Shown: positions 1 through 64,000 of the stretch, piece after piece
Layout of the letters: every line of letters begins with the position of its first letter
Position numbering within the stretch: the first letter of the stretch is position 1
Source: an uncultured Mucispirillum sp.
Lineage (GTDB): Bacteria > Chrysiogenota > Deferribacteres > Deferribacterales > Mucispirillaceae
Length of the DNA stretch: 64,000 nt
Assembly: GCA_944324465.1 (NCBI GenBank)
Contig: CALUWI010000001.1
Span: 97,023-161,022 of the forward strand
Direction of reading: 5' to 3'
Program-made: the position numbers and the translations under genes
Notes under the pieces: generated by a model
Databases searched by the model: none
Told to the model about the DNA's origin: nothing
The model's input: the letters and a program-made list of their open reading frames with translations, nothing else

Positions 1-485
1 CTGTGTTTTTCGCCCCTTGATAAATCGCATATACTTTTTTTGCTGATAGTATCAAGACCTACTCTTTCAAGAGCTTCACGGGCAGAAATTCTATCTTTTG
101 TGCCTGGAATTTCTACTTTTTTTAATCTGTTATATGAACCCATAAGCACTAAATCATAAACATTAATAGGAAAATCCCAGTTTACAAAGTTTCTTGCAGG
201 TACATAAGCTATATCATTTTTTAGTGCATGAGTTGGTCTTGAATATATATATACATTTCCTGCAGATGGTTTATTTATTCCTGCAATAGTTTTTAAAAGA
301 GTTGTTTTACCTGAGTTATTAGGTCCAAGTACTGCCATTAATACACCACTTGGAATATCTAAATTAATATTAAAAAGAGTAGCTCTGCCGTTATATTCCA
401 CAGTTAAATTTTCTACTTTTACGGCTACATTTAACTGCTCTAAATGTTCTTTTGATGAATAAGTTCTAAGCATATTATTTTCCAT
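1..485 (-). CDS. Metal ABC transporter ATP-binding protein (3' part beyond window)
   Basis: Cytoplasmic ATPase of a zinc/manganese-type importer. I translated it from the ATG at 485; about 161 codons are visible and it runs off the left edge. The Walker A is GPNNSGKTT and the segment NWDFPINVYDLVLMG is typical of Mn/Zn (MntB/ZnuC-like) ATPases. It starts 8 nt after the binding-protein gene stops, so the two are co-transcribed. Two motifs are unusual: the Q-loop reads YVPAR where the family normally has a glutamine (VPQ), and the signature reads LSRGE instead of LSGGQ. The Walker B and the permease gene lie outside the window. Confidence 0.88.
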   Translation of the reverse strand, partial: MENNMLRTYSSKEHLEQLNVAVKVENLTVEYNGRATLFNINLDIPSGVLMAVLGPNNSGKTTLLKTIAGINKPSAGNVYIYSRPTHALKNDIAYVPARNFVNWDFPINVYDLVLMGSYNRLKKVEIPGTKDRISAREALERVGLDTISKKSICDLSRGEKH

Positions 486-493
486 TATTATAT

Positions 494-1417
494 TTATTTT
501 GATGATAATGCGTTTACTATTGTATTTATATTATGACGCATCATAGCTTCATAGTTATTATTATATCCAAGAGTATCAGAATAAAGAGTGCCGCCTATTT
601 TTACAAAATGCCCCCTTGCCTTTAATGTAGACTGTAAAAGCCTTATATTTTTATCAGGCAGAGTAGCTTCTAAAAATAAAGTAGTAACATTTTTTTCTAT
701 TAATACATCTGCTAAATCATTAATATCTGCAGATGATATTTCACTTGATGTGCTTGAGCCCTGCAGATAATATGTTTCAAATCCATAAGCCCTGCCAAAA
801 TATGCGAAAGCATCATGTTCTGTTACTATGATACGCTTTTCCACAGGTATTTTTGCGACCTGGTCTTTTATATATTTATTTAATCTATCTAATATATATA
901 AAAACACTTCTTCATTTTGGAAATATATCTGCTGGTTTACATTATTCATAGATACAAGGTTATCTGCAATAAAATGAGCCGCTGTTTTCCATAATACAGG
1001 GTCATGCCAAAAGTGCGGGTTTACTGATTCCTTATCGCTGTTTTTTTCTTTATCATATATAAGTTTGTCTTTTGGCAGACAGTCAATAATAGAAACTGCT
1101 GGAGTAATATTGCCTATTTTGCTTAATGCCCACTCTAATCTTCCTTCTAAACTTCCGCCGTTATATATAATAAGTGATGAATCTGTTATTCTAATAATAT
1201 CTTTTTCTGTAGCAGTATATGAGTGAGGGTCATTTCCCCTTCTCATAGCAGTACTTGTTTCAATAAAATTTCCGCCAATAGATTTTACTAAATCATCTAT
1301 AATTTCATTTGAACTCATTATAACTGATTTATATTTATTTTTCACAGTTTTTGGCTGGCATGCACTAATTACTATTCCTATAATTAATATACTGACTAAT
1401 AAATATATTTTTTTCAT
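494..1417 (-). CDS. Metal ABC transporter substrate-binding lipoprotein (ZnuA/TroA/MntC family)
   Basis: Periplasmic lipoprotein that captures Zn2+ or Mn2+ for the ABC importer. A lipoprotein signal ends at Cys20 (IVISAC). Candidate metal ligands follow the cluster A-I pattern: His65 (NDPHSYT), His135/His138 (NPHFWHDP), His201 (TEHDAFAYFG) and Asp281 (YSDTLG). There is no long His-rich loop between the first two ligand positions, which fits Mn or Fe binding as well as Zn. The 307 aa length is normal. It begins only 4 nt after ispG stops, so it is probably expressed from the ispG promoter. I see no obvious Zur/MntR operator immediately upstream. Metal specificity cannot be set from sequence alone. 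Confidence 0.9.
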   Translation of the reverse strand: MKKIYLLVSILIIGIVISACQPKTVKNKYKSVIMSSNEIIDDLVKSIGGNFIETSTAMRRGNDPHSYTATEKDIIRITDSSLIIYNGGSLEGRLEWALSKIGNITPAVSIIDCLPKDKLIYDKEKNSDKESVNPHFWHDPVLWKTAAHFIADNLVSMNNVNQQIYFQNEEVFLYILDRLNKYIKDQVAKIPVEKRIIVTEHDAFAYFGRAYGFETYYLQGSSTSSEISSADINDLADVLIEKNVTTLFLEATLPDKNIRLLQSTLKARGHFVKIGGTLYSDTLGYNNNYEAMMRHNINTIVNALSSK

Positions 1418-1421
1418 TCTC

Positions 1422-2468
1422 TTATATTATTCCATCTTCTTTTAAAATATTTTCAAACTCTTTTAATAAAATATCTTCATTAACTTTTTTTAATATTTCG
1501 CCTTTTTTAAAGATAAGCCCTTGACCTTTGCCGCCTGCAATACCATAATCAGCTTCACGAGCTTCCCCCGGACCGTTTACAGCACAGCCCATAACAGCAA
1601 CAGTAACAAGTGATTTTGATGTCTGCAGCATATCTTCTACTTTATTTGCTAAATCTATTAAATTAATTTCAGTTCTTCCACATGTAGGGCAGGATATGAT
1701 TTCTGGACCTTTTCTTCTTAAATCAAGTGCTGATACTATCTGCCAGCCAGTTTTTACTTCATCTATCGGCTCGCCAGTTAATGAAACCCTTAATGTATCA
1801 CCTATTCCAAGAGAAAGTATTGCACCAATTCCAACTGCAGATTTCACAGTACCTGCAAAAAGAGTGCCTGCTTCTGTTACTCCAACATGAAGTGGCGAGT
1901 TATCCTGTTCTGCAAACAGCTTATAAGCCTGAATAGTCATTGGAACAGAGCTTGATTTTAATGACACTTTAAAGTTATCAAAGTTTAAGTCATATAAATA
2001 TCTGATATTTCTTAAAGCTGATTCAACAATAGCTTCTGCAGTTACACCCCTGCTTGCAAGTATATCTTTTTCCAGTGAACCTGAATTTATACCTACCCTT
2101 ATGGCAGCACCTGCTGCTTTTACTGCATCAGTTACTATTTTCAGCCTTTCAAACCCGCCAAGATTACCGGGGTTTATGCGAATACAGTCAGCCCCAGATT
2201 CTACAGATTTAACTGCTAATTTATAGTCAAAATGGATATCTGCAATTAATGGTATATGTATTTTATCTTTTATTTCTTTTAATGCATTAGCAGCTACTTC
2301 ATCAGGAACTGCACAACGGATTATCTCACAGCCTGCTTTTTCAAGCTCTAATATTTGCTGCACGGTTGATTCCACATCTCTTGTATCAGTATTTGTCATG
2401 GACTGAATAAGTACAGGATTACCGCCTCCAATTAATACACTGCCAACTTTTATTACACGGCTTTTCAT
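1422..2468 (-). CDS. ispG: 4-hydroxy-3-methylbut-2-enyl diphosphate synthase
   Basis: Cytoplasmic Fe-S enzyme of the MEP isoprenoid pathway; it reductively converts MEcPP to HMBPP. The 348 aa protein is the compact bacterial form with a TIM barrel and a C-terminal reductase-like domain. The [4Fe-4S] ligands are Cys260 and Cys263 (CPTCGR) and Cys295 (MGCAVNGPGE), with the conserved Glu302 as the fourth ligand. The N-terminal VGSVLIGGGNPVLIQSMTNTDT is diagnostic. It is the first gene of a unit continuing into the metal-importer genes with a 4 nt gap. Pairing of ispG with a metal importer is not a standard arrangement. Confidence 0.97.
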   Translation of the reverse strand: MKSRVIKVGSVLIGGGNPVLIQSMTNTDTRDVESTVQQILELEKAGCEIIRCAVPDEVAANALKEIKDKIHIPLIADIHFDYKLAVKSVESGADCIRINPGNLGGFERLKIVTDAVKAAGAAIRVGINSGSLEKDILASRGVTAEAIVESALRNIRYLYDLNFDNFKVSLKSSSVPMTIQAYKLFAEQDNSPLHVGVTEAGTLFAGTVKSAVGIGAILSLGIGDTLRVSLTGEPIDEVKTGWQIVSALDLRRKGPEIISCPTCGRTEINLIDLANKVEDMLQTSKSLVTVAVMGCAVNGPGEAREADYGIAGGKGQGLIFKKGEILKKVNEDILLKEFENILKEDGII

Positions 2469-2532
2469 TTACTTACCTTTATATAATTATAATTTTTATA
2501 CTTTAACATATATATATTACTAAAATCAACTA

Positions 2533-2606
2533 TTTTAATTTTCTTGTTTACTCATATTTTTAAACTGCATTGAAACTAATCTTTTTACAATAAAATTGGT
2601 GTTTTA
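2533..2606. repeat. 74-bp direct repeat, copy A
   Basis: Matches 2970-3043 with two mismatches at a constant offset of 437 bp. Begins TTTTAATTTTCTTGTTTACT and ends in AAAATTGGTGTTTTA. Confidence 0.95.
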
Positions 2607-2692
2607 TATTTTTTAATAATATGTATTTGCATAATATTCTACACTATCCCTGCCGCCGCAAATCTTATAAAGCAAAATTTTTGTTATTTCAT

Positions 2693-2835
2693 TCCTTATG
2701 CTCCGAATTGTATAACCATTCACAATTTTTTCTCCATTGCTGCAGCAACTCGCTAACGCTCAAGACTTTCTGATGAGCAAAACATTCCGAAAAAATTGCT
2801 CATATACAATTAAGTCGCAAAGATAACGAAATAAC
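2693..2835. repeat. Palindromic MITE-like element, copy 1
   Basis: Terminal inverted repeats of about 45 bp: the left end starts GTTATTTCATT and contains AATTGTATA...CAATTTTTTC; the right end reads GAAAAAATTG...TACAATT...AACGAAATAAC. It is homologous over its whole length to 51813-51961. It is non-coding and could fold into one long hairpin. No transposase is present, so it resembles a MITE or an extended REP element. The outer context (TGCCGCCGCAAA...) is also shared with the second copy. Confidence 0.75.
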
Positions 2836-2969
2836 TTAGACAACTCTTAAAAGCAGAAATAGTGATATATAATATATTAACTTCAAAGACTATTTTTAAT
2901 TTCTTATATATTTTTCCTTTATTATTATATATTTAAAAATATTTTTTCATAAAAATGGAGGTACACCAA

Positions 2970-3043
2970 TTTTAATTTTCTTGTTTACTCATATTTTTAA
3001 ACTGCATTGAAACTAATCTTTTTACAGTAAAATTGGTATTTTA
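2970..3043. repeat. 74-bp direct repeat, copy B
   Basis: Second copy of the repeat at 2533-2606. The two copies bracket the palindromic element at 2693-2835 and sit just upstream of the phage-type genes. Confidence 0.95.
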
Positions 3044-3149
3044 CATTTATAATATCCGTATTTTATGATTTTTCGGACATAACGGACACTGATATTTTTA
3101 TGCAGCATATTATAGCTGATAAATTACATTACTTTTTAGGAGCAATAAT

Positions 3150-3707
3150 ATGGCAAATATAAAAAAATTAATAGAAAGAATACGCATAAAAATTAATGAT
3201 ACAGCATCTTTTGAATTTCAAGATAATGAACTTTTATCATATATCCATGAAGGCTTATCTATGCTTGAAATACTGCTGCTGTCTAATAAAGTACAGTTTA
3301 ATATAACATATCTTTCTTCTGCTGCTTCAGTATGCCCAGTGCCTGAAGATATGCTTAAAATACATAAAATCACTGCTGATAAAAAAGAAATACCACTAAA
3401 AGATATTACTGATGATACCTACGGCTACTATATTTTAAATAATAATATAATACTGCCATGCACTAATGCAGAAATATATTATATTAAAGAATTTGATAGA
3501 TACAGCATAGATGATGAAATAAATCTTCCTAATATTTATATAGAATATCTTTATAATAATGCAGTTATCAAAGCTCTATCAAGATTAGAATTTAATATGG
3601 AAACTGAAAAAAATGAACTTATGCAGCTTTCTTCTTTAATTATAAAAACTGCACTTCATAATAACAGTATATATCAAATGAAAAGATATAACGGGTATAT
3701 ATTATGA
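3150..3707 (+). CDS. Phage-type head-tail adaptor-like protein
   Basis: A 185 aa protein with no signal peptide or membrane segment. Its N-terminal pattern (a helix IKKLIERIRIKIND, then FQDNELLSYIHEGLSMLE) is like the small neck/adaptor proteins that join the portal to the tail in podovirus-type phages. That reading rests on pattern and on its neighbours, not on a search. It overlaps the next gene by 4 nt (ATGA), so the two are translationally coupled. The start is supported by AGGAG 7 nt upstream. Codon use is as AT-rich as that of its neighbours, so recent transfer from a different background is not evident. Confidence 0.6.
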   Translation: MANIKKLIERIRIKINDTASFEFQDNELLSYIHEGLSMLEILLLSNKVQFNITYLSSAASVCPVPEDMLKIHKITADKKEIPLKDITDDTYGYYILNNNIILPCTNAEIYYIKEFDRYSIDDEINLPNIYIEYLYNNAVIKALSRLEFNMETEKNELMQLSSLIIKTALHNNSIYQMKRYNGYIL

Positions 3708-5851
3708 AAAAATCATCATATCACTCAAAAAACAGTGTAATCAAACTTTATAAGCCAATAGGTGGTATGTGCAACACTATAAGCGGCGAATATATAAAAG
3801 ATAATCAAGCCTGCAGTATAAGTGGTGTTATATATAATGAAGATACAAATACTTTTCAAGGTTCGCCAGTATATAAAGCAGAACCTTCTTTTGCTGACCA
3901 AAAATTTGCAAAACTTTTTAATGTAGAATATAATGGCAAAAATGATGTTTTTGGTACATATTCCGGGGGCATAACAAATATTACTGAAAATAGAAATTAT
4001 CCTATAGAAACAGGTGTTATACCAACTGATATAATATATAATCAAGATGGACTTTATATATCATCTTCATCAAATGTATATCATTTAAATATTGATGGAG
4101 AATTAACTAAAATAGCATTTTCCTTTGCACCATTTATGTGGCAGAGAATATCTGCAAGGCAGAGTGCCAGCTCTTATACAAATGCAGTTACATATTATAA
4201 TGATAAAATCTATTTTAGTGATAACCGTGGAACTGGCTATATGACATTAAGCGGAGAAATTATAAAAATATTAAACAGTGAAATAAAAGTATTTGAATTT
4301 TTTCCGTGCAGTAATACCCTTTTTGCCTGTTATGCTAATGATATATATATTATTTCTGATAATGAATTAATACATTTTATGAATTTTGAACATCTTGGAT
4401 TAAGAGTAAAAGTATGTGCATCTACTGATTACAGCCTGTTGATTTTAAATTATGATAAAGCTTATGAAATATATGAAGTAAATACTCTGACTAAAGCCAT
4501 AACAACATATAGGATTAATGCTTTAAAAGGTCTTGGCACTTACGGCATAAAATATTTAAGAGTTATAAATAATAAATTTTACTTATTAGTAAATGAAACT
4601 GATGAATCATTTTCCTATAATTATGCATCTCTTTACAGACTTACTTTTAACGGTTCAGAATATAATATAGTAGAGAAATTATTTGAAAATATTTCTAAAA
4701 ACAATTTTTTACTGGATGTTTTATATATAAACTCTAAATTGATATGCTACTTTGGTTCTCAGTATGATAGTCCTATATTTAATGATACTATTGAGCTTTA
4801 TGAATACAGCAATAAAAAATTAGTATATCTAAGCTACTCAAACAGTCCTGCAAATACTGGGGTTACCCAAAATCTTTCTGTAAAAGGCAGCAGACTTTAC
4901 TGTGCAAATAACTATGGAATGTATTATGTTGATATTTTGCCGTCAAAAGAGAATATACCATGTCTTTTAGTGCAAAATGGAAGATTAATTGTTCCGCAAA
5001 ATTCTACTTTATATTTCAGTGGTGCAGGTGATTTTTACAACTGGTCATGGAATACAGACAGTGATGCACAATTTATAGAAATAGGTTATAAAGACGGCGG
5101 TAAAATCATATATGCTGCTCTTGTACTGGACAGTATTATTGTTTTTAAGGATAACGGCAATATATACAGACTTGCAGGCAGTTACCCATACTGGACTGTA
5201 TCAAAACTTGGAGAAATAGATAAACTGACAAGTAAAGCTATTACTTTTGGCTCTGAAATAATTTTTGGAGCATCTTCTGGCATCAAAAAAATAGGTGTTA
5301 CAGAATATTATGGGGACTTTTTTTTATCTGATTACCAGCAGTATGTACATGATAAAAATATTTCAGATGTAAGCCTGTGCAGAGAGCGAAATACTGTTAT
5401 TTTTATTAATGATGAATATATTTTTGAGTACAGCAGCATTTTAAAAGGGTTTACTATTTATAAAAATAATATAACGGATAAAATACAGCAGATTATAGAA
5501 GTATATGAAGAAAATGATACTTATTCAAGCTATGCTTTAAATTCGAATGGTATTCTTTATAAAGCAGATAAAACAGCACTTAACAGTATAGATGTAAAAT
5601 ATAAAGAAATAAAAAACAACCAATATATTTTAGTTAAAGCAGTTACTGTTTTTACACCAGAATTGCAAAATGATGAAACATTTACATTAAAGATAAATGA
5701 ATATAATAATACATTCACTTTAAAGGCAGGCAAAACTCGCCATAAATATTTTATTCTAAAAAAATTAAATGATTTACAGCTTGAATTATCCCATAATGGT
5801 GATTTTTTCATAGATAATATTTTTATAGAATACTCCACTATTGGAGAATAA
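3704..5851 (+). CDS. Large phage-type tail/neck structural protein (beta-rich)
   Basis: A 715 aa protein rich in Tyr, Asn and Ile, with many short beta-like repeats. The stretch around residues 430-500 (QNSTLYFSGAGDFYNWSW, then IIYAALVLDSIIVFKDNGNIYRLAG) resembles large beta-propeller-type virion proteins encoded next to adaptor genes (tail tubular B or DNA-stabilisation-type proteins). No secretion signal is present, which fits a virion part rather than an adhesin. It sits between the adaptor-like gene (4 nt overlap) and a small gene 17 nt downstream. The exact family is not certain. Confidence 0.6.
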   Translation: MKKSSYHSKNSVIKLYKPIGGMCNTISGEYIKDNQACSISGVIYNEDTNTFQGSPVYKAEPSFADQKFAKLFNVEYNGKNDVFGTYSGGITNITENRNYPIETGVIPTDIIYNQDGLYISSSSNVYHLNIDGELTKIAFSFAPFMWQRISARQSASSYTNAVTYYNDKIYFSDNRGTGYMTLSGEIIKILNSEIKVFEFFPCSNTLFACYANDIYIISDNELIHFMNFEHLGLRVKVCASTDYSLLILNYDKAYEIYEVNTLTKAITTYRINALKGLGTYGIKYLRVINNKFYLLVNETDESFSYNYASLYRLTFNGSEYNIVEKLFENISKNNFLLDVLYINSKLICYFGSQYDSPIFNDTIELYEYSNKKLVYLSYSNSPANTGVTQNLSVKGSRLYCANNYGMYYVDILPSKENIPCLLVQNGRLIVPQNSTLYFSGAGDFYNWSWNTDSDAQFIEIGYKDGGKIIYAALVLDSIIVFKDNGNIYRLAGSYPYWTVSKLGEIDKLTSKAITFGSEIIFGASSGIKKIGVTEYYGDFFLSDYQQYVHDKNISDVSLCRERNTVIFINDEYIFEYSSILKGFTIYKNNITDKIQQIIEVYEENDTYSSYALNSNGILYKADKTALNSIDVKYKEIKNNQYILVKAVTVFTPELQNDETFTLKINEYNNTFTLKAGKTRHKYFILKKLNDLQLELSHNGDFFIDNIFIEYSTIGE

Positions 5852-5868
5852 ATAAACGGAGGAAAATT

Positions 5869-6204
5869 ATGAGTTTTTGGGAAGGATTTAATAAACTACT
5901 TTTCGGAGAAAATAAATCAAGTAATAAACAGCAAGAGCAGTATGATAAAGTAGCAGATTATGATAACAGAATGGAAGATTTTGAAAATTTAAGCGGTTCT
6001 GCAATAAATGAAATGGCAAACCGTGGAATAATTAATTCTTCTGTTACTGCCAAAGCATTAGGCACAGCTGCAGCTGAAGCTGAAAATAACTACTGGAATG
6101 ACCAGATGAAATTATTAGGCTACAGCTATGGCACAGATAAAAAAGGTATTGCCGATGATTTATCATCAACCTTTACAAAAAGCTTTATAAAAAGCATATT
6201 TTAA
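5869..6204 (+). CDS. Small phage-type virion protein
   Basis: A 111 aa protein, mostly helical, with a Gln/Asn-rich N-terminus and the stretch EMANRGIINSSVTAKALG followed by an Ala-rich helix. Short proteins of this kind are common directly after neck genes in phage genomes, but I cannot name a family with confidence. It has a strong ribosome-binding site (GGAGG, 7 nt before the ATG) and is the last gene of this three-gene unit. A GTCCGC-type hairpin follows 17 nt after the stop. Confidence 0.55.
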   Translation: MSFWEGFNKLLFGENKSSNKQQEQYDKVADYDNRMEDFENLSGSAINEMANRGIINSSVTAKALGTAAAEAENNYWNDQMKLLGYSYGTDKKGIADDLSSTFTKSFIKSIF

Positions 6205-6220
6205 AATAATAAATAAAAAT

Positions 6221-6251
6221 GTCCGCTTTGCCTTACACTGCTAAAGCGGAC
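6221..6251. terminator. GTCCGCTTT/AAAGCGGAC hairpin
   Basis: Perfect 9-bp stem. On the minus strand it is followed by ATTTTTATTT, so it can end the cytochrome operon; it also lies 16 nt after the phage-type unit on the plus strand. Confidence 0.7.
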
Positions 6252-6320
6252 CAGCGAATAATTAATGGTAGATACCTTATGGGAAAAGATACCTGCTAAT
6301 AATCATTTATATATTTATAT

Positions 6321-6343
6321 GTCCGCTCATATTATGAGCGGAC
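6321..6343. terminator. GTCCGCTCAT/ATGAGCGGAC hairpin
   Basis: Perfect 10-bp stem with a 3-nt loop, 37 nt beyond the cytochrome stop. The T-richness after it is weak on both strands. The GAGCGGAC stem sequence recurs near 51.3-51.6 kb. Confidence 0.65.
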
Positions 6344-6380
6344 AATATTATTTATTAAATAAGATAAAATATCTTATCTC

Positions 6381-6884
6381 TTACTTCATAGTATGCAAAG
6401 CACCAGCTTTTGTCATTGGTCTTGTTTTATGACATACTATACAGTTTTTAGCTGGTGTATTGCTCCAGTTGCCTACAGGGATTACACAGCTTGTGCCGCA
6501 GTGTGAGCCTGGGTCAGTTTGAACTCCTGATGCAAAGTTAGCTCTTGCATGGCTCATTGGATATGCTGTTTCATGACATGAATCACAGAAATCTTGTTTA
6601 TGACATGTCTGGCATGTTGTCCTGTTCCACCTTGATTCTAAACCGTGTGTTTTATTCACAAAAGTTACTGTATGGCTTCTTGGGGCTGTATCTTCATGAC
6701 ATGCTATACATTCACTTCTTTCTTCGTGGCACATTAAACATTCACTCATATTAGTTTTAGCTGCCTGCCCGTGCTGTTTCTCCCAAGTGCTGTTATGTGT
6801 GGACGGTTTTGTGCTGTCTACTGCAAAGGATACACTTGCTATAAGTAAAGAGAATAAACCGATTATTAATAATTTCATTTTCAT
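6381..6884 (-). CDS. Periplasmic pentahaem c-type cytochrome
   Basis: A 167 aa protein with an N-terminal Sec signal (about residues 1-21) and five CxxCH motifs: CLMCH, CIACH, CQTCH, CDSCH and CIVCH. A further Cys pair (CGTSC) lacks the histidine. Extra His residues could give bis-His ligation. It should be a periplasmic electron carrier. It is the last gene of the molybdoenzyme operon, 12 nt after the outer-membrane barrel gene, so it probably passes electrons to or from the molybdoenzyme/Fe-S pair or towards the outer membrane. The family beyond small multihaem cytochrome c is not assigned. Confidence 0.88.
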   Translation of the reverse strand: MKMKLLIIGLFSLLIASVSFAVDSTKPSTHNSTWEKQHGQAAKTNMSECLMCHEERSECIACHEDTAPRSHTVTFVNKTHGLESRWNRTTCQTCHKQDFCDSCHETAYPMSHARANFASGVQTDPGSHCGTSCVIPVGNWSNTPAKNCIVCHKTRPMTKAGALHTMK

Positions 6885-6896
6885 TATATATTCCCC

Positions 6897-8441
6897 CTAC
6901 CAGATAAAGTTCGCCCAAATACTTACTGTATGAATATCAGGCTGGAAGTCCGCACTTTTAAATAAATCTGCATATTCATAAGTATAATCAAGCTGTAATA
7001 CACACCAGTCTACTGGACGATACATTGCACCAATGTATGCCATTGTTGTATTTTCATTTCTTTCGCTTAAATTCAGCATTTCTTCGCCATACTGTGGGTA
7101 TGATTTAATTGGGCTGTTTCTATACTGGTAATTCTGCACATTCACACCTAACCAGGCTTCTATTCTGTCGGTAAATACCTGAGTCATTCTAAATCCACCC
7201 ATTACTTTTGAGTTGCTGTCCTGTCTTTTGTATTCTGCTACATCGTACCAGTCTACTATTAAGCTTAAGTAGTTGTTTTTATGGATTAAGCCTACAAAAT
7301 CTACATTACCAAATACTCTTTGATAATCTCTATCGCCGTATGCTTCGCTAAAGTTAAATCTTGTTTCCCAGCCTAAGCCTACTATTACATAGTCTGTGAT
7401 ACCTTGTGTCAGCATTACGCCACCCATTACATATTCACTACTTCCACCTAACATATCTTCATACATTGATACATATGGGTTAATGTCCCCTGTATTTTTG
7501 TCATACTGACCTGCTATATATGCTGATATTCCTGTACGGCTTGCATCAATATTAGCATCTAAGCCTGCTTCATAAAGCATTGCTTTACCTACTATTGCTC
7601 CTTCAAGATATATATTTGATGATATTATATCTGGAAAGTTTAAGTTCTGGTCTATTCTGCCTTTGGCTACATGTGTATTGAAATCGCCGCCATCTTCATG
7701 CATAAAGTAGTTGTATTCTGCTCTGATTTTTGTGCCGCTTATAGATACAGGCACTTCTATTGCTGCACCTACTACAGATGTTTTTAAGTTGCTGTAATAG
7801 CTGACAGGTAAACCACCATATACATCAAGTTTGAAATAGTCGCATGTATCAAAATGAAGGCTGCCGCCGTCTATTTTATACATATCTAAGTTGTTTAAGT
7901 AGATTCTTCCCGCTGCTATATCTGTATATGGCACTACTTTTTTAAACTCTACATTAGCCTGGTATATTCTAAAGTTACCGTCATACTGACCGTTTAAGCG
8001 GGTATATTCATCATATTTTCTTGATGTATAAAGTCCGTCATAAAACTGGTTGTATCCGCTTCCCTGCTGTGTTGCTGATATGCCGTCCATTGTGCTGCCG
8101 CCAATACTTGGAAGGCTGTCGTAAGCTCCACGCATATTTAAGTTTACATTCACTGTGCCTTGTCCCAGTTTTGCATCACTTAATCTAAGTCTTGCATACT
8201 GATAGATTGACCAGTCTTCATCTTCGCCAAATTTCATTGTGGCTCTTGTTGTTAACCCTATTTTTAATATCCCTGCATCACCAAAATCTAAGCCGTTAAG
8301 ACTTGCTTTGATACCGTTGGCATTTACATGCTTACTCCATGAGTCTGGTGTAACATAAGCATCACCAACATAGGCAAAAGCAGGAAGTGATAACGCTAAC
8401 AAACATGTTAATGTATATAACATCAGCCTTTTCATAGGCAT
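6897..8441 (-). CDS. Outer-membrane beta-barrel protein of the respiratory operon
   Basis: A 514 aa protein with a signal peptide (cleaved near LPAFA-YV), many alternating amphipathic strands and a C-terminal aromatic strand ending in WANFIW, as expected for BAM-inserted barrels. The second ATG (8435) has better spacing to AGGAG than the first. I see no N-terminal CxxC of the MtrB type. Its place between the chaperone and the multihaem cytochrome genes suggests a dedicated porin or an electron conduit. It may let substrate through or hold a haem protein in the outer membrane; sequence alone does not decide. Confidence 0.8.
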   Translation of the reverse strand: MPMKRLMLYTLTCLLALSLPAFAYVGDAYVTPDSWSKHVNANGIKASLNGLDFGDAGILKIGLTTRATMKFGEDEDWSIYQYARLRLSDAKLGQGTVNVNLNMRGAYDSLPSIGGSTMDGISATQQGSGYNQFYDGLYTSRKYDEYTRLNGQYDGNFRIYQANVEFKKVVPYTDIAAGRIYLNNLDMYKIDGGSLHFDTCDYFKLDVYGGLPVSYYSNLKTSVVGAAIEVPVSISGTKIRAEYNYFMHEDGGDFNTHVAKGRIDQNLNFPDIISSNIYLEGAIVGKAMLYEAGLDANIDASRTGISAYIAGQYDKNTGDINPYVSMYEDMLGGSSEYVMGGVMLTQGITDYVIVGLGWETRFNFSEAYGDRDYQRVFGNVDFVGLIHKNNYLSLIVDWYDVAEYKRQDSNSKVMGGFRMTQVFTDRIEAWLGVNVQNYQYRNSPIKSYPQYGEEMLNLSERNENTTMAYIGAMYRPVDWCVLQLDYTYEYADLFKSADFQPDIHTVSIWANFIW

Positions 8442-8452
8442 TTGCTCCTTAA

Positions 8453-9130
8453 TTAATTATTTAGAGAACTTAAAAACTCATAATCGTATTTTAAATACTC
8501 TCTTAAAAAGTGAGTTAATGGTAAATAAAAGATTTTTCCCTGCTCAAACATTTCCATTTTATTTATAAATTCATCAATATAATTTAATAAATGGTCTTTA
8601 AGAAATTCTTTTTGAGCATTTATTACTATATTATAGTTGCCTTCTTTACCATCCTGCATACATCTAACTGTTTTTCTTGATAAATATGACAAGAACATAA
8701 GTTCATAGGCAATAAAGTCTTCTGGTTCATTAGAATTATGAAAATCTGTATCAAAACCAAAATTTTTATATAACTTTAAAACCTGTTCCCTTGATTCTTG
8801 ATTTACAAGGTGCTCTAATGATGTATAGTATGATTCAGAATTTGGAACACTGTCAGTTAATGCAAATATTCTTGTAAATGCTCTAAGATTATCTAATTTA
8901 AATTCATCTAAGTCTTTACCTTTTAATGAATTATATTTATCAATAAAATCTTCAAGCTTTTCAATTTCTTTTCCTGCAGTTTCTGATATATCTTCCAAAT
9001 CTTTTAATAATGGTAAGATTTCCTGCATCATTTTATATTCATTTTCACTTACAGGCTCTAAAAAAAGTTTCGCAAAAAAAGCATAAATTACTTCTCTGCC
9101 GCCATGTATTTCTTGTAAATCTACTGCCAT
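8453..9130 (-). CDS. TorD/DmsD-family molybdoenzyme chaperone
   Basis: A 225 aa, all-helical cytoplasmic protein. The N-terminal GGREVIYAFFAKLFLEP and the central PNSESYYTSLEHL segment fit the TorD/DmsD/NarJ family, which binds the Tat signal of molybdoenzymes and holds them for cofactor loading before export. Neighbours confirm the role: the Fe-S subunit gene lies 49 nt upstream and the catalytic subunit before that. Its client is very likely the Tat-dependent enzyme starting at 13159. Confidence 0.85.
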   Translation of the reverse strand: MAVDLQEIHGGREVIYAFFAKLFLEPVSENEYKMMQEILPLLKDLEDISETAGKEIEKLEDFIDKYNSLKGKDLDEFKLDNLRAFTRIFALTDSVPNSESYYTSLEHLVNQESREQVLKLYKNFGFDTDFHNSNEPEDFIAYELMFLSYLSRKTVRCMQDGKEGNYNIVINAQKEFLKDHLLNYIDEFINKMEMFEQGKIFYLPLTHFLREYLKYDYEFLSSLNN

Positions 9131-9179
9131 ATTTTCTCCAAAAGACTTACCAGTAATAATACTGGTAAGCCTGTATTTA

Positions 9180-9797
9180 TTAGTTTCCGTTGTTAAGGGT
9201 TACTGTTCTTGTGCGTTTTTTAATAAGCATTGAAGGTCCAGTTTCATTTGTGTTATTTGCATACGCATAAGGGAAATCACTTGCATTTAACTGAACAGCA
9301 TCATGGTATTTTGATTGTAAAGTTTCAAAATCACCAAAATCAAGTGCGTGTCCAACACATGATGCAACACATACAGGTTTTTCACCTTTTTCAACACGGC
9401 TCATACACATATCGCATTTCTGCATAGGGTGAGCAATTGTCCATGAAGATTTTTGTTCTGGTTCTTGTTTATCATCAGCAATGTGTGGTGCTGCAAATGG
9501 ACATGCAGTAATGCAAAGCTGTAAGCCTATACATTTACTTCTATCTACATAAACAATACCATTGTCTTTTTTAATTATTGCATTTTGTGAGCATGCAGCC
9601 TTACATGCTGGCTCTTCACAGTGGTTACAGCTCATTGCAAGGTTAAACATAGCTATTGGGCCGCCATCTGCTTTATATGTATTTACTTTTCTCCAGCGAA
9701 CTGGTCCTGGGTTTACCTGATTCCAGTCTTTGCAAGAAACAGAACATGAATTACATGACATACATCTAGTTTGGTCAAAATAAAATGCATAACGCAT
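9180..9797 (-). CDS. Four-cluster Fe-S electron-transfer subunit (DmsB/PhsB-like) with a Cys-to-Leu change
   Basis: A 205 aa ferredoxin-type subunit that carries electrons to or from the molybdoenzyme. Cys groups: residues 12-22 (CMSCNSCSVSC), 57-69 (CNHCEEPACKAAC), 89-99 (CIGLQLCITAC) and the distal CDMC...CVASC group. The third group should read CxxCxxCxxxCP, but residue 92 is Leu (codon at 9522-9524), so that cluster has only three local Cys ligands. In E. coli DmsB, replacing the equivalent Cys102 converts a [4Fe-4S] into a [3Fe-4S] cluster, and NarH naturally has Trp there. No membrane anchor gene follows, so the quinol link must be made elsewhere. Confidence 0.92.
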   Translation of the reverse strand: MRYAFYFDQTRCMSCNSCSVSCKDWNQVNPGPVRWRKVNTYKADGGPIAMFNLAMSCNHCEEPACKAACSQNAIIKKDNGIVYVDRSKCIGLQLCITACPFAAPHIADDKQEPEQKSSWTIAHPMQKCDMCMSRVEKGEKPVCVASCVGHALDFGDFETLQSKYHDAVQLNASDFPYAYANNTNETGPSMLIKKRTRTVTLNNGN

Positions 9798-9812
9798 GAT
9801 TATCTCCTATAA

Positions 9813-12800
9813 TTATTTATTTTTTATCCATACCATAGCAGACTGTTGTCCGTTACCATGGTCTACCCTTGAAGGTCTTTGAGCCATAAGTGTGTTAGCG
9901 CAGCCACCATCATCTACACCATCAACTGGGTCTGGGTCATACCAGCAGCCTTGGTGAAGTCCAATAAAGCCTCTTACTACCCTGTCAGTAACTCTTGCAA
10001 TAACACGAACATCACCTACTGGGTTACCTATTGTGATTAATTGACCATCAGCAATGCCTTCTGCTGCTGCGTCCTGGTCATTCATCCATACTTCACTCCA
10101 AGAAGCTACTTTCTCTTTTCCAGCTATTGGCTGACCATTTGCAATTGTTTGGTTAAGACGAGTAAGGCTTGCAGTTTCACCAACTTTAACTTCCTGAGCT
10201 GCACCTATGTTGCCATACTCATTCCAGTCATTACCAGAATATAAGCCACCGCCTTTAATTCTGTGAGTCAGTTCTCTTAAATAAGCATTTTCTGATTGAG
10301 ATGAGTGAGCTCTATATCTATCATGAGTAGTAGTTAAGAGATAACCTTTGCTCATATCTAATGTATTTTTACCATTCATTACACCATAAGCTTCATTGAA
10401 GTAGTCTTCATAAGCATAGTATAAAGGAATAGGATAAACTAATGGGTCTCCTTCAAAGTCTTTGTTAGCCTGACCTGTTGGAAGTCCTTGACTTGCAAGA
10501 ACACCATGCCATTGTTCAAAACGGTGTTCATAGCAGTAAACAAGTGATTCAGAATATACATGGAATCTGCCAGATGATTTTGGACATGCATCAATAGTTG
10601 CCTGCAGCCATTGAGCACCATATCCTGCTTTTTCATTTGTTTCAATAGTTGGAACAAATGCAGTAGACATATCTCCAGCAAGATATTTATCAAGATTGTC
10701 CCTTAAAGTAGTTTTAGTTACTGAAACAGGTGCATATTCATTTGCTGTTTTTGGTGCATATGGGTTATTAATAAAATCTTCCCATTTTTTACCATAGTAT
10801 AAGCTTGAAGAATTAACACTTGCTTTACCAAATGCTTCTTTTACTAAGTCTTCAATTTGCTGATTAGGAACGCCGCCAGTAAATTTAGTTGCAAGTTCAT
10901 CACCAACACCTTTTAATCTACCTACTGCTTTTAAAAAGTCATTTGTAAAGTTCCATTGAGATTTAGCTTGACCTGGAGCATTACTTACAACTGGAATATA
11001 TAATGAGTTACCAAGAGAGATACTAATAATATCTTCCTGTTCCCAAGTAGTAGCTGCTGGTAACACATAGTCTGACCATCTTGGAGATGGAGATAAGAAG
11101 TTATCAAATGATACCATGCAGAATGTATCTGGATTATCAGGTTCTGTAGAACCTAAATCAAGAGCTTCAAACATTTCTCTTGCATCATTTGGGTCCATAT
11201 GCTGGTTCATAGGAATGTTACCACCAGAGTTTAAGATAAATCTGAAACCTGCTTTTAATGGTTTACCATCTTCACCATTTTTCCATTGATAATATCCATC
11301 TGCTGTTGTTTTTATTTTGCCATCAGCTTCTCTATCCCAAGTATAAAGAGCTTTTGCACCACCATCTTCATAATAAACACCAGATTCAGAATTTGCATAA
11401 TCCCAGTCAGGTATATATTTTGCATTATAACCATTTGCAGCTAATTGGTCTTTAAATGCAAATTTAATAGCATTATGCCATTGTGTACATGAAATAACTG
11501 GTGTTGTTGGATTGCTTGGAACATCTGGACGGCTTACCCTTACACTTAATGTACCTTTTGCACTGCCTCTAGAACCACCAAAAGCTCTACCTAAACCATC
11601 ACCTGTCATACCCCAAGTTTTAGAAAGAATGAGAAGTGCTTGTAAAGCAAACATATTAATTACACCGTTTGCCTGCTTTTGCTGAGCACCGCACCATTCG
11701 CTGTATATTGGATGGTTATCTGGGTTAAAATAAAGTTCTGCTAAATCTTTAATAGCCTGTTCTGGTATACCAGTTATTGCAGATGCCCATTTTGGTGATT
11801 TAGGTGTTAAGAAATCTTGTTTAGTTTGATATTTTGTTGCATCTCCTGCTGCTGCAGTATAAGAGCATATAGAACCATTTCTTTTAGCTTGTTTAGTTGC
11901 AAACTGATTAGCTACATAGTTACCGCTGTATGCAGCTTTTGTAAGCCTGTCATCATTACCCATAATATAAGCAGAAAGTGATTCACCTTTAGGAACTGCA
12001 TTTACTTTTACAGAACCATCTAATGGGTCTGTATCAAAAGTAATAGCTCCTGTTTCTTTATTTACATAATATTCTGGAGAATCAAAGAAACCGTATACCA
12101 TTGTATCAATATAGTTTACATCTAATTGTAATTTTTTATCTACATCGTTTCTAATATTACCATCTACATCAAATGTGTTTGTTATCATATGATGGAGCAT
12201 ACCAAGAATTAATGCTGTATCTGTATAAGGTCTCATTTGATACCAAGTATCAGCAAGAGTTACACCAGTATCAACAAATTCTGGTCCAATAAACCATACT
12301 TTACCGCCGCGTTGTTTCATCATTTCAACAGAACGGATTTCTGAATATGCTGAGCTGTTTACTGTTGATAATGCATTTGAACCCCATAATACAATATTGT
12401 TAACTGCACTTGCTACTGTATTAGCATCTGCACTGCCACCATTATAACCAGTGTAGCCTGTTCCGAAGAATGATTTTTGGTGGAAAGAATAGTCATGAGT
12501 ATATTTTGCATAACCACCCATTAAGCTGGCTGCTGCTGATGTGCTGATACCAGTCCAAATACCAGTATAGCCGCCACCCTGCCAGCTTGAAGAGTAAGCA
12601 CCGCATGCATAAATTGAATGGAATGCTTCTGGACCGTATTTATCAGTAATAGCTTTATGTTTTCTAGCTATTTCATCTAAAGCCTGTTCCCATGAAATGC
12701 GAACGAAACCTGATAAATCACCACGTTTTTTAGTTTGTTTTAATGGATATTTTAATCTTCCTGGATGATATAAACGGAATTTATAAGCACGACATTTTGC

Positions 12801-13159
12801 ACATGCTCTTGAAGATGAGCAGTTAGGGTTATCGCTGTCCATTACCTGACCAGTTGTATCTATAACATTTTCATCTGTAACGAAACGCTTAATAACACCA
12901 TTTTTTACATGTGCTTTTATAAGACATTTTGCACCGCAGTTGTGACCGCTTGTGCCATAACGAATATAATCGGGAGTTAAATCTTCTTCATCTGTGGAAC
13001 CAGTACCATCCCCCCCCCGTAGATGATTTCAGAGCCGCTGTCTTTAGAGCAGCCATACATAGCAGCCATTGCACCAAGAGCTGCTGTGCCTTTTAAAAAG
13101 GAACGTCTTGAAACTGAGCTTTCTTCTAATGATTCTAAAACATTAGTTTCTTTTCCCAT
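9813..13159 (-). pseudogene. Tat-exported DmsA-family molybdopterin oxidoreductase, frameshifted at a G9 tract
   Basis: Periplasmic bis-MGD catalytic subunit. The start at 13159 gives a Tat signal (SRRSFLKG, residues 17-24). That frame stops about 60 codons in. A nine-G run (13010-13018, minus strand) precedes a second frame that stays open to 9813. Read with one extra G it gives a single protein of about 1115 aa. The shifted frame holds HNCGAKC and CSSSRACAKC (Fe-S ligands), YHPGRLKYPLK and ISWEQALDEIA, all DmsA-like. The other frame has no other disruption, so this may be a sequencing error or a phase-variable switch rather than decay. The substrate (DMSO/TMAO, S- or N-oxide, polysulfide or other) cannot be told. 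Confidence 0.85.
13010..13018 (-). repeat. Homopolymeric G9 tract inside the molybdoenzyme gene
   Basis: Nine C on the plus strand, falling between the Tat signal and the first Fe-S motif. With nine the gene is out of frame; seven or ten would restore it. Such a run stands out strongly in DNA this AT-rich. Confidence 0.95.
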
Positions 13160-13733
13160 ATTCTATGCCTCCAAATTTTTTTGTATTCTTAATATACTAA
13201 AAAATAGAACTAAATCAACTATAAAATATCCATTTTTTCTCCAAATTTAACATTTTTAACATTTTTGTCAATTTTAACTATATATTTTTTCTTAATATTA
13301 TCAATAATTAAGATATTTTTTGTCTTATTATCATATAAAATTTATATGGATAATATAAAATTTTATAAATATTTTCTTTAAATAATTAAGTATTATATTT
13401 ACAAGAAAATACATCATAACAAATTGATTTATTATACAATTTTCTACTTTTAAATTTTTATAGATTTATAATATTTCGTAAAAATATAAAATGATTATAA
13501 AATAAATATATGCAGATATATTATTAATGATAAAGCAAATACATATTGGTTAAAGTTTATTCATTTATTAAACTTTTTTAAAATATATGAACAAGCCTGC
13601 TTATGCTTTATAATTATACAACATATCACATATAATAGTGATTACTTCAGCTATTCTATTTTTATATTAAAACTAATTTTGCAGTTTTTAGTATTATATT
13701 TAAATATCTATTACATTTTTTAATAATAAAAAA
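13160..13733. other. 574-bp AT-rich intergenic region upstream of the molybdoenzyme operon
   Basis: No ORF or RNA structure recognised. It must contain the promoter of the minus-strand respiratory operon. A TTGACA (reverse complement of 13266-13271) lies near two ATGTTAAA repeats, but I see no good -10 and no convincing FNR box. Confidence 0.5.
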
Positions 13734-13757
13734 AGCTCCCTTAAAATTAAGGGAGCT
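13734..13757 (-). terminator. Intrinsic terminator after rplC
   Basis: 11-bp stem AGCTCCCTTAA/TTAAGGGAGCT followed on the minus strand by a run of seven T. It lies 24 nt after the rplC stop and closes the ribosomal operon. Confidence 0.92.
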
Positions 13758-13780
13758 GATGTATTTAGTTTATTAATAAA

Positions 13781-14419
13781 CTATCTTTTTGGTTTAGCTG
13801 TTTCTTTAATGTATACTATACCGTTTTTGTGTCCTGGAACAGAACCTTGAACGAGTATAACATTTTTTTCAGGCATAACTTTTACAACTTTTAATCTTTG
13901 AGTTGTAACAGTTTCCACACCTAAGTGACCAGCCATTTTTTTACCTTTGTTTACTTCTGCAGGCCATTCTTTCATACCTATAGAACCAAGTCTACGGTGA
14001 AAGCCTGAACCGTGACCGCCAGGGCCACCTGCGAAGTTCCAGCGTTTCATACCACCAGCGAAACCTTTACCTATTGTTACGCCTTGGATATCAACTAAGT
14101 CGCCTTCTGCAAAGATTTCTGTGCTGATTGTTTGGCCTACATTGTAGTCATCAATAGCATCAACACGAACTTCACGAAGATATTTCATTGGCTTAACATC
14201 TGCTTTTTTGAAATGTCCAGCCATAGGTTTATTAACTTTCTTTTCTGAGAGTATCTCTTCGAACCCGATTTGTATAGCATTATAGCCATCAGATTCAACG
14301 GTTTTTTTCTGTACAACGACACATGGGCCTGCTTGTACAACCGTAACCGGAATAACCGCCCCATTATCAGAAAATACTTGTGTCATTCCGATTTTTTTAC
14401 CGATAATTCCCTTTGCCAT
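13781..14419 (-). CDS. rplC: Ribosomal protein L3
   Basis: A 212 aa 50S subunit protein. The N-terminal [13 protein letters not shown] and the central [18 protein letters not shown] loop, which reaches the peptidyl-transferase centre, are diagnostic. It follows rpsJ by 15 nt. Normally rplD, rplW and rplB would come next; here a strong terminator follows at once, so the S10 operon is cut after its second gene. Confidence 0.98.
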
Positions 14420-14434
14420 TTATTCCTGCCTTTA

Positions 14435-14743
14435 TTAGAGTTTAATCTCTACGTCTATGCCCGCAGATAGCTCAAGATTCTTAAGTGCATCGATTGTTTG
14501 AGGGTTATACTCAAAAATATCGATTAAACGCTTATGAGTCCTTATTTCAAACTGCTCACGAGAGTTTTTATGAACGTGAGGAGAACGTGTTACACAAAAT
14601 TTTTCAATGCGAGTAGGAAGTGGTATTGGACCAACAACTCTAGCACCTGTTCTTTTAGCTGTGTTAACAATGTCTTTCACAACTTTATCTAAAATTTTGT
14701 GTTCAAAAGCTTTAAGTTTAATTCTTATCTTTTGATTTTCCAT
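14435..14743 (-). CDS. rpsJ: Ribosomal protein S10
   Basis: A 102 aa 30S protein that also acts in NusB/NusE antitermination. The motif [21 protein letters not shown] and the C-terminus ([18 protein letters not shown]) are typical. It sits between tuf and rplC with short gaps, the usual junction between the str and S10 operons. Confidence 0.98.
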
Positions 14744-14761
14744 TATAATCTACCAGCCTGA

Positions 14762-15952
14762 TTACTCAATGATTTCAGTAACAACGCCTGCACCAACAGT
14801 TCTACCACCTTCACGGATAGCAAAACGTAAACCTTTTTCCATAGCGATAGGTTGAATAAGTTGAACTTCGCAGCTGATATTATCACCAGGCATAACCATT
14901 TCAACGCCTTCTTGAAGAACGATGATACCAGTAACATCAGTAGTTCTGAAATAGAACTGTGGACGGTAACCACCGAAGAATGGAGTGTGACGGCCGCCTT
15001 CATCTTTAGTTAAGATATAAGCTTCAGCTTTGAATTTTTTGTGTGGAGTGATTGTGCCAGGTTTAGCTAAAACTTGACCACGTTCAACTTCGTCTTTTTT
15101 AGTACCACGGAGTAACACACCAATGTTATCACCAGCAACACCTTCATCTAAAAGTTTACGGAACATTTCAACGCCTGTAACTGTAGTTTTAGCAGTGTCG
15201 TGGATACCAACGATTTCAACTTCTTCACCAACTTTAATAACACCACGTTCTACACGACCAGTAACAACTGTACCACGGCCAGAGATAGAGAAAACATCTT
15301 CAATTGGCATTAAGAATGGTAAATCAACAGCTCTTTCTGGAGTTGGAATGTATGCATCTAATGCAGCTAATAAGTCCCAAATAGGTTTAGTTAAAGTTTC
15401 ATCAGTTGGGTTTTCTAATGCTTTTAAAGCAGAACCTTTGATGATTGGAGTGTCATCACCAGGGAATTCGTATGAAGATAATAATTCTCTGATTTCCATT
15501 TCAACAAGTTCTAAAAGTTCAGCATCGTCAACCATATCACATTTGTTCATGAAAACGATGATGTATGGAACGCCAACTTGACGAGCAAGAAGGATGTGTT
15601 CACGAGTTTGTGGCATAGGGCCGTCAGCTGCAGAAACAACTAATATAGCACCGTCCATCTGAGCAGCACCAGTAATCATGTTTTTTACATAGTCGGCGTG
15701 ACCTGGGCAGTCAACGTGTGCATAGTGACGAGTTTCAGATTCATATTCAACGTGGCTTGTTGCAATAGTAATACCGCGTTCTCTTTCTTCTGGAGCTTTA
15801 TCAATGTTTGCATAATCTACGAAAGATGCAAGACCTTTTTGAGATAATACGTTTGTTAAAGCAGCAGTTAATGTAGTTTTACCGTGGTCAACGTGACCAA
15901 TTGTACCAACGTTAACGTGTGGTTTTTTTCTTTCAAATTTTTGTTTAGCCAT
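14762..15952 (-). CDS. tuf: Elongation factor Tu
   Basis: A 396 aa GTPase that delivers aminoacyl-tRNA to the ribosome. GTP-binding motifs: GHVDHGKTT (residues 19-27), DCPGHADY and NKCD. The effector segment has [12 protein letters not shown]. It is the normal full length, in the usual place after fusA (21 nt gap), with a ribosome-binding site (GGAGG) before the ATG. It is the only tuf copy in this window. Confidence 0.99.
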
Positions 15953-15973
15953 GATTTATTCCTCCAAATCTTA

Positions 15974-18052
15974 TTAATTTCTAGATTTTATAATTTCTTC
16001 TGCAATATTTGCAGGTACTTCTTCATAGTGGTCAAACTGCATAGTGTAAGTTGCACGACCTTGTGTAATAGAGCGTAATTCTGTAGAGTAACCAAACATT
16101 TGTTTTAATGGAACCATCGCATTAATAACTTGTGCGTTACCTTGAACATTCATACCTTCTATTCTACCGCGTCTTGAACTTAAGTCACCCATTACATCAC
16201 CCATGTATTCATCAGGTGTAACAACTTCAACTTTCATAATTGGCTCTAAAAGCACAGGAGAAGCTTGTTTCATACCATCTTTAAATGCCATAGATGCAGC
16301 AATTTTGAATGCCATCTCGTTAGAGTCAACTTCGTGGAAAGAACCGTCAAATACAGTAACTTTAAAGTCAACAACAGGGTATCCTGCAACAATACCATTT
16401 TCCATAGCTTCAGTAACACCTTTTTCAATAGCTGGAATATATTCTTTTGGTATTGCACCACCAACGATTTTGTTTTCAAATTCAAAACCAGCACCTGGTT
16501 CAAGTGGAGTCATTTCTAACCAGCAGTGGCCATAGTTACCTTTACCGCCAGACTGTTTAATGTATTTACCTTCAGTTTTAACTGCTTTACGGAAAGTTTC
16601 ACGATAAGCAACTTGAGGGTTACCAATGTTAGCTTCCACTTTAAATTCTCTTTTTAAACGGTCAACAATAATTTCAAGGTGGAGTTCGCCCATACCTGAA
16701 ATAACTGTCTGGCCAGTTTCTTCATCAACTCTTACTCTAAAAGATGGGTCTTCAGAAGCAAGTTTGCCTAATGCAACAGAAAGTTTATCTTGGTCTGCTT
16801 TTGTTTTTGGTTCAATAGCAATAGATATAACTGGCTCTGGGAATTCCATAGCTTCTAATATGATTGGGCTTTTTTCATCACAAAGAGTATCCCCTGTTGT
16901 AGTGAATTTAAGACCAACTGTTGCACAAATATCACCAGCACGGATTTCTTTAATTTCTTCCCTTTTATTAGAGTGCATTTTTAAAAGACGGCCGATACGT
17001 TCCTTTTTATCTTTAGTAGAGTTAAGAACATAGTTACCAGCTTCAAACACACCAGAATAAACACGGAAATATGCAAGCTGTCCCATGTATGGGTCAGTCA
17101 TAATTTTAAATGCTAATGCAGCAAATGGTGCATCATCACTAGCTTCACGAGTTTCTTCCTGATTAGTTTCTGGATTAATACCAGTAATAGCAGGAATATC
17201 AAGTGGTGATGGAAGATAATCAACTACTGCATCAAGAAGTTTTTGGATACCTTTATATTTAAAAGCTGTACCGCATAATACAGGGTTAAACTGTAATGAT
17301 ACAGTACCTTTACGAAGTGCAGATTTAATTTCTTCATTAGAGATTTCTCCGCCTTCAAGGTATCTTTCCATAAGTTCTTCATCAGCTTCAACAGCTGTTT
17401 CTATCATTTTAGCACGATATTCTGCAGCTTTGTCTTTAAGGTCAGCAGGAATTTCTACTTCCTTAAATTTCATACCAAAATCGCCTTCAACATCCCAAAT
17501 GTAGCCTTTCATTTCTATTAAGTCTACAACACCTTGGAATTTATCTTCAGCACCTATTGGTATTTGAATTGCAACAGGTGTAGCACCAAGTCTGTCATTC
17601 ATCATTTCAAGAACACGGTAGAAGTTAGCACCAGTTCTATCCATTTTGTTTACGAATGCAACTCTTGGAACTTTATATTTATCAGCTTGTCTCCAAACTG
17701 TTTCAGACTGTGGCTGAACACCAGCAACAGCACAAAATACACCAACTGCACCATCTAATACTTTAAGTGAACGTTCAACTTCAATAGTAAAGTCAACGTG
17801 TCCTGGAGTATCAATAATATTAATAACATAGTCTTTCCAGAAGCATTGTGTAGTAGCAGAAGTAATAGTGATACCTCTTTCTCTTTCCTGCTCCATCCAG
17901 TCCATAGTAGCTGCACCATCATGAACTTCACCGATTTTATAGTTAACACCAGTGTAGTAAAGAATACGTTCAGTTGTAGTAGTTTTACCAGCATCAATGT
18001 GAGCCATGATACCGATATTTCTTTGTAAATCTAAAGATTTTGCTCTTGCCAC
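15974..18052 (-). CDS. fusA: Elongation factor G
   Basis: A 692 aa translocation GTPase. Domain I carries AHIDAGKT (residues 17-24), DTPGHVDFT and [10 protein letters not shown]; domains II-V follow with the expected [22 protein letters not shown] and [10 protein letters not shown] segments. Full length. It is encoded 15 nt after rpsG in the str operon. Confidence 0.99.
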
Positions 18053-18067
18053 AACAAACTCCTGTTA

Positions 18068-18538
<471 letters not shown>

Positions 18539-18551
18539 TTATATTCCTCTC

Positions 18552-18923
18552 TTATTTAGGCCTTTTAGCACCGTATTTAGAACGGCTTTTTTTCCTGTTT
18601 GCAACACCAGCAGTATCTAATGCGCCACGAATAACTTTGTAACGAACACCTGGTAAGTCTTTTACCCTTCCGCCACGAACAAGAACAACTGAGTGCTCTT
18701 GAAGGTTGTGACCGATACCTGGGATATAAGCTGTTACCTCAATACCATTTGTTAAACGAACCCTTGCAACTTTTCTTAAAGCTGAGTTAGGTTTTTTAGG
18801 TGTTGTGGTATATACACGAACACACACTCCACGCCTTTGTGGGTTTGCTTGTAATGCCGGAGATTTAGTCTTTTTAATCATTTCCATACGACCAAATCTA
18901 ACTAACTGATTAAGAGTCGGCAA
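18552..18923 (-). CDS. rpsL: Ribosomal protein S12 (TTG start)
   Basis: A 123 aa decoding-centre protein and first gene of the str operon. It carries [18 protein letters not shown] and the loop [29 protein letters not shown], where streptomycin-resistance changes usually occur; the residues look wild type. The start codon is TTG (CAA at 18921-18923 on the plus strand), set by GGAGGTG 5 nt upstream and by the conserved [10 protein letters not shown]-terminus. No rpoC or rplL precedes it, so it must have its own promoter. Confidence 0.97.
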
Positions 18924-19206
18924 AGAACACCTCCAATAAAATTATGACATTATGCCATGAATGTATTTATTTATTAAAATTTTTCTGCCCCTGTAAAAAA
19001 AGCAATTTTAATTTTTATTAATAACTTAGCTTGTCGGAAACTCCCCTTTAATGACATAGGCATGATAGACCTGGCGGTTTGTTTCCATCTCAATGGCACA
19101 AATCTTATATCATCTAAAATAAAAAAGCAAGTATTTTTTTTATATTTTATTACATTTTTACTTACTTATTCATTTTCTTAAATTTATTAAAATTTTCTAT
19201 TGACTT
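18924..19206 (-). other. Leader region of the str operon with a long-range hairpin
   Basis: A non-coding stretch of more than 300 bp separates rpsL from the divergent peroxiredoxin gene. GGAAAC (19036-19041) can pair with GTTTCC (19081-19086), enclosing the most GC-rich part. On the minus strand TTGC and TATAAG near 19105-19130 could be a weak promoter. A structured ribosomal leader is possible but unproven; I see no tRNA. Confidence 0.35.
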
Positions 19207-19220
19207 TATTTTTATTTGAT

Positions 19221-19239
19221 GATATTGAAAATCATAATC
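19221..19239 (+). promoter_or_regulatory. Fur/PerR-like box before the peroxiredoxin gene
   Basis: GATATTGAAAATCATAATC matches 16 of 19 positions of the classical Fur-box consensus (GATAATGATAATCATTATC). It overlaps the probable -10 region of a promoter with TTGACT at 19200-19205, 35 nt before the start codon. PerR boxes have the same form, and peroxide control would suit the gene downstream. Confidence 0.7.
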
Positions 19240-19273
19240 AATACTGATTAAAATTTTAATTAAGGAGTTATTT

Positions 19274-19945
19274 ATGGAAGAACAAATAAACAGAATGCCT
19301 TTAATAGGTGATAATGCACCAGAATTTAAAGCGGTTACTACTCAGGGAGAAATTAATTTTCCTTCTGATTATAAAGGTAAATGGGTAATATTATTTTCCC
19401 ATCCTGCTGATTTTACACCTGTTTGTACTACAGAATTTATGACTTTTGCATCTATGATGGATGATTTTGATAAATTAAATGTACAGCTTGTGGGCTTATC
19501 TGTAGATTCCCTGTATGCTCATATTGCATGGCTTAGGAAAATACAGGAACTTGAATGGAATGGTTTAAAAAATATTAATGTTACATTCCCATTAATTGAA
19601 GATATTCGTATGGAAGTGGCTAAAAAATATGGTATGATACAGCCTAATCAGTCTAATACTCAGGCAGTTCGTGCAGTATTTATTATTGACCCAAAAGGTA
19701 TTATCCGCACCATTTTATATTATCCGCTTTCAACAGGCAGAAATTTTGATGAAATAAAAAGAATTGTGATTGCTCTGCAGAAAGCTGACAGTGACGGAGT
19801 TGCAACACCTGCTGACTGGCGTCCTGGTGATGATGTAATTATACCAACAGCCGGCAGCTGCGGCACAGCAAAAGAACGCATGGAAAGTAAAGATGATAAT
19901 ATGTACTGTCTTGACTGGTTCATGTGCTTTAAAAAAGAAAAATAA
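19274..19945 (+). CDS. Peroxiredoxin (Prx6-like, archaeal-type C-terminus)
   Basis: A 223 aa thiol peroxidase that reduces H2O2 and organic peroxides in the cytoplasm. The active site is HPADFTPVCTTE with peroxidatic Cys51. Three further Cys lie near the C-terminus (196, 212 and 218, in SCGTAKER and YCLDWFMCF). This is the arrangement of the long archaeal-type Prx6 enzymes, in which a C-terminal Cys resolves the sulfenic acid. The start is supported by AAGGAG 8 nt upstream. A Fur/PerR-like box overlaps the promoter. Single-gene unit closed by a strong terminator. Confidence 0.95.
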   Translation: MEEQINRMPLIGDNAPEFKAVTTQGEINFPSDYKGKWVILFSHPADFTPVCTTEFMTFASMMDDFDKLNVQLVGLSVDSLYAHIAWLRKIQELEWNGLKNINVTFPLIEDIRMEVAKKYGMIQPNQSNTQAVRAVFIIDPKGIIRTILYYPLSTGRNFDEIKRIVIALQKADSDGVATPADWRPGDDVIIPTAGSCGTAKERMESKDDNMYCLDWFMCFKKEK

Positions 19946-19973
19946 GTAAAACACATTCCCCAAAAACATAACT

Positions 19974-19999
19974 AACCCCCATTTTCATAAATGGGGGTT
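19974..19999. terminator. Bidirectional terminator between peroxiredoxin and SulP genes
   Basis: 11-bp stem AACCCCCATTT/AAATGGGGGTT with a TTTATTTTTT tail on the plus strand; it serves the two convergent genes. Confidence 0.9.
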
Positions 20000-20005
20000 T
20001 ATTTT

Positions 20006-21697
20006 TTACTGATTATTTTCTTCTATTTCTTTTAAGATTTCTCTTGTTCTGATAAGGGCCTTATCAATATGGTTTGTAACATTTTCCTCCCCTATCATTT
20101 CTATAAAGTGCATTTTTTTAAGTGTTGCATAAGGCACTGGATTTACACCAGATAAAACAAGCTGAGTGCCTGCCTTTTTGCATGTATTATAGAAATTTTC
20201 TAAGGCATGTTCCCCTGTTGCATCTATAGCAGGAACATTTCTCATACGGAGAATAAATACTTTTGGTGTTTTACCTATATGCTCTAATGTATTAATCAGC
20301 ATATCTGCAACACCGAAGAAGAAAGGTCCGTTAATTTCATATACTTCAACACCTTCTGGTATATCTTTATTAGATGTTGCATCTGGGTCTGCAATATCCT
20401 GAGCAGTTTTTTCTGATGCATCAAAATTTATTTTACCCATACTTGTAACATCGCTCATGCGTTTCATAAAAAGAAGTGCAGCAAGCACAACACCGACCTG
20501 TACAGCAGCAGTTAAGTCTATTATAATAGTCAGTATAAATGTTGTAAGCAGAACAACCACATCGCTTTTTGGCGAGCTTAAAAGGTTTGCCATATTTTTT
20601 ATACCCATCATATCAACAGAAACTACTAAAAGCACACCAGCAAGAGCAGCCATTGGTATTATCTCTATTAAAAATGAAAAGAAAAGTATAAATAAGCATA
20701 AAAATACTGCATGTATCATACCAGAAAGTGGAGTTACGCCGCCGGCTCTTACATTTGTTGCAGTTCTTGCGATTGCTCCAGTTGCAGGAATACAGCCAAA
20801 AAATCCGCTTAAAATATTTGCAACACCCTGACCAACAAGTTCTGTATTTGATTTATGATGTGAACCTGTCATACCGTCTGCCACAACTGCAGAAAGCAGA
20901 GATTCTATACCTGCAAGCAGTGCAATAGTTATAGCTGCAGGAAATAATGCTCTTATTTTATCAATGGTTACTTCAGGTACTGTAAATGATGGGAATACCG
21001 CATTAATTGTGCCAAACCTGTCCCCTATTGTTTCAGCATTAAGCCCTAAGAAAAAGCATACTGCTGTTGATATTACAATAGCCACAACATGCGATGGTAT
21101 ATTTGTAGACATTTTTCTTATAATTAATATGATAATAACTGTACATATACCTATTGCAGCAGATGATATATTAATTGTAGAAAGGTTTGAAAATATGCTT
21201 ATCCATTTATCTATAAATTCTGGTGATGTTTCTTTATATGTAAGCCCTAAAAAGTCTTTTATCTGAGATGAAAAAATAACAACACCAATACCTGCTGTGA
21301 AACCTGTTGTAACAGGATATGGAATAAATTTAATAAATGAACCTACTCGTGCTATGCCTAAAAATATTAATATTATACCTGCCATAATAGTGGCAATAAG
21401 TAAGCCGTCATAGCCATGCTGAGCTATAATACCATATATAATAATAACGAATGCACCAGTAGGACCGCCTATCTGATAACGGCTTCCGCCTAAAAATGAA
21501 ATAAAAAAACCTGCAATAACTGCAGTAAATATACCCTGAGATGGTGTTGCACCACTGGCAATAGCAAAAGCCAGTGCCAAAGGTACTGCCACAATACCTA
21601 CAGTTATACCTGCAAACAAGTCTTTTTTAAATAATGCTAAAGAATAATTTTTCATTACTTCAAAAAATACTGGAGTAAACCTTTCCTTAGATGCCAT
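20006..21697 (-). CDS. SulP-family anion transporter with STAS domain
   Basis: A 563 aa inner-membrane protein with 10 or more hydrophobic segments up to about residue 405, then a cytoplasmic STAS domain (about 445-550, with DATGEHALENFYNTCKKAG). SulP proteins move sulfate, bicarbonate or dicarboxylates, usually with H+ or Na+. The N-terminal half has the family stretch GITVGIVAVPLALAFAIASG and the conserved GPTGAF loop. Monocistronic, converging on the peroxiredoxin gene. Without carbonic anhydrase or cys genes beside it, the substrate remains open. Confidence 0.92.
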   Translation of the reverse strand: MASKERFTPVFFEVMKNYSLALFKKDLFAGITVGIVAVPLALAFAIASGATPSQGIFTAVIAGFFISFLGGSRYQIGGPTGAFVIIIYGIIAQHGYDGLLIATIMAGIILIFLGIARVGSFIKFIPYPVTTGFTAGIGVVIFSSQIKDFLGLTYKETSPEFIDKWISIFSNLSTINISSAAIGICTVIIILIIRKMSTNIPSHVVAIVISTAVCFFLGLNAETIGDRFGTINAVFPSFTVPEVTIDKIRALFPAAITIALLAGIESLLSAVVADGMTGSHHKSNTELVGQGVANILSGFFGCIPATGAIARTATNVRAGGVTPLSGMIHAVFLCLFILFFSFLIEIIPMAALAGVLLVVSVDMMGIKNMANLLSSPKSDVVVLLTTFILTIIIDLTAAVQVGVVLAALLFMKRMSDVTSMGKINFDASEKTAQDIADPDATSNKDIPEGVEVYEINGPFFFGVADMLINTLEHIGKTPKVFILRMRNVPAIDATGEHALENFYNTCKKAGTQLVLSGVNPVPYATLKKMHFIEMIGEENVTNHIDKALIRTREILKEIEENNQ

Positions 21698-21804
21698 GAT
21701 ATGCCTCTTTCCCCTGTGTTTTTATATTAGAAAATTCATATAATACTTATATAATAAAATATCAATAGAAATTCATAAAATATTTTAAATATATTATTTT
21801 ATCA

Positions 21805-21832
21805 TTGATATTAATTTTTTTAATGTTATAAT
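21805..21832 (+). promoter_or_regulatory. Sigma-70-type promoter, TTGATA-16-TATAAT
   Basis: -35 TTGATA at 21805-21810 and a perfect -10 TATAAT at 21827-21832. The predicted +1 falls on or next to the ATG at 21840, so the first gene would have a leaderless transcript. Confidence 0.65.
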
Positions 21833-21839
21833 CTGCCCT

Positions 21840-22034
21840 ATGAGTCATACAGGGTGTAACCATGGCTGCATACACAGGAAAGAAATTAAAGTAGAACAGA
21901 TGAAAGAACTTTATGTTTTCAGGTGTGCAGCACAAAAAAAATACATGACAAAAGATGAAATAAAAACTAGATGCAGCCTTTTTCAAGGTCCGCTTAAAAT
22001 AAAGGAACATTCTATTGACGAATTTCTTAGCTGA
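21840..22034 (+). CDS. Small Cys/His-rich protein (64 aa), possibly leaderless
   Basis: Not a family I recognise. The N-terminus MSHTGCNHGCIHRKE clusters two Cys and three His; two more Cys follow (FRCAAQKK, KTRCSLF), so a small metal-binding protein is plausible. There is no Shine-Dalgarno, but a good promoter ends 7 nt before the ATG, which suits leaderless translation. The haemolysin III gene follows 40 nt downstream on the same strand. It could instead be a chance ORF inside that gene's leader. Confidence 0.5.
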   Translation: MSHTGCNHGCIHRKEIKVEQMKELYVFRCAAQKKYMTKDEIKTRCSLFQGPLKIKEHSIDEFLS

Positions 22035-22074
22035 ATATAATTTCTTATTTTATATCAATATTTAAGGAGAGTAA

Positions 22075-22725
22075 ATGACTTCAAGTATTTTACCAAAGTA
22101 TACTAAAAACGAAGAAATAATGAATGCAGTAACCCATGGTATTGGTGCAGGGCTCAGTATTGCTGGGCTTGTAGTGTTAGTTGTATTTGCATCAATGCAT
22201 GGCGATGTATGGAAAATAGTTGCTTCAGCTATATATGGAGTTTCTATGATAGTATTATATACTGCTTCCACACTTTACCACAGCTTTTCAAAAACAAAAG
22301 CAGCTTCAAAATTAAATATGTTTGACCATATATCTATATACTACCTTATTGCAGGCTCTTATACTCCATTTATGCTTGTAAACTTAAGAGGCGGCTGGGG
22401 CTGGTCTATTTTTGGTGTTGTATGGGCATGCGCTATTGCCGGCACTGTTTTAAAAATCATATACGGCAATAAATTAAGAAAAGTATCTACCATTATATAT
22501 CTTGCCATGGGCTGGATAATTATTATTGCTATATATCCTTTTGTAAAAAATGTAGAAACAGGCGGCATTATTCTTGTTGTACTTGGCGGTCTTTCATATA
22601 CTATCGGTGTTATATTTTATAAATGGAAATCACTGCCATTTAACCATGCTATATGGCATCTTTTTGTACTTGCTGGCACAGTTTTACAGTTTTTTGCTGT
22701 ACTTTTTTATGTAGTATTAATTTAA
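22075..22725 (+). CDS. Haemolysin III family membrane protein
   Basis: A 216 aa protein with seven hydrophobic segments, of the HlyIII/YqfA branch of the PAQR superfamily. It has the diagnostic EEIMNAVTHGIGAG at the N-terminus, STLYHS in the second helix region, FDHISIYYLIAGSYTPF in the middle and HAIWHLFVLAGT near the C-terminus, which together supply the His/Asp metal site. The cellular role of bacterial members is poorly defined; membrane hydrolase or stress roles have been proposed. The ribosome-binding site is AAGGAGA. It is followed by the radical SAM gene after 34 nt, perhaps co-transcribed. Confidence 0.92.
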   Translation: MTSSILPKYTKNEEIMNAVTHGIGAGLSIAGLVVLVVFASMHGDVWKIVASAIYGVSMIVLYTASTLYHSFSKTKAASKLNMFDHISIYYLIAGSYTPFMLVNLRGGWGWSIFGVVWACAIAGTVLKIIYGNKLRKVSTIIYLAMGWIIIIAIYPFVKNVETGGIILVVLGGLSYTIGVIFYKWKSLPFNHAIWHLFVLAGTVLQFFAVLFYVVLI

Positions 22726-22759
22726 AAAATTTTCTATCTTCTACAAAAAGGAAACTTAA

Positions 22760-24109
22760 ATGATTATTAAACTTATACAGCCTAAAATGCGTAAAAGACC
22801 AATGGATACTGGTCTTAAAACTCAAATGTCCCCTTCTCTTGGTCTTTTAACCATTGCAAATATGCTGCAGGATAAACATACAATAATATATGAAAATGAA
22901 AATGTTGCACCTATTAACTATAACGAAAAAGTAGATATTGTAGGGATAAGCATTACTGTAGATATTTTTCCAAGGGCAGTAGAAATTGCAAAAAAATTCC
23001 AGTCAAAAAATATCCCTGTAGTTGCAGGCGGTATTCATATTACAGCAAATCCAGAAGAAACAGCAGAATATTTTGATGCTGTGTCCATAGGTATTGCAGA
23101 AACTACATGGTATGATATTATTGATGATTTTGAAAAAGGCTGCTTGAAAAAAGTCTATAAGCACAATACTGCAGAGATTACTCCAGCACAAATTAAGTCC
23201 CCTGCTTATAACTTAATAAAAAAGAAAAACTATCTTTATAGTAATATTATATCTACAAGCAGAGGCTGCCCATTTAAATGTGATTTTTGCTATAACAGCT
23301 GCGATGCTTATAAAAATCTTTATGTTAACAGAAATATAGAAGATGTTATTAATGATATTAAAACTATTAATAAAAAACATATAATGTTTATAGATGATAA
23401 TTTGATAGGCAATCCAAAATGGACTATGGAATTTGTAAAAGCATTAAAGCCTTTAAATGTAAAATGGAATGCTGCCGTATCTTTAAATATTGCAGACATG
23501 CCAGAACTGCTTGATGAAATGAAAGCAAGTGGCTGCCAGAGCCTTTTTATTGGCTTTGAAAGTATAAATGAAAGTTCCATATCTAATGTTAATAAAGTAC
23601 AGAATAATTTAGAAAAATACAATTTTGCAGTTAATGAAATCCATAAGCGTGGTATTATGATTAATGCAAGTTTTGTATTTGGACTTGACGGCGATGATAA
23701 AAGTGTATTTGAAAGCACACTGAAATGGATAGTTGATAATAAAATAGAAACAGTTACATCTCATATATTAACTCCATATCCAGGCACTCACCTTTATAAA
23801 GAATTTCTTGAAACTGGCAGAATAATTGATTTTGATTACTCTAAATATAACACTGCTAATGTGGTATTTCAGCCAAAAAATATGACTGCAGAAGAACTGC
23901 AGCAGGGTTATCTTAAAATATACAAAGATATCTATTCATTTAAAAATATTATAAAAAGAACACCAAAAGCAAAAAGCCAGTGGATACCATATTATCTTTT
24001 TAATATATTTTATAGAAAATACGGCAAATTTACTGACACAATATGCAGAATAATCGGTTATAAAATAGTTGGAAAGATAGCTGCATTTCTATCTTACCAT
24101 ACTAAATAG
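22760..24109 (+). CDS. B12-binding-type radical SAM protein
   Basis: A 449 aa protein. Residues about 1-135 form a cobalamin-binding-like Rossmann domain (VGISITVDIFPRAVEIAKKF, then VVAGGIHITANPEET) lacking the DxHxxG cobalamin His motif. The radical SAM core has Cys170, Cys174 and Cys177 (RGCPFKCDFCYNSC), FIDDNLIGN and the later PYPGTHLY. This is the hopanoid/HpnJ-BchE-like class that acts on lipids, cofactors or peptides. No substrate or carrier gene sits beside it, so its target is unknown. It ends just before a convergent small gene. Confidence 0.88.
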   Translation: MIIKLIQPKMRKRPMDTGLKTQMSPSLGLLTIANMLQDKHTIIYENENVAPINYNEKVDIVGISITVDIFPRAVEIAKKFQSKNIPVVAGGIHITANPEETAEYFDAVSIGIAETTWYDIIDDFEKGCLKKVYKHNTAEITPAQIKSPAYNLIKKKNYLYSNIISTSRGCPFKCDFCYNSCDAYKNLYVNRNIEDVINDIKTINKKHIMFIDDNLIGNPKWTMEFVKALKPLNVKWNAAVSLNIADMPELLDEMKASGCQSLFIGFESINESSISNVNKVQNNLEKYNFAVNEIHKRGIMINASFVFGLDGDDKSVFESTLKWIVDNKIETVTSHILTPYPGTHLYKEFLETGRIIDFDYSKYNTANVVFQPKNMTAEELQQGYLKIYKDIYSFKNIIKRTPKAKSQWIPYYLFNIFYRKYGKFTDTICRIIGYKIVGKIAAFLSYHTK

Positions 24110-24115
24110 CATGTT

Positions 24116-24325
24116 TTAACAGTATAAAAGATTAAAATCTTCATCACTCATTTGCAGAAGTTTTACTCCATGCAGGCATGATATTATAAATGGTATAAAT
24201 GTCCAAAAGAAAATAATGGATATTATACCATACTTATTTCTACCTAAGTAAAACCGAAGACATACCACTGCTTTTGACGATATTTCTTTGCCACATTCTG
24301 TGCAGTATTTTACTTGATTGCTCAT
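24116..24325 (-). CDS. Rearranged zinc-ribbon/TM2-type small membrane protein
   Basis: A 69 aa protein. The N-terminus has the first half of a zinc ribbon (KYCTECGKEISSKAVVC), but the expected second CxxC is missing. The chain jumps straight to RFYLGRNKYGIISIIFFWTFIPFI, which matches the C-terminal half of a TM2 domain (RFYLGR, then a helix). Zinc-ribbon plus TM2 proteins normally run well over 100 aa, so an in-frame internal deletion joining the two halves is the simplest reading. It may be non-functional. It converges on the radical SAM gene with a 6 nt gap. Confidence 0.6.
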   Translation of the reverse strand: MSNQVKYCTECGKEISSKAVVCLRFYLGRNKYGIISIIFFWTFIPFIISCLHGVKLLQMSDEDFNLLYC

Positions 24326-24388
24326 GCTTAATAAACTCCTGAATTTTTATAGAATATAATATATTATCTTAGTTTAGTCAATTTATAA

Positions 24389-25081
24389 TCATTTATCTAA
24401 AGCAAATTTTACTGCAGCACTTGCAAGCTCATAAGTTGCATCAATTGCAGGAAGTTTTGTTTTTACATAAGGCATAAGTAAAGGTATTTCTGTGCAGCCT
24501 TCAATTAATAAATCTGCCCCTAAATCAGTTATTTCATCAACACACTGCTGAAATAATATGCTGTATTCTTCTGTTTTACCAGCCTTTACTCCTTTATATA
24601 TACAGTCCATTATATTATTTTCTATTTTTTCCGGCAAATCTATTGTTTCAAAACCATATTCTTTTAAAATATTACCATATACTCCTGCTTTAATAGTGCC
24701 AGTTGTTGCAATCAGACCTATTTTTTTAGTTTCTGGATATTTATTTTTAATAGCTTCTGCACTGCATCTAACTATATGTATTAAAGGAATTTTTACTGCA
24801 CTTTCAATATCTTTTGCAAAGTAATGGGCAGTATTGCATGGCATAATAAGAGCATCTGCACCTGCACTTTCAAGACGCTTTGCACTTTCTATTAATCTTG
24901 CAGCAGGATTTATGCCGCCGTGAAGAATATAGCCTGTTCTATCTTCTATCTGCGGATAGCTGTCAATAATAACATGTATATGGTCCTGGTCTTTTTCTGC
25001 TGGAGTCTGGTCTACCATTTTTTTATATAAATCAATAGTTGCAGCAGGCCCCATTCCGCCTATTATCCCTATTATTTTCAT
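24389..25081 (-). CDS. Aspartate/glutamate racemase family protein
   Basis: A 230 aa PLP-independent racemase of the two-cysteine type. It has GIIGGMGPAAT at the N-terminus, MPCNTAHYF with the first catalytic Cys (about residue 85) and LLIEGCTEIPLL with the second (about residue 197). This pattern is aspartate racemase (RacX/YgeA-like) rather than MurI, which differs around the second Cys. It may supply D-aspartate or other D-amino acids for peptidoglycan or signalling. It lies 102 nt downstream of, and in the same direction as, the symporter gene, with a terminator between them. Confidence 0.92.
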   Translation of the reverse strand: MKIIGIIGGMGPAATIDLYKKMVDQTPAEKDQDHIHVIIDSYPQIEDRTGYILHGGINPAARLIESAKRLESAGADALIMPCNTAHYFAKDIESAVKIPLIHIVRCSAEAIKNKYPETKKIGLIATTGTIKAGVYGNILKEYGFETIDLPEKIENNIMDCIYKGVKAGKTEEYSILFQQCVDEITDLGADLLIEGCTEIPLLMPYVKTKLPAIDATYELASAAVKFALDK

Positions 25082-25111
25082 AGTTTTACCTGTTTTATTG
25101 TATAATAAAAA

Positions 25112-25141
25112 ATTTATCCGCAGTTTACCCTGCGGATAAAT
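25112..25141 (-). terminator. Intrinsic terminator after the symporter gene
   Basis: 12-bp stem ATTTATCCGCAG/CTGCGGATAAAT with a TTTTTTATT tail on the minus strand; 42 nt after the stop at 25184. Confidence 0.88.
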
Positions 25142-25183
25142 GTAAAATGATAAAAAAAGTATATTTTTTATAAATGTTATAAA

Positions 25184-26476
25184 TTATGCATTTTTATCCC
25201 AGTATGACATATCCATTTCGTTTTCCATTTTTGCAACAACACATGTTCCGCAAAGGTCACCAACAATATTCATAGAAGTTCTACCCATATCAAGCAGTGC
25301 GTCAATACCTAATATCATAGCATAAGCCATTTGAACATTAGGCTCAGATAAATCAAGCCCAACAGAATTAAGAACCATAATAAGCATAATTGCACCAGCT
25401 CCCGGAACACCCGCTGTTCCAATAGAAGCTAATACTGCTGTGATAATAATTGTCATCTGCTGCCCCATATCAAGTGAAGCACCTATAGCATTAGCAACAA
25501 ACATAGCACAAACACCAAGATATATTGTTGTACCGTCCATATTCACAGTTGCCCCAAGTGGCAGAGTGAAAGAATAAACACCTTTTGGAATACCCATTTT
25601 AGTTTCTGCTGTATTCATAGAAACTGGCAGTGTTCCGCCTGAAGAACGAGTAACAAAAGCAGTAAGCCATGGTTCATATATTTTTTTAAGAAAAAGCACT
25701 GGTGGTATTTTAAATGCCGCACAAATCAGCATATATACTACAAACATTTGCAGAGCTAATCCAATATATACTGCAATAGTAACATGTAAAAGCGGTCCGA
25801 AAGCTTCAGCACCCTGTTGAGTAAACACCTGAAATATTAAGAAGAAGACACCAATAGGTGCATACATCATAACCCAGCCAACTACCTTAAATATAACTTG
25901 AGAGCAGCCGTCAAAGAATTTAAATACAATATCGCCTGCTTCTTTGATTTGTGCATCTTTGCTGTCTCTTACAAAAGCTAGAGCAATACCAAAAAATATT
26001 GAAAAGAATATAATCGGCAGCACATCACCTTTAGCAATGGAATTAAAAGGATTAGTTGGCACAATAGCAAGAAAAATTTCTATAATAGATGGTGGAGTTT
26101 TTACAGCTATCTCTTTACTGCTTTCTGCAAGCACTATGCCTGTTCCCGGCTGCATAATATTACCTATAATTAAACCAACTATAATAGCCATTAATGATGT
26201 TAATAAGTAAAAAATAATAATTTTCACACCAACTTTTCCAAGTTTACTGGGAGCAATACTTGCTGTTCCACTTATTAATGTAAAAATAATAACCGGTGTT
26301 ACTATCATCTTTAAAAGATTAATAAATAATGTCCCTAGTGGAGCAGCTGCTGCAAGAGCATACTGTCTTATAACATTATCTGGCTCTATAAATGCAAAAA
26401 TAATGCCAAATATTGAGCCTAAAATAAGACCAATTAAAATAGCCATTAAAAGTTTATTATGCTTATTTTCAGCCAT
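25184..26476 (-). CDS. Dicarboxylate/amino acid:cation symporter (DAACS)
   Basis: A 430 aa inner-membrane transporter of the GltP/GltT/DctA family. It has the first re-entrant-loop SRSSGGTLP-like motif (TRSSGGTLPVS), the NMDGT motif (ATVNMDGTTIY) in TM7, and the GIDALLDMGRTSMNIVGD segment in TM8 that binds substrate carboxylate and amino groups. Substrates are glutamate, aspartate, serine or C4-dicarboxylates with Na+ or H+. Uptake of aspartate would link it to the racemase next door, but that is inference. The ribosome-binding site is GGAGG, 7 nt before the ATG. Confidence 0.94.
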   Translation of the reverse strand: MAENKHNKLLMAILIGLILGSIFGIIFAFIEPDNVIRQYALAAAAPLGTLFINLLKMIVTPVIIFTLISGTASIAPSKLGKVGVKIIIFYLLTSLMAIIVGLIIGNIMQPGTGIVLAESSKEIAVKTPPSIIEIFLAIVPTNPFNSIAKGDVLPIIFFSIFFGIALAFVRDSKDAQIKEAGDIVFKFFDGCSQVIFKVVGWVMMYAPIGVFFLIFQVFTQQGAEAFGPLLHVTIAVYIGLALQMFVVYMLICAAFKIPPVLFLKKIYEPWLTAFVTRSSGGTLPVSMNTAETKMGIPKGVYSFTLPLGATVNMDGTTIYLGVCAMFVANAIGASLDMGQQMTIIITAVLASIGTAGVPGAGAIMLIMVLNSVGLDLSEPNVQMAYAMILGIDALLDMGRTSMNIVGDLCGTCVVAKMENEMDMSYWDKNA

Positions 26477-26808
26477 AATGGACCTCCAAAAATAATTTTA
26501 TAAAACAAATAAAATATTGTTCTAACATCAGAGTAAACCATTTTATAGATATAATCAAGCAAAAATTTTATAAAATATTAATTTTTTATTCTTTTACTTA
26601 AAATATTAATATAACCATTGATTTATTACTTTGTTTTATGATAAAAAAACATTGCAGAATATTTTGTTGCTATGCGATATTACTGATTAATACATGTTTT
26701 TTTACTGTTTTTATAACTCTGTTTAAATATTTCATTATTATTTTTTACAGTCAAAAATATATTTTTTTTACTAATACTTTATTTTTTGTTTGACAATATA
26801 TAATATTA
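26477..26808. other. AT-rich intergenic region before the SRP RNA
   Basis: No ORF or structured RNA recognised up to the promoter of the SRP RNA. It separates two divergent units. Confidence 0.6.
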
Positions 26809-26836
26809 TTGATAAAAAATAATCTGTTTCTATAAA
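26809..26836 (+). promoter_or_regulatory. Promoter of the SRP RNA, TTGATA-16-TATAAA
   Basis: -35 TTGATA at 26809-26814 and -10 TATAAA at 26831-26836. This places +1 near 26843, at the start of a small hairpin (26841-26862) that precedes the SRP RNA proper. Confidence 0.55.
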
Positions 26837-26868
26837 GTCTCACCACTTACTATAAAGTGGTGCATGAT

Positions 26869-26972
26869 GACTCGTCAGGGGCTATGCAATCGCTGTGCGG
26901 TAAACCCCGCCAGGTTCGGAAGAAAGCAACGGTAGCTGTTATAGTGGTGTGCCGTAGTTACTCTGACGGGTC
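26869..26972 (+). ncRNA. ffs: Small bacterial signal recognition particle RNA (4.5S)
   Basis: The apical domain is unmistakable: GCCAGGTTCGGAAGAAAGCAACGG corresponds to the Ffh-binding CAGG/GGAAGcAGC internal loops and a GGAA tetraloop. The ends GACTCGTCAG (26869-26878) and CTGACGGGTC (26963-26972) pair over 10 bp with one G-U. Length is about 104 nt, standard for the short form. An extra hairpin, CACCACTT/AAGTGGTG at 26841-26862, lies between the promoter and this stem and may be a removed 5' leader. Confidence 0.95.
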
Positions 26973-27002
26973 TTCTATAATATAATTAAACAGGGAAATA
27001 TT

Positions 27003-28919
27003 ATGTTAAGTTCTATCAGAAATAATCGTAAAGCTTTATCAATCGTTTTATGGCTTGTAATCATTGCATTTGTAGCTACAATATTTGTAGTATGGGGCGT
27101 TGGTGAAAAATCTAATACTCTTGATTATGTAGCTAAAGTTAATGACAAAATTATCACTTATGAAGAATACCAAAACAGATACAAAATGGCAGATGATGAA
27201 ATACGCCGTTATGGTGGTGCTGTTCAAATTGATAACCTTTCTAAAAGAATATTAGAATCATTAATCAGTGAAAAATTAATGCTTATTGAAGCAGAAAAAC
27301 TTGATATTCCTGCTACAGATTTAGAGCTTGTTTCATACATACGCTCTATTCCATCATTTCAATCAAACGGTGAGTTTAATATTGACCAGTATGAAATGGT
27401 ATTAAGAAATAACGGCTTAAATCCTGAACAGTATGAAAAAGCTGTTAAAGATGAAATCAAAATGAGAAAAATGACAAACCTTATATATCAGACTCAATCT
27501 ATTGCTACTGATAAAGAGATTGAAAATGAATATAATTACAGGAAATCAAATATTACAGTTGATTATGCAGCTATTCCTCTTAATACTTTTGAAAAAAATA
27601 TTCCTGCAAACCCTGATGATGCAGCATTAAAAGAATATTATGACCTTACAAAAGAAATATACAGAGTACCTGCAGAAATAAAAGTTAAATACATATCATT
27701 TGATAAAAATAAATTTTTAAGTAATTACACAGTGTCTGATGAACAGGCAAAAGCATATTATGACACTAATATTAAACTTTATGATAAAAAAGAAAGTGCA
27801 GATATCAGCTTAATATACATACTTGCAAATAACAGCGATAATAAATCAATGGAAGCTGCAAAAGCAAAAATAGATGAAGCATACAGCCAGTTACAGTCTG
27901 GTAAAAGCTTTGCTGAAGTAGCTGATAACTATACTGATAAAAATATTATTCCAGCAGAAGGCGGTCGCATTGGTGTAGTTGAAAAAGGCACACTTGAAAA
28001 AGATATTGAAACTGCAGTATTTTCTACAGCAGTAAATACTTATTCAAAACCTGTAAAAGTTACTAACGGTTACATTATTGCTTATGTAAACAATCTAATG
28101 CCTGCAAAAAAATATACTTTTGAAGAAAAGAAAGATGAAATAAAAGAAACTATCAAAACATCTTCTTCTACAGAGCTTTTTAATAAATATTTATTAAATG
28201 AATTTCAAAAAATAGCTGATAATGGCAGCATAACAGCAATACAAAAAGCAAATCCAGAATATAGTGCAAACATTACAGAGCTTGATTTTATTGCTGAAAA
28301 TGCAGTATTTCCAGTAACTGCTGTTGCTATTAACCCTGAAACAAAAGCAGCATTATATAAACTCAGCAAGGGTGAATTAAGCCAGACAATTCTTGACGGC
28401 AGTATGGCTTATATTTTTGAAATAGTTGATAAAAAACCTTCTTATATTCCAGATATGGATAAAGTAAAAAAACAATTAATTATTGACTACAGAGTTGATA
28501 AAATAACTAAAGAAGGTATTAAAGCATTAGAAAGCGATTTAGCTGGCAGCGGCTTTGAAAAAACAGCATCTAAATACAATGCTTCAGTAAAAAACACATC
28601 TTTTGTAAGAGATAGTGCAGAACTTGAAGCAGTATTTAAAAACGATGCTGCATTAATAGAGCAGATTGTTAAAACTAAAAGCGGTAATTTCTTACAAAAA
28701 CCATTTCTTTTAGACAATAACTTTTATATTTTTAAAGTTGCAAAAATCACTCTGCCAGAAAAAAGCGGACTTGAAAATGAAAAAGAAAATATTTCAAACT
28801 ATATTTCATCAATAAAAGGCAACACAGCAGTTGAAGGATTTGCTAAAAAAGCATTAGAAAAAGCTGATGTAAAATATAATCAGGATTTTCTTAGAAGTAT
28901 GAATATAGTAATGCCTTAA
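27003..28919 (+). CDS. PpiD-like membrane-anchored peptidyl-prolyl isomerase/chaperone
   Basis: A 638 aa protein with an N-terminal membrane anchor (SIVLWLVIIAFVATIFVVWGVG, residues about 13-34) and a periplasmic body. A SurA_N-like chaperone domain is followed by one parvulin domain (about residues 260-365, with SGKSFAEVADNYTDKN and GGRIGVVEKGTL) and a C-terminal region. PpiD binds polypeptides leaving the Sec translocon. It starts 31 nt after the SRP RNA and may be read from the same promoter, an arrangement that puts two protein-export components together. Confidence 0.92.
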   Translation: MLSSIRNNRKALSIVLWLVIIAFVATIFVVWGVGEKSNTLDYVAKVNDKIITYEEYQNRYKMADDEIRRYGGAVQIDNLSKRILESLISEKLMLIEAEKLDIPATDLELVSYIRSIPSFQSNGEFNIDQYEMVLRNNGLNPEQYEKAVKDEIKMRKMTNLIYQTQSIATDKEIENEYNYRKSNITVDYAAIPLNTFEKNIPANPDDAALKEYYDLTKEIYRVPAEIKVKYISFDKNKFLSNYTVSDEQAKAYYDTNIKLYDKKESADISLIYILANNSDNKSMEAAKAKIDEAYSQLQSGKSFAEVADNYTDKNIIPAEGGRIGVVEKGTLEKDIETAVFSTAVNTYSKPVKVTNGYIIAYVNNLMPAKKYTFEEKKDEIKETIKTSSSTELFNKYLLNEFQKIADNGSITAIQKANPEYSANITELDFIAENAVFPVTAVAINPETKAALYKLSKGELSQTILDGSMAYIFEIVDKKPSYIPDMDKVKKQLIIDYRVDKITKEGIKALESDLAGSGFEKTASKYNASVKNTSFVRDSAELEAVFKNDAALIEQIVKTKSGNFLQKPFLLDNNFYIFKVAKITLPEKSGLENEKENISNYISSIKGNTAVEGFAKKALEKADVKYNQDFLRSMNIVMP

Positions 28920-28960
28920 TAAGCAAGCACATTCAATTTATTTGATTAAAAGATTATTAT

Positions 28961-28997
28961 AAGGTTTGGGTTTAATCATAAACTCAAACCTTTTTTT
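28961..28997 (+). terminator. Terminator of the PpiD-like gene
   Basis: Stem AAGGTTTGgGTTTA/TAAACtCAAACCTT followed by seven T, 41 nt after the stop. Confidence 0.9.
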
Positions 28998-29320
28998 ATG
29001 CCTTTTATTAAACTGTGCATTAAGAAAGATAGACTGATATATTTTCCAAGCTGTAATTCATTAAATATTTTTAATATATACTTATAAATACTATTTTTAT
29101 TAATAAGGTTTACTTTCCTGATAACATAGTTAATATGCTGCATGATTATCTCTTATTAAATTAGTGATTTAATAAATAAGCCTGTTTTATTCATTATATA
29201 ATGTTACATTGAAAAACAGTATGTAAAAGTATGCTGTTTATATATTTTATACTTCCTTTATACTTTATTAAAACTAATCTGGCAGATTAATATATCAAAT
29301 AAGTATATCTTTTAATATAA
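28998..29320. other. AT-rich intergenic region
   Basis: No ORF, RNA or clear repeat recognised between two convergent units. Confidence 0.6.
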
Positions 29321-29357
29321 AAATACCCCGCCTGCGTGATATACAAACAGGGTATTT
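29321..29357 (-). terminator. Terminator of the 603-aa Ig-like lipoprotein gene
   Basis: Stem AAATACCC/GGGTATTT with an inner CCTG/CAGG pairing; T-rich on the minus strand, 18 nt beyond the stop. Confidence 0.75.
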
Positions 29358-29375
29358 ATTTTATATATCTTTAAA

Positions 29376-31187
29376 TTATTTTACTTCTATTTCTACACTT
29401 GCTTTAACAGGTTTGTTATCAATAGTATATACGCTGTTTGATGTAACAGTGATTACTGCTTTACCTGCTTTTTTTGCATAAGCATAGCCGTCAATAATAT
29501 CTACAATATTTTTATCGCTTGTTTCTATTTTATATGCATCTACTTTTCCAAATGAGCAGTCAGCTTGATGTGTTACAGTAGCATATACAAAAACTGGTTT
29601 ACTGCCTAAAATTAAATTATTTTTCAAATCTTGTTTATTATCAATAACAATGCTTTTAGCAGGGCAGATTTTATAATAATATGGAATCTGGCTTTCATCT
29701 GATGCAACAATTACTGGTATTTTAACTGGTGCTATATAATATTCATCATCAGTATTCCTAAGAACTTCTATTTCTACCATTGCTTCACCAGTTCCCTGTG
29801 CATGTATTAAACCATCTTCTTTGGAATAATATATTACCTGTCCATTACCTGCAACTTCTGGAGTGTTTACAGCAATTAACTCTTTATCTATAACAGAATT
29901 AAATGGAATATAGTTTACTGCTGATAAAGGATTAAATTTATCACCTTTTTCAAAATTCATATATATTTTAAAATTTTCTCCATCTGGCATAACCATATTA
30001 TAAGGCTCTGCAAGTTCTAAATATTCAGGAAGAGATGCAGTATTATTATCATATGTATATATATCAAATGTTTTAGAACAGCTGGTATTTTCAGCAGGCT
30101 CGCAGTTTTCAGCTTCTATATTAATGCGTGAAAAATATCCCTGTTTTTTTGCAGTGACAAGCAGTAATGTTCTATCAGCATTTGTTATCGTAACAGAATC
30201 ATTTGGCTGCTGCACTTTCAAATTAGAAAATTTTGCATTTTCTGGTGTGATTTTTACTTGAATAAATTTAGATGTTCCATTTTCAAGCATTACATCATCA
30301 ATACTTATACTTTCAAGTGGAACTGATGCAGCATTTACTGTAACACTGCATGATGCCTGTTTTTTACCCTCTTCTGTTTCTGCTGTAATAACAGCATTGC
30401 CGGGATTTTGTGCAGTTATAAGCCCATTTGGATATACTACTGCTGTATCTTTATTATCTGATGTAAATATAACATTTTTATTTTCTGCATCTTCTGGCTT
30501 GATTTCATAAACAAGCTGGTGTGTTTCCCCTTGATATAAAGATATTATATCTGTGCAGTTTAGCGTAATACTTTCCACCTTAATAGTTTCTTCTGCCTGA
30601 ACTATTACATTTATAGAAGTTTTAAGATTTTTATAAGATGCTTCTAAAATAGTTTCACCTGCTTTTTTACCTGTTACAGCTCCATATGCATCAACATCTG
30701 CAATGTCTGTATTTACAATTTTATATTCAATACCATTATTTATTAAATCTGACGGTAATATAGTTAAAGCAGGTGTAATCTTTTCATTAACTTCTAATGT
30801 TATGCTTTCATTCTGATAGCCTATAAATGTTATATCTTTATCAGTAACATTAATCGTACATTTATCTTTCTGAGTTTTTCCATTAATAGTTAAAGTCATT
30901 TCAATAACTGCTGAGCCCTGCTTTAATGCAGAAACAACACCAGTATCTGTAACTGATACAACTGTTGTATCATTTGAAACAAAAGATACTGCAGCTCCAG
31001 CTGTTGTATTATAGTCAAGCTGAATATTATCTCCAACTGTTAAATCGTATGATGAAACATTAAATAATGTTGTATATTCTGGCTGTTCAACAGGTCCTTG
31101 AGATGAACCACTGCTGCTGTTACTATTATTACAGCCAAATAATATTACCGATAAACATATTAAGAAAATAGATTTAATTTTTGTCAT
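29376..31187 (-). CDS. Surface lipoprotein with bacterial Ig-like (Big2) domains
   Basis: A 603 aa protein if translation starts at 31187, where GGAGG lies 5 nt upstream and a lipoprotein signal begins (MTKIKSIFLICLSVILFGC); an in-frame codon 48 nt further upstream lacks these. After a Ser/Asn-rich tether come at least four Big2-like modules, recognisable by repeated VSVTDTGVVSALKQGSAVIEM, ADVDAYGAVTGKKAGETILEA and VVYPNGLITAQNPGNAVITAE strands. The last third is less clear. The likely role is cell-surface attachment or structure. It is a smaller relative of the 1178 aa protein at 58-61.6 kb. Confidence 0.85.
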   Translation of the reverse strand: MTKIKSIFLICLSVILFGCNNSNSSSGSSQGPVEQPEYTTLFNVSSYDLTVGDNIQLDYNTTAGAAVSFVSNDTTVVSVTDTGVVSALKQGSAVIEMTLTINGKTQKDKCTINVTDKDITFIGYQNESITLEVNEKITPALTILPSDLINNGIEYKIVNTDIADVDAYGAVTGKKAGETILEASYKNLKTSINVIVQAEETIKVESITLNCTDIISLYQGETHQLVYEIKPEDAENKNVIFTSDNKDTAVVYPNGLITAQNPGNAVITAETEEGKKQASCSVTVNAASVPLESISIDDVMLENGTSKFIQVKITPENAKFSNLKVQQPNDSVTITNADRTLLLVTAKKQGYFSRINIEAENCEPAENTSCSKTFDIYTYDNNTASLPEYLELAEPYNMVMPDGENFKIYMNFEKGDKFNPLSAVNYIPFNSVIDKELIAVNTPEVAGNGQVIYYSKEDGLIHAQGTGEAMVEIEVLRNTDDEYYIAPVKIPVIVASDESQIPYYYKICPAKSIVIDNKQDLKNNLILGSKPVFVYATVTHQADCSFGKVDAYKIETSDKNIVDIIDGYAYAKKAGKAVITVTSNSVYTIDNKPVKASVEIEVK

Positions 31188-31365
31188 TATTACCTCCAAA
31201 AACCTACTATTAAATATAATCAATTTTATAAACAAAATAAATAGTTTTGTTAATATTTATAGAAACATTACAGAGTTAATTGTTGGCTTTAAAGGAAAAT
31301 CATTAAAAGATATTGTGATAAAATATAAAAAACACTACAGTTTCTTTATATCTTTAATATGACTT

Positions 31366-31392
31366 ATCCTGCTGAAAAGGCTTCAGCAGGAT
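31366..31392. terminator. Hairpin after glyQ
   Basis: 11-bp stem ATCCTGCTGAA/TTCAGCAGGAT, 16 nt after the glyQ stop; no strong T-run, so it may be an RNA-stabilising hairpin or a weak terminator. Confidence 0.5.
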
Positions 31393-31408
31393 AATATATG
31401 TTATAAAA

Positions 31409-32278
31409 TTACTTATTTAATAATGGATAACCCATTGACTTTCTTGTTTCAACAAATTTTTCAGCACATATTTTAGCTAATGCTCTAACACGGGCAATAT
31501 AACTTGTTCTTTCTGTAACAGATATTGCACTTCTTGCATCAAGCAGATTAAAAGTATGGCTGCATTTTAAACAGTAGTCATAAGCAGGCAGTGGAAGCCC
31601 CATTTCTGCAATTCTTACACATTCTTTTTCATAAGTTTCAAAAAGATTAAAAAGTGTAGGTACATCAGCAGCTTCAAAATTAAATTTAGAAAACTGCACT
31701 TCGTTTTGGTGGTAAACATCACCATAAGTCAGTTTATCATTCCATTTAATATCAAATACAGATTCTACCTGCTGTAAATACATTGTAATACGCTCTAAGC
31801 CGTATGTAATTTCACCAGACACAGGTTTTAAATCAATACCACCTGCCTGCTGAAAATATGTAAACTGAGTTATTTCCATACCATCAAGCCATACTTCCCA
31901 GCCTAAGCCCCATGCACCTAATGTTGGAGATTCCCAGTCATCTTCTACAAATCTGATATCATGGTCTAAAATATTAATGCCAAGAGCTTCAAGGCTTTTT
32001 AAATAAAGCTCTTGAATATTATCAGGCGATGGTTTTAAAAGCACTTGAAACTGGTAATAGTGCTGTAATCTGTTTGGATTTTCACCATATCTGCCGTCTG
32101 TTGGGCGTCTGCTTGGCTCTACATAGCATGCTTTCCAAGGCTCAGGACCTAAGCACATTAAAAATGTAGCAGGGTTAAAAGTTCCTGCACCTACTTCATT
32201 ATCATAAGGCTGGTAAACTATACATCCCTGGTCTGCCCAAAAGCGATGCAGATTCATTATTACATCTTGAAAATACAT
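31409..32278 (-). CDS. glyQ: Glycyl-tRNA synthetase alpha subunit
   Basis: A 289 aa class II catalytic subunit of the tetrameric (alpha2beta2) glycyl-tRNA synthetase. Diagnostic stretches: [56 protein letters not shown] and [11 protein letters not shown]-like [19 protein letters not shown]. It is the last gene of the arg unit, 9 nt after argG. The beta subunit gene glyS, usually directly downstream, is not in this window. Confidence 0.98.
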
Positions 32279-32287
32279 ATATTCTCC

Positions 32288-33496
32288 TTATTTTTTGCGG
32301 GCTGCATGCATTTTTAATGGCAGAGAGTGCAGTCTGATAAAGCCTGTTGCATCACTTTGGTTATATGCACCGCCGTCATCTTCCATAGATGCGATAGCCA
32401 TATTATAAAGAGAATAATCAGAGCTTCTGCCAATACATGTTACATTACCTTTATATAATTCAAGTTTAACTTTACCTGTAACATATTCTTGTGATTTATC
32501 AAGTAGAGCACGGAGGCAGTCCATTTCATGAGAGAACCAGTAGCCGTTATATACAAGTGTTGCAAATCTTGGCATTAAAGTTTCTTTTAAGTTTAATACG
32601 CTGCCATCAAGAGTTAAGCCTTCTAAATCTCTATGAGCTGCCATAATAATAGCTGCACCTGGAGTTTCATATACACCTCTTGATTTCATACCAACATAAC
32701 GGCTTTCTACCATATCTACCCTGCCTATACCATTTTCGCCGCCTAATTTATTTAAAGCCATAAGCATATTATATGGGCTTAATGTTTCGCCGTTTAATTT
32801 AACAGCAACACCTTTATCAAATTCAAGTTCAATAACTGTTGCTTTATCTGGAGCAGCTTTTGGGCTTTTGCTGTATTCAAACATATCATCTGGCGGACAT
32901 ACTGCTGGGTCTTCTAATATACCTGCTTCAAATGAAATGTGTAATGCGTTATCATCGCTTGACCATGGTTTAGCCACAGTTGCTTTTACAGGAATATCAT
33001 ATTTTGCAGCAAATTCCATAGCTTCTTTTCTGCCTTTAATTACTGTAAAAAATTCTTCATCTCTCCAAGGTGCAATAACTTTTAAATCTGGAGCAAGAGC
33101 TGCTGCAGTTAATTCAAAACGAACCTGGTCGTTTCCTTTACCTGTTGCACCGTGTGCAAAATAAGAACAGCCAGTTTTTCTTGCTGCTTCAACCATACCT
33201 TTTGCAATTACAGGGCGGGCAAGAGATGTACCTAAATAGTATCTGCCTTCATATAATGCATTAAATGCAACAGCAGGGAAAACGAAATCTTTAACAAATT
33301 CTTCTCTTAAATCATCAATAATTACTTCACATGCCCCTGATTTATGAGCTTTTTCTTTAATAGTATCCCAGTCAGAATCCTGTCCTACATTTGCTACATA
33401 AGCCACAACTTCATAGCCTTTTAATGTAAGCCATTTTAAAATTACAGATGTATCTAAACCACCTGAATATGCAAGTAATACTTTTTCTTTTGCCAT
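32288..33496 (-). CDS. argG: Argininosuccinate synthase
   Basis: A 402 aa enzyme joining citrulline and aspartate with ATP. It has the PP-loop AYSGGLDTSVI (residues 9-19), GATGKGNDQVRFE and the EKPWS-like AKPWSSDDNALHISFE segment. It follows argF by 2 nt, so the two are coupled. Full length, no odd residues noted. Confidence 0.98.
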   Translation of the reverse strand: MAKEKVLLAYSGGLDTSVILKWLTLKGYEVVAYVANVGQDSDWDTIKEKAHKSGACEVIIDDLREEFVKDFVFPAVAFNALYEGRYYLGTSLARPVIAKGMVEAARKTGCSYFAHGATGKGNDQVRFELTAAALAPDLKVIAPWRDEEFFTVIKGRKEAMEFAAKYDIPVKATVAKPWSSDDNALHISFEAGILEDPAVCPPDDMFEYSKSPKAAPDKATVIELEFDKGVAVKLNGETLSPYNMLMALNKLGGENGIGRVDMVESRYVGMKSRGVYETPGAAIIMAAHRDLEGLTLDGSVLNLKETLMPRFATLVYNGYWFSHEMDCLRALLDKSQEYVTGKVKLELYKGNVTCIGRSSDYSLYNMAIASMEDDGGAYNQSDATGFIRLHSLPLKMHAARKK

Positions 33497-33498
33497 TT

Positions 33499-34431
33499 TT
33501 ATATTCCTCCAATACAGTCTATTAATATAGCTTTTTGAACATGTAATCTATTTTCTGCCTCATCAAAAATAACTGAGGCTTTACTTTCTAATACTTCTTC
33601 ACTAACTTCTTCCCCACGGTGAGCAGGCAGGCAGTGCATAAATACTGCATCTTTATCAGCTAATGCCATAATAGATGAATCAACCTGATAGCCTTGAAAA
33701 TCTTTTATGCGTTTTGCACTTTCTTCTTCCTGGCCCATACTTGCCCAAACATCAGTATATATAACATTAGCATTTTCTGCTGCTTCTTTTGGATTATGAG
33801 TTAATGTGATTGTGCCGCCGTTTTTAGCTGCATATTTTTTTGCATTTTCTACAATATCATAGTTAACATGATAACCTTTTGGGGAAGCTATAGCAATATG
33901 GAAGCCCATCTGGCTTGCACCGTTTATCCATGAATGAGCCATATTGTTGCCGTCTCCAATATATGCAACCTTTAAGCCTTTTATTTTACCAAATTTTTCC
34001 TGCATAGTCATCATATCTGCCATTATCTGACATGGGTGAAAGCTGTCTGTTAATGCATTAATTACTGGTACTGAAGAATATTCTGCTAACTCAGTAACTC
34101 TTTCATGACCAAATGTTCTAATCATAATGCCGTGAACATATCTACTCATAACTCTGGCAGTATCTTTTATTGTTTCACCTCTGCCAAGCTGAATATCTCT
34201 GCTGCTTAAGAACATAGGGTATCCGCCAAGTTCATTCATAGCGGTTTCAAAGCTGATGCGTGTTCTTGTAGATGATTTTTCAAATATCATAGCAAGAGTT
34301 TTGCCTTCAAGCTCCCTGTGTTTTATACCCTGCCTGCGTTCTTCTTTAAGTCTTATGGCAGTATCTATTAATGTCTGCAGTTCTTCTGGAGTTCTATCCA
34401 AAAGTGTTAAAAAATGGCGTGGTTCTATCAT
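33499..34431 (-). CDS. argF: Ornithine carbamoyltransferase
   Basis: A 310 aa enzyme making citrulline from ornithine and carbamoyl phosphate. The carbamoyl-phosphate motif STRTR is at residues 54-58; HPCQ (in DSFHPCQIMADM) and HCLPAHRG near the C-terminus complete the active site, and SMG (WASMGQEEE) marks ornithine binding. It follows argD by 2 nt. Confidence 0.98.
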   Translation of the reverse strand: MIEPRHFLTLLDRTPEELQTLIDTAIRLKEERRQGIKHRELEGKTLAMIFEKSSTRTRISFETAMNELGGYPMFLSSRDIQLGRGETIKDTARVMSRYVHGIMIRTFGHERVTELAEYSSVPVINALTDSFHPCQIMADMMTMQEKFGKIKGLKVAYIGDGNNMAHSWINGASQMGFHIAIASPKGYHVNYDIVENAKKYAAKNGGTITLTHNPKEAAENANVIYTDVWASMGQEEESAKRIKDFQGYQVDSSIMALADKDAVFMHCLPAHRGEEVSEEVLESKASVIFDEAENRLHVQKAILIDCIGGI

Positions 34432-34433
34432 AA

Positions 34434-35594
34434 TTATTTACCTAATTCCTTAATAGTAGATACAAATATTTCTGCACCTTTTAATAAATCTTCATCACTT
34501 ATATTTAATGGCGGATAAAGACGAACAGAATTATTTCCTGCTGTAATAATTAAAAGATGATTTTTTATACATGCTTCTGCCACATCTTTTGGCTGATATG
34601 GAGTTTTAACACCTATTAAAAGACCTTCACCTTTTACTTTACATGTATCTGGAAGATTTTTATTTAAATAATCTTTTAATAATGCACCTTTATCTTTTAC
34701 TGACTGTAAAAAGCCATCTTTTGTCATTTCTTTAATAACTACTAAAGCAGCAGCACAGGCAAGTGGGTTGCCTCCAAAAGTTGAGCCGTGAGTTCCTGGA
34801 GTAAAAAGAGATGCTGCTTTTTCTACTGCCACAACAGCACCCATTGGAACACCGCCGGCAATAGATTTTGAAAGTGTCATAATATCAGGCACTACATCAA
34901 AAAGCTGATATGCAAATAATTTACCAGTTCTGCCATAACCTGTCTGCACTTCATCTATTATCATTAATATGTCTTTTTCATCACATATTCTGCGAACTTC
35001 TTTTAAAAACTCAATATCCACTGGCATAACGCCGCCTTCCCCTTGGAAAAGCTCCAGCATTATTGCTGCAGTATCATTTAAAGATACGGCACTTTTAAGA
35101 GCCTCTATATCATTAAATGGTATATACTGGTTATATGCAGGCATAGGTGTAAAGCCTTTTTGTATTTTTTCCTGAGCTGTAGCCCCCATTGTTGCATAAG
35201 TTCTGCCATGAAAAGAATTATACATTGATATAATTTTATATTTTTTGCCGTGATGCACAGTATTGCCGTAAAGGCGGGCAAGTTTTATTGCTGCTTCATT
35301 AGCTTCTGCACCAGAATTACAGAAAAACACTTTACCATTAAAGCTGTTTTTAGAAATTAAATCTGCTAATTCTTCCTGCATAGGTATTTCATAAAGATTT
35401 GATGTGTGCATAACTTTTGATGCCTGTAACGATATGGCATCTACTAATGGCTTAAAATTATGGCCTAAATTAGTAACAGAAATTCCTGATGCGAAATCAA
35501 GATATTCTTCATTATTTGATGTATAAAGTTTTGCACCGATTCCATAGGCAAATGATATTTTAAATCTGCCGTAATTACTCATAAGAGATGACAT
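34434..35594 (-). CDS. argD: Acetylornithine aminotransferase
   Basis: A 386 aa class III PLP aminotransferase. It has FCNSGAEANEAAIKLAR, SFHGRTYATMGATAQ, IIDEVQTGYGRTG and TLSKSIAGGVPMGA with the PLP lysine. It acts in arginine synthesis and possibly also in lysine synthesis as N-succinyl-DAP aminotransferase. The ATG at 35594 is supported by CTGGAG 8 nt upstream. It opens the argD-argF-argG-glyQ unit; other arg genes are not in the window. Confidence 0.96.
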   Translation of the reverse strand: MSSLMSNYGRFKISFAYGIGAKLYTSNNEEYLDFASGISVTNLGHNFKPLVDAISLQASKVMHTSNLYEIPMQEELADLISKNSFNGKVFFCNSGAEANEAAIKLARLYGNTVHHGKKYKIISMYNSFHGRTYATMGATAQEKIQKGFTPMPAYNQYIPFNDIEALKSAVSLNDTAAIMLELFQGEGGVMPVDIEFLKEVRRICDEKDILMIIDEVQTGYGRTGKLFAYQLFDVVPDIMTLSKSIAGGVPMGAVVAVEKAASLFTPGTHGSTFGGNPLACAAALVVIKEMTKDGFLQSVKDKGALLKDYLNKNLPDTCKVKGEGLLIGVKTPYQPKDVAEACIKNHLLIITAGNNSVRLYPPLNISDEDLLKGAEIFVSTIKELGK

Positions 35595-35799
35595 ATTATA
35601 TCTCCAGTTTAATAATTCATTTTAAGATTATTTTTATAAACCATATTTTTAAATAAATCAATGGAATATCATATTAAACAGCTTTTTTTAATAATTTTTA
35701 CAGCATAAAATATAAGCATTATATATATTTTAAATTTTTTTAAAATTTTGCAAAAAATAGATTGAAAATTATTTTATATCATATTATAAGTATTTCTGT

Positions 35800-37110
35800 A
35801 TGGATATTAGAAATAGTAAAGAAATAATTCAAAACATTTTAGAGCGTTACAATTTTACAGCTATTTACAGCGACAGTTGTAACAAATTTGGCATTGAAAC
35901 ATCTAAAAACTATGTTGATGGTAATGATGCAATAGACTTTCTGTATTCTTCTGCCACAATAGGCAGTAAATCTCTAGGCTTTTTTACAGAACTTCCATTT
36001 TTTGAAGTTACAAGGCCAACTCGTGCAGAATGTCTTTTTATTACTCAGTCGCTGCCAAAATATATCAGCACACCTGTGATTATAATTAAAAATGCAGAAG
36101 ATATTTCTGCAAGGCTTACTCTTGCATTAAAAATTTCTGTTGAACATAAAGTGCCAGTAACAGTTGTTATTACTCATAATGCATCAAATAATTATACTGA
36201 TTTTGAGCGTGCTAATAATGATTTAGGCAGAATTTCACCTTACATTAGTGCTTCAACATTTAAACAGGCTATTTCAAAAGAAGAATTAAAAGAAACTTAT
36301 AATACAATTAATAATAATCTTATGCAGGCTTTTTCTGCAAATACAGCAGATAATATTACACATATTTCTCTACAGCATAAAGGTTATTTTCCAGATTATT
36401 TTATTCCAGAAATCAAACCAGCAATTTTTAAAATGCTTAACAATAATATTGCTGCATATAAAAGTGAAAAAGATTTATTAGAAAAGTTTTTCTTTAATAA
36501 TTATAATACAGAATTCTGCTTTAAAGAGCTGGAAGATAAAATATATCCACAAATTCACAATCTTTTATGCCCAGGATGTCCTTTTGTAAATATTTTTGCC
36601 CGTGGTACAGAGAAAGATACTATTATCTTCACTGATATTGCCTGCAAAGGTGTTTTAGAAGCATATCCAGAGCTTAATTACCTTACAATTGATGGTTATA
36701 TGGGTATTATATCAAGTGATGTTCGTTCTTCTACTCTTTTTATAGGTCGTGCATCTTCTTATAAATCACACTATAATAACTTTATAAGCAAAAGAGGACG
36801 AGTTATTCTTTTAAATGACAGTGGTGTTCCAAAAATTGATGGTTTTTCTACAATCAGACACCCTAAAAAGCTGACTAAAACAAAAAATACATTATATCCA
36901 TACAGCTGTAATAATATTAAAAAATATTCTAAAGTAAAAGTTAAACTTAATAAATGCTCATGTGTGAAAGACAATACTCCATGCAGTGTATTTGAAAAAA
37001 CTTTATGCCCTGCTATATATACATCAGCTAACAGCATATTAATAGATAATACAATGTGCAACGGATGTTTAGCATGTAAAGTATTATGCAGTCAGGGAGC
37101 AGTTTCATGA
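35800..37110 (+). CDS. Reduced, divergent IorA-like (indolepyruvate:ferredoxin oxidoreductase alpha) protein
   Basis: A 436 aa protein that keeps landmarks of IorA but is much shorter than the usual 600 or so residues. The N-terminal pyrimidine-type domain is weakly preserved (YVDGNDAIDFLYSSATIGSKS). LLCPGCPFV (257-261) matches the LCPGCPH motif before the TPP domain, but the Mg-TPP GDIGCYTLG motif is replaced by FTDIACKGV and much of the TPP domain is shortened. One ferredoxin-like set remains (Cys420, 423, 426, 430), with other Cys around 386-403. No IorB partner is adjacent. It may have lost oxidoreductase activity and taken another role. Confidence 0.65.
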   Translation: MDIRNSKEIIQNILERYNFTAIYSDSCNKFGIETSKNYVDGNDAIDFLYSSATIGSKSLGFFTELPFFEVTRPTRAECLFITQSLPKYISTPVIIIKNAEDISARLTLALKISVEHKVPVTVVITHNASNNYTDFERANNDLGRISPYISASTFKQAISKEELKETYNTINNNLMQAFSANTADNITHISLQHKGYFPDYFIPEIKPAIFKMLNNNIAAYKSEKDLLEKFFFNNYNTEFCFKELEDKIYPQIHNLLCPGCPFVNIFARGTEKDTIIFTDIACKGVLEAYPELNYLTIDGYMGIISSDVRSSTLFIGRASSYKSHYNNFISKRGRVILLNDSGVPKIDGFSTIRHPKKLTKTKNTLYPYSCNNIKKYSKVKVKLNKCSCVKDNTPCSVFEKTLCPAIYTSANSILIDNTMCNGCLACKVLCSQGAVS

Positions 37111-37580
37111 ATTACCGCATTTTTTTAAACGGATATAGAGTTTCTACTTATGATGACTGTATAAAACTGCTTATATACAGTGCAGAACAGTCTGATTATA
37201 TTGTTGAAATAGAAGGCTTTGAAAAAACTACACCTTTTTCACCTTCTAAAAATTACATACTGCTTAAAGGCAGCTCAAAAGAAATATACAGCGATATTAT
37301 TATAGACTTTGATGATTTGCTTATTAATGCAAACTATGATAAAGCAATAACTATTGCACCAAGCACTCTTGAAACAGAGCCCCTTCCAGATGCTGTTCAT
37401 TACTGGAAATCTATGGGTGCAGTATTTAAAATAATCAATGACTTATCCCCTGCTTATGTAACAGGATATCTGCTTGAAAAAAATATGAAAAAAGAACTGG
37501 AAGCATTTAATTCATCATTAAGCAGGCTTCCATTTGCTGTGCAGATAGCTGTTAATGAGCTTATGACGGATGTAGAATAA
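37107..37580 (+). CDS. Hypothetical protein (157 aa) coupled to the IorA-like gene
   Basis: No family recognised. The start chosen is the ATG at 37107, overlapping the IorA-like stop (ATGA); an ATG 21 nt earlier lacks a good ribosome-binding site. The protein is soluble, with mixed N-terminal strands (MNYRIFLNGYRV) and a helical C-terminal half (EALEAFNSSL-type helices). Tight overlaps on both sides suggest it works with its neighbours. Confidence 0.7.
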   Translation: MNYRIFLNGYRVSTYDDCIKLLIYSAEQSDYIVEIEGFEKTTPFSPSKNYILLKGSSKEIYSDIIIDFDDLLINANYDKAITIAPSTLETEPLPDAVHYWKSMGAVFKIINDLSPAYVTGYLLEKNMKKELEAFNSSLSRLPFAVQIAVNELMTDVE

Positions 37581-38017
37581 TGGATGGGAAAAAAGCATAC
37601 AGCACATTTAATGGTGTTATGCTCGGATTTCTTATCCTTATTGCTCTTTCTCTTGCTGCTGTTATTTTTTTTACTAAGTCATCAGTTTTCAGTAAAGTAG
37701 ACGAACACGGCTGTAATAACAGTGCAGGCTATACTTTCAGCTATGCAAAAAATAAATGTATAAAAGTATATGAAGAAGCACTGCAGTTTATAAGAACTGG
37801 TTCTAATAACCCTAATGATTTAAAAGCATTTATAGTATTTTCTGATGATAATAAATCTGCTGATATGTTTCTACCTGGCAGAATATATGCACTTCTTAAA
37901 GTAAAAGATAATAATACACAGTGGCATGATAATTCATCATCTTATATCCTTTATAATCTTCCTGAAAAATTAAGCCTTACAAAAGATAAACAGGAAATCT
38001 ATTATATAAATAGATAG
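37580..38017 (+). CDS. Hypothetical single-pass membrane protein (145 aa)
   Basis: No family recognised. It has one N-terminal membrane segment (VMLGFLILIALSLAAVIFFT, residues about 13-32) followed by an exported domain with a Cys pair (EHGC...NKC) that could form a disulfide. It starts on the last base of the previous stop codon (TAATG), so it is the third gene of the IorA-like unit. A pilin-like fold is possible from its shape, but no prepilin cleavage motif is visible. Confidence 0.7.
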   Translation: MDGKKAYSTFNGVMLGFLILIALSLAAVIFFTKSSVFSKVDEHGCNNSAGYTFSYAKNKCIKVYEEALQFIRTGSNNPNDLKAFIVFSDDNKSADMFLPGRIYALLKVKDNNTQWHDNSSSYILYNLPEKLSLTKDKQEIYYINR

Positions 38018-38197
38018 GCTTTTCTACCAATATCATACTGAACCTAAGGCGAAGTATCTTAATTAAAAATAAAGCTGTATATAACTTGATTAGCTGTTAT
38101 AATGTAAAGTTATTTGCATTTTTTATATTCTTCACTTACTCAGAATAGACAAATATTAACCACTGTTAATTGTGAGAAATAATTAAATATATATAAT

Positions 38198-38830
38198 CTA
38201 TTTTAATGATATGCTTAAAAGGCCGCCATTTACTGGTATGATTTGAGCATTAAGCGTATCATCTTCAAATATTTCATGAATAAAGTTTAATACTTCCCGC
38301 CTGTTAGACTGATATTTATATGGGGTTTCTGATTCTTCGCACATTACATAGCCGTATATTAATATATCATCAAAAACAACACAGGCATTTTTATTAAGTC
38401 TTGGTTTTAAAAGCTGCCATATACCTGCATACTCTCTTTTTACTGTATCAATAAATGCAAAGTCATATTTTTCATCAGTAGTTTTTAAAAACTGCTCTCC
38501 ACGAATCTGGTAGTATGATACATTTTTATAATCTTTAAAATAGTTCTGAAAAAACAGTCCCCTTTCCAGATTGCCGTCAACGGCTGTAAGGTGAGTATTA
38601 GGAAATCCTTTTAACACAGCCATACTGGATACTCCAATACCGCAGCCTATATCTATGCTTTTTGCAGGCTGTTTAATGGAAACAATATTTGTAACAGCAG
38701 TGCAGGCATTTTCTTCTAGTGATGGCACACCCATTCTCTCAGCTGCCTGCCTTAATGTTTCATAATCAGATTTAAAACCTAATTTATTTAAAAATTCTTC
38801 GCAAATTGTTGGTGAAAATGATACATTCAT
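38198..38830 (-). CDS. Class I SAM-dependent methyltransferase (O-methyltransferase-like)
   Basis: A 210 aa Rossmann methyltransferase. Motif I is SIDIGCGIGVSSMAVLKG, the acidic loop is LTAVDGN, motif IV is YDFAFIDTVKREYAG and VVFDDILIYG follows, as in the catechol-type O-methyltransferase group (which includes tRNA uridine-34 enzymes such as TrmR). It follows motE by 3 nt at the end of the flagellar unit. Whether it modifies a flagellar protein or a small molecule or tRNA is unknown. Confidence 0.88.
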   Translation of the reverse strand: MNVSFSPTICEEFLNKLGFKSDYETLRQAAERMGVPSLEENACTAVTNIVSIKQPAKSIDIGCGIGVSSMAVLKGFPNTHLTAVDGNLERGLFFQNYFKDYKNVSYYQIRGEQFLKTTDEKYDFAFIDTVKREYAGIWQLLKPRLNKNACVVFDDILIYGYVMCEESETPYKYQSNRREVLNFIHEIFEDDTLNAQIIPVNGGLLSISLK

Positions 38831-38833
38831 AAA

Positions 38834-39352
38834 CTATTTCTGCTGTGCTCTCTTAGCTTTTTCATCACCAAAAACAGGCTGATATGTAAGCCTTTCTGCC
38901 ATTTTTGAGGCATATTCTGGGTTTGATTTACCAAGTTCGTTTAATATTTTACCAGCCACATTTGGTGTCATTCTGCTGAATATTGAAACAGCTGTATCAA
39001 TATTCATAGTAGTAATAATATTTGCTACTGATTTTGGTTTAGATGTAGAATACACTTTTACAAGGTTATCAAGCTCTTTATCCTGCTGCTCACTTAACGA
39101 TTTAAGCTGGGCAGAAACTTCATCCCTGATTTTTTTTATATCGTTTTCTCTTGCAAGCAAATCCTGCTCCATAGCATTAAGCCTTGCTTCTTTAGCATTT
39201 AAATCTGCTTCGCGGATATTTAAATTTTTCTCTTTTTCTCTTAATTCTTTTAATATTGCTGTTGTATCTATTACTTTTCCATTCTGCTCTTGAGCATAAG
39301 ATGCACCAAAAGCAAATAAAGATATTAAACATAACGCAGCTATTTTTTTCAT
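38834..39352 (-). CDS. MotE-like flagellar protein (coiled coil plus MgtE_N-type domain)
   Basis: A 172 aa exported protein: signal peptide (to about residue 20), a long coiled coil (about 35-95, heptads such as LREKEKNLNIREADLNAKEARLNAMEQDL), then a MgtE N-terminal-type helical domain (SVANIITTMNIDTAVSIFSRMTPNVAGKIL). MotE and FlbB proteins of this design sit in the periplasm and help place the stator. It lies 11 nt after fliJ, consistent with that role. Confidence 0.85.
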   Translation of the reverse strand: MKKIAALCLISLFAFGASYAQEQNGKVIDTTAILKELREKEKNLNIREADLNAKEARLNAMEQDLLARENDIKKIRDEVSAQLKSLSEQQDKELDNLVKVYSTSKPKSVANIITTMNIDTAVSIFSRMTPNVAGKILNELGKSNPEYASKMAERLTYQPVFGDEKAKRAQQK

Positions 39353-39363
39353 ACTTCTGCTCC

Positions 39364-39801
39364 TTATTCTTCCTTATGTCCTCTTGTAATATTTATTTCA
39401 TCTATCTGCATCATTTCCTGTTTTTTTACATATTCTGCATAATCTTGCAGATGTTTTGCTTTTAATTTTTCCATCACTTTTACATCGTTTAGTGATTTTT
39501 TTAATACTTCTTTCTGCTTTGCCACTTCTTTTGATGCAGCCTGTACTTTTGCTTCACATTCTAATAAATCATTCTGCCTGACAGCTATATATTTATTATA
39601 CATTTCTATAAAATCAAAAAGCCCTTTTGCCCTGTCCTGCTCCATTTCACTGTTTTTGGTTTTTATATCTTCCATAACAGTATTCATTTCTTCATAAGCC
39701 TGTTTTTCTTTTAACTGTAAATCTGCTAATTTTATTTTTTCTCTTTCAAGAGCTTTTTCTCTTAATTCTAATACTTTTTCAAGTTTAAATTTTTTATTCA
39801 T
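39364..39801 (-). CDS. fliJ: Flagellar export chaperone FliJ
   Basis: A 145 aa protein that is almost entirely a charged coiled coil, starting FKLEKVLELREKALEREKIKLADLQ as FliJ proteins do. FliJ is the central stalk that couples the FliI ATPase ring to the FlhA export gate. Identity rests on length, coiled coil and position directly after fliI (8 nt). Confidence 0.9.
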   Translation of the reverse strand: MNKKFKLEKVLELREKALEREKIKLADLQLKEKQAYEEMNTVMEDIKTKNSEMEQDRAKGLFDFIEMYNKYIAVRQNDLLECEAKVQAASKEVAKQKEVLKKSLNDVKVMEKLKAKHLQDYAEYVKKQEMMQIDEINITRGHKEE

Positions 39802-39809
39802 ATTTTATT

Positions 39810-41120
39810 TTATACTTTACCTACTATAGACTGCATAATACCAAGTGTTTCATCCATAGTAAACTTCTCATTTTTACCCTGCTTTAAAAAGCTGTTTACT
39901 GCATTATTTTTTGCAATCGCCTCATCAATTTTAGGGTTTGAGCCTTTAGAATATGCACCAATATTAATTAAATCTTCTGCCTCTCTGTATGTAGCTATTA
40001 AGTCGCGGATTTTACCAGCCATAGCAATATGTTCAGGGGTTGCTACTTCTGTCATAAGACGAGATGCACTTACCATTACATTAATTGCAGGGAAATGGTT
40101 TTTTGCTCCAAGACTTCTGTCTAATACAATATGGCCGTCAATAATAGAGCGGACAGTATCTGCAATAGGGTCATTCATATCATCCCCTTCAGATAATACT
40201 GTATAAAGCCCTGTAATAGAGCCTTCTCCCTCTGTTGTGCCTGCTCTTTCTAAAAGTTTAGGTAAAAGTCCAAAAACAGAAGGTGTATAACCTTTTGATG
40301 TAGGCGGTTCGCCAACAGTTAAGCCTATTTCCCTTTGAGCCATTGCAAAGCGGGTTACACTATCCATCATAAGCATAACTTCTTTGCCTTCATCTCTAAA
40401 ATATTCTGCAATCGCTGTTGCAACAAATGCACCAAGCCTTCTTACAAGGGCAGACTGGTCACTGGTTGCAACAACTACTACACTTCGTTTTAAGCCTTCT
40501 TCCCCTAAATCTCTTTCTATAAACTCTCTTACTTCTCTGCCCCGTTCGCCGATTAATGCAATAACATTCACTTGTGCACTTGTATTTCTTGCAATCATAC
40601 CTAAAAGCACACTTTTACCAACACCAGAACCTGCAAATATACCAACACGCTGTCCGCTGCCAGATGTTAAAAGCCCGTCTATTGCTTTTACCCCTGTAGA
40701 GATTGGCGTTTTAATTACACGCCGAAGTAGTGGTGGCGGTGGTGCAGCACTAATTGGCACAGGATGTACATCTACTAATGGACCTTTGCCGTCCATTGGG
40801 TTTCCAAAGCCGTCAAGCACTCTTCCTAAAAGGCTTTCTCCAACAAATACTTTATTACCGTCGCTTACTTCACTTACTATACTGCCTGGTGCTATACCTT
40901 CATTTTCTCCGTAAGGCATAAGCACTACCCTGTCATCACGAAAGCCGATAATTTCAGCATATATATCTGTACCCATAACAGTTCTAATAGTGCAGCGGCT
41001 GCCTATACTTATTAAAGGTCCGTCAGCTTCTACCACAAGACCTGCAATTTTAGTAACTCTGCCTGTAAGTGTTATTTTAGTTTTCGGTTTGACTGCCTGC
41101 AGCAGCTGTAAGTTGCGCAT
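39810..41120 (-). CDS. fliI: Flagellum-specific ATPase FliI
   Basis: A 436 aa F1-beta-like ATPase of the flagellar type III export apparatus. Walker A is GSGVGKS (164-170), then GERGREVREF, Walker B VMLMMDSVTRFA and the family-specific PPTSKGYTPSVFGLLPKLLERAG. The ATG at 41120 overlaps the end of fliH by 44 nt, a long overlap, but the N-terminal VTKIAGLVVEADGP needs this start. Confidence 0.97.
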   Translation of the reverse strand: MRNLQLLQAVKPKTKITLTGRVTKIAGLVVEADGPLISIGSRCTIRTVMGTDIYAEIIGFRDDRVVLMPYGENEGIAPGSIVSEVSDGNKVFVGESLLGRVLDGFGNPMDGKGPLVDVHPVPISAAPPPPLLRRVIKTPISTGVKAIDGLLTSGSGQRVGIFAGSGVGKSVLLGMIARNTSAQVNVIALIGERGREVREFIERDLGEEGLKRSVVVVATSDQSALVRRLGAFVATAIAEYFRDEGKEVMLMMDSVTRFAMAQREIGLTVGEPPTSKGYTPSVFGLLPKLLERAGTTEGEGSITGLYTVLSEGDDMNDPIADTVRSIIDGHIVLDRSLGAKNHFPAINVMVSASRLMTEVATPEHIAMAGKIRDLIATYREAEDLINIGAYSKGSNPKIDEAIAKNNAVNSFLKQGKNEKFTMDETLGIMQSIVGKV

Positions 41121-42300
41121 TTATCTCTTTTTCCAAATCATTAATCATTGTATCTACATTTAAAGCAATTTCACCAGATTTAGAATCAACAATTACTGCC
41201 CCTTTTGGCACAGAAACATCGCCAGATACTTCATAATCAGGAAGTCCTGCCTGAGTGATTTCCACATCTTCTGGGTTTACTTTAAATTTTATATCTCTAA
41301 ATTCATGAAGTCTTGATAAATTTTGTTTTATAATATTTAATGCAAAGCTGTCATTGATTTTTCTTTCCTCACCTATTAGTGTTTTAACAAAACCAATAAC
41401 AGTTGCTGGTACCTGCTCATCCACTGCATCAATAGATGATTTTACTTCATCTAATTTTGCAAGTGCATCTTTATAAAAAACATCAAGTTTTGCAATGTAA
41501 TCTGCTTTTTCTGCCTCATAATGTTTTTCAAACTCAGTTTTAGCCTGCTCATAGCCTGCCTGCCTGCCTTCTTCTTTTGATGCTGCAAGCTGTTCAGGCA
41601 GAGTAGTTTTTAATGTTTCAAGCTCACTATTTGCAGCATCAAGCTGTTTATCCCTTTCCATTAATGCTTTTTCAACAGTTAACTTTAAGGCTTCCATTTC
41701 TTCTGCATGGGCTTTATATCCATCAATCTGCTCTTTATATGATGCAAGCTCATTTTTTAATGCTTCCAGCTCACTTTCACTGATTAATGGCGACATTTCA
41801 GGGTTAGGAATAAATTCTTCGTTTGAAATTACACTGCTTTCATGTTGCTTTGCCTGTGCTGCAGGGTTATCAGAAACTGTCTGCATTACAGGAATATCTT
41901 CCAGTGGCAAGTCATCTTCTACCCTGTCATTATTTCTGGAACGAACAACAGTTGGAGATTTTGGCTCATCATCTAAGCCGTCAGAAAACATTGGTGCTTC
42001 AACAAATCCCTGCCCTAATTTTCCAGCAGGTAAATCTACTTTTTCACCAACAATGCCATCTTCTGCCTTTGCAAGACGGGAAGGTGGCCAGTAATCTTTA
42101 TCAGTAACTTCATCTTCATATTCTTCTATTGTTTCAGGTTCTTCCTCGCCAGTATCACTAAACATATCCTGCACTGATAATTCTTCATCATCAGCAAAAG
42201 AGCGTAAATTATAATCTTTTTCACCACGCTCAACTGTGGCAAACTCTCTCATTTTAAATACGCCCTCTGACCTGTCCTCTTTGATAACTTTTGATGACAT
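41077..42300 (-). CDS. fliH: Flagellar assembly protein FliH (extended N-terminus)
   Basis: About 407 aa from the ATG at 42300, which has GGAG 5 nt upstream; a GTG two codons earlier is less likely. FliH binds FliI and links it to the C-ring. The C-terminal half has the family's coiled coil and the FVKTLIGEERKIND...VNPEDVEI domain. FliH is usually 220-300 aa; the extra length is an acidic, Pro-rich disordered N-terminus (EEEPETIEEYEDEVTDKDYW). There is a 184 nt gap after fliG containing a hairpin. Confidence 0.88.
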   Translation of the reverse strand: MSSKVIKEDRSEGVFKMREFATVERGEKDYNLRSFADDEELSVQDMFSDTGEEEPETIEEYEDEVTDKDYWPPSRLAKAEDGIVGEKVDLPAGKLGQGFVEAPMFSDGLDDEPKSPTVVRSRNNDRVEDDLPLEDIPVMQTVSDNPAAQAKQHESSVISNEEFIPNPEMSPLISESELEALKNELASYKEQIDGYKAHAEEMEALKLTVEKALMERDKQLDAANSELETLKTTLPEQLAASKEEGRQAGYEQAKTEFEKHYEAEKADYIAKLDVFYKDALAKLDEVKSSIDAVDEQVPATVIGFVKTLIGEERKINDSFALNIIKQNLSRLHEFRDIKFKVNPEDVEITQAGLPDYEVSGDVSVPKGAVIVDSKSGEIALNVDTMINDLEKEINAQLTAAAGSQTEN

Positions 42301-42422
42301 ATACACTCCACATTATAATAGAAAAATAAATTAAGACTAAAGAAAAGTCTAAAATTATAAAAATTAAACTATACTTTTTATTATATAGACTTTTAATAAA
42401 TTAAAAGCCTGCTCTTTATAAA

Positions 42423-42455
42423 ATTATTGCAGACAAATAGTCTGCCTGCAATAAT
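42423..42455. terminator. Nested hairpin between fliG and fliH
   Basis: ATTATTGCAG...CTGCAATAAT with an inner GCAGAC/GTCTGC. It may attenuate transcription or mark an mRNA-processing point, lowering fliH and later genes relative to fliF and fliG. Confidence 0.55.
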
Positions 42456-42483
42456 ATATTTTATAAAATGTTTTAAATATAAA

Positions 42484-43527
42484 TTAAATAAACTGTTCTT
42501 CTTCACCGCCGCCGATACTAATAACACCTTCTTCGTCAAGTTCCCTTACAATTGCAACAATCTCATGCTGAGCTTTTTCAACATCTTTCAAGCGGACAGG
42601 ACCCATATAGTCCATTTCTTCCTGCATGGTTTCCATAGCACGCTTAGACATATTTTCAAAGAATTTTTTCTTAGTATCTTCATCAGCCCCTTTAAGAGCA
42701 AATGTAAGCACTTTTTTATCAGCTTTTTTAAGTATTTCCTGAATAGCTGCTGTTCCAAGAACTTTAATATCATCAAAGACAAACATCATATCTCTGATTT
42801 TTGCAACTAATTCTGGAGAATCTTTTTCCAATCTGTCAAGAGTAGTTTTACTTGCAACCCTGTCCATACGGTTGAAAATTTCTGCAACAGATTTTACGCC
42901 GCCAACTTCAACATTGTATGATGATAATGCTTCAAACCTTTCTTCTAACACTTTTGAAAGTGTTTTAACAACGGCTGGAGAAATATCCTGCAGGTTTGCA
43001 ATTCTAACAGCAACTTCTGCTTTTAAATCTTCTGGAAGCTGTGCCATAGATTCTGCCGCATGTGATGGGTCTAAATGGGCAAGAATTAAGGCAATAGTCT
43101 GCGGGTGCTCGTTCATAATAAATTTTGCAAGCTGTTTAGGGTCAATCTTAGTTAAGAATTCAAAACCAGATGACTGCTCAAGCATTTTAGTAAGCCTGTC
43201 AATAATCTTCCTTGCTCTTTCCGGTCCTAACGATTTAACAAGGATAGATTTAGCATACTCTAAACCGCCTTTAGAAATAAATTTTTTCGCAAGCATCATA
43301 TTGTAGAATTCTTCTACAACTTCATCTATCTGCTCAGGTGGAACAACTCTTGTTAATGCAATCTCTTTTGATAAATCAGATACTTCTTCATCATCAAGGA
43401 ATGCCATAACTTTAGAAGATATTTCTTCCCCTAAAGCAACCATTAAAATAGCAGCTTTTTTCATACCCTGCGATGACTGTATGCCGGAAATGGCAGCCAT
43501 CATGGCAGCTGTATCTTCTCTAGCCAT
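42484..43527 (-). CDS. fliG: Flagellar motor switch protein FliG
   Basis: A 347 aa C-ring protein that contacts MotA and sets rotation. It has the middle-domain EHPQTIALILAHLDP, and the C-terminal charged helix region (VFDDIKVLGTAAIQEILKKADKKVLTFALKGAD) with the torque residues. Its ATG shares a base with the fliF stop (TAATG), so the pair is translationally coupled. Confidence 0.98.
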   Translation of the reverse strand: MAREDTAAMMAAISGIQSSQGMKKAAILMVALGEEISSKVMAFLDDEEVSDLSKEIALTRVVPPEQIDEVVEEFYNMMLAKKFISKGGLEYAKSILVKSLGPERARKIIDRLTKMLEQSSGFEFLTKIDPKQLAKFIMNEHPQTIALILAHLDPSHAAESMAQLPEDLKAEVAVRIANLQDISPAVVKTLSKVLEERFEALSSYNVEVGGVKSVAEIFNRMDRVASKTTLDRLEKDSPELVAKIRDMMFVFDDIKVLGTAAIQEILKKADKKVLTFALKGADEDTKKKFFENMSKRAMETMQEEMDYMGPVRLKDVEKAQHEIVAIVRELDEEGVISIGGGEEEQFI

Positions 43528-45215
43528 TAGTTACTACCCCCTTGACCGTTACCGCTTTTAATCATAGCTTTTACTAAGTTTGCTATCATCTCAGGGTCCT
43601 CATTGGCCTGTTCCTCAATTTTCTTCAACATAACTTTAGATTTTACTGCTTCCACATCAATAGGGGTAGATTCTTCTAATTCTGCCTCTATTTCACGCTC
43701 TAATTCTTCAACAGATTTAGGGAAACCGCTTTCATCGCCAACAGAAATATCAAGGCCTGCCATTTGAGCATCAAGGGCAGATTCACCAAGCATTTCTTCA
43801 TCAATTTCGCGAGATTTATCAATCCTTTTCATAATTGGGCGTAAAATCAGCAGCCAAAACATAAAGATAATTACAACAGCACTTACATAAGATGCAATTT
43901 GTTTTATCATTTCCATACGCTTAGCACTCTCTTCTGCCATTAAATCTATTTCATCTTTTGTTGTATCAAAAGATATATTTGTTACTTCAATAACATCTGT
44001 CCTGCCTGCATCATAGCCAACTGCAGCTGCAACTGCGGCACGGAGTTTTGTCATTTCATCTTCTGTCCAAGGTTTACGCACAAGCTGTCTTGTGCCGTCT
44101 ACTGTTTCTATAGCTTGTCTATCGTCCACAACAACAGCAACCGTTAGCCTTTTTATTTCACCGCCAACTTTATTTTCCCTTGTAACAGTTTTATCTATTT
44201 CATAGTTAGTAGTTTCATCTGTCTTACTGTATTCGCTGACAATACCGTCAACTAAAATATCAGGCTCAGCCAGGTTTGATTCAACACCAGGAATACCCTG
44301 TGGACCTTTACCAGTCTGTTTTGAATTAATTTCTAGTGTTCTTTGTGAACGAGTAACTGGTGTATCGCCAAATTTTTCGCTTATAACTTCTCTTTGAGAA
44401 AAATCCATAGCAACACTTACTCTCACTATAAAGGGATTATCTGCACCAAGCATTGGAAGAAGTGCATTTCTAAGCCTTTCTTCCATATATTTTTCCTGGT
44501 CTCTTTCATAAGCTATCTGGTTTTGAGTAAGTCTGTATGGCTCATTTGCTTCTGTCATAAAAGCACTAAGCAGATTACCTGCGGTATCAACTACCTGAAT
44601 ATTTTTAGGCTCAAGACCTTTTACAGCAGCAGCTACTAAATGGCTGATAGAGCGGACTTCATCTTCACTTAATGTTTGGTCAGGTTTTAATTTTAATGCG
44701 ACAGAGGCTTTTGCCTGCTGTTCTTCTGAAACAAAAAGCCTTTCTTTAGGTATGCTTAAATGAACTTTTGCTTCTAAAACTTTATCCATTGTAGCAATAG
44801 TATTGCTTAATTCGCCTTGTAATGCTCTTTGATAGTCTACATTCTGCATAAATTCAGTTTTACCAAAACTTGATTTATCAAAAAGCTCAAATCCTGCAGC
44901 AGGCGGTGTTTTTGGCAGCCCCTGTTCTGCAAGCATCATTCTGGCATTATATACATTTTCCTGTGGAACTTCTATAGATGTACCGTTTACTCTAAAAGGA
45001 ACAGACTGCTGGCGTAACTGGTCACTGACTGCCTGAACATCATCCTGAGTCATATCAGTGTAAAGTGGTTTATAAGCTGGCTTATTAGCCCAGATAAGCA
45101 GAACAGTAACAGCAGCAACAACTGCAACAGATGCAGCACCAATTGCCACTTTTTGCAGAGTTGTCAGCTTTGCCCAGATATCTAAAAATTGTGTGGATAA
45201 ATTACGCACCGCCAT
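43527..45215 (-). CDS. fliF: Flagellar MS-ring protein FliF
   Basis: A 562 aa inner-membrane ring protein. It has a TM segment at about residues 23-43, a YscJ-like domain (YKPLYTDMTQDDVQAVSDQL, RALQGELSNTIATMDKVLEAKVHLSIP), the RBM3 region with IPGVESNL, a second TM (about 440-462) and a C-terminal FliG-binding tail. It is full length. A 196 nt AT-rich gap precedes it. Confidence 0.98.
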   Translation of the reverse strand: MAVRNLSTQFLDIWAKLTTLQKVAIGAASVAVVAAVTVLLIWANKPAYKPLYTDMTQDDVQAVSDQLRQQSVPFRVNGTSIEVPQENVYNARMMLAEQGLPKTPPAAGFELFDKSSFGKTEFMQNVDYQRALQGELSNTIATMDKVLEAKVHLSIPKERLFVSEEQQAKASVALKLKPDQTLSEDEVRSISHLVAAAVKGLEPKNIQVVDTAGNLLSAFMTEANEPYRLTQNQIAYERDQEKYMEERLRNALLPMLGADNPFIVRVSVAMDFSQREVISEKFGDTPVTRSQRTLEINSKQTGKGPQGIPGVESNLAEPDILVDGIVSEYSKTDETTNYEIDKTVTRENKVGGEIKRLTVAVVVDDRQAIETVDGTRQLVRKPWTEDEMTKLRAAVAAAVGYDAGRTDVIEVTNISFDTTKDEIDLMAEESAKRMEMIKQIASYVSAVVIIFMFWLLILRPIMKRIDKSREIDEEMLGESALDAQMAGLDISVGDESGFPKSVEELEREIEAELEESTPIDVEAVKSKVMLKKIEEQANEDPEMIANLVKAMIKSGNGQGGSN

Positions 45216-45411
45216 ATATGGTCGCTCCTATACTATATATAAAGTTACACTATGCACAAATATAGTGATATATACTGCAATATATAAAATTTCTTTAATA
45301 GTTACAAGTATTTTTTTTACAATTTAACCATATAATGCTGTATTAACTGTAAAAATTTCTGCATTATTTTATATCATTAAAATAAATGCAGAATTTTATA
45401 TAATATAAACA

Positions 45412-45615
45412 CTATTTAGTATAATTATCTATCTGCTCACTCATAAATTTTAATTCATTTACTGCATCACCTGCATAAAACACAGCAAAGAATAATGAAC
45501 ATAGTAAAACAATAAACACAACCACAGCAAATCTTTTAAGATTTACAGGCAGTGACTGCCATAATAATTTTAATGAAGATAAATTTCCTTCTTTAGAACC
45601 AGACTCTTTATCCAA
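45412..45615 (-). CDS. Small single-pass membrane protein between fliE and fliF (67 aa)
   Basis: No family recognised. It has a short cytoplasmic N-terminus, one TM helix (FAVVVFIVLLCSLFFAVFYAG, about residues 29-49) and a short outer tail. The start is TTG at 45615 with GGAG 8 nt upstream. It sits where no gene is usually found, between the rod-adaptor and MS-ring genes. Its N-terminal phrase SLKLLWQSLPVNLKRF is faintly like the stretch before the first FliF TM, so it could be an MS-ring assembly accessory; this is speculation. Confidence 0.6.
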   Translation of the reverse strand: MDKESGSKEGNLSSLKLLWQSLPVNLKRFAVVVFIVLLCSLFFAVFYAGDAVNELKFMSEQIDNYTK

Positions 45616-45744
45616 AATTTCGCTCCATATTTACAAAGATATTGTTAATTTTTATATAAAGATAGTAATGACGCAGTGATACTGTTAACCAGCAGCACAT
45701 TACAAAGGGATAAGAAAATCAAGTGCAGTAAAAGAAAAGATATA

Positions 45745-46053
45745 CTACACTTGAGTTTTGATAACTTCTTGATAAGCAGATAATAATTTGTTGCGGACTT
45801 CCATCATCATTTTAAGAGATGTATCAGCTTTCTGCATAGCTATCATTGTATCATGCACATCAGTATTTTCACCATTAAGTGCCTGTTGAATAGCTGCTGT
45901 TGCATTATGCTGAGCAGAATCCACACTATTAAGTGCTGTTTTTAAAATATCAGAGAAGCTGTCCCCTTCCACAACAGAAGGCTGCTGTGTAGAGCTGTAG
46001 TTTGTTTCAAGACTGTTTGGAAGTAAAATATCCAGTTTATTAATATCAGCCAT
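45745..46053 (-). CDS. fliE: Flagellar hook-basal body protein FliE
   Basis: A 102 aa rod-MS-ring adaptor. The C-terminal DTMIAMQKADTSLKMMMEVRNKLLSAYQEV matches the family well. It follows flgC by 138 nt and has AGGAG before the ATG. Confidence 0.96.
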   Translation of the reverse strand: MADINKLDILLPNSLETNYSSTQQPSVVEGDSFSDILKTALNSVDSAQHNATAAIQQALNGENTDVHDTMIAMQKADTSLKMMMEVRNKLLSAYQEVIKTQV

Positions 46054-46191
46054 TTTCTGCTCCTATCTTTCTATATATAATATACAATCTTTTTAGTTAC
46101 TTATCAATATAAATCTATATTAGGAAAATTTTGCCGCATACAATATGGCACTAATTTCCCTTATTCAATATCAGGAAAAAATTTCCTAATA

Positions 46192-46596
46192 TTATTGTCG
46201 TCCAATTTCCAGTGCAGCATTAGATAATTGTTTAGCTGACTGCAAAATAGTTAAGTTTGATTCATAAGCTCTTGCTGCTTCCAAAAGGTTAACCATTTCT
46301 TCCACAGGGCTTATATTAGGCATTGCCACATAACCTTCTTCGTTTGCATCAGGATGAGTTGGGTCATACTGCAGACGAGGTGGTTTAGTATCTTCATATA
46401 TCTTATCAACCTGAACACCGCCTTTATGTTCACCAGTTAATACTTGTTTAAATATAACATTTTTCTTCCTGTATGGACCGCCGTCTTCTGTTCGTGTAGT
46501 GTTAGCATTTGCCATATTTGAAGATAAAACACTCATTCTTATTCTTTGTGCGGAAAGCCCTGTGGCTGCTGTGTCTAATACATCAAAATAACTCAT
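46192..46596 (-). CDS. flgC: Flagellar basal-body rod protein FlgC
   Basis: A 134 aa proximal rod protein with the N-terminal LDTAATGLSAQRIRMSVLSSNMANANTTRT and C-terminal EEMVNLLEAARAYESNLTILQSAKQL heptad segments. It follows flgB by 18 nt. Confidence 0.98.
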   Translation of the reverse strand: MSYFDVLDTAATGLSAQRIRMSVLSSNMANANTTRTEDGGPYRKKNVIFKQVLTGEHKGGVQVDKIYEDTKPPRLQYDPTHPDANEEGYVAMPNISPVEEMVNLLEAARAYESNLTILQSAKQLSNAALEIGRQ

Positions 46597-46614
46597 TTTC
46601 TACCCCTTCACTTT

Positions 46615-47031
46615 TTATTGTGGCTGTGTTTTAGTTAAGTTTACAAGACCAGTTACTTTTTTGCCTGCAATTTGAGAAAGCAGTTTATATCTTAATTCTG
46701 CCTCTGCCTGCTGGCTCATTTCATAATCCATATTTACATCGTTTCCATCGTTTCTTGTAGACGGATTATTTTGGAAACGAACTAATGTCCTAGGGTCTAA
46801 TTCTTCATCGCCTACTGACATATGCATTGGGTTAGTGCGTTTAAGTGATACAGGATTATTTGAATTAGAGTAATATTCTTCCATAACTTCGCTGAAAACA
46901 AGTTTAACAGCTTTATATTTTGGAGTATCCTGATTTGCAATATTTCTTGATATACCGTTATTTTTTACTGATAAAGTATCAAGAGCAAAGTTTAAATCAT
47001 TTACTTTAGTTTTATCAAAAATCCCTATCAT
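46615..47031 (-). CDS. flgB: Flagellar basal-body rod protein FlgB
   Basis: About 138 aa from the ATG at 47031, where AGAGGTG lies 4 nt upstream. A TTG 33 nt earlier falls inside the sigma-54 promoter and cannot be the start. Landmarks are LSVKNNGISRNIANQDTPKYKA and DYEMSQQAEAELRYKLL. First gene of the flagellar unit running to 38198. Confidence 0.97.
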   Translation of the reverse strand: MIGIFDKTKVNDLNFALDTLSVKNNGISRNIANQDTPKYKAVKLVFSEVMEEYYSNSNNPVSLKRTNPMHMSVGDEELDPRTLVRFQNNPSTRNDGNDVNMDYEMSQQAEAELRYKLLSQIAGKKVTGLVNLTKTQPQ

Positions 47032-47054
47032 TTCACACCTCTTACTTTTTAATA

Positions 47055-47070
47055 AGCAATACAAATGCCA
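47055..47070 (-). promoter_or_regulatory. Sigma-54 promoter of the flgB operon
   Basis: The minus strand reads TGGCATTTGTATTGCT, matching TGGCA-N6-TTGC[AT] exactly, so the GG and GC are at -24/-12. The predicted +1 is near 47045, just before the flgB start at 47031. Confidence 0.88.
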
Positions 47071-47134
47071 CTTTTAAATTCACTTTTCATTCACTTGCTT
47101 ATTTATTAGCAAGAGGTGTGCCAAAATCTAAAGA

Positions 47135-47635
47135 TTATTTTTCTTTCTTTTTCCTTGTCATTGTAAATGATTTTTCATAGAAAACTAATAAAGGAATAGT
47201 AACACCTACTGCTAGTGCTGTAATAATAGATAATGTAGTGATACCGTTATCAAAAATACTTATAATGATTTCCTGCTTGTCAACAATAGTTACTGCCTGG
47301 CTGTATTTAACTATTGATAAAATAGTTTCATAAGCATAAAGTCCTGGAATCATAGGCAAAAGTGCTGGAAATGAAACTACTTCCATAGAACACCTTAATT
47401 TATTAGCCATATAAAGCCCTAAAAAGCCTATTATGACAGCAGCAATTAATGTAGCAGTAGATATGCCTATACCATACTGCTCTATTAAAAAATATCTGCA
47501 CCCTCTGCCTGCTGCTGCTAAAATTGCAGTAAATATTATAAGCCTTTTAGGCGGGTCGCTGATTAATGCAAAACCAACTGCAGCAATAGCTGCAAAAAGT
47601 GCTTCATTTAAAGAATATAATATTGTATGTATCAT
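47135..47635 (-). CDS. Threonine/serine exporter, C-terminal-half subunit (YjjB-like, ThrE_2)
   Basis: About 166 aa with four to five TM segments. The start chosen at 47635 overlaps the stop of the partner gene (ATGA). The FGALISDPPKR-like FALISDPPKRLI, CRYFL and ALLPMIPGLYAYETIL segments fit the short ThrE half. It works with the next protein upstream as a two-part amino-acid or dicarboxylate exporter. Confidence 0.88.
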   Translation of the reverse strand: MIHTILYSLNEALFAAIAAVGFALISDPPKRLIIFTAILAAAGRGCRYFLIEQYGIGISTATLIAAVIIGFLGLYMANKLRCSMEVVSFPALLPMIPGLYAYETILSIVKYSQAVTIVDKQEIIISIFDNGITTLSIITALAVGVTIPLLVFYEKSFTMTRKKKEK

Positions 47636-48408
47636 AGAAATAACCAGCTTGTTAAAGATAATGTTGCATAAAGCCCTATTGCTATACAAATAACAAGTAT
47701 CATAGAACTTACTGCTCTTGCCATGCCTGTCATAACATGACCGTCAAGTATATCTGTAACGGAATTTATTATGTGAACACCGGGTATTAAAAATAATACA
47801 CTGGTTGATACTGCCACATTTAATGTATTTGTAGATATAATAAATGTGCCTATTAAATAAGATACAAAGGAAGCAGTAAAAGAAACAGCAATTATCATTG
47901 CCCTTACATCAAACTTTAATTTAAGCATTAAAAGCCTTAATGAAAAAGCTACAAGTGTAGAAAGAAAAACAATCAGCATAGCATAATAATCGCCGCCAAA
48001 AAGCTCACAGAATGCAGCAATAGCACATGATGCAAAAAATAATACTATAAAATTAGATGAGTGTGCCTTTGATACAATTTCATTATATTTTTCTTTTACT
48101 TCTTTTAAAGACATATCTGAATCAAAAGACTGCCAGCTTAATGCACTTAAATCATTAACTATACTTAAACTTAAATGGGGCGGCATCTGCTGCTTAACTG
48201 ATGTGCGTCTTTTAGAAGAATCTTCTGGGTCTTGAATAGTCATTGTAATATTTCTTTGAAAAATTGCAATTGCTGCATCATAACCAAAAGATTTGCATAT
48301 CCTGGTTACATTGCGGACAGTTCTTTCTGTATTTGCTCCTGAACGCATAAGCATTGCAGCATAATCAAGTAAAAAATTACTCAGCTCTTGAATATCTGCG
48401 GTTTTCAT
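47632..48408 (-). CDS. Threonine/serine exporter, N-terminal-half subunit (YjjP-like, ThrE)
   Basis: A 258 aa protein. The cytoplasmic N-terminal domain has the family's MLMRSGANTERTVRNVTRI and is followed by about five TM segments with FLIPGVHIINSVTDILDGH. Split ThrE systems consist of this plus the short half encoded next. They export threonine or serine, or succinate in some bacteria. The unit lies upstream of, and on the same strand as, the flgB operon but is separate from it. Confidence 0.9.
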   Translation of the reverse strand: MKTADIQELSNFLLDYAAMLMRSGANTERTVRNVTRICKSFGYDAAIAIFQRNITMTIQDPEDSSKRRTSVKQQMPPHLSLSIVNDLSALSWQSFDSDMSLKEVKEKYNEIVSKAHSSNFIVLFFASCAIAAFCELFGGDYYAMLIVFLSTLVAFSLRLLMLKLKFDVRAMIIAVSFTASFVSYLIGTFIISTNTLNVAVSTSVLFLIPGVHIINSVTDILDGHVMTGMARAVSSMILVICIAIGLYATLSLTSWLFL

Positions 48409-48500
48409 ACTACCTCACTATACTTTTAAACAGAAAAACTTATATAATACTGATAAAAGATGTTGTCAATCATAAATATTTATTAAAAAATAAAAAAAAC

Positions 48501-48529
48501 TTGACAATAAACCTAATTATGTCTATACA
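48501..48529 (+). promoter_or_regulatory. Sigma-70 promoter of the TRL-like gene
   Basis: Perfect -35 TTGACA (48501-48506), 17-bp spacer and -10 TATACA (48524-48529). Confidence 0.8.
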
Positions 48530-48577
48530 ATAAAAATATATTGTAAATATAATAAAACTAATATGGAGGTTTTTACT

Positions 48578-48880
48578 ATGAAAAAAGTTTTAGTATTAGT
48601 AGTTCTTCTTGGTCTTTTAGCAGGCTGCAGCAGTGCAGGTTTAGTTGGAGGCATTTACACTAATGTTACAACTCCAGTTAATGCTACAAGCAATGAAAGA
48701 GGTGCAAAAACAGGTACAGCTAAATGCTTAAGCGTTTTAGGTATTGCTGCTACTGGCGACTGCTCTATTGAAGCTGCTGCAAAAAATGGCAACATTACTG
48801 AAATCAAAACAGTTGACAAAAAAACTTTCTCTGTTTTAGGTCTTTTTAACGAACAAACTACAATTGTTACAGGTAACTAA
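48578..48880 (+). CDS. TRL-like family lipoprotein
   Basis: A 100 aa lipoprotein (signal MKKVLVLVVLLGLLAGC, Cys17) of the TRL-like family, recognisable from GGIYTNVTTPVNATSN, KTGTAKCLSVLGIAATGDCSIEAAAKNGNI and the DKKTFSVLGLF ending. The true start is the ATG at 48578 (GGAGGT upstream), not the in-frame one 15 nt earlier. Members are small envelope proteins of unknown function. A near-consensus promoter and strong terminator suggest high expression. Confidence 0.9.
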   Translation: MKKVLVLVVLLGLLAGCSSAGLVGGIYTNVTTPVNATSNERGAKTGTAKCLSVLGIAATGDCSIEAAAKNGNITEIKTVDKKTFSVLGLFNEQTTIVTGN

Positions 48881-48889
48881 TCTTAATAT

Positions 48890-48926
48890 ATGGCTGGATA
48901 TAACTATTCAGCCATTTTTCTTTTTT
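48890..48926 (+). terminator. Terminator of the TRL-like gene
   Basis: Stem ATGGCTG/CAGCCAT followed by TTTTCTTTTTT. Confidence 0.9.
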
Positions 48927-49057
48927 GCCTTACCCTCCCAGCATTTTTTAAATAATATTTATAAAGAGTAATATAAGTATAAATTTTCTTGTAAAAGTCC
49001 CCTAATGTCGCTAAAATATCATACAGAATATATAATAAATACATAAAGAGGTAATAT

Positions 49058-51208
49058 ATGCGGATACTTTTTATGCTTGCAGGTATTCCTGGCTCTGGCA
49101 AATCATATAGTATAAAACAATTACAGTTAGAACATTTAACTCTTTCTACAGATACTCTGCGTGTTATGAATGGCACATTGCTTCCTTATATAGACAAAAG
49201 CAGTAATATTGACAGCTTTTATGATAACATTATTTTTGAGCAGCTTATGCAGATGCTTGAAAACAGAATGATATACGGCCAGACTACTATTTTAGATACT
49301 ACAGGGCTTTATGATATAAATGATATATTAGATATGGCAAAGGCATACAGATACAGAGTAGTTTATGTTGTATATGATAAATACAGTGTTGATGAATGTT
49401 ATAACCATATACTTGCAAGGAAATATAATAACAGCATACCTTATGAAATATTAATAAAATACCAGACCCGCCTTACTGACTTTAAGAAAAAACATAAAGA
49501 TTACGAAACAGATTTATCTGCTGCTGTTGCAAAATGGGACACTTTTTATCTGCAGCAGGATACTTTTAATCAGTATGAAGATATAATTGTTATACCAGAT
49601 TTACATGGAAGCTATACAGTATTTTCTAAATTTTTAGAAGATAATGATAATTTGCAGAATACTAAAAAAGCATACATATTTTTAGGGGACTATATTGACA
49701 GAGGCGAAAATAATGTGGCTATGATAGAATCATTAATATGGCTTGCTTCTTTAGAAAATGTATATCTTATAATGGGTAACCACGATTTAAGGCTTTTTAA
49801 CTGGGCTTTTGATAAATCTTACAGTGGTAACAATTTTAAGAAAACTATTGAAGAAATAGAAAAAAAGAAAAGTGAAAAAGAAATTGAAAATATAAAAAAA
49901 TCTCTTAGAAAGATATCTAATAAAATTAAGGACTATATTTATTTTGAATTTAACGGGCAGAAATATTTTTTAAACCATGCAGGTATTGAATATATGGATA
50001 ATCATTTTCCTGCATGCTTTTTAAACGGCAAAAAAACTTACGGTTATAAAGAAGATGATGATACTTATGAAAGCTATATACAGGTTGCAGATAAATGGCA
50101 GATAAATCACCCTGATATAATACAGATTTTTGGGCATAGAAACTGTTTTCCTGACAGGTTAGAAAATGGCATAAAAATTAATAATAATGCTTACTGCCTT
50201 GAATGTAATATAGAATATGGCGACCCTCTTGTTACTTTTTCTTTAAAAGATAAAAATGTAAGGCTTTATGATAACCCTGCAAAGAAAAACAAAAAAATTG
50301 AAAATAATTTAAAAGATATAATACAGGAAAAAGAGTTTACTGAACATAATATAAAATCTATAAACTTTACTAAAAATGTTTTCCATAAAAGGATATGGAA
50401 TGATGTTACAATTAAAGCCCGCGGCTTATATAAATATATAGACAGTAATGAAATCGCAGGCAGAGGATATATAAAGTTTTTTAATATTAATGAAAAAGAA
50501 GATACTAAAATAGAAAACTGGGCAAAAGATATAGAATATCCTGTATATGTTTATAAAAAATATAATGGGTTTTTAGGCATCGTTTTTTATAATAAAACTA
50601 CAAAAGATTTAGAGTATGCTACAAAATCAATAGCTTACGGGAAAAAGTACAACAGATATATAGAAGAATTATTAAATAAAGAGCAGAAAGAATATATAAA
50701 AGAAATAAGCAAAAAGCATAATGTAACATTTCTTTTTGAATGTATCCATTTAAAAGATAATGACCACCCTGTAAAAGCTGAAAAATCAGAAATAATTCTG
50801 CTTGATATTTTAGCAAATACAGAAGACTTAGTTTATAAAAATGAGCTTGCAGGCAATCTTTTTATTAGAAAAGAGCTGCTTGATACAATCTATAATGAAG
50901 CTGACTTATTAAAAACTGCTGATTATTATAACAACAGTCTTGATGTAGATATTGAAGGTGTAGTTCTGCAGGATAAAAATAATAAAATGCTTAAAATAAA
51001 AACAATTTTTTATAAGGCAAAAAAATTAATAAGAGCTGTCAGCTATACTAATAATATTAAAGTTATAGAAACTCCGTATTATCCAGTAATAGCTAAAAGC
51101 CTTGCATTTTTAGCAGTAAAGGATTTAATAAGGAATAATAAACTTGATAAATGGAATGATATTACATTAAATGATTTAAAAGAATATTATAAAACATTAA
51201 ATTTATAA
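49058..51208 (+). CDS. Single-chain RNA-repair enzyme: polynucleotide kinase, metallophosphatase and Rnl1-type ligase
   Basis: A 716 aa protein with three domains. Kinase (about 1-165): P-loop GIPGSGKS (9-16). Phosphatase (about 175-400): IPDLHG (179-184), GDYIDRG (210-216), GNHD (240-243), His307 and GH360, all calcineurin-type metal ligands. Ligase (about 440-690): RGYIKFFNINE upstream, KYNG with the likely adenylated Lys501, FLFECIH, EGVVLQD (633-639) and LKIKT (645-649). This order matches bacterial Pnkp, which heals and seals broken RNA ends, but the ligase part looks more like T4 Rnl1 and no Hen1 methyltransferase gene is adjacent. It probably repairs nuclease-cut tRNA. Single gene with an AGAGG ribosome-binding site. 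Confidence 0.88.
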   Translation: MRILFMLAGIPGSGKSYSIKQLQLEHLTLSTDTLRVMNGTLLPYIDKSSNIDSFYDNIIFEQLMQMLENRMIYGQTTILDTTGLYDINDILDMAKAYRYRVVYVVYDKYSVDECYNHILARKYNNSIPYEILIKYQTRLTDFKKKHKDYETDLSAAVAKWDTFYLQQDTFNQYEDIIVIPDLHGSYTVFSKFLEDNDNLQNTKKAYIFLGDYIDRGENNVAMIESLIWLASLENVYLIMGNHDLRLFNWAFDKSYSGNNFKKTIEEIEKKKSEKEIENIKKSLRKISNKIKDYIYFEFNGQKYFLNHAGIEYMDNHFPACFLNGKKTYGYKEDDDTYESYIQVADKWQINHPDIIQIFGHRNCFPDRLENGIKINNNAYCLECNIEYGDPLVTFSLKDKNVRLYDNPAKKNKKIENNLKDIIQEKEFTEHNIKSINFTKNVFHKRIWNDVTIKARGLYKYIDSNEIAGRGYIKFFNINEKEDTKIENWAKDIEYPVYVYKKYNGFLGIVFYNKTTKDLEYATKSIAYGKKYNRYIEELLNKEQKEYIKEISKKHNVTFLFECIHLKDNDHPVKAEKSEIILLDILANTEDLVYKNELAGNLFIRKELLDTIYNEADLLKTADYYNNSLDVDIEGVVLQDKNNKMLKIKTIFYKAKKLIRAVSYTNNIKVIETPYYPVIAKSLAFLAVKDLIRNNKLDKWNDITLNDLKEYYKTLNL

Positions 51209-51290
51209 TAGGAAATTTTTACCAGCATATAAAAGGAAAATATTTACACTTAAACCTGTATATACCCACAATTAAGTAGTTATATAGTTA

Positions 51291-51417
51291 TATCTTTATA
51301 TAAAAAAAGAGCAGACAACAATATACTGGCAAAAAATAGTATTTTTTGCCAAAATAATGGGAAACTGTTCGCCCGTACATAACCCGCTCACAGTTAACTT
51401 ATTATATATTTATATAA
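51291..51417. repeat. 127-bp tandem repeat, unit A
   Basis: Starts TATCTTTATATAAAAAAAGAGC. It contains TGGCAAAAAATA/TATTTTTTGCCA (12-bp arms, 1-nt loop) enclosed by a GAGC-GAC/GT-GCTC-like outer stem and, on the minus strand, a T7 run after it. Confidence 0.95.
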
Positions 51418-51544
51418 TATCTTTATATAAAAAAAGAGCGGACAACAATATACTGGCAAAAAATAGTATTTTTTGCCAAAATAATAGGAAACTGTTCGCT
51501 CGTACATGCCGCGCTCACAGTTAACTTATTATATATTTATATAA
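51418..51544. repeat. 127-bp tandem repeat, unit B
   Basis: Nearly identical to unit A. A third, partial unit begins at 51545 and merges into the terminator of the predicted small RNA. Confidence 0.95.
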
Positions 51545-51555
51545 TATCTTTATAT

Positions 51556-51628
51556 AAAAAAAGAGCGGACATCCTGTCCGCTTGACACGAGAGCTCCATC
51601 TCCCAGGCGAGATTGTTTCTCTACCCAC
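51556..51628 (-). ncRNA. Predicted sigma-54-dependent small RNA (about 73 nt)
   Basis: Non-coding RNA inferred from signals. On the minus strand a consensus sigma-54 promoter (51638-51653) places +1 near 51628. About 45 nt later comes an intrinsic terminator: 8-bp stem AGCGGACA/TGTCCGCT with a GGA loop and then CTTTTTTT (51564-51582 plus the T-run). Between them are two short GAGA/TCTC hairpins and the most GC-rich, least decayed sequence of the surrounding 1.2 kb. No start codon with a usable ribosome-binding site is present. No known RNA family is recognised. It converges on the RNA-repair gene, about 350 nt from its stop. Confidence 0.65.
51564..51582 (-). terminator. Intrinsic terminator of the predicted small RNA
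   Basis: AGCGGACA-GGA-TGTCCGCT followed by CTTTTTTTATA on the minus strand. Confidence 0.85.
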
Positions 51629-51637
51629 TTTTCTTAT

Positions 51638-51653
51638 AGCAATACCTATGCCA
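51638..51653 (-). promoter_or_regulatory. Sigma-54 promoter upstream of the predicted small RNA
   Basis: The minus strand reads TGGCATAGGTATTGCT, an exact TGGCA-N6-TTGC[AT] match, nearly the same as the flgB operon promoter (TGGCATTTGTATTGCT). No enhancer site was identified. Confidence 0.85.
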
Positions 51654-51812
51654 AAAATTAAATATTTTAAGTAAAGGGATTACATTTTTATTTATTTAAT
51701 ATAAGATAGAGTTTACACTTTGCTCAAAATAGCCAAACAGAAAAATCTAAAAATATAATTTTATATTTTCCTAAACTATCATACCGCCGCAAAGCTCATA
51801 AAGTAATCTTTT

Positions 51813-51961
51813 GTTATTTTATTACTTATGCTCCAATTGTATAAACATTCTCAATTTTTTCTTCATTGCTGCTGCAACTCACTTCGTTCAAACAATCAGA
51901 CAGCAAATCATTACGAAAAAATTGCTCATATACAATTAAGTCGCAAAGATAATAAAATAAC
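51813..51961. repeat. Palindromic MITE-like element, copy 2
   Basis: 149 bp with TIRs starting GTTATTTTATTA; the right end read backwards also starts GTTATTTTATTA, and both arms carry AATTGTATA...CAATTTTTTC. Homologous to 2693-2835. It lies inside a longer repeat (ACCGCCGCAAA...GGGTATCTGC) that also occurs, without the palindrome, at 56.55 and 57.84 kb. Confidence 0.8.
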
Positions 51962-52022
51962 CTAGGGGTATCTGCCGAAAGAAAGATATTTAAAACTAAA
52001 AATATTTTAAGATGATGGAAGA

Positions 52023-52157
52023 CGACTGAGTAAAATTTTATAACAACGAAGTATAGATAAATAGAAAAAAAGATTAAGCTGTAAAAGGCTTAAAAATTTT
52101 TTTCTAAGACAAGGCGGACTAAAAAATTAGTGAAAGGAGTTTACATAATAGTAAATG
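52023..52157. repeat. Degenerate repeat, unit 1, downstream of the EamA gene
   Basis: Pattern GACTGAGTAAAA...AAAAGATTAAGC...AAGGCTTAAA...AGGCGGA...GAAAGGAGTTTA...AATGA. It shares about 90 bp with 52277-52369. Confidence 0.8.
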
Positions 52158-52174
52158 AATTATTAAATTATAAT

Positions 52175-52198
52175 AAAAAATACTTCCGTGTATTTTTT
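52175..52198. terminator. AAAAAATAC/GTATTTTTT hairpin
   Basis: 9-bp symmetrical stem with a 6-nt loop between the two degenerate repeat units; T-rich on both strands, so it could terminate in either direction. Confidence 0.7.
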
Positions 52199-52276
52199 AT
52201 TTAATCGTTTGGTCGCAGTAAATGCTCCCGCACTTACTAAAGCAATTTTATCCTAAAATTGAAAAGAATAGGTGCT

Positions 52277-52369
52277 AAAAAAGATTAAGACGAATAAGGC
52301 TTAAAGATTTTTGAGTAAATCTAGGCGGATTAAAATTTTTACGAAAGGAGTTTATATAATAATAAATGA
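52277..52369. repeat. Degenerate repeat, unit 2
   Basis: Second copy of the AAAGATTAAG...GAAAGGAGTTTATATAATAATAAATGA block. A third partial copy (52367-52427) runs into the last codons of the EamA gene. Confidence 0.8.
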
Positions 52370-52397
52370 CTGAGTAAAAATTTTAACCAACAACGAG

Positions 52398-53264
52398 TTA
52401 CTCAAAAAGATTAAGCCGTATAAGCATTATCCCTGCCACAATAACAATACTGCCTATAATTCTTTGTTTGCCGTATGATTCTTTTAGGAAGAAAATACCC
52501 ATTAATACACCAAATAATGAGCTTAACTGCCTTAGGGCTGAAGCATAAGATATCTGCATATCTATAAGACCTAATCTGTATGTAACAGTGGAAGCAGCCA
52601 TTGCAAAGCCGCCAAGGATAACTAATTTCCACTGGATAGGAACATGGACTTTTCTATGAAGTGTTACTGATTTTCTATGGCTTATTATTGTAAACATAAC
52701 AGAGTAAAATGACATAAAATCAGCCATAAGCATAATATATAAATGAGTATTAACTGAAGCTACTCCCATTTTATCTGCCATTGCACCAAAGGAATATAAA
52801 AAGGCTGCAAGTATTGCTATTAATATACCATATAAGCCTGATTTATTACCCTTGCCTTTTGTAATATTCATTATATAGCAGCCAGAAAGCACTAATACAA
52901 TACCAAGGATACCTAATGGAGTAACTCTTTCATCTAATATAAAATATGCCCAAATCATAATAAAAAATGGTGATGATGTAGTGATAGGATAAACCATAGA
53001 TACATCGGCATATTTATAACTTACTGCTGTAAAATGCTGATAAAGAGCAAAAAAGAATGATGAAAGCAGGGCATATATAAATGTTGGCTTATGAAAATAA
53101 AAAGCATCTGGGAAGAAAAATACTGTGTAACTTGTAATGAATACTGCTGTAGCTACTTGAATATGGACATTATAAGCCACTTTATCATCGGAGGTTTTAA
53201 CTAACAAATTCCATACTGCATGAAATACTGCGCTTACAACTATTAATGCAAATGCATAAGACAT
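52398..53264 (-). CDS. EamA/DMT-superfamily transporter
   Basis: A 288 aa inner-membrane protein with ten TM segments in two EamA repeats (SAVFHAVWNLLVK at the start of the first; AILAAFLYSFGAMADK at the start of the second). The family exports or imports metabolites; no substrate can be given. The last codons (LIRLNLFE-stop) coincide with part of a repeat found twice just downstream, so the 3' end may have been reshaped by repeat insertion. A hairpin lies about 30 nt upstream of the start. Confidence 0.88.
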   Translation of the reverse strand: MSYAFALIVVSAVFHAVWNLLVKTSDDKVAYNVHIQVATAVFITSYTVFFFPDAFYFHKPTFIYALLSSFFFALYQHFTAVSYKYADVSMVYPITTSSPFFIMIWAYFILDERVTPLGILGIVLVLSGCYIMNITKGKGNKSGLYGILIAILAAFLYSFGAMADKMGVASVNTHLYIMLMADFMSFYSVMFTIISHRKSVTLHRKVHVPIQWKLVILGGFAMAASTVTYRLGLIDMQISYASALRQLSSLFGVLMGIFFLKESYGKQRIIGSIVIVAGIMLIRLNLFE

Positions 53265-53294
53265 ACATACATTTCCTTTATTTATAGCTGCTTA

Positions 53295-53330
53295 CAGCAT
53301 TAAACATTTGCATACAAATATGTAATGCTG
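53295..53330. promoter_or_regulatory. Long inverted repeat upstream of the EamA gene
   Basis: CAGCATTA...TAATGCTG with an inner ACATTTG/CAAATATGT. It lies between the 85-aa gene's end and the EamA start; an operator or a terminator without a clear T-run. Confidence 0.45.
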
Positions 53331-53401
53331 CAAAAAACTAATAATATATTTTTTTGACAATATCTAATTATATATCATTTTCAAATTATAATCAATTATA
53401 A

Positions 53402-53659
53402 TCAATCAAAACTATCCAATACTTCTCGCATTTTTGGACTTATATAGATATCTGCCAAATCCATTTTTTTTATATTTTCAGCGATTACTGCTATTTTATA
53501 ATCATCAGCAGCTTTTCTATCAATAATAATAAGGGGAGTACCTTGAAAAGTGCACATTCCTCCCCTTGCCTCTGTTTTTTCGTATCTTACTTTAATACCT
53601 GCTTTTCGAGCAAGTTCTTCAAGCTCTAAAAGCAGGTCTTTTTTAGTATTTTTTGCCAT
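53402..53659 (-). CDS. Small protein (85 aa) of the cysteine desulfurase operon
   Basis: No named family recognised. It has an N-terminal helix (KKDLLLELEELARKAGIKVRYE), then GGMCTFQGTPLIIIDRKAADDYKIAVIAENI and a helical end. It starts 1 nt after nifS stops, so it is translationally linked to Fe-S or sulfur metabolism. One Cys (in GGMC) could accept sulfur, but that is a guess. Confidence 0.8.
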   Translation of the reverse strand: MAKNTKKDLLLELEELARKAGIKVRYEKTEARGGMCTFQGTPLIIIDRKAADDYKIAVIAENIKKMDLADIYISPKMREVLDSFD

Positions 53660-53660
53660 A

Positions 53661-54821
53661 TTATTTATTATATAATGGTGACATTTTTCTTAATTTTTCC
53701 ACACTGTCTTTTAATACTTCTACAGCTCTATCCACTTCTTCCATAGTGTTAAATCTGCCGAAGCTGAAACGGAGTGCTCCATGAATATCTACATCATCAA
53801 CTTTGATTGCAGATAATACATGTGATGGGTTAGTAGATGCAGATGTACATGCACTTCCTGCACTGCAGCATACTTCTCTTGCATATACCATTAATGCTTC
53901 GCCTTCAATATATCTAAAAACGATATCGCTTATAGACGGCACTCTAAATTCATGGTGTCCGTTCACATAAGTATCTGGTATAGCTTCTAATACTTTCTTT
54001 TCAAAAGTATCTCTTAATTTTTTGATATGCAGTATTTCTGTATCCTGCCTTTCCATAATAATATCGCATGCTTTACCAAGCCCAACAATATATGGAATAT
54101 TTTCTGTACCTGCACGAAGTCCGCCTTCCTGCTGACCGCCATGTATTATAGGTTTTAATTTTTCCCTTAATTCTATATCTACATAAAGAACGCCTATTCC
54201 TTTAGGTGCATATATTTTGTGTCCTGAAAAAGTGAGTAAATCTACACCTAACTCATTAACATCTATATGCATTTTACCTACAGCCTGCACTGCATCTGTA
54301 TGGAATATAATACCTTTGCTGCTTGCAAGTGCAGCCATTTCTTTAATAGGCTCTATTGTACCTATTTCATTATTTGCAAGCATACAGCTTACAAGGATAG
54401 TATCATCTCTTAAAGCATTTTTATAATATTCCATATCTATTAAGCCGTATTTATCAACTGGAAGATATGTTACTTCAAAGCCTTCATAATTTTCTAAAAA
54501 TTTGAATGTTTCAAGCACTGCTTTATGTTCAATAGAAGAAGTGATTATATGTTTTCCTTTATGTTTATATGCTCTTGCTGTTGCTATAATAGCAAGGTTA
54601 TCTGATTCTGAACCGCTGGCAGTAAATACAATTTCATCTGGTGTTGCATTTATTAATTTTGCCACTGACTTTCTAGCCTGTTCTTCATAAGGGCGCACCT
54701 GCCTGCCTATTGAGTGAATACTTGAAATATTACCATAATATTCACTAAAAAAAGGAAGCATTTCCTTTACAACTTCAGGGTCAACTCTGGTTGTTGCACT
54801 ATTGTCAAAATAAATAGCCAT
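53661..54821 (-). CDS. nifS: Cysteine desulfurase (NifS/IscS family)
   Basis: A 386 aa PLP enzyme that takes sulfur from cysteine for Fe-S cluster and thio-cofactor assembly. It has YFDNSATTRVDPEV, FTASGSESDNLAI, the PLP Lys in TFSGHKIYAPKGIG and the catalytic Cys in the CCSAGSACTSAS loop. The long loop is typical of the class I NifS/IscS group. No iscU/nifU scaffold gene follows. It lies after the Rrf2-type regulator. Confidence 0.96.
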   Translation of the reverse strand: MAIYFDNSATTRVDPEVVKEMLPFFSEYYGNISSIHSIGRQVRPYEEQARKSVAKLINATPDEIVFTASGSESDNLAIIATARAYKHKGKHIITSSIEHKAVLETFKFLENYEGFEVTYLPVDKYGLIDMEYYKNALRDDTILVSCMLANNEIGTIEPIKEMAALASSKGIIFHTDAVQAVGKMHIDVNELGVDLLTFSGHKIYAPKGIGVLYVDIELREKLKPIIHGGQQEGGLRAGTENIPYIVGLGKACDIIMERQDTEILHIKKLRDTFEKKVLEAIPDTYVNGHHEFRVPSISDIVFRYIEGEALMVYAREVCCSAGSACTSASTNPSHVLSAIKVDDVDIHGALRFSFGRFNTMEEVDRAVEVLKDSVEKLRKMSPLYNK

Positions 54822-54894
54822 ATTATTCTCCCATAATCTGCCAAAAATAATATATTTAAGGCATACTTATATATTATTTTATATTATATCTATA

Positions 54895-55317
54895 TTATAC
54901 TGTAAAATGAGCCACTGACTGCTTCATCATATCAGCAATTGTTATTTTTTCTAAATAATCATCACATGCTTTTTCAAGCCCTGCCCAAAGCCAGTTGACA
55001 GCACAAGATGAAAAATTACGGCAGTCGCCTTCAGCACCACAGTCTTCAGTTTTAAGTGGGCCGTCCATTGTATTAACTATTTCTTTTAAATTTATCTGAC
55101 TTGGATTTCTGGCAAGCATATAACCACCGCCAACACCACGGGAACCTGTTATAATATTTACATGTTTTAATTTAGTGAAAATCTGCTCTAAATATTTTTT
55201 AGAAATGTCTTCAAACTCTAATATCTTTAATATGCTTACAGGGTGTTTATCTCCACCAAGCATACAAAGGGCATATATAGCTCTAATAGCATATCTGCTT
55301 TTAGTTGTAATTTTCAT
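54895..55317 (-). CDS. IscR-like Rrf2-family transcriptional regulator
   Basis: A 140 aa winged-helix repressor. The DNA-binding N-terminus has SRYAIRAIYALCML and the wing GSRGVGGGYMLARNP. The three Fe-S ligands are Cys93, Cys99 and Cys105 (spacing Cx5Cx5C, as in IscR). It probably senses [2Fe-2S] supply and/or cysteine status and controls its own cysE-iscR-nifS unit, since it sits 10 nt after cysE. Confidence 0.93.
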   Translation of the reverse strand: MKITTKSRYAIRAIYALCMLGGDKHPVSILKILEFEDISKKYLEQIFTKLKHVNIITGSRGVGGGYMLARNPSQINLKEIVNTMDGPLKTEDCGAEGDCRNFSSCAVNWLWAGLEKACDDYLEKITIADMMKQSVAHFTV

Positions 55318-55327
55318 AAGCCACCTG

Positions 55328-55972
55328 CTATTTATTATCTTTTTTGATTGTTTGAATTTCTTTTTCCATTTCTACAATCCTGTCTATAATACAGTTAAAA
55401 GCATTAGCCACTGGGTCAGGAAGCTCTGTATGGTTAAACATATCCTGCCTTTTGCTGTCCCCAGTAATTCTGCCTGGCACACCTACAACAGTAGCATCCT
55501 GAGGTACTTCGTGCAGCACAACAGAGTTTGCACCTATTCTAACTCTATCCCCTACTTTAAAGGGACCTAACACTTTAGCACCAGCACCAATAATAACATT
55601 ATTACCTATGGTTGGGTGGCGTTTTTCTTTTTTTAAGGAAACACCGCCTAATGTTACCCCATGGTATATAGTAACATCATCGCCTACTTCAGCAGTTTCA
55701 CCGATAACTACACCCATGCCGTGGTCAATAAAAAAACGCCTGCCGATTTTTGCTGCAGGGTGTATTTCTACCCCTGTAAAAAAACGGGCAAGCATAGCAT
55801 TAAAACGAGCAAGTGATTTTAGTTTATGAAGCCAAAGCCAGTGGGAAACTCTGTGCATAGTTAAAGCATGAAAACCAGAATAACAAAAGAATACTTCTAA
55901 AGCATTTCTTGCAGCAGGGTCTCTATCTAAAACTGTCTTAATATCTTCATATAATGTTCTAAAAACTGCCAT
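55328..55972 (-). CDS. cysE: Serine O-acetyltransferase
   Basis: A 214 aa enzyme making O-acetylserine for cysteine synthesis. N-terminal helices are followed by a left-handed beta-helix with hexapeptide repeats ([78 protein letters not shown]). The catalytic Asp/His are in the IDHGMG region. First gene of cysE-iscR-nifS-85 aa, which joins cysteine supply to sulfur mobilisation. Confidence 0.96.
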
Positions 55973-56012
55973 AAAATATACCGCTAAACTAGACTATTAT
56001 TTTCTAAAAATA

Positions 56013-56035
56013 GGGTATAGCAGAAAACTATACCC
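56013..56035 (-). terminator. Terminator after the ferredoxin gene
   Basis: GGGTATAG/CTATACCC with a 7-nt loop, followed on the minus strand by TATTTTTAG; it lies between the ferredoxin and cysE. Confidence 0.7.
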
Positions 56036-56176
56036 TTATTTTGCACAATTAAATAACCTTAAAACTGCACTTGTTTTAAGTTATAAATATATAATAACCA
56101 TTACTAAAGTAATAAGTCAATATATAAATTAATGGGCGAGCCCATTTTTGTAAAATTACTGCTGAAAAGATTTCAA

Positions 56177-56353
56177 TTAATCTTCTGGTGAGATAGCCTC
56201 AACTGGACATTCTTCAGCACAAGCACCGCAGTCAATGCAGATATCTGCATCTATCCATGCTTTGTCATTTTTTTCACTGATTGCACTAACTGGGCATACT
56301 TCCATGCAAGAAGTGCAAAAAGTGCAGATATCTTGGTTTACAACGTGAGCCAT
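56177..56353 (-). CDS. 2[4Fe-4S] ferredoxin (58 aa)
   Basis: A short bacterial ferredoxin, translated by hand. The two cluster motifs are CTFCTSCMEVCPVSAI (near residue 10) and CIDCGACAEECPVEAI (near residue 37). All eight Cys and both prolines are intact. It carries low-potential electrons for enzymes such as 2-oxoacid:ferredoxin oxidoreductases. GGAGG lies 6 nt before the ATG. Single-gene unit. Confidence 0.96.
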   Translation of the reverse strand: MAHVVNQDICTFCTSCMEVCPVSAISEKNDKAWIDADICIDCGACAEECPVEAISPED

Positions 56354-56467
56354 AGTAATCCTCCACTAAAATAATATTATGATATATGTATATGAATAGC
56401 TTAATTTGTCAAGTAAAAAGATAAGCAAAAGCACATTTTTAATGGAATGATGAATTTAATTAAATCC

Positions 56468-56667
56468 TTTGCTGCATTCAAAATAGGTATGGTAAAAAAA
56501 CTAAAAACATAAATTTTATTTCTATCTTTTTATACTGTCATACTGCCGCAAAACTCAGGAAGTAATATTTTAGGGTATCTGCTAAAAAAGGATATTGAAA
56601 ACTAAAAACATTTTTATAAGTTAGAATTAGATTCTTCGCTGACGCTCAAAATAGACAAGGGTTGGGA
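56468..56667. repeat. About 200-bp direct repeat, left copy
   Basis: Near-identical to 57756-57955 at a fixed offset of 1288 bp, from TTTGCTGCA to GACAAGGGTTG. It shares CCGCAAA...GGGTATCTGC with the region around the palindromic element at 51.8 kb but lacks the palindrome. Confidence 0.93.
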
Positions 56668-56684
56668 AATAAATAATTGAAAAA

Positions 56685-56703
56685 GCCCCGCATAATGCGG
56701 GGC
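56685..56703 (-). terminator. Terminator of the two-gene cassette
   Basis: GCCCCGCA-TAA-TGCGGGGC followed on the minus strand by TTTTTCAATTATT. Confidence 0.9.
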
Positions 56704-56724
56704 GAGAATTGTAAATATTAATTA

Positions 56725-56910
56725 CTATGCAACTTCTCTATATTTTGTTTCTAATTCTTCCATATTTAAGCCATTAAACCATGTAAGTTTAGATAGTTTA
56801 CCACCATTTTCTACATACTCTTTAAAGGAAAGCAGTATAACTAATGCCATATTATCTTGCTCTTTTTCTGCTTTCGCAATTAAATTTTCCAATGCCTGAA
56901 TAATAACCAT
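56725..56910 (-). CDS. Small helical protein (61 aa) in a repeat-flanked pair
   Basis: No family recognised. Charged and helical (ALENLIAKAEKEQDNMALVILLSFKEYV). It follows the 145 aa gene by 1 nt and has GGAGG 7 nt before its ATG. A small second gene right behind a larger one could be the partner or immunity/antitoxin part of a pair, but no toxin motif is visible. Confidence 0.75.
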   Translation of the reverse strand: MVIIQALENLIAKAEKEQDNMALVILLSFKEYVENGGKLSKLTWFNGLNMEELETKYREVA

Positions 56911-56911
56911 A

Positions 56912-57349
56912 TTATGCCTCCTTAGTTATCTCTATCCATTTAGTATAGAGTTTAATATTATAGCCACCTTGTTCCATTAAATTTTTCGCCATAATAGAGA
57001 ATACTGCATACTCATAATTATTAGCAGAATATATTTTAGTAGTGTCTACATCATATTTATTATCAATCACATATTTGAATATCAAAACAACAACATTAAA
57101 TGCTGTCATTGACTTTTCTAACACATCCCATTTATAATCTGATGTATCTCTAAATTTATTAGAGTAAAATATACTCATTTGTTTTATGGCATTTGGGGCT
57201 TTTCTTATATCAAATACAGCTAGTCCATCATTAGTATCATTATCATACACAAGATAATAATCACATATATCATTTATATCGTCTGGTAACTCAAAATCAT
57301 TACGAAAATCTTCAATATTTTCTTTTGTTATTTGTTTTATATCTAACAA
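56912..57349 (-). CDS. Hypothetical protein (145 aa), first gene of the repeat-flanked pair
   Basis: No firm family. The layout (KENIEDFRNDFELP, then YLVYDNDTNDGLAVFDIRKAPNAIKQMSIFYSNKFR, then a helical half with EYAVFSIMAKNLMEQGGYNIKLYTKW) is loosely like a GNAT acyltransferase fold but lacks a clear acetyl-CoA P-loop. The start is TTG at 57349 with GAGGT 6 nt upstream; no ATG is nearby. It sits between two near-identical direct repeats, which suggests acquisition as a cassette. Confidence 0.7.
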   Translation of the reverse strand: MLDIKQITKENIEDFRNDFELPDDINDICDYYLVYDNDTNDGLAVFDIRKAPNAIKQMSIFYSNKFRDTSDYKWDVLEKSMTAFNVVVLIFKYVIDNKYDVDTTKIYSANNYEYAVFSIMAKNLMEQGGYNIKLYTKWIEITKEA

Positions 57350-57983
57350 GAGACAACCTCACTCCATATAAAGTCTTTATTTTCTAGCATAATAAACTCA
57401 TATTGTCAACACTAACTCTATATTTTTAATATAATATTTTTTTAAAAAAATACAATAGATAATGCAATAATACATATCAAACATTATAAAGTATATTAGA
57501 ATAACATTAGAACACATACTATTGTTTTGTAATTTCTTCCTTTTACAAAAATAGATATATAAAATTATCTTTAATAAATCACTTTATGTACAACAATAAA
57601 GAGAATAAAATTCTCTAATGACATTTAGTAAAATATTTATTATAAAATTATAATGAATGCAATGTTAAGCTATAAGCGAAGTATCTAACATCTTAGTAAT
57701 AAATTTAATTTTGAATATAGAATTACAATAATAGATAAAAATATACTACCTATTTTTTGCTGCACTCAAAATAGGTATGGTAAAAAGCTAAAAACATAAA
57801 TTTTTATTTCTATCTTTTTATACTGTCATACCGCCGCAAAACTCAGGAAGTAATATTTTAGGGTATCTGCTAAAAAAGGATATTTAAAACTAAAAACATT
57901 TTTATAAGCTAGAATTAGATTCTTCGCTGACGCTCAGAATAGACAAGGGTTGAGAAACTAAAAACACTTTGTAAAATAAAAAA
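57350..57983. other. Intergenic region with the right copy of the direct repeat
   Basis: No ORF. AT-rich up to 57755, then the right copy of the 200-bp repeat and the terminator of the giant lipoprotein gene. Confidence 0.7.
57756..57957. repeat. About 200-bp direct repeat, right copy
   Basis: Partner of 56468-56667. Together they bracket the gene pair at 56725-57349. Confidence 0.93.
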
Positions 57984-58003
57984 GGGAAGGCAAAAACCTT
58001 CCC
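57984..58003 (-). terminator. Terminator of the giant Ig-like lipoprotein gene
   Basis: GGGAAGG/CCTTCCC with TTTTTTATTTT on the minus strand; 19 nt after the stop. Confidence 0.92.
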
Positions 58004-58022
58004 CAAAAAATTTAAATATTAC

Positions 58023-61000
58023 TTATTGCCAAAGTTTAGTGACAACACCTTTTTCTGCAGGTGGTTCTACAATACTAGAACAATTTGCTTTTACATCATC
58101 TGGTAAATAAAATGCACCATCACAGTAATAAGGCAAACTAGCATCAAGAGTAATTACATCATCTGATTTTTTCTTACCATAAACAGAAACTTCAACTGTT
58201 ACATTAATTACTTGTACACGGTCAAATTTAGAATAAATTTTAATATCACTTTCCTGTTTTTCCCATACTTCATTATTAGGTGTTACTGTACCCTTATCTT
58301 GTGCATCACCGCTTCCAAAACCAGCTGCAATACTATCTAGTGTATATGATGCTGTTTGATAAGTAGTATTCTGATACTGTTCTACATTAGTTTTTTGACC
58401 CACAGGATTAGAATTTAACAATCTACTGTTCATTTGAATTTTACTTTTCATTTCAACTGTTTTAGCAGTTGTATCAACAACTGCAGTTATTTCTCCAATC
58501 ATTCTATCTAATGAATTTACATAATTTGGTCTAATAAAATTACCAGCATTATAAGAATATTTAGCTCCAACATTATAGTCCATTGAATTTGTTTGTTCAA
58601 ATGTAAGCATATCATAAGTTCCCATAATTGTGTATGGGTCTGCAAAGTTTACTGGTGTTAAATTTCTCATTTTTCCTGCTTCTATTTTTTTATAAGTATC
58701 TTTATTTTTTAACTTAAATACAAGTTTATCTGATGAGCCTGCACTATATTGAAGTGTATCATCACTACCTACAGTAAATGGAAATTCATAAGTTAATGTG
58801 CCATCACCGTTAAATGTAAAACCTTTTTCTGCAAGTTTATCTTTACTGTTTTCTCTATCACTTAATGATTCATTATGAGCAAAATATCTATAGCGGAAAA
58901 CATCAAACTCTGGGTTATTAATAAACTGGCTCCATACTAACTGAAATTTACCACTTATATCAAGCTGATTTCCAGTAGTTGATACTGCATAATATTTTTC
59001 ATCGTAAAGATATCCATCTGTTGCAGCTTCTGAAGATTTAACAATCTTATTATTATAATGTATTTCTAATGACTCAATAGTATATTTACCTGTAATATCA
59101 GCAGGTTCCCATACAGTTACTTGGAAAGTATCAAACACATCTTGATTTGATTCTGATTTTACAGTTATAGTTGCAGTGCCTGCTTTTTTAGCAGTAAAAG
59201 TTTTACTGCCTGCCTCATATTTTAATACACCGCTGCCATCATCTGAAATAATTACATGTGCATTAGTAGCATTTGTTGGCTCAACTGTATATGCTGGAGT
59301 ATAAGTTTCTCCAATTTTTAATTCAGAAGGTGTTTTATTTGTAATAGTTACATTTGTTACTGCTTCAAAATTTGAAGTAATTTTTACAACAATAGTATCT
59401 GTTAAAGCAGTATTATCAACAGATGTTGCTGTAATAGTAACTTGATAATCTTCAGTTGCTGCTGTATCAAGAATTGTTAAAGCACCAGTATTTTCATCAA
59501 CAGTCACTTTTTCTGGGTTACTTGATGAATATGTAATACCTTTATTTGTAGCATCACTTGGGCTTACATTTGCTACAACAGATATATTTGTTGCATTTTG
59601 AGCAAAAACAGCTTCATCAGTATCAAATGCTACTTTTGTTACTGGAACATATTTATTTTCAACAGTTACTTCACATACTGCTTTATGGTTACCGTCCACT
59701 GTTGTTACAGTAATAGTTGCTTTTCCTGCACCTACTGCTGTTAATTTACCAGTATTTTCATCTACTTTTACTGCTGAAACATTATTTGATGACCATTTTA
59801 CAGTTTTAATATATGCATCTGCTGGAGTAATTGTTGCAGTTAACTGTTTAGTTTCGCCTACAGTCATAGTTGCACTATTTTCACTGATAGATACTGATGC
59901 TGGGTGGATAGTTGTATCATTTACAGTTACTTGGACTGTTTTTTCGATACTATTATCACTATCTGCATACACTACCACATTAGTAGTACCTGTTGCAAGT
60001 TTTGCACTGATAGATAATGTAGCAATACCATCTGCACCATTAACTATTGTTGCATCAATTAAATTTTTATCATATCCATCTTTTAATAAGATTTGTTTAT
60101 TAGTAGCATCAACAGGTGTTACTTGAAATTTAACATCTGCTGTTCTTTCAGCTTTTTCTGGGTCTTGGTTTATATCAAGAGTAACAGCATCAGTATAGGC
60201 CTTTATACCATCAACATCTATAGTTTTTGTGGTAACAGTTACTTTTGCTTTATCTGTAAAATCGCCATCTACTGTTCTAACTTCCACTTCTGTTTCGCCA
60301 ACTCCAACAGCTGTAATTGTGCCATCTAAGCCAATTGTTGCTACTTTATCATTATAAGTTGAAAATACAACTTCTTTATTTTCAGCATCAACTGGATTAA
60401 TAGTATAATTTAATTTAGCAGTCTGACCTATTTCTAAACCAATATTTTTGTTATTAACTGTTACACCAGTTACTTTTACAGGACCAGTTTCGCCACCTGT
60501 TGAAAAATATCTTGAATCATCTATAACTATTGTAGATGCACCCATAGCATCATCAGCTATTTTTTTCAAAGTAACCTGCATAGTGTAGCCTTTTGGCATA
60601 GGTAAATCTGGACTGTTTAAAGTAAATTTAACTACATATTCGCCTGGTTTATTAGCATCTGGAACAATTTCTGCACCCAGTTTAGCAAATTCAGCATCAA
60701 TATCTGCACTTGTAAGTGGAGAATAAATATCTTTTCTAACAAATTCTATAGAGCTAGGTATTCCCTGGCTTACAATATCTGGGTGAAATTGTGATTTATA
60801 CTGCATTTTAATTGTTAAGCCTACTGGACATGATACTGGGTCTTTTGTACATTGAACAGCATTAACTGCAATTTCGCCACGCATATTATTGCCAGTACCT
60901 ACAATATTATCAACAACTTTACTGCCATCAGGGCCAGCTATTGTCATATACTGGATTCTGTAATGACCAATAAGTGCAAGTATATTTTCAGGTGTTACTG

Positions 61001-61559
61001 GAGTTTTAGGTTCGGGTAATTCTTCATCAAAAACTGATGCTGAACCAGTAATTGGAGAAGATGGAAGGTTATCCCATTTAATATCAGTTCCTGTATCGTT
61101 ACCACCATTGCCACCGCCAGTGTTGCCACCGTCTTCGCCGCCAGTGTTGCCACCGTCTTCGCCACCAGTGTTATCTCCCGGATTATTTGCAATTACATCA
61201 ACAGTAACAGTTGCTTTTGCTGCTGGATTATCAACAGATGTAACTGTAATAACTGCAATACCAGTTTTTTTTGGGGTAATAAGACCTGTTTCAGAAACTA
61301 CTGCAACAGTTTCATCACTTGATGAGTAAGTTACATTTTTGTTTTCTGCGTTGCTTGGTGTAATAGTAACTTTAATCTGATGAGTTTGATTTTCAGCAAG
61401 ACTAAGAGTTACTTTATCTTTATCAACAGATACTTTAGTAACAGTCGGTGTTAAGCTGCCGCCTGCACTGCTTGAAGAATCATTACTGCAGCCTGTTGAT
61501 AAAAGAGCAACAAAAACAGTTAAAAAAAGAATAAATAAAAACGGTTTTACTTTTAACAT
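58023..61559 (-). CDS. Giant surface lipoprotein with multiple Ig-like (Big2) domains
   Basis: A 1178 aa lipoprotein (signal to Cys24, LLSTGCSNDSSSS). A first Big2 module (about 40-125) is followed by a Gly/Asn/Asp linker with tandem GGNTGGED units, a unique domain (about 165-360), then five or so Big2 modules (about 365-870), each with the VSVDENTGKLTAVGAGKATITV-like strand, and a unique C-terminal third (about 870-1178). It should be displayed on the cell surface and could act in adhesion or ligand binding. The smaller relative at 29.4-31.2 kb shares the plan. Confidence 0.87.
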   Translation of the reverse strand: MLKVKPFLFILFLTVFVALLSTGCSNDSSSSAGGSLTPTVTKVSVDKDKVTLSLAENQTHQIKVTITPSNAENKNVTYSSSDETVAVVSETGLITPKKTGIAVITVTSVDNPAAKATVTVDVIANNPGDNTGGEDGGNTGGEDGGNTGGGNGGNDTGTDIKWDNLPSSPITGSASVFDEELPEPKTPVTPENILALIGHYRIQYMTIAGPDGSKVVDNIVGTGNNMRGEIAVNAVQCTKDPVSCPVGLTIKMQYKSQFHPDIVSQGIPSSIEFVRKDIYSPLTSADIDAEFAKLGAEIVPDANKPGEYVVKFTLNSPDLPMPKGYTMQVTLKKIADDAMGASTIVIDDSRYFSTGGETGPVKVTGVTVNNKNIGLEIGQTAKLNYTINPVDAENKEVVFSTYNDKVATIGLDGTITAVGVGETEVEVRTVDGDFTDKAKVTVTTKTIDVDGIKAYTDAVTLDINQDPEKAERTADVKFQVTPVDATNKQILLKDGYDKNLIDATIVNGADGIATLSISAKLATGTTNVVVYADSDNSIEKTVQVTVNDTTIHPASVSISENSATMTVGETKQLTATITPADAYIKTVKWSSNNVSAVKVDENTGKLTAVGAGKATITVTTVDGNHKAVCEVTVENKYVPVTKVAFDTDEAVFAQNATNISVVANVSPSDATNKGITYSSSNPEKVTVDENTGALTILDTAATEDYQVTITATSVDNTALTDTIVVKITSNFEAVTNVTITNKTPSELKIGETYTPAYTVEPTNATNAHVIISDDGSGVLKYEAGSKTFTAKKAGTATITVKSESNQDVFDTFQVTVWEPADITGKYTIESLEIHYNNKIVKSSEAATDGYLYDEKYYAVSTTGNQLDISGKFQLVWSQFINNPEFDVFRYRYFAHNESLSDRENSKDKLAEKGFTFNGDGTLTYEFPFTVGSDDTLQYSAGSSDKLVFKLKNKDTYKKIEAGKMRNLTPVNFADPYTIMGTYDMLTFEQTNSMDYNVGAKYSYNAGNFIRPNYVNSLDRMIGEITAVVDTTAKTVEMKSKIQMNSRLLNSNPVGQKTNVEQYQNTTYQTASYTLDSIAAGFGSGDAQDKGTVTPNNEVWEKQESDIKIYSKFDRVQVINVTVEVSVYGKKKSDDVITLDASLPYYCDGAFYLPDDVKANCSSIVEPPAEKGVVTKLWQ
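61117..61171 (-). repeat. 24-bp in-frame tandem repeat in the linker of the giant lipoprotein
   Basis: Unit CCAGTGTTGCCACCGTCTTCGCCG starts at 61117 and 61141, with a partial third at 61165. It encodes GGEDGGNT repeats, so copy-number change would alter linker length without a frameshift. Confidence 0.92.
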
Positions 61560-61684
61560 ATTCTGCTCCTTTTAAAAATAAAAAATTAATACGTAAAACG
61601 CATGAAAAATAGTATATTATTTTTTTAAAAAAAGAAATAAAAAAATACGAAAAAATAACATTTTTTGTTGATTTATAAATAAAA

Positions 61685-61700
61685 GGGGCATAATTGCCCC
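61685..61700 (-). terminator. Terminator of the phage capsid module
   Basis: GGGGCA/TGCCCC with TTTTATTTAT beyond it on the minus strand, directly after the 62-aa gene. Confidence 0.85.
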
Positions 61701-61708
61701 CTTTTTTG

Positions 61709-61897
61709 TTATTTTGGCGAATTTTCTTTTACATTTGTCATAATTTCTTCTATATTTTTCCTTACCTGTATATTCTTATCTTTTTTAAGTTCTGCTATTA
61801 TCTCTTTATCTGTGGTTTCATATATGCCGTTTTTAAAAACGGCTGTTCCTTTTGAATGTATCACTTTTAAATCTGCAAAGCATGAATAAAATCTCAT
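61709..61897 (-). CDS. Small phage-type protein (62 aa)
   Basis: Unknown family. The phrase YSCFADLKVIHSKGTAVFKNGIYETTDKEIIAELKKDKNIQVRK resembles the small proteins commonly encoded just after phage capsid genes (head-decoration or Mu FluMu-like fragments). It follows the capsid gene by 10 nt and is the last gene before a terminator. Confidence 0.6.
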   Translation of the reverse strand: MRFYSCFADLKVIHSKGTAVFKNGIYETTDKEIIAELKKDKNIQVRKNIEEIMTNVKENSPK

Positions 61898-61907
61898 ATA
61901 TGCCGCC

Positions 61908-63086
61908 TTAAAAGTTTAATGTTAATATACCATGACATTCTTCATTTGATACTTCTAAACCGCAGTCTGTTAAGAAAGTATCTACCACACCGTCATAGCC
62001 GTCACTTTGGATATTTGTATCCATTTTTGTTTCTTCTATAAAGTGTAAAAGCAGTTCATCTAAATCGATAATAACAGCAGTGTTTGGATAAACTGATGAT
62101 AATACTGGGTCATACATTATATTTAATTCACCATATTCTGTATCTATTTTATCAAGAGAAATTCCATACTCTTTTAATAATGAGCCGCCGCCACCTGCAA
62201 ATGTTTTAATGGCATTATCATTAAGTTTCGCATTAAAGCCAGAGCCTGTAAGCATTACTTTATCCCCTGCTGAGCCTTTATCTGCCATAGCACCTAAAAT
62301 TTCATTAATAGTGCCTACTTTAAATTTATCAGGGCTTGTAATACTCATTACATTAGTTTTAATATAGTGGAAAAGTCCGCCAGTAACATATAAAGGCTCA
62401 CTGCCTGATAAATCCTTTTTTGGCTCGCCAAACATTAAAGACTGCTCAATATCGTTTTGATGAAGTCTTAATATTTTATTTCTTTCTGCCTTTCTTCTGC
62501 TTTCAGCTGATGTGCCGTCATCACCGTATTCTCCCTGGCGGAGTTTATTCCGTGTGATTTTTAATGTTCTTCTAAAAGTCTGGCAGTAGTTAAAGTTATC
62601 TTTTTTAAGCAATACCGTACCTTTTGGTGCTGTGCTGCCCTCTGGGTATGCTACAGAAATATTTACAAGGGTTGCATTAGTGTCATCTGCATCTGCTGCA
62701 ATTTCTTTTGCACTTGTAACACCATATCCCCTTGTAACAGTTAATGTTTTACCACTTACGGCTGTTACTCTCATCTGCTCATGGGTTTTAATGTCTTTAA
62801 TAATAGAGCCTTCTGTTAAAAAAGTAACATTATCTTCATCTGTTACAACAGTTAAAGATGTTTCAGAAGAACCTGTTGGTGTTACTTTAAATGTTGGCTT
62901 ATTAAGCCTTGTTTCAAGCCATTCAAATTTTTGGTTTGTTTCGCTTATTACTCTGCCGCGAGCCTGCAGCATCATAAATAATGGGGATAATTTTGCATTT
63001 TGAAATATTTTATCCCTTAAGCCTACGCTTCTTTTTACTAATTCTGATTGTGTGTTTGTTGTATATGTATCATAAATTACGCTCAT
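61908..63086 (-). CDS. Phage major capsid protein (SU10-like family)
   Basis: A 392 aa HK97-fold capsid protein of the SU10/DUF5309-like group. Pointers: N-terminal YDTYTTNTQSELVKRSVGLRDKIFQNAKLSPLFMMLQARGR, the central YCQTFRRTLKITRNKLRQGEYGDDGTSAESRRKAERNKIL segment, and the C-terminal GELNIMYDPVLSSVYPNTAVIIDLD. Intact, with a strong AAAGGAG ribosome-binding site. It follows the scaffold-like gene by 22 nt. Coding is as AT-rich as the host. Confidence 0.8.
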   Translation of the reverse strand: MSVIYDTYTTNTQSELVKRSVGLRDKIFQNAKLSPLFMMLQARGRVISETNQKFEWLETRLNKPTFKVTPTGSSETSLTVVTDEDNVTFLTEGSIIKDIKTHEQMRVTAVSGKTLTVTRGYGVTSAKEIAADADDTNATLVNISVAYPEGSTAPKGTVLLKKDNFNYCQTFRRTLKITRNKLRQGEYGDDGTSAESRRKAERNKILRLHQNDIEQSLMFGEPKKDLSGSEPLYVTGGLFHYIKTNVMSITSPDKFKVGTINEILGAMADKGSAGDKVMLTGSGFNAKLNDNAIKTFAGGGGSLLKEYGISLDKIDTEYGELNIMYDPVLSSVYPNTAVIIDLDELLLHFIEETKMDTNIQSDGYDGVVDTFLTDCGLEVSNEECHGILTLNF

Positions 63087-63108
63087 TTTTTATCTCCTTT
63101 ATAAATTT

Positions 63109-63801
63109 TTATATAAAATTTTCATAGCCTGCCTGTTTCTGGCTTGCATTTGCATAGTTACCGCCCTTTATTGCTTTTGGCGGAAATACTGTGTTTTCAT
63201 TTATACCTGCTTGTGCCTTTTTATCTGACACTAAACCTTTATATATATTATCATAAAATGTAATAAGGGTTTCTATATCCCCTTTCATACGGGACATAAT
63301 TATATTTTTTGCATCTCTGTATGCCATATTTTCAAAAGCATTTCTTGCTGCAGTTTCTACCTGCTCATACATTGTGCCGTATTTTTCATGCAGGCTTTTT
63401 TCAAACTGCTTCATTTTTATTTCCTGCTCTTTTTCTTTTAATGCCTGCTGTTTAAAGTATTCAAAATATTCCCTGTGTGCTACATTTTCCATATTAAATT
63501 TTTCACCAGTATATTTTTCCACAAGAGATACTGCCTGCTCATTAATATACTTAATATCTTCAAGGCTTAAGCCCTCAATATAAGATACTGCTGGAGTATT
63601 TGCATGTATATTCCCTGCTGTATTTTCTTTTTGGGCTGCCTGCTCCTGCTCCTTTCTTTTTGCATAAAGCATTTCAAAAACTGATAAAATTTCTACAGGA
63701 ATATTTTTTTCATCAATATTTCCAGTTTTACATTTATCTAAAAACTCCTGAATATCCATATTTTTACTGTTTGTTTCTTTATCTTTTATATTTTCATTCA
63801 T
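63109..63801 (-). CDS. Phage scaffold-like protein
   Basis: A 230 aa, highly charged, helical protein with coiled-coil stretches (EYFKQQALKEKEQEIKMKQFEKSL) and a C-terminal NYANASQKQAGYENFI. Charge, helix content, length and a position directly before a capsid gene are what is expected of a capsid scaffolding protein. No protease motif is seen. The ATG is 4 nt after the preceding gene's stop, whose last codons contain its AAGGAG site. Confidence 0.7.
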   Translation of the reverse strand: MNENIKDKETNSKNMDIQEFLDKCKTGNIDEKNIPVEILSVFEMLYAKRKEQEQAAQKENTAGNIHANTPAVSYIEGLSLEDIKYINEQAVSLVEKYTGEKFNMENVAHREYFEYFKQQALKEKEQEIKMKQFEKSLHEKYGTMYEQVETAARNAFENMAYRDAKNIIMSRMKGDIETLITFYDNIYKGLVSDKKAQAGINENTVFPPKAIKGGNYANASQKQAGYENFI

Positions 63802-63805
63802 TTTT

Positions 63806-64000
63806 TTACTCCTTATTTACTGATTTATTTATCAGCATTTTTTTTGCGTCTTCTCCATGAGAAATATCACGCTTTATATCATCATCTATTTTCTTTATTA
63901 TATAAGCCATACCATGCAGCTTTCTAATATTTTCACCCTTTTCTAAGGACACAAATATTTCTTTTTCATAAGTTTTTAAAAGCGGTAAAATATATTCGGC
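63806..64000 (-). CDS. C-terminal end of a further gene in the phage module (partial)
   Basis: Only the last 64 codons are in the window. The tail is charged and helical (EKGENIRKLHGMAYIIKKIDDDIKRDISHGEDAKKML). In phages with this gene order the position before the scaffold often holds the portal gene or a small head protein; the visible part does not decide. The coding frame is open from the right edge to the stop at 63806. Confidence 0.65.
   Translation of the reverse strand, partial: AEYILPLLKTYEKEIFVSLEKGENIRKLHGMAYIIKKIDDDIKRDISHGEDAKKMLINKSVNKE

What the first reader, a model, noticed from the sequence alone, without database searches (positions are those of the whole stretch)
13010..13018. 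G9 tract frameshift: possible phase-variable respiratory enzyme
The Tat signal and the catalytic body lie in different frames joined at nine G on the coding strand. Everything else in the gene is intact. Homopolymeric G tracts are classical phase-variation sites in AT-rich host-associated bacteria. With seven or ten G the enzyme would be exported; with nine it stops about 60 residues in. A sequencing or assembly error in the run is the main alternative.
Basis: partly seen in the sequence, partly recalled or inferred. Interest (0 to 1): 0.65.

Follow-up and report, generated by a model that had tools for sequence, protein, structure and literature searches.

The report
Phase-variable respiratory enzymes in Mucispirillum
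A gut bacterium (genus Mucispirillum) appears to turn a whole set of respiratory enzymes on and off at random by gaining or losing single G's in a run of nine or ten G's near the start of each gene, a trick until now known mainly for surface structures of pathogens.

Summary
The G9 tract is real, and the frameshift is as described: Tat signal and 1,009-aa DMSO-reductase-type body lie in different frames, and nine G stop translation at residue 60. It is not an isolated error.

Orthologs in four other Mucispirillum species and one sister-genus genome keep the tract at the same codon (9,9,9,10,9 G; the 10 is in frame), with bodies under purifying selection (dN/dS about 0.13 even between two "off" copies). 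Thirty family members in seven genomes carry 8-10 G there: 12 on, 18 off; all are in frame at 9 or 10 G, never at 8 or 11.

The genome has 0 G7, 2 G8, 24 G9, 8 G10 and one G11 runs. Free-living relatives show the reverse order. Other tracts hit methylases, hsdS, glycosyltransferases and promoter spacers of lipoprotein genes. Slipped-strand phase variation is by far the best explanation, though no length variation inside one population could be shown.

New points: the switched genes are a set of paralogous respiratory enzymes with shared upstream motifs. Their leaders are homogenised up to the tract while their bodies diverge. The operon also encodes an outer-membrane barrel and a pentaheme cytochrome, suggesting surface-exposed reductases. 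I found no earlier report in the library searched.

The parts
13010..13018 (-). G9 tract (phase switch), codons after ...EIIY; in frame with the body at 7 or 10 G
12977..13159 (-). off-state product: 60-aa frame with Tat signal SRRSFLKG and conserved Cys (lipobox-like MYGC), ends shortly past the tract
   Evidence: NCBIfam TAT_signal_seq; Cys kept in the family leaders
9813..13009 (-). catalytic body, DMSO-reductase type molybdopterin oxidoreductase (dmsA-like), open in the other frame (its first codon takes the last G of the tract); Fe-S Cys motif HNCGAKC and Mo-ligand Ser (DYS) present
9180..9797 (-). dmsB-like 4Fe-4S ferredoxin subunit
   Evidence: Pfam Fer4_11; NCBIfam TIGR02951 below its cut-off
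8453..9130 (-). TorD/DmsD-type chaperone
   Evidence: Pfam Nitrate_red_del; TIGR03482 and TorD models below cut-off
6897..8441 (-). outer-membrane beta-barrel protein (514 aa); 98-100% identical copies lie in several dms operons of the genome
   Evidence: AlphaFold model of about 22 strands, matches OprD/AlgE/FimD barrels
6381..6884 (-). secreted multiheme cytochrome c, five CxxCH
13310..13326 (.). palindrome AAGACAAAAAATATCTT upstream of dmsA, shared by paralogs (14 sites in genome against 3 for the reversed control)
13247..13271 (.). inverted repeat TTGACA...TGTTAA upstream of dmsA, shared by paralogs (possible regulator site)

Best explanation
The tract is a slipped-strand (simple-sequence) phase switch. 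During replication the G run gains or loses single G's, mostly moving between 9 and 10. At 10 G (or 7) the Tat signal is fused to the molybdoenzyme body and the enzyme is exported by Tat and probably lipid-anchored. At 9 G translation stops after 60 residues and no exported enzyme is made (internal starts would lack the Tat signal and the N-terminal Fe-S motif). The same switch sits at the same codon in five paralogous dmsA-type genes of this genome, and before the Tat motif in a sixth. Each has its own dmsB-type partner (and a torD-type one where the operon was read far enough), so each cell would express a random subset of reductases under similar promoters. Shown here: tract, frames, conservation across species, mixed states, purifying selection, shared leader and upstream motifs. 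Inferred: slippage in vivo, reversibility, export, surface location, substrate and benefit.
For: Tract at the same codon in orthologs G003 (9), G002 (9), G006 (9), G009 (10, in frame) and sister-genus G011 (9). Thirty family copies in seven genomes: lengths 8/9/10 = 2/22/6, 12 on and 18 off, every gene in frame at 9 (16 genes) or 10 (14), never 8/11. Length shows no dependence on which length is in frame (Fisher p 0.23). Body dN/dS 0.13-0.14 between off-state orthologs. Bodies of the same genes: 88.5 kb without a G/C run above 6; leader Gly codons outside the tract are GGG in 8 of 182. Genome-wide spectrum 0/2/24/8 for G7/G8/G9/G10, similar in other Mucispirillum, reversed in free-living relatives. 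Other tracts lie in classic contingency classes: two DNA methylases, hsdS, glycosyltransferases, RgpF, MBOAT, and in TTGACA/-10 spacers before lipoprotein genes, in 9 of 10 Mucispirillum and 0 of 6 order relatives.
Against: No two assemblies of one species were available, so no within-species length variation is shown. Mismatch repair (MutS1, MutL) is intact, which could lower slippage rates. The ortholog tract is 9 in five of six genomes, so direct evidence of switching at this very locus is one 10-G species. Most assemblies compared are MAGs, which report only a consensus length.
Confidence: 0.88

Rival explanations
1. Sequencing or assembly error in the homopolymer; the true gene is in frame.
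For: Homopolymers are error-prone, and nothing here gives raw reads.
Against: The same tract at the same codon, also out of frame, in independent assemblies of other species and a second genus; 12 on / 18 off among 30 copies. An error cannot create a conserved G8-10 run where GGG is 6% of Gly codons.
Confidence: 0.05
2. Programmed recoding: RNA polymerase or ribosome slips on the G run, so the 9-G gene still yields a constant fraction of full-length enzyme and the frameshift is a fixed device.
For: 14 of 18 off copies need the same +1; tract conserved; transcriptional slippage on homopolymers is known (literature cited in PMC3711429).
Against: The 30 copies include 12 in-frame genes; orthologs of this very gene differ (9 against 10); 4 copies need the opposite shift. 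The length distribution ignores the frame. Many unrelated genes and promoter spacers carry the same tracts, where recoding makes no sense.
Confidence: 0.05
3. Pseudogene in decay.
For: Frameshift near the 5' end.
Against: 1,064-codon body without further lesion, dN/dS 0.13 between off-state orthologs, catalytic Ser and Fe-S Cys kept.
Confidence: 0.01
4. The tracts are slippage-prone but not selected as switches: they persist only because gene conversion spreads one leader, tract included, through the family.
For: Most leaders are homogenised within Mucispirillum genomes (93-99% nt) up to the tract; MMR is intact.
Against: Tracts of the same length occur in many unrelated genes and promoters across the genus; in-frame length is always 9 or 10; G011 leaders have diverged (51-81% nt) yet keep the tract.
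Confidence: 0.15

Closest known systems
Poly-G contingency genes of Campylobacter jejuni (and Neisseria, Helicobacter)
   Same: Intragenic poly-G of about 8-11, single-base switching between on and off frames, dozens of loci per mucosal genome, targets including methylases and glycosyltransferases (partly from general knowledge; review PMC11868660)
   Different: Phylum Deferribacterota; MMR intact; a whole paralogous set of respiratory molybdoenzymes is switched. The review states that no core phasome pattern beyond surface proteins and surface modifiers has emerged
Promoter-spacer phase variation (porA/opc type, Neisseria; from general knowledge)
   Same: Poly-C/G between -35 and -10 before lipoprotein genes in this genus
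   Different: A separate class in the same genome, not the mechanism at this locus
Extracellular DMSO reductase of Shewanella (dmsEFABGH; PMC5013071)
   Same: Operon with Tat DmsA, DmsB, chaperone, an outer-membrane barrel and a multiheme cytochrome
   Different: Gene order differs; cytochrome has 5 hemes; barrel model has about 22 strands and matches porins and ushers rather than a named DmsF/MtrB; body scores far below the NCBIfam dmsA cut-off
DMSO reductase family (dmsA/ynfE, TorA, bisC)
   Same: Molybdopterin and dinucleotide-binding domains, Ser Mo-ligand position
   Different: Only 273 bits against a 778-bit dmsA/ynfE cut-off; the body is longer than those enzymes (1,009 aa ORF against about 800); substrate unknown

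Membership tests
Simple-sequence (slipped-strand) phase-variable gene | Repeat inside the ORF whose length sets the frame | tested here: met
   G9; 7/10 in frame
Simple-sequence (slipped-strand) phase-variable gene | Repeat longer than chance, conserved beyond codon need | tested here: met
Simple-sequence (slipped-strand) phase-variable gene | On and off states both found among homologs, rest of gene under selection | tested here: met
   12 on, 18 off; dN/dS 0.13
Simple-sequence (slipped-strand) phase-variable gene | Length variation within one population, reversible expression | not testable with these tools
   no reads or second strain of the species held
DMSO reductase family molybdoenzyme | Molybdopterin and Molydop_binding domains above gathering score | tested here: met
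   76.1 and 59.9 bits
DMSO reductase family molybdoenzyme | Ser Mo ligand (DYS) aligned with Rhodobacter DMSO reductase | tested here: met
   aligned; that this Ser is the ligand is general knowledge
dmsA/ynfE subfamily (TIGR02166) | Curated cut-off 777.7 bits | tested here: not met
   273.3 bits for the body: a relative, not filed as DmsA
Shewanella-type extracellular DMSO reductase | Outer-membrane barrel and multiheme cytochrome in the operon | tested here: met
Shewanella-type extracellular DMSO reductase | Barrel homologous to DmsF/MtrB, decaheme DmsE, surface location | tested here: inconclusive
   no Pfam family for the barrel; 5 hemes only; location not testable here

The most novel reading that the evidence does not exclude
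A 'leader-switch cassette': a shared promoter, Tat leader and G tract is copied among paralogous operons by gene conversion, ending at the tract, so that any downstream reductase body becomes independently phase-variable while all stay under one regulator. Each cell of a gut commensal then carries a random combination of surface-exposed respiratory reductases (bet-hedging on electron acceptors, phage or antibodies).
Probability: 0.45. Interest if true: 0.78.

Novelty: new variant of a known kind. Interest (0 to 1): 0.66.

Why it matters
Phase variation is known mainly for surface structures and methylases of pathogens. Here a gut commensal lineage of another phylum seems to switch its anaerobic respiratory repertoire gene by gene, with the switches carried on a homogenised leader. 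Genes for a DMSO-reductase-like system of M. schaedleri were among the few up-regulated in colitis (PMC5285517; not mapped to this ortholog), so the on/off state may bear on gut inflammation. It also warns that annotation may call these genes pseudogenes, and that transcript counts mislead when the gene is out of frame.

Tried and rejected
MMR loss as the driver: rejected, MutS1 and MutL are intact. Earlier report of phase variation in Mucispirillum or Deferribacterota, or of a phase-variable DMSO reductase: not found in the library; the Campylobacter 81-176 dmsA papers that I read do not mention a tract. Within-species replicates: the GTDB scan returned records that match the genomes already searched, so none. 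Barrel as MtrB/DmsF: only generic porin/usher matches on a moderate model (pLDDT 66). One Pfam call failed on wrong coordinates.

Full report
Observation. The + strand carries nine C at 13010-13018, so the minus-strand gene that starts at 13159 has ...ATC TAC GGG GGG GGG ATG... The start frame holds a Tat signal and ends after 60 codons; the catalytic frame is open to 9813 and needs 7 or 10 G. The next longest G/C run in the window is 5. The finding is exact.

Organism. Relatives found by protein search are uncultured Mucispirillum genomes and Candidatus M. faecigallinarum; the window lies on contig 1 of a 2.42-Mb, 31-contig genome.

The gene. The body matches Molybdopterin and Molydop_binding and the DMSO/TMAO reductases of Rhodobacter by sequence, with the Ser of DYS aligned to the Mo-ligand Ser (the ligand role is general knowledge). 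It scores far below the dmsA/ynfE cut-off, so it is called dmsA-like only. The operon continues with a dmsB-like ferredoxin, a TorD-type chaperone, a 514-residue barrel (predicted about 22 strands, pLDDT 66; matches OprD, AlgE, FimD) and a secreted cytochrome with five CxxCH. With a conserved Cys after the Tat hydrophobic stretch in the family leaders, this resembles the outer-membrane DMSO reductase of Shewanella; surface location is inference.

Error or pseudogene? Orthologs at 97, 91, 88-89, 87 and 64% identity carry the tract at the same codon with 9, 9, 9, 10 and 9 G. Ten G puts the G009 gene in frame. Between this gene and off-state orthologs dN/dS is 0.13-0.14. Neither an error in this assembly nor a decaying gene predicts this.

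The family. A leader search and a reading of each locus gave 30 family members with a G8-10 tract after the leader (...YGCSKD..EIIYGGG) in seven genomes, one of them with a single copy. Lengths 8/9/10 occur 2/22/6 times; 12 are in frame, 18 are not; 14 need one more G and 4 one fewer. All are in frame at 9 or 10, none at 8/11, so one step of a tract living at 9-10 suffices to switch. The copies are not fully independent (orthologs and homogenised leaders), so the chance figure is only indicative. Length shows no dependence on the in-frame length. In this genome five such genes are seen (two on, three off), plus a sixth molybdoenzyme with the tract before the Tat motif (C1:20420).

The genome. 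Exact G7/G8/G9/G10 counts are 0/2/24/8 here, 5/6/33/8 in G006 and 1/2/32/3 in G003; in order relatives of other families 61/9/1/0 (G015) and 36/7/1/0 (G020). Genic tracts lie in two DNA methylases, an hsdS-type gene, glycosyltransferases, RgpF and MBOAT proteins, a sulfatase-domain protein, a radical-SAM protein and lipoproteins. A second class sits between TTGACA and a -10-like box about 40-80 bp before lipoprotein genes; it occurs in 9 of 10 Mucispirillum and in none of six order relatives. This is a phasome.

The leader. Within a Mucispirillum genome the main 141-nt leaders are 93-99% identical while bodies are 30-51% identical in protein, and similarity drops at the tract; two leader subtypes (the C23 and C10 groups) are 70-85% identical to the rest. 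Paralogs in one genome are closer than orthologs between species: in G006 98.6% overall and 100% at third positions, against 92.9% and 83-89% for G003/G006 orthologs. That is concerted evolution. The barrel gene at the other end is 98-100% identical between operons of this genome. Upstream, the paralogs share a palindrome (AAGAYA-N5-TRTCTT, 14 sites against 3 in the control) and a TTRACA...TGTTAA repeat, which suggests common regulation.

Mechanism. Slipped-strand mispairing at the tract, giving random on/off of each reductase, is the best explanation (0.88). Shown: sequence, frames, conservation, selection, mixed states. Inferred: in-vivo slippage, reversibility, export and benefit. MMR genes are intact, so rates may be modest. 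Recoding by slippage of RNA polymerase cannot be excluded as a leak but does not explain the in-frame copies, the opposite shifts or the promoter tracts.

Known and new. The mechanism is known. A recent review finds no core-phasome pattern beyond surface proteins and their modifiers (PMC11868660). I found no report of phase variation in this genus, including in its genome paper (PMC5285517), nor of a phase-variable DMSO-type reductase, in a library that lacks most subscription journals. New here are the phylum, the functional class and the shared leader.

Noticed in passing
G000 C1:84887, C16:9007, C20:32282, C16:38250, C7:70229, C7:82080 (loci L059, L076, L053, L051, L065): Poly-C/G in the spacer between TTGACA and a -10-like box, most about 40-80 bp before lipoprotein genes: a second, promoter-type phase-variation class, genus-wide.
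   Followed up: partly
window 6381-8441; L075 8237-10291; L070 19073 onward; G000 C25:1498-3033: The barrel gene (and, where it could be read, the start of the pentaheme cytochrome gene after it) is 98-100% identical between separate dms operons although their dmsA bodies are only 26-48% identical: concerted evolution at both operon ends.
   Followed up: partly
G000 C10:84818 against G003 C16 (L070, L112): Upstream region and leader nearly identical between species but bodies only 60% identical in protein, with a mosaic identity profile: suggests body exchange by recombination between paralogs.
   Followed up: partly
G000 C9:111-126 kb (L068, L069): Seven G tracts in 14 kb of surface-polysaccharide genes (RgpF, GT2, GT9, MBOAT, FdtA): a likely phase-variable glycan locus.
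   Followed up: partly
G000 C4:104297-105007: A third MutS-like protein of about 590 aa, found only in genomes of this family in the set searched.
   Followed up: no
G000 C10:73860 (L070): G10 tract at the very 3' end of a response-regulator/histidine-kinase fusion gene; length would change only the last residues.
   Followed up: no

Follow-up and report, generated by a model that had tools for sequence, protein, structure and literature searches.

A new small-RNA family of the Deferribacterales under a sigma-54-type promoter, with two GGA-bearing hairpins predicted to bind CsrA

The window, that is, the whole stretch of 64,000 nucleotides analysed here, comes from a gut bacterium of the genus Mucispirillum and carries on its minus strand the gene of a small RNA that belongs to a new RNA family of the Deferribacterales under a sigma-54-type promoter. 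We are highly confident that the RNA gene and its structure are real, and the family which it defines has strong covariation support. With regard to function, the explanation that we favour, with moderate confidence, is that of a flagellum-timed, trans-acting CsrA decoy beside FliW.

The RNA gene and its neighbours

The features of the locus are compiled in Table 1. The promoter TGGCATAGGTATTGCT is followed, after approximately 10 nt, by 72 nt that end in AGCGGACAGGATGTCCGCT-CTTTTTTT, and a terminator scan identified AGCGGACAGGATGTCCGCT plus CTTTTTTT as an intrinsic terminator (51582-51556, minus strand). No usable ORF was found in the RNA: one of the three frames is interrupted and none of the three has a conserved start. 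Promoter match, terminator scan and frame check were thus in line with the preliminary description of this locus, which had reported a sigma-54 promoter, an insert of about 73 nt and a terminator, without an ORF. The predicted fold of the RNA (-25 kcal/mol) had a z score of -1.86 against shuffles, which is modest when taken alone. Since this single-sequence evidence was not strong, the comparison across genomes was decisive.

Table 1. Positions of the RNA gene, its elements and the upstream gene in the window.
Feature	Position	Strand	Basis or remark
sigma-54 -24/-12 promoter TGGCATAGGTATTGCT	51638..51653	-	pattern match; conservation across copies
predicted sRNA, about 72 nt	51556..51628	-	5' end placed by distance from -12 element
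hairpin 1 (GGGU-A-GAGA AACAA UCUC-GCCU)	51605..51626	-	bulged A, AACAA loop, best conserved part
hairpin 2, loop AUGGAG at 51599-51594	51589..51604	-	ANGGAN, predicted CsrA site 1
hairpin 3 = terminator stem	51564..51582	-	fold, terminator scan
apical GGA of hairpin 3, predicted CsrA site 2	51574-51572	-	23 nt from site 1
terminator T-run	51556..51562	-	
EamA-family transporter gene	52398..53264	-	upstream, same strand as RNA

Two 127-nt tandem copies (window 51290-51543), 95% identical to each other, start directly after the terminator of the RNA and open with a duplicate of the 3' arm of that terminator. Their appearance is that of local duplications, and they contain a palindrome (TTGGCAAAAAATA-TATTTTTTGCCA); similar copies are located at the same place in a related species (G002, L008). 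Elsewhere in the window, the bacterial small SRP RNA was found at 26873-26971.

The next gene (window 49058-51208) encodes a polynucleotide kinase-phosphatase-RNA ligase fusion (AAA_33, Metallophos, RNA_lig_T4_1), which is apparently broken in G005 (L072), where separate pieces match only. Since the next gene encodes an RNA-repair enzyme and rtcBA RNA repair is under sigma-54 control in E. coli, control by an RNA-damage sensor had initially been proposed as one possibility for the RNA, which would then regulate RNA damage or respond to it together with this enzyme. However, the ligase gene adjoins the RNA, in convergent orientation, in a subset of Mucispirillum species, and the RNA has no such neighbour in any further genus; the link to RNA repair was consequently rejected, and we give a role in RNA damage hardly any credence.

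Conservation and covariation of the RNA

Searches with covariance model R1, built from 13 sequences (alignment A2), and with a second model, R2, detected one copy of the RNA per genome in 36 of the 51 genomes of the phylum, distributed over seven families that all belong to the order Deferribacterales. A further weak match, in G031 (E = 0.04), was discarded, as its sequence on reading was unlike the RNA. At the DNA level, the whole unit from promoter to terminator was recovered within the genus, from two more genera of its family and, with 73% identity, from another family. Promoter, insert and terminator are conserved together in relatives, with compensatory changes; co-conservation of promoter and insert was among the checks put forward in the preliminary description. 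A pattern scan of 84,980 species returned 16 true matches, all in Deferribacterales and several of them in organisms named Mucispirillum. Pattern matches in three Acinetobacter and one Nitrosomonas were attributed to chance, as nothing was alike outside the pattern.

None of the Rfam covariance models CsrB, RsmX, RsmY, RsmZ and TwoAYGGAY matched above cut-off in the window or in 15 relatives, and at the locus they were missing even among the Rfam matches up to E = 10. The sub-cut-off Rfam matches found at the locus were regarded as chance. In G040, a sub-threshold PrrB_RsmZ match (L073, 1948-2058; 22.5 bits, E 0.098) lies about 350 nt downstream of the RNA.

Covariation supports all three hairpins. 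In an alignment of 35 sequences fitted to the model, both sides change in 13 of the 19 base pairs, 95.3% of cells pair, none of 500 shuffles reached the covariation score and slid structures collapsed. Alignment A2, made with MAFFT from 13 sequences and not fitted to the model in this way, also showed changes on both sides (6/19 pairs; 0/500 shuffles). Column pair 43-53 alone occurs as U-A, A-U, C-G, G-U and U-G. Hairpin 1 combines both-side changes in six of its eight pairs (35 sequences) with a bulged A that never varies and an AACAA loop that hardly does. It is devoid of GGA in most Mucispirillum, while a third GGA, largely paired, is present in hairpin 1 of most lineages outside this genus.

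These changes also bear on whether the palindrome after the promoter acts as DNA, namely as a downstream enhancer site for a sigma-54 activator, instead of as RNA structure. Some flagellar activators do bind downstream of the transcription start. Nevertheless, the stem changes are compensatory, with G-U pairs included, and the family motif GTGGAACAACCAC was found at no other place in the nine relatives searched, so that the probability of a DNA site appears negligible.

Conservation and frequency of the promoter

The pattern TGGCA-N6-TTGCW occurs four times in the window against 0.66 expected, a number reached by none of 100 shuffles, and in the whole genome 49 sites compare with none for the pattern read backwards. 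Two of the sites in the window precede flgB (47055 and 47108), as had been noted before for a promoter similar to that of the RNA. Across 35 copies of the RNA promoter, T, G, G and A are invariant, C is present in 34, and the TG and final T of the -12 element are invariant, with a variable spacer; on the tree, no changes fall at TGGCA, TG or T, compared to 4-9 at most spacer positions. The rpoN gene was present in 50 of 51 genomes. We thus infer that the RNA is probably transcribed by sigma-54 RNA polymerase, with flagellar timing.

The element varies among lineages. Family f6 has A or T in place of the -12 C. In f7, f2 and f3, A or G takes the place of the first T of TTGC, so that the -12 element reads (A/G)TGCT, and the G037 copy has no sigma-54 element. 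Further, in L083, L084 and L091 (f7, f3) the -12 element continues into TATAAT (TGCTATAAT); to judge from these sequences, several f7, f2 and f3 copies may have a sigma-70 promoter of the extended -10 type that overlaps the sigma-54 site or has taken its place.

In most genomes, the EamA gene is the conserved neighbour just upstream of the RNA, and it is not thought to be part of the function of the RNA. Its location on the same strand, with a stop codon that falls within the promoter element in several genera, raises the alternative that the RNA belongs to the EamA transporter mRNA, as its 3' untranslated region with the terminator. This is very unlikely in view of the 750-1300 nt gap between both in Mucispirillum and of the conservation of TGGCA-N6-NTGNT while the spacer changes freely.

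GGA-bearing loops as predicted CsrA sites

RsmE/CsrA recognises ANGGAN hexaloops with high affinity (PMC7652899), and the ANGGAN and GGA loops of the RNA are the binding signature of CsrA, which makes them predicted sites. To count changes in the loops, a tree of the EamA protein encoded next to the RNA was used. In hairpin 2, where the counts leave out genus g2 and G028, the positions A, N, G, G, A and N changed 0, 4, 0, 0, 0 and 4 times, respectively. The loop of hairpin 3 showed 5 changes at the first N, 1 at each G, none at A and 7 at the last N, and GGA is present in 29 of 35 copies. Its usual form, (A/U)GGAN on a strong stem, is one base short of ANGGAN, and the full hexaloop occurs in G042, G035 and G037 (AUGGAA, AUGGAU, ACGGAG); SELEX ligands of CsrA had mostly short stems (PMC7652899). 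GGA within a terminator loop is otherwise rare, with one other distinct hairpin in the DNA scanned. Across copies, the GGAs of loops 2 and 3 have a spacing of 18-23 nt, and one CsrA dimer bridges sites 10-63 nt apart (PMC7652899). Apart from the largely paired GGA in hairpin 1 of most lineages outside Mucispirillum, a search for more than two CsrA sites per molecule yielded the two loop GGAs only. In families f7, f2 and f3, the fold prediction places the middle GGA partly in base pairs.

The preliminary description had called the RNA unlike any recognised one, which does not hold for loops that carry CsrA-type GGA motifs. Its reading as a sigma-54 small RNA stands; it had overlooked both these loops and their structural twin in flagellin leaders, described below.

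Not all lineages keep the loops, which speaks against the decoy explanation. The hairpin 3 GGA is lost in genus g8, and in genus g2 (G010, G012) and in G028 both GGA loops are lost, with promoter and hairpin 1 retained. CsrA binding can hence not be the sole role of the RNA, and hairpin 1 has a second role besides the predicted CsrA binding.

This retention of hairpin 1 also fits two other explanations. According to the first, the RNA is a base-pairing sRNA of the flagellar cascade, like CJnc230/FlmE, in which hairpin 1 or the single-stranded linker does the main work and CsrA is a helper or regulator at most. Conservation is highest in hairpin 1 and, within family f1, in the linker CGUGUCAAGC, and C. 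jejuni provides a precedent for a flagellar sRNA that depends on RpoN (PMC11187230). Still, the conservation of the linker is absent outside f1, hairpin 1 offers only a 5-nt loop on a stem that changes by compensation, unlike a seed, and the conserved ANGGAN would be left unaccounted for; we consider this explanation unlikely. According to the second, which is more doubtful again, hairpin 1 binds another RNA-binding protein, so that the RNA would join two regulators as a dual decoy or scaffold with a dispensable CsrA arm. The invariant bulged A and the near-invariant AACAA loop over compensated stems speak for such a protein, but hairpin 1 could also be a mere stability element.

csrA, fliW and the flagellar context

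In the same genome, csrA follows fliW in a sigma-54 flagellar cluster, behind flgL and flgK; a TGGCA-N6-TTGCT element precedes flgL and another precedes flgI. The encoded CsrA has an RKE motif with the arginine corresponding to R44, and a C-terminal extension. In g2, CsrA is intact although the GGA loops of the RNA are lost.

In genera from across the order, flagellin leaders contain a hairpin whose loop reads AAGGAA, AAGGAU, AUGGAA or the like (GACGCAAGGAAGCGTC, UGCGCAAGGAUGCGCA, GGGCAUGGAAGCCC), followed by an ANGGAGG Shine-Dalgarno sequence, a layout known from CsrA-controlled flagellin mRNAs (PMC4894983). These leader hairpins are similar to hairpin 3 of the RNA. Even in g2 and G028, there are still flagellin leaders that have GGA sites. 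In several genera (e.g. L147, L150, L151, L160), a conserved segment (CCTCTATTGAAA.AATCAAGGAGGAU) is located after the GGA hairpin of the leader and ahead of the start codon; some genomes have an AATAG.. arm upstream that matches it.

A recognisable csrA was found in 37 genomes of the order, 31 of which also have the RNA; the six csrA-positive genomes that show no RNA are mostly drafts. Conversely, csrA was detected in 31 of the 36 RNA-positive genomes. The five others are G021 and G028, which contain runs of N, and three genomes that are 73-78% complete. Runs of N of about 7.5 kb cover the place of csrA, just after fliW in G028:C1 (L176), and the whole of it in G021:C3 (L175), and the apparent csrA loss in these two genomes was dismissed as an artefact.

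In G016, G023, G018 and G025, csrA, fliW and the RNA were all undetected. G016 and G023 are also without flhA, while G018 keeps flhA and flagellin, and the one flagellin leader examined there has no GGA hairpin. This co-loss, which concerns two lineages (G016/G023 and G018/G025) and is not statistical, is suggestive of a link between csrA, fliW and the RNA. The absence of the RNA from the two genomes without flhA, fliW and csrA, and the conservation of the promoter together with the insert, lend support to the flagellar connection put forward earlier for the RNA.

Proposed role of the RNA

In the decoy explanation that we favour, sigma-54 RNA polymerase would transcribe the sRNA together with the middle (hook-stage) flagellar genes. 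The sRNA would then bind one CsrA dimer through its two GGA-bearing hairpins, about 20 nt apart, and the occupation of CsrA would relieve the repression of flagellin and other CsrA targets, alongside the protein antagonist FliW. Both CsrA binding and decoy action are deduced from sequence comparison, and a decoy with only two sites would require abundant RNA. We hold more tentatively, as a possibility, the fuller proposal of a flagellin-leader mimic that, under sigma-54 and flagellar timing, antagonises CsrA in FliW bacteria and recruits a second partner through hairpin 1.

If true, CsrA would have an RNA antagonist outside Gammaproteobacteria that is subject to flagellar sigma-54 control. Deferribacteres belong to the groups for which the use of FliW has been presumed (PMC4682653), and a 2020 review considered the joint action of FliW and an sRNA on CsrA in any bacterium as still to be determined (PMC7652899); with this Deferribacterales RNA, the question becomes directly testable.

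Comparison with known systems

CsrB/CsrC and RsmX/Y/Z of Gammaproteobacteria are, like the Deferribacterales RNA, non-coding, with GGA hairpin loops and an intrinsic terminator at the end, and they occupy CsrA as the RNA described here would do. They carry many GGA hairpins in contrast with two, are controlled by BarA-UvrY/GacSA and not by a sigma-54 promoter, and have no sequence homology to it as judged by Rfam. Further, the Deferribacterales RNA is found in FliW bacteria, and FliW is anti-correlated with BarA-UvrY (PMC4682653). McaS and GadY of E. coli share with it a small size and few GGA sites (at least two), and are proposed CsrA antagonists (PMC7652899). They base-pair in addition to binding CsrA, while the Deferribacterales RNA has no homology to them and no known base-pairing target.

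Outside Gammaproteobacteria, TwoAYGGAY (RF01731) and the reverse complement of Bacillaceae-1 (RF01690) are candidate CsrA-binding RNAs with two GGA hairpins (PMC4333381). The Deferribacterales RNA did not match these families at gathering score, and architecture and hosts differ; a Bacillaceae-1 match on the opposite strand of the G040 copy (E = 3.8) was at chance level. To our knowledge, no sigma-54 promoter has been reported for TwoAYGGAY or Bacillaceae-1.

With CJnc230 (FlmE) of Campylobacter jejuni, a small RNA of the flagellar cascade that depends on RpoN (PMC11187230), the Deferribacterales RNA would share this control. Unlike the Deferribacterales RNA, CJnc230 mainly arises by processing of the flgE mRNA; its base-pairing partners are flgM and Cj1387c, and it is not described as a CsrA decoy in that study (PMC11187230).

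Finally, the hag and flaA leaders of B. subtilis and C. jejuni present two GGA sites about 20 nt apart per CsrA dimer, as is predicted for the Deferribacterales RNA; in the C. jejuni flaA leader, which is itself able to titrate CsrA, these are two GGA hexaloops 21 nt apart (PMC4894983). Such leaders precede a coding sequence, in contrast with the free-standing, non-coding Deferribacterales RNA.
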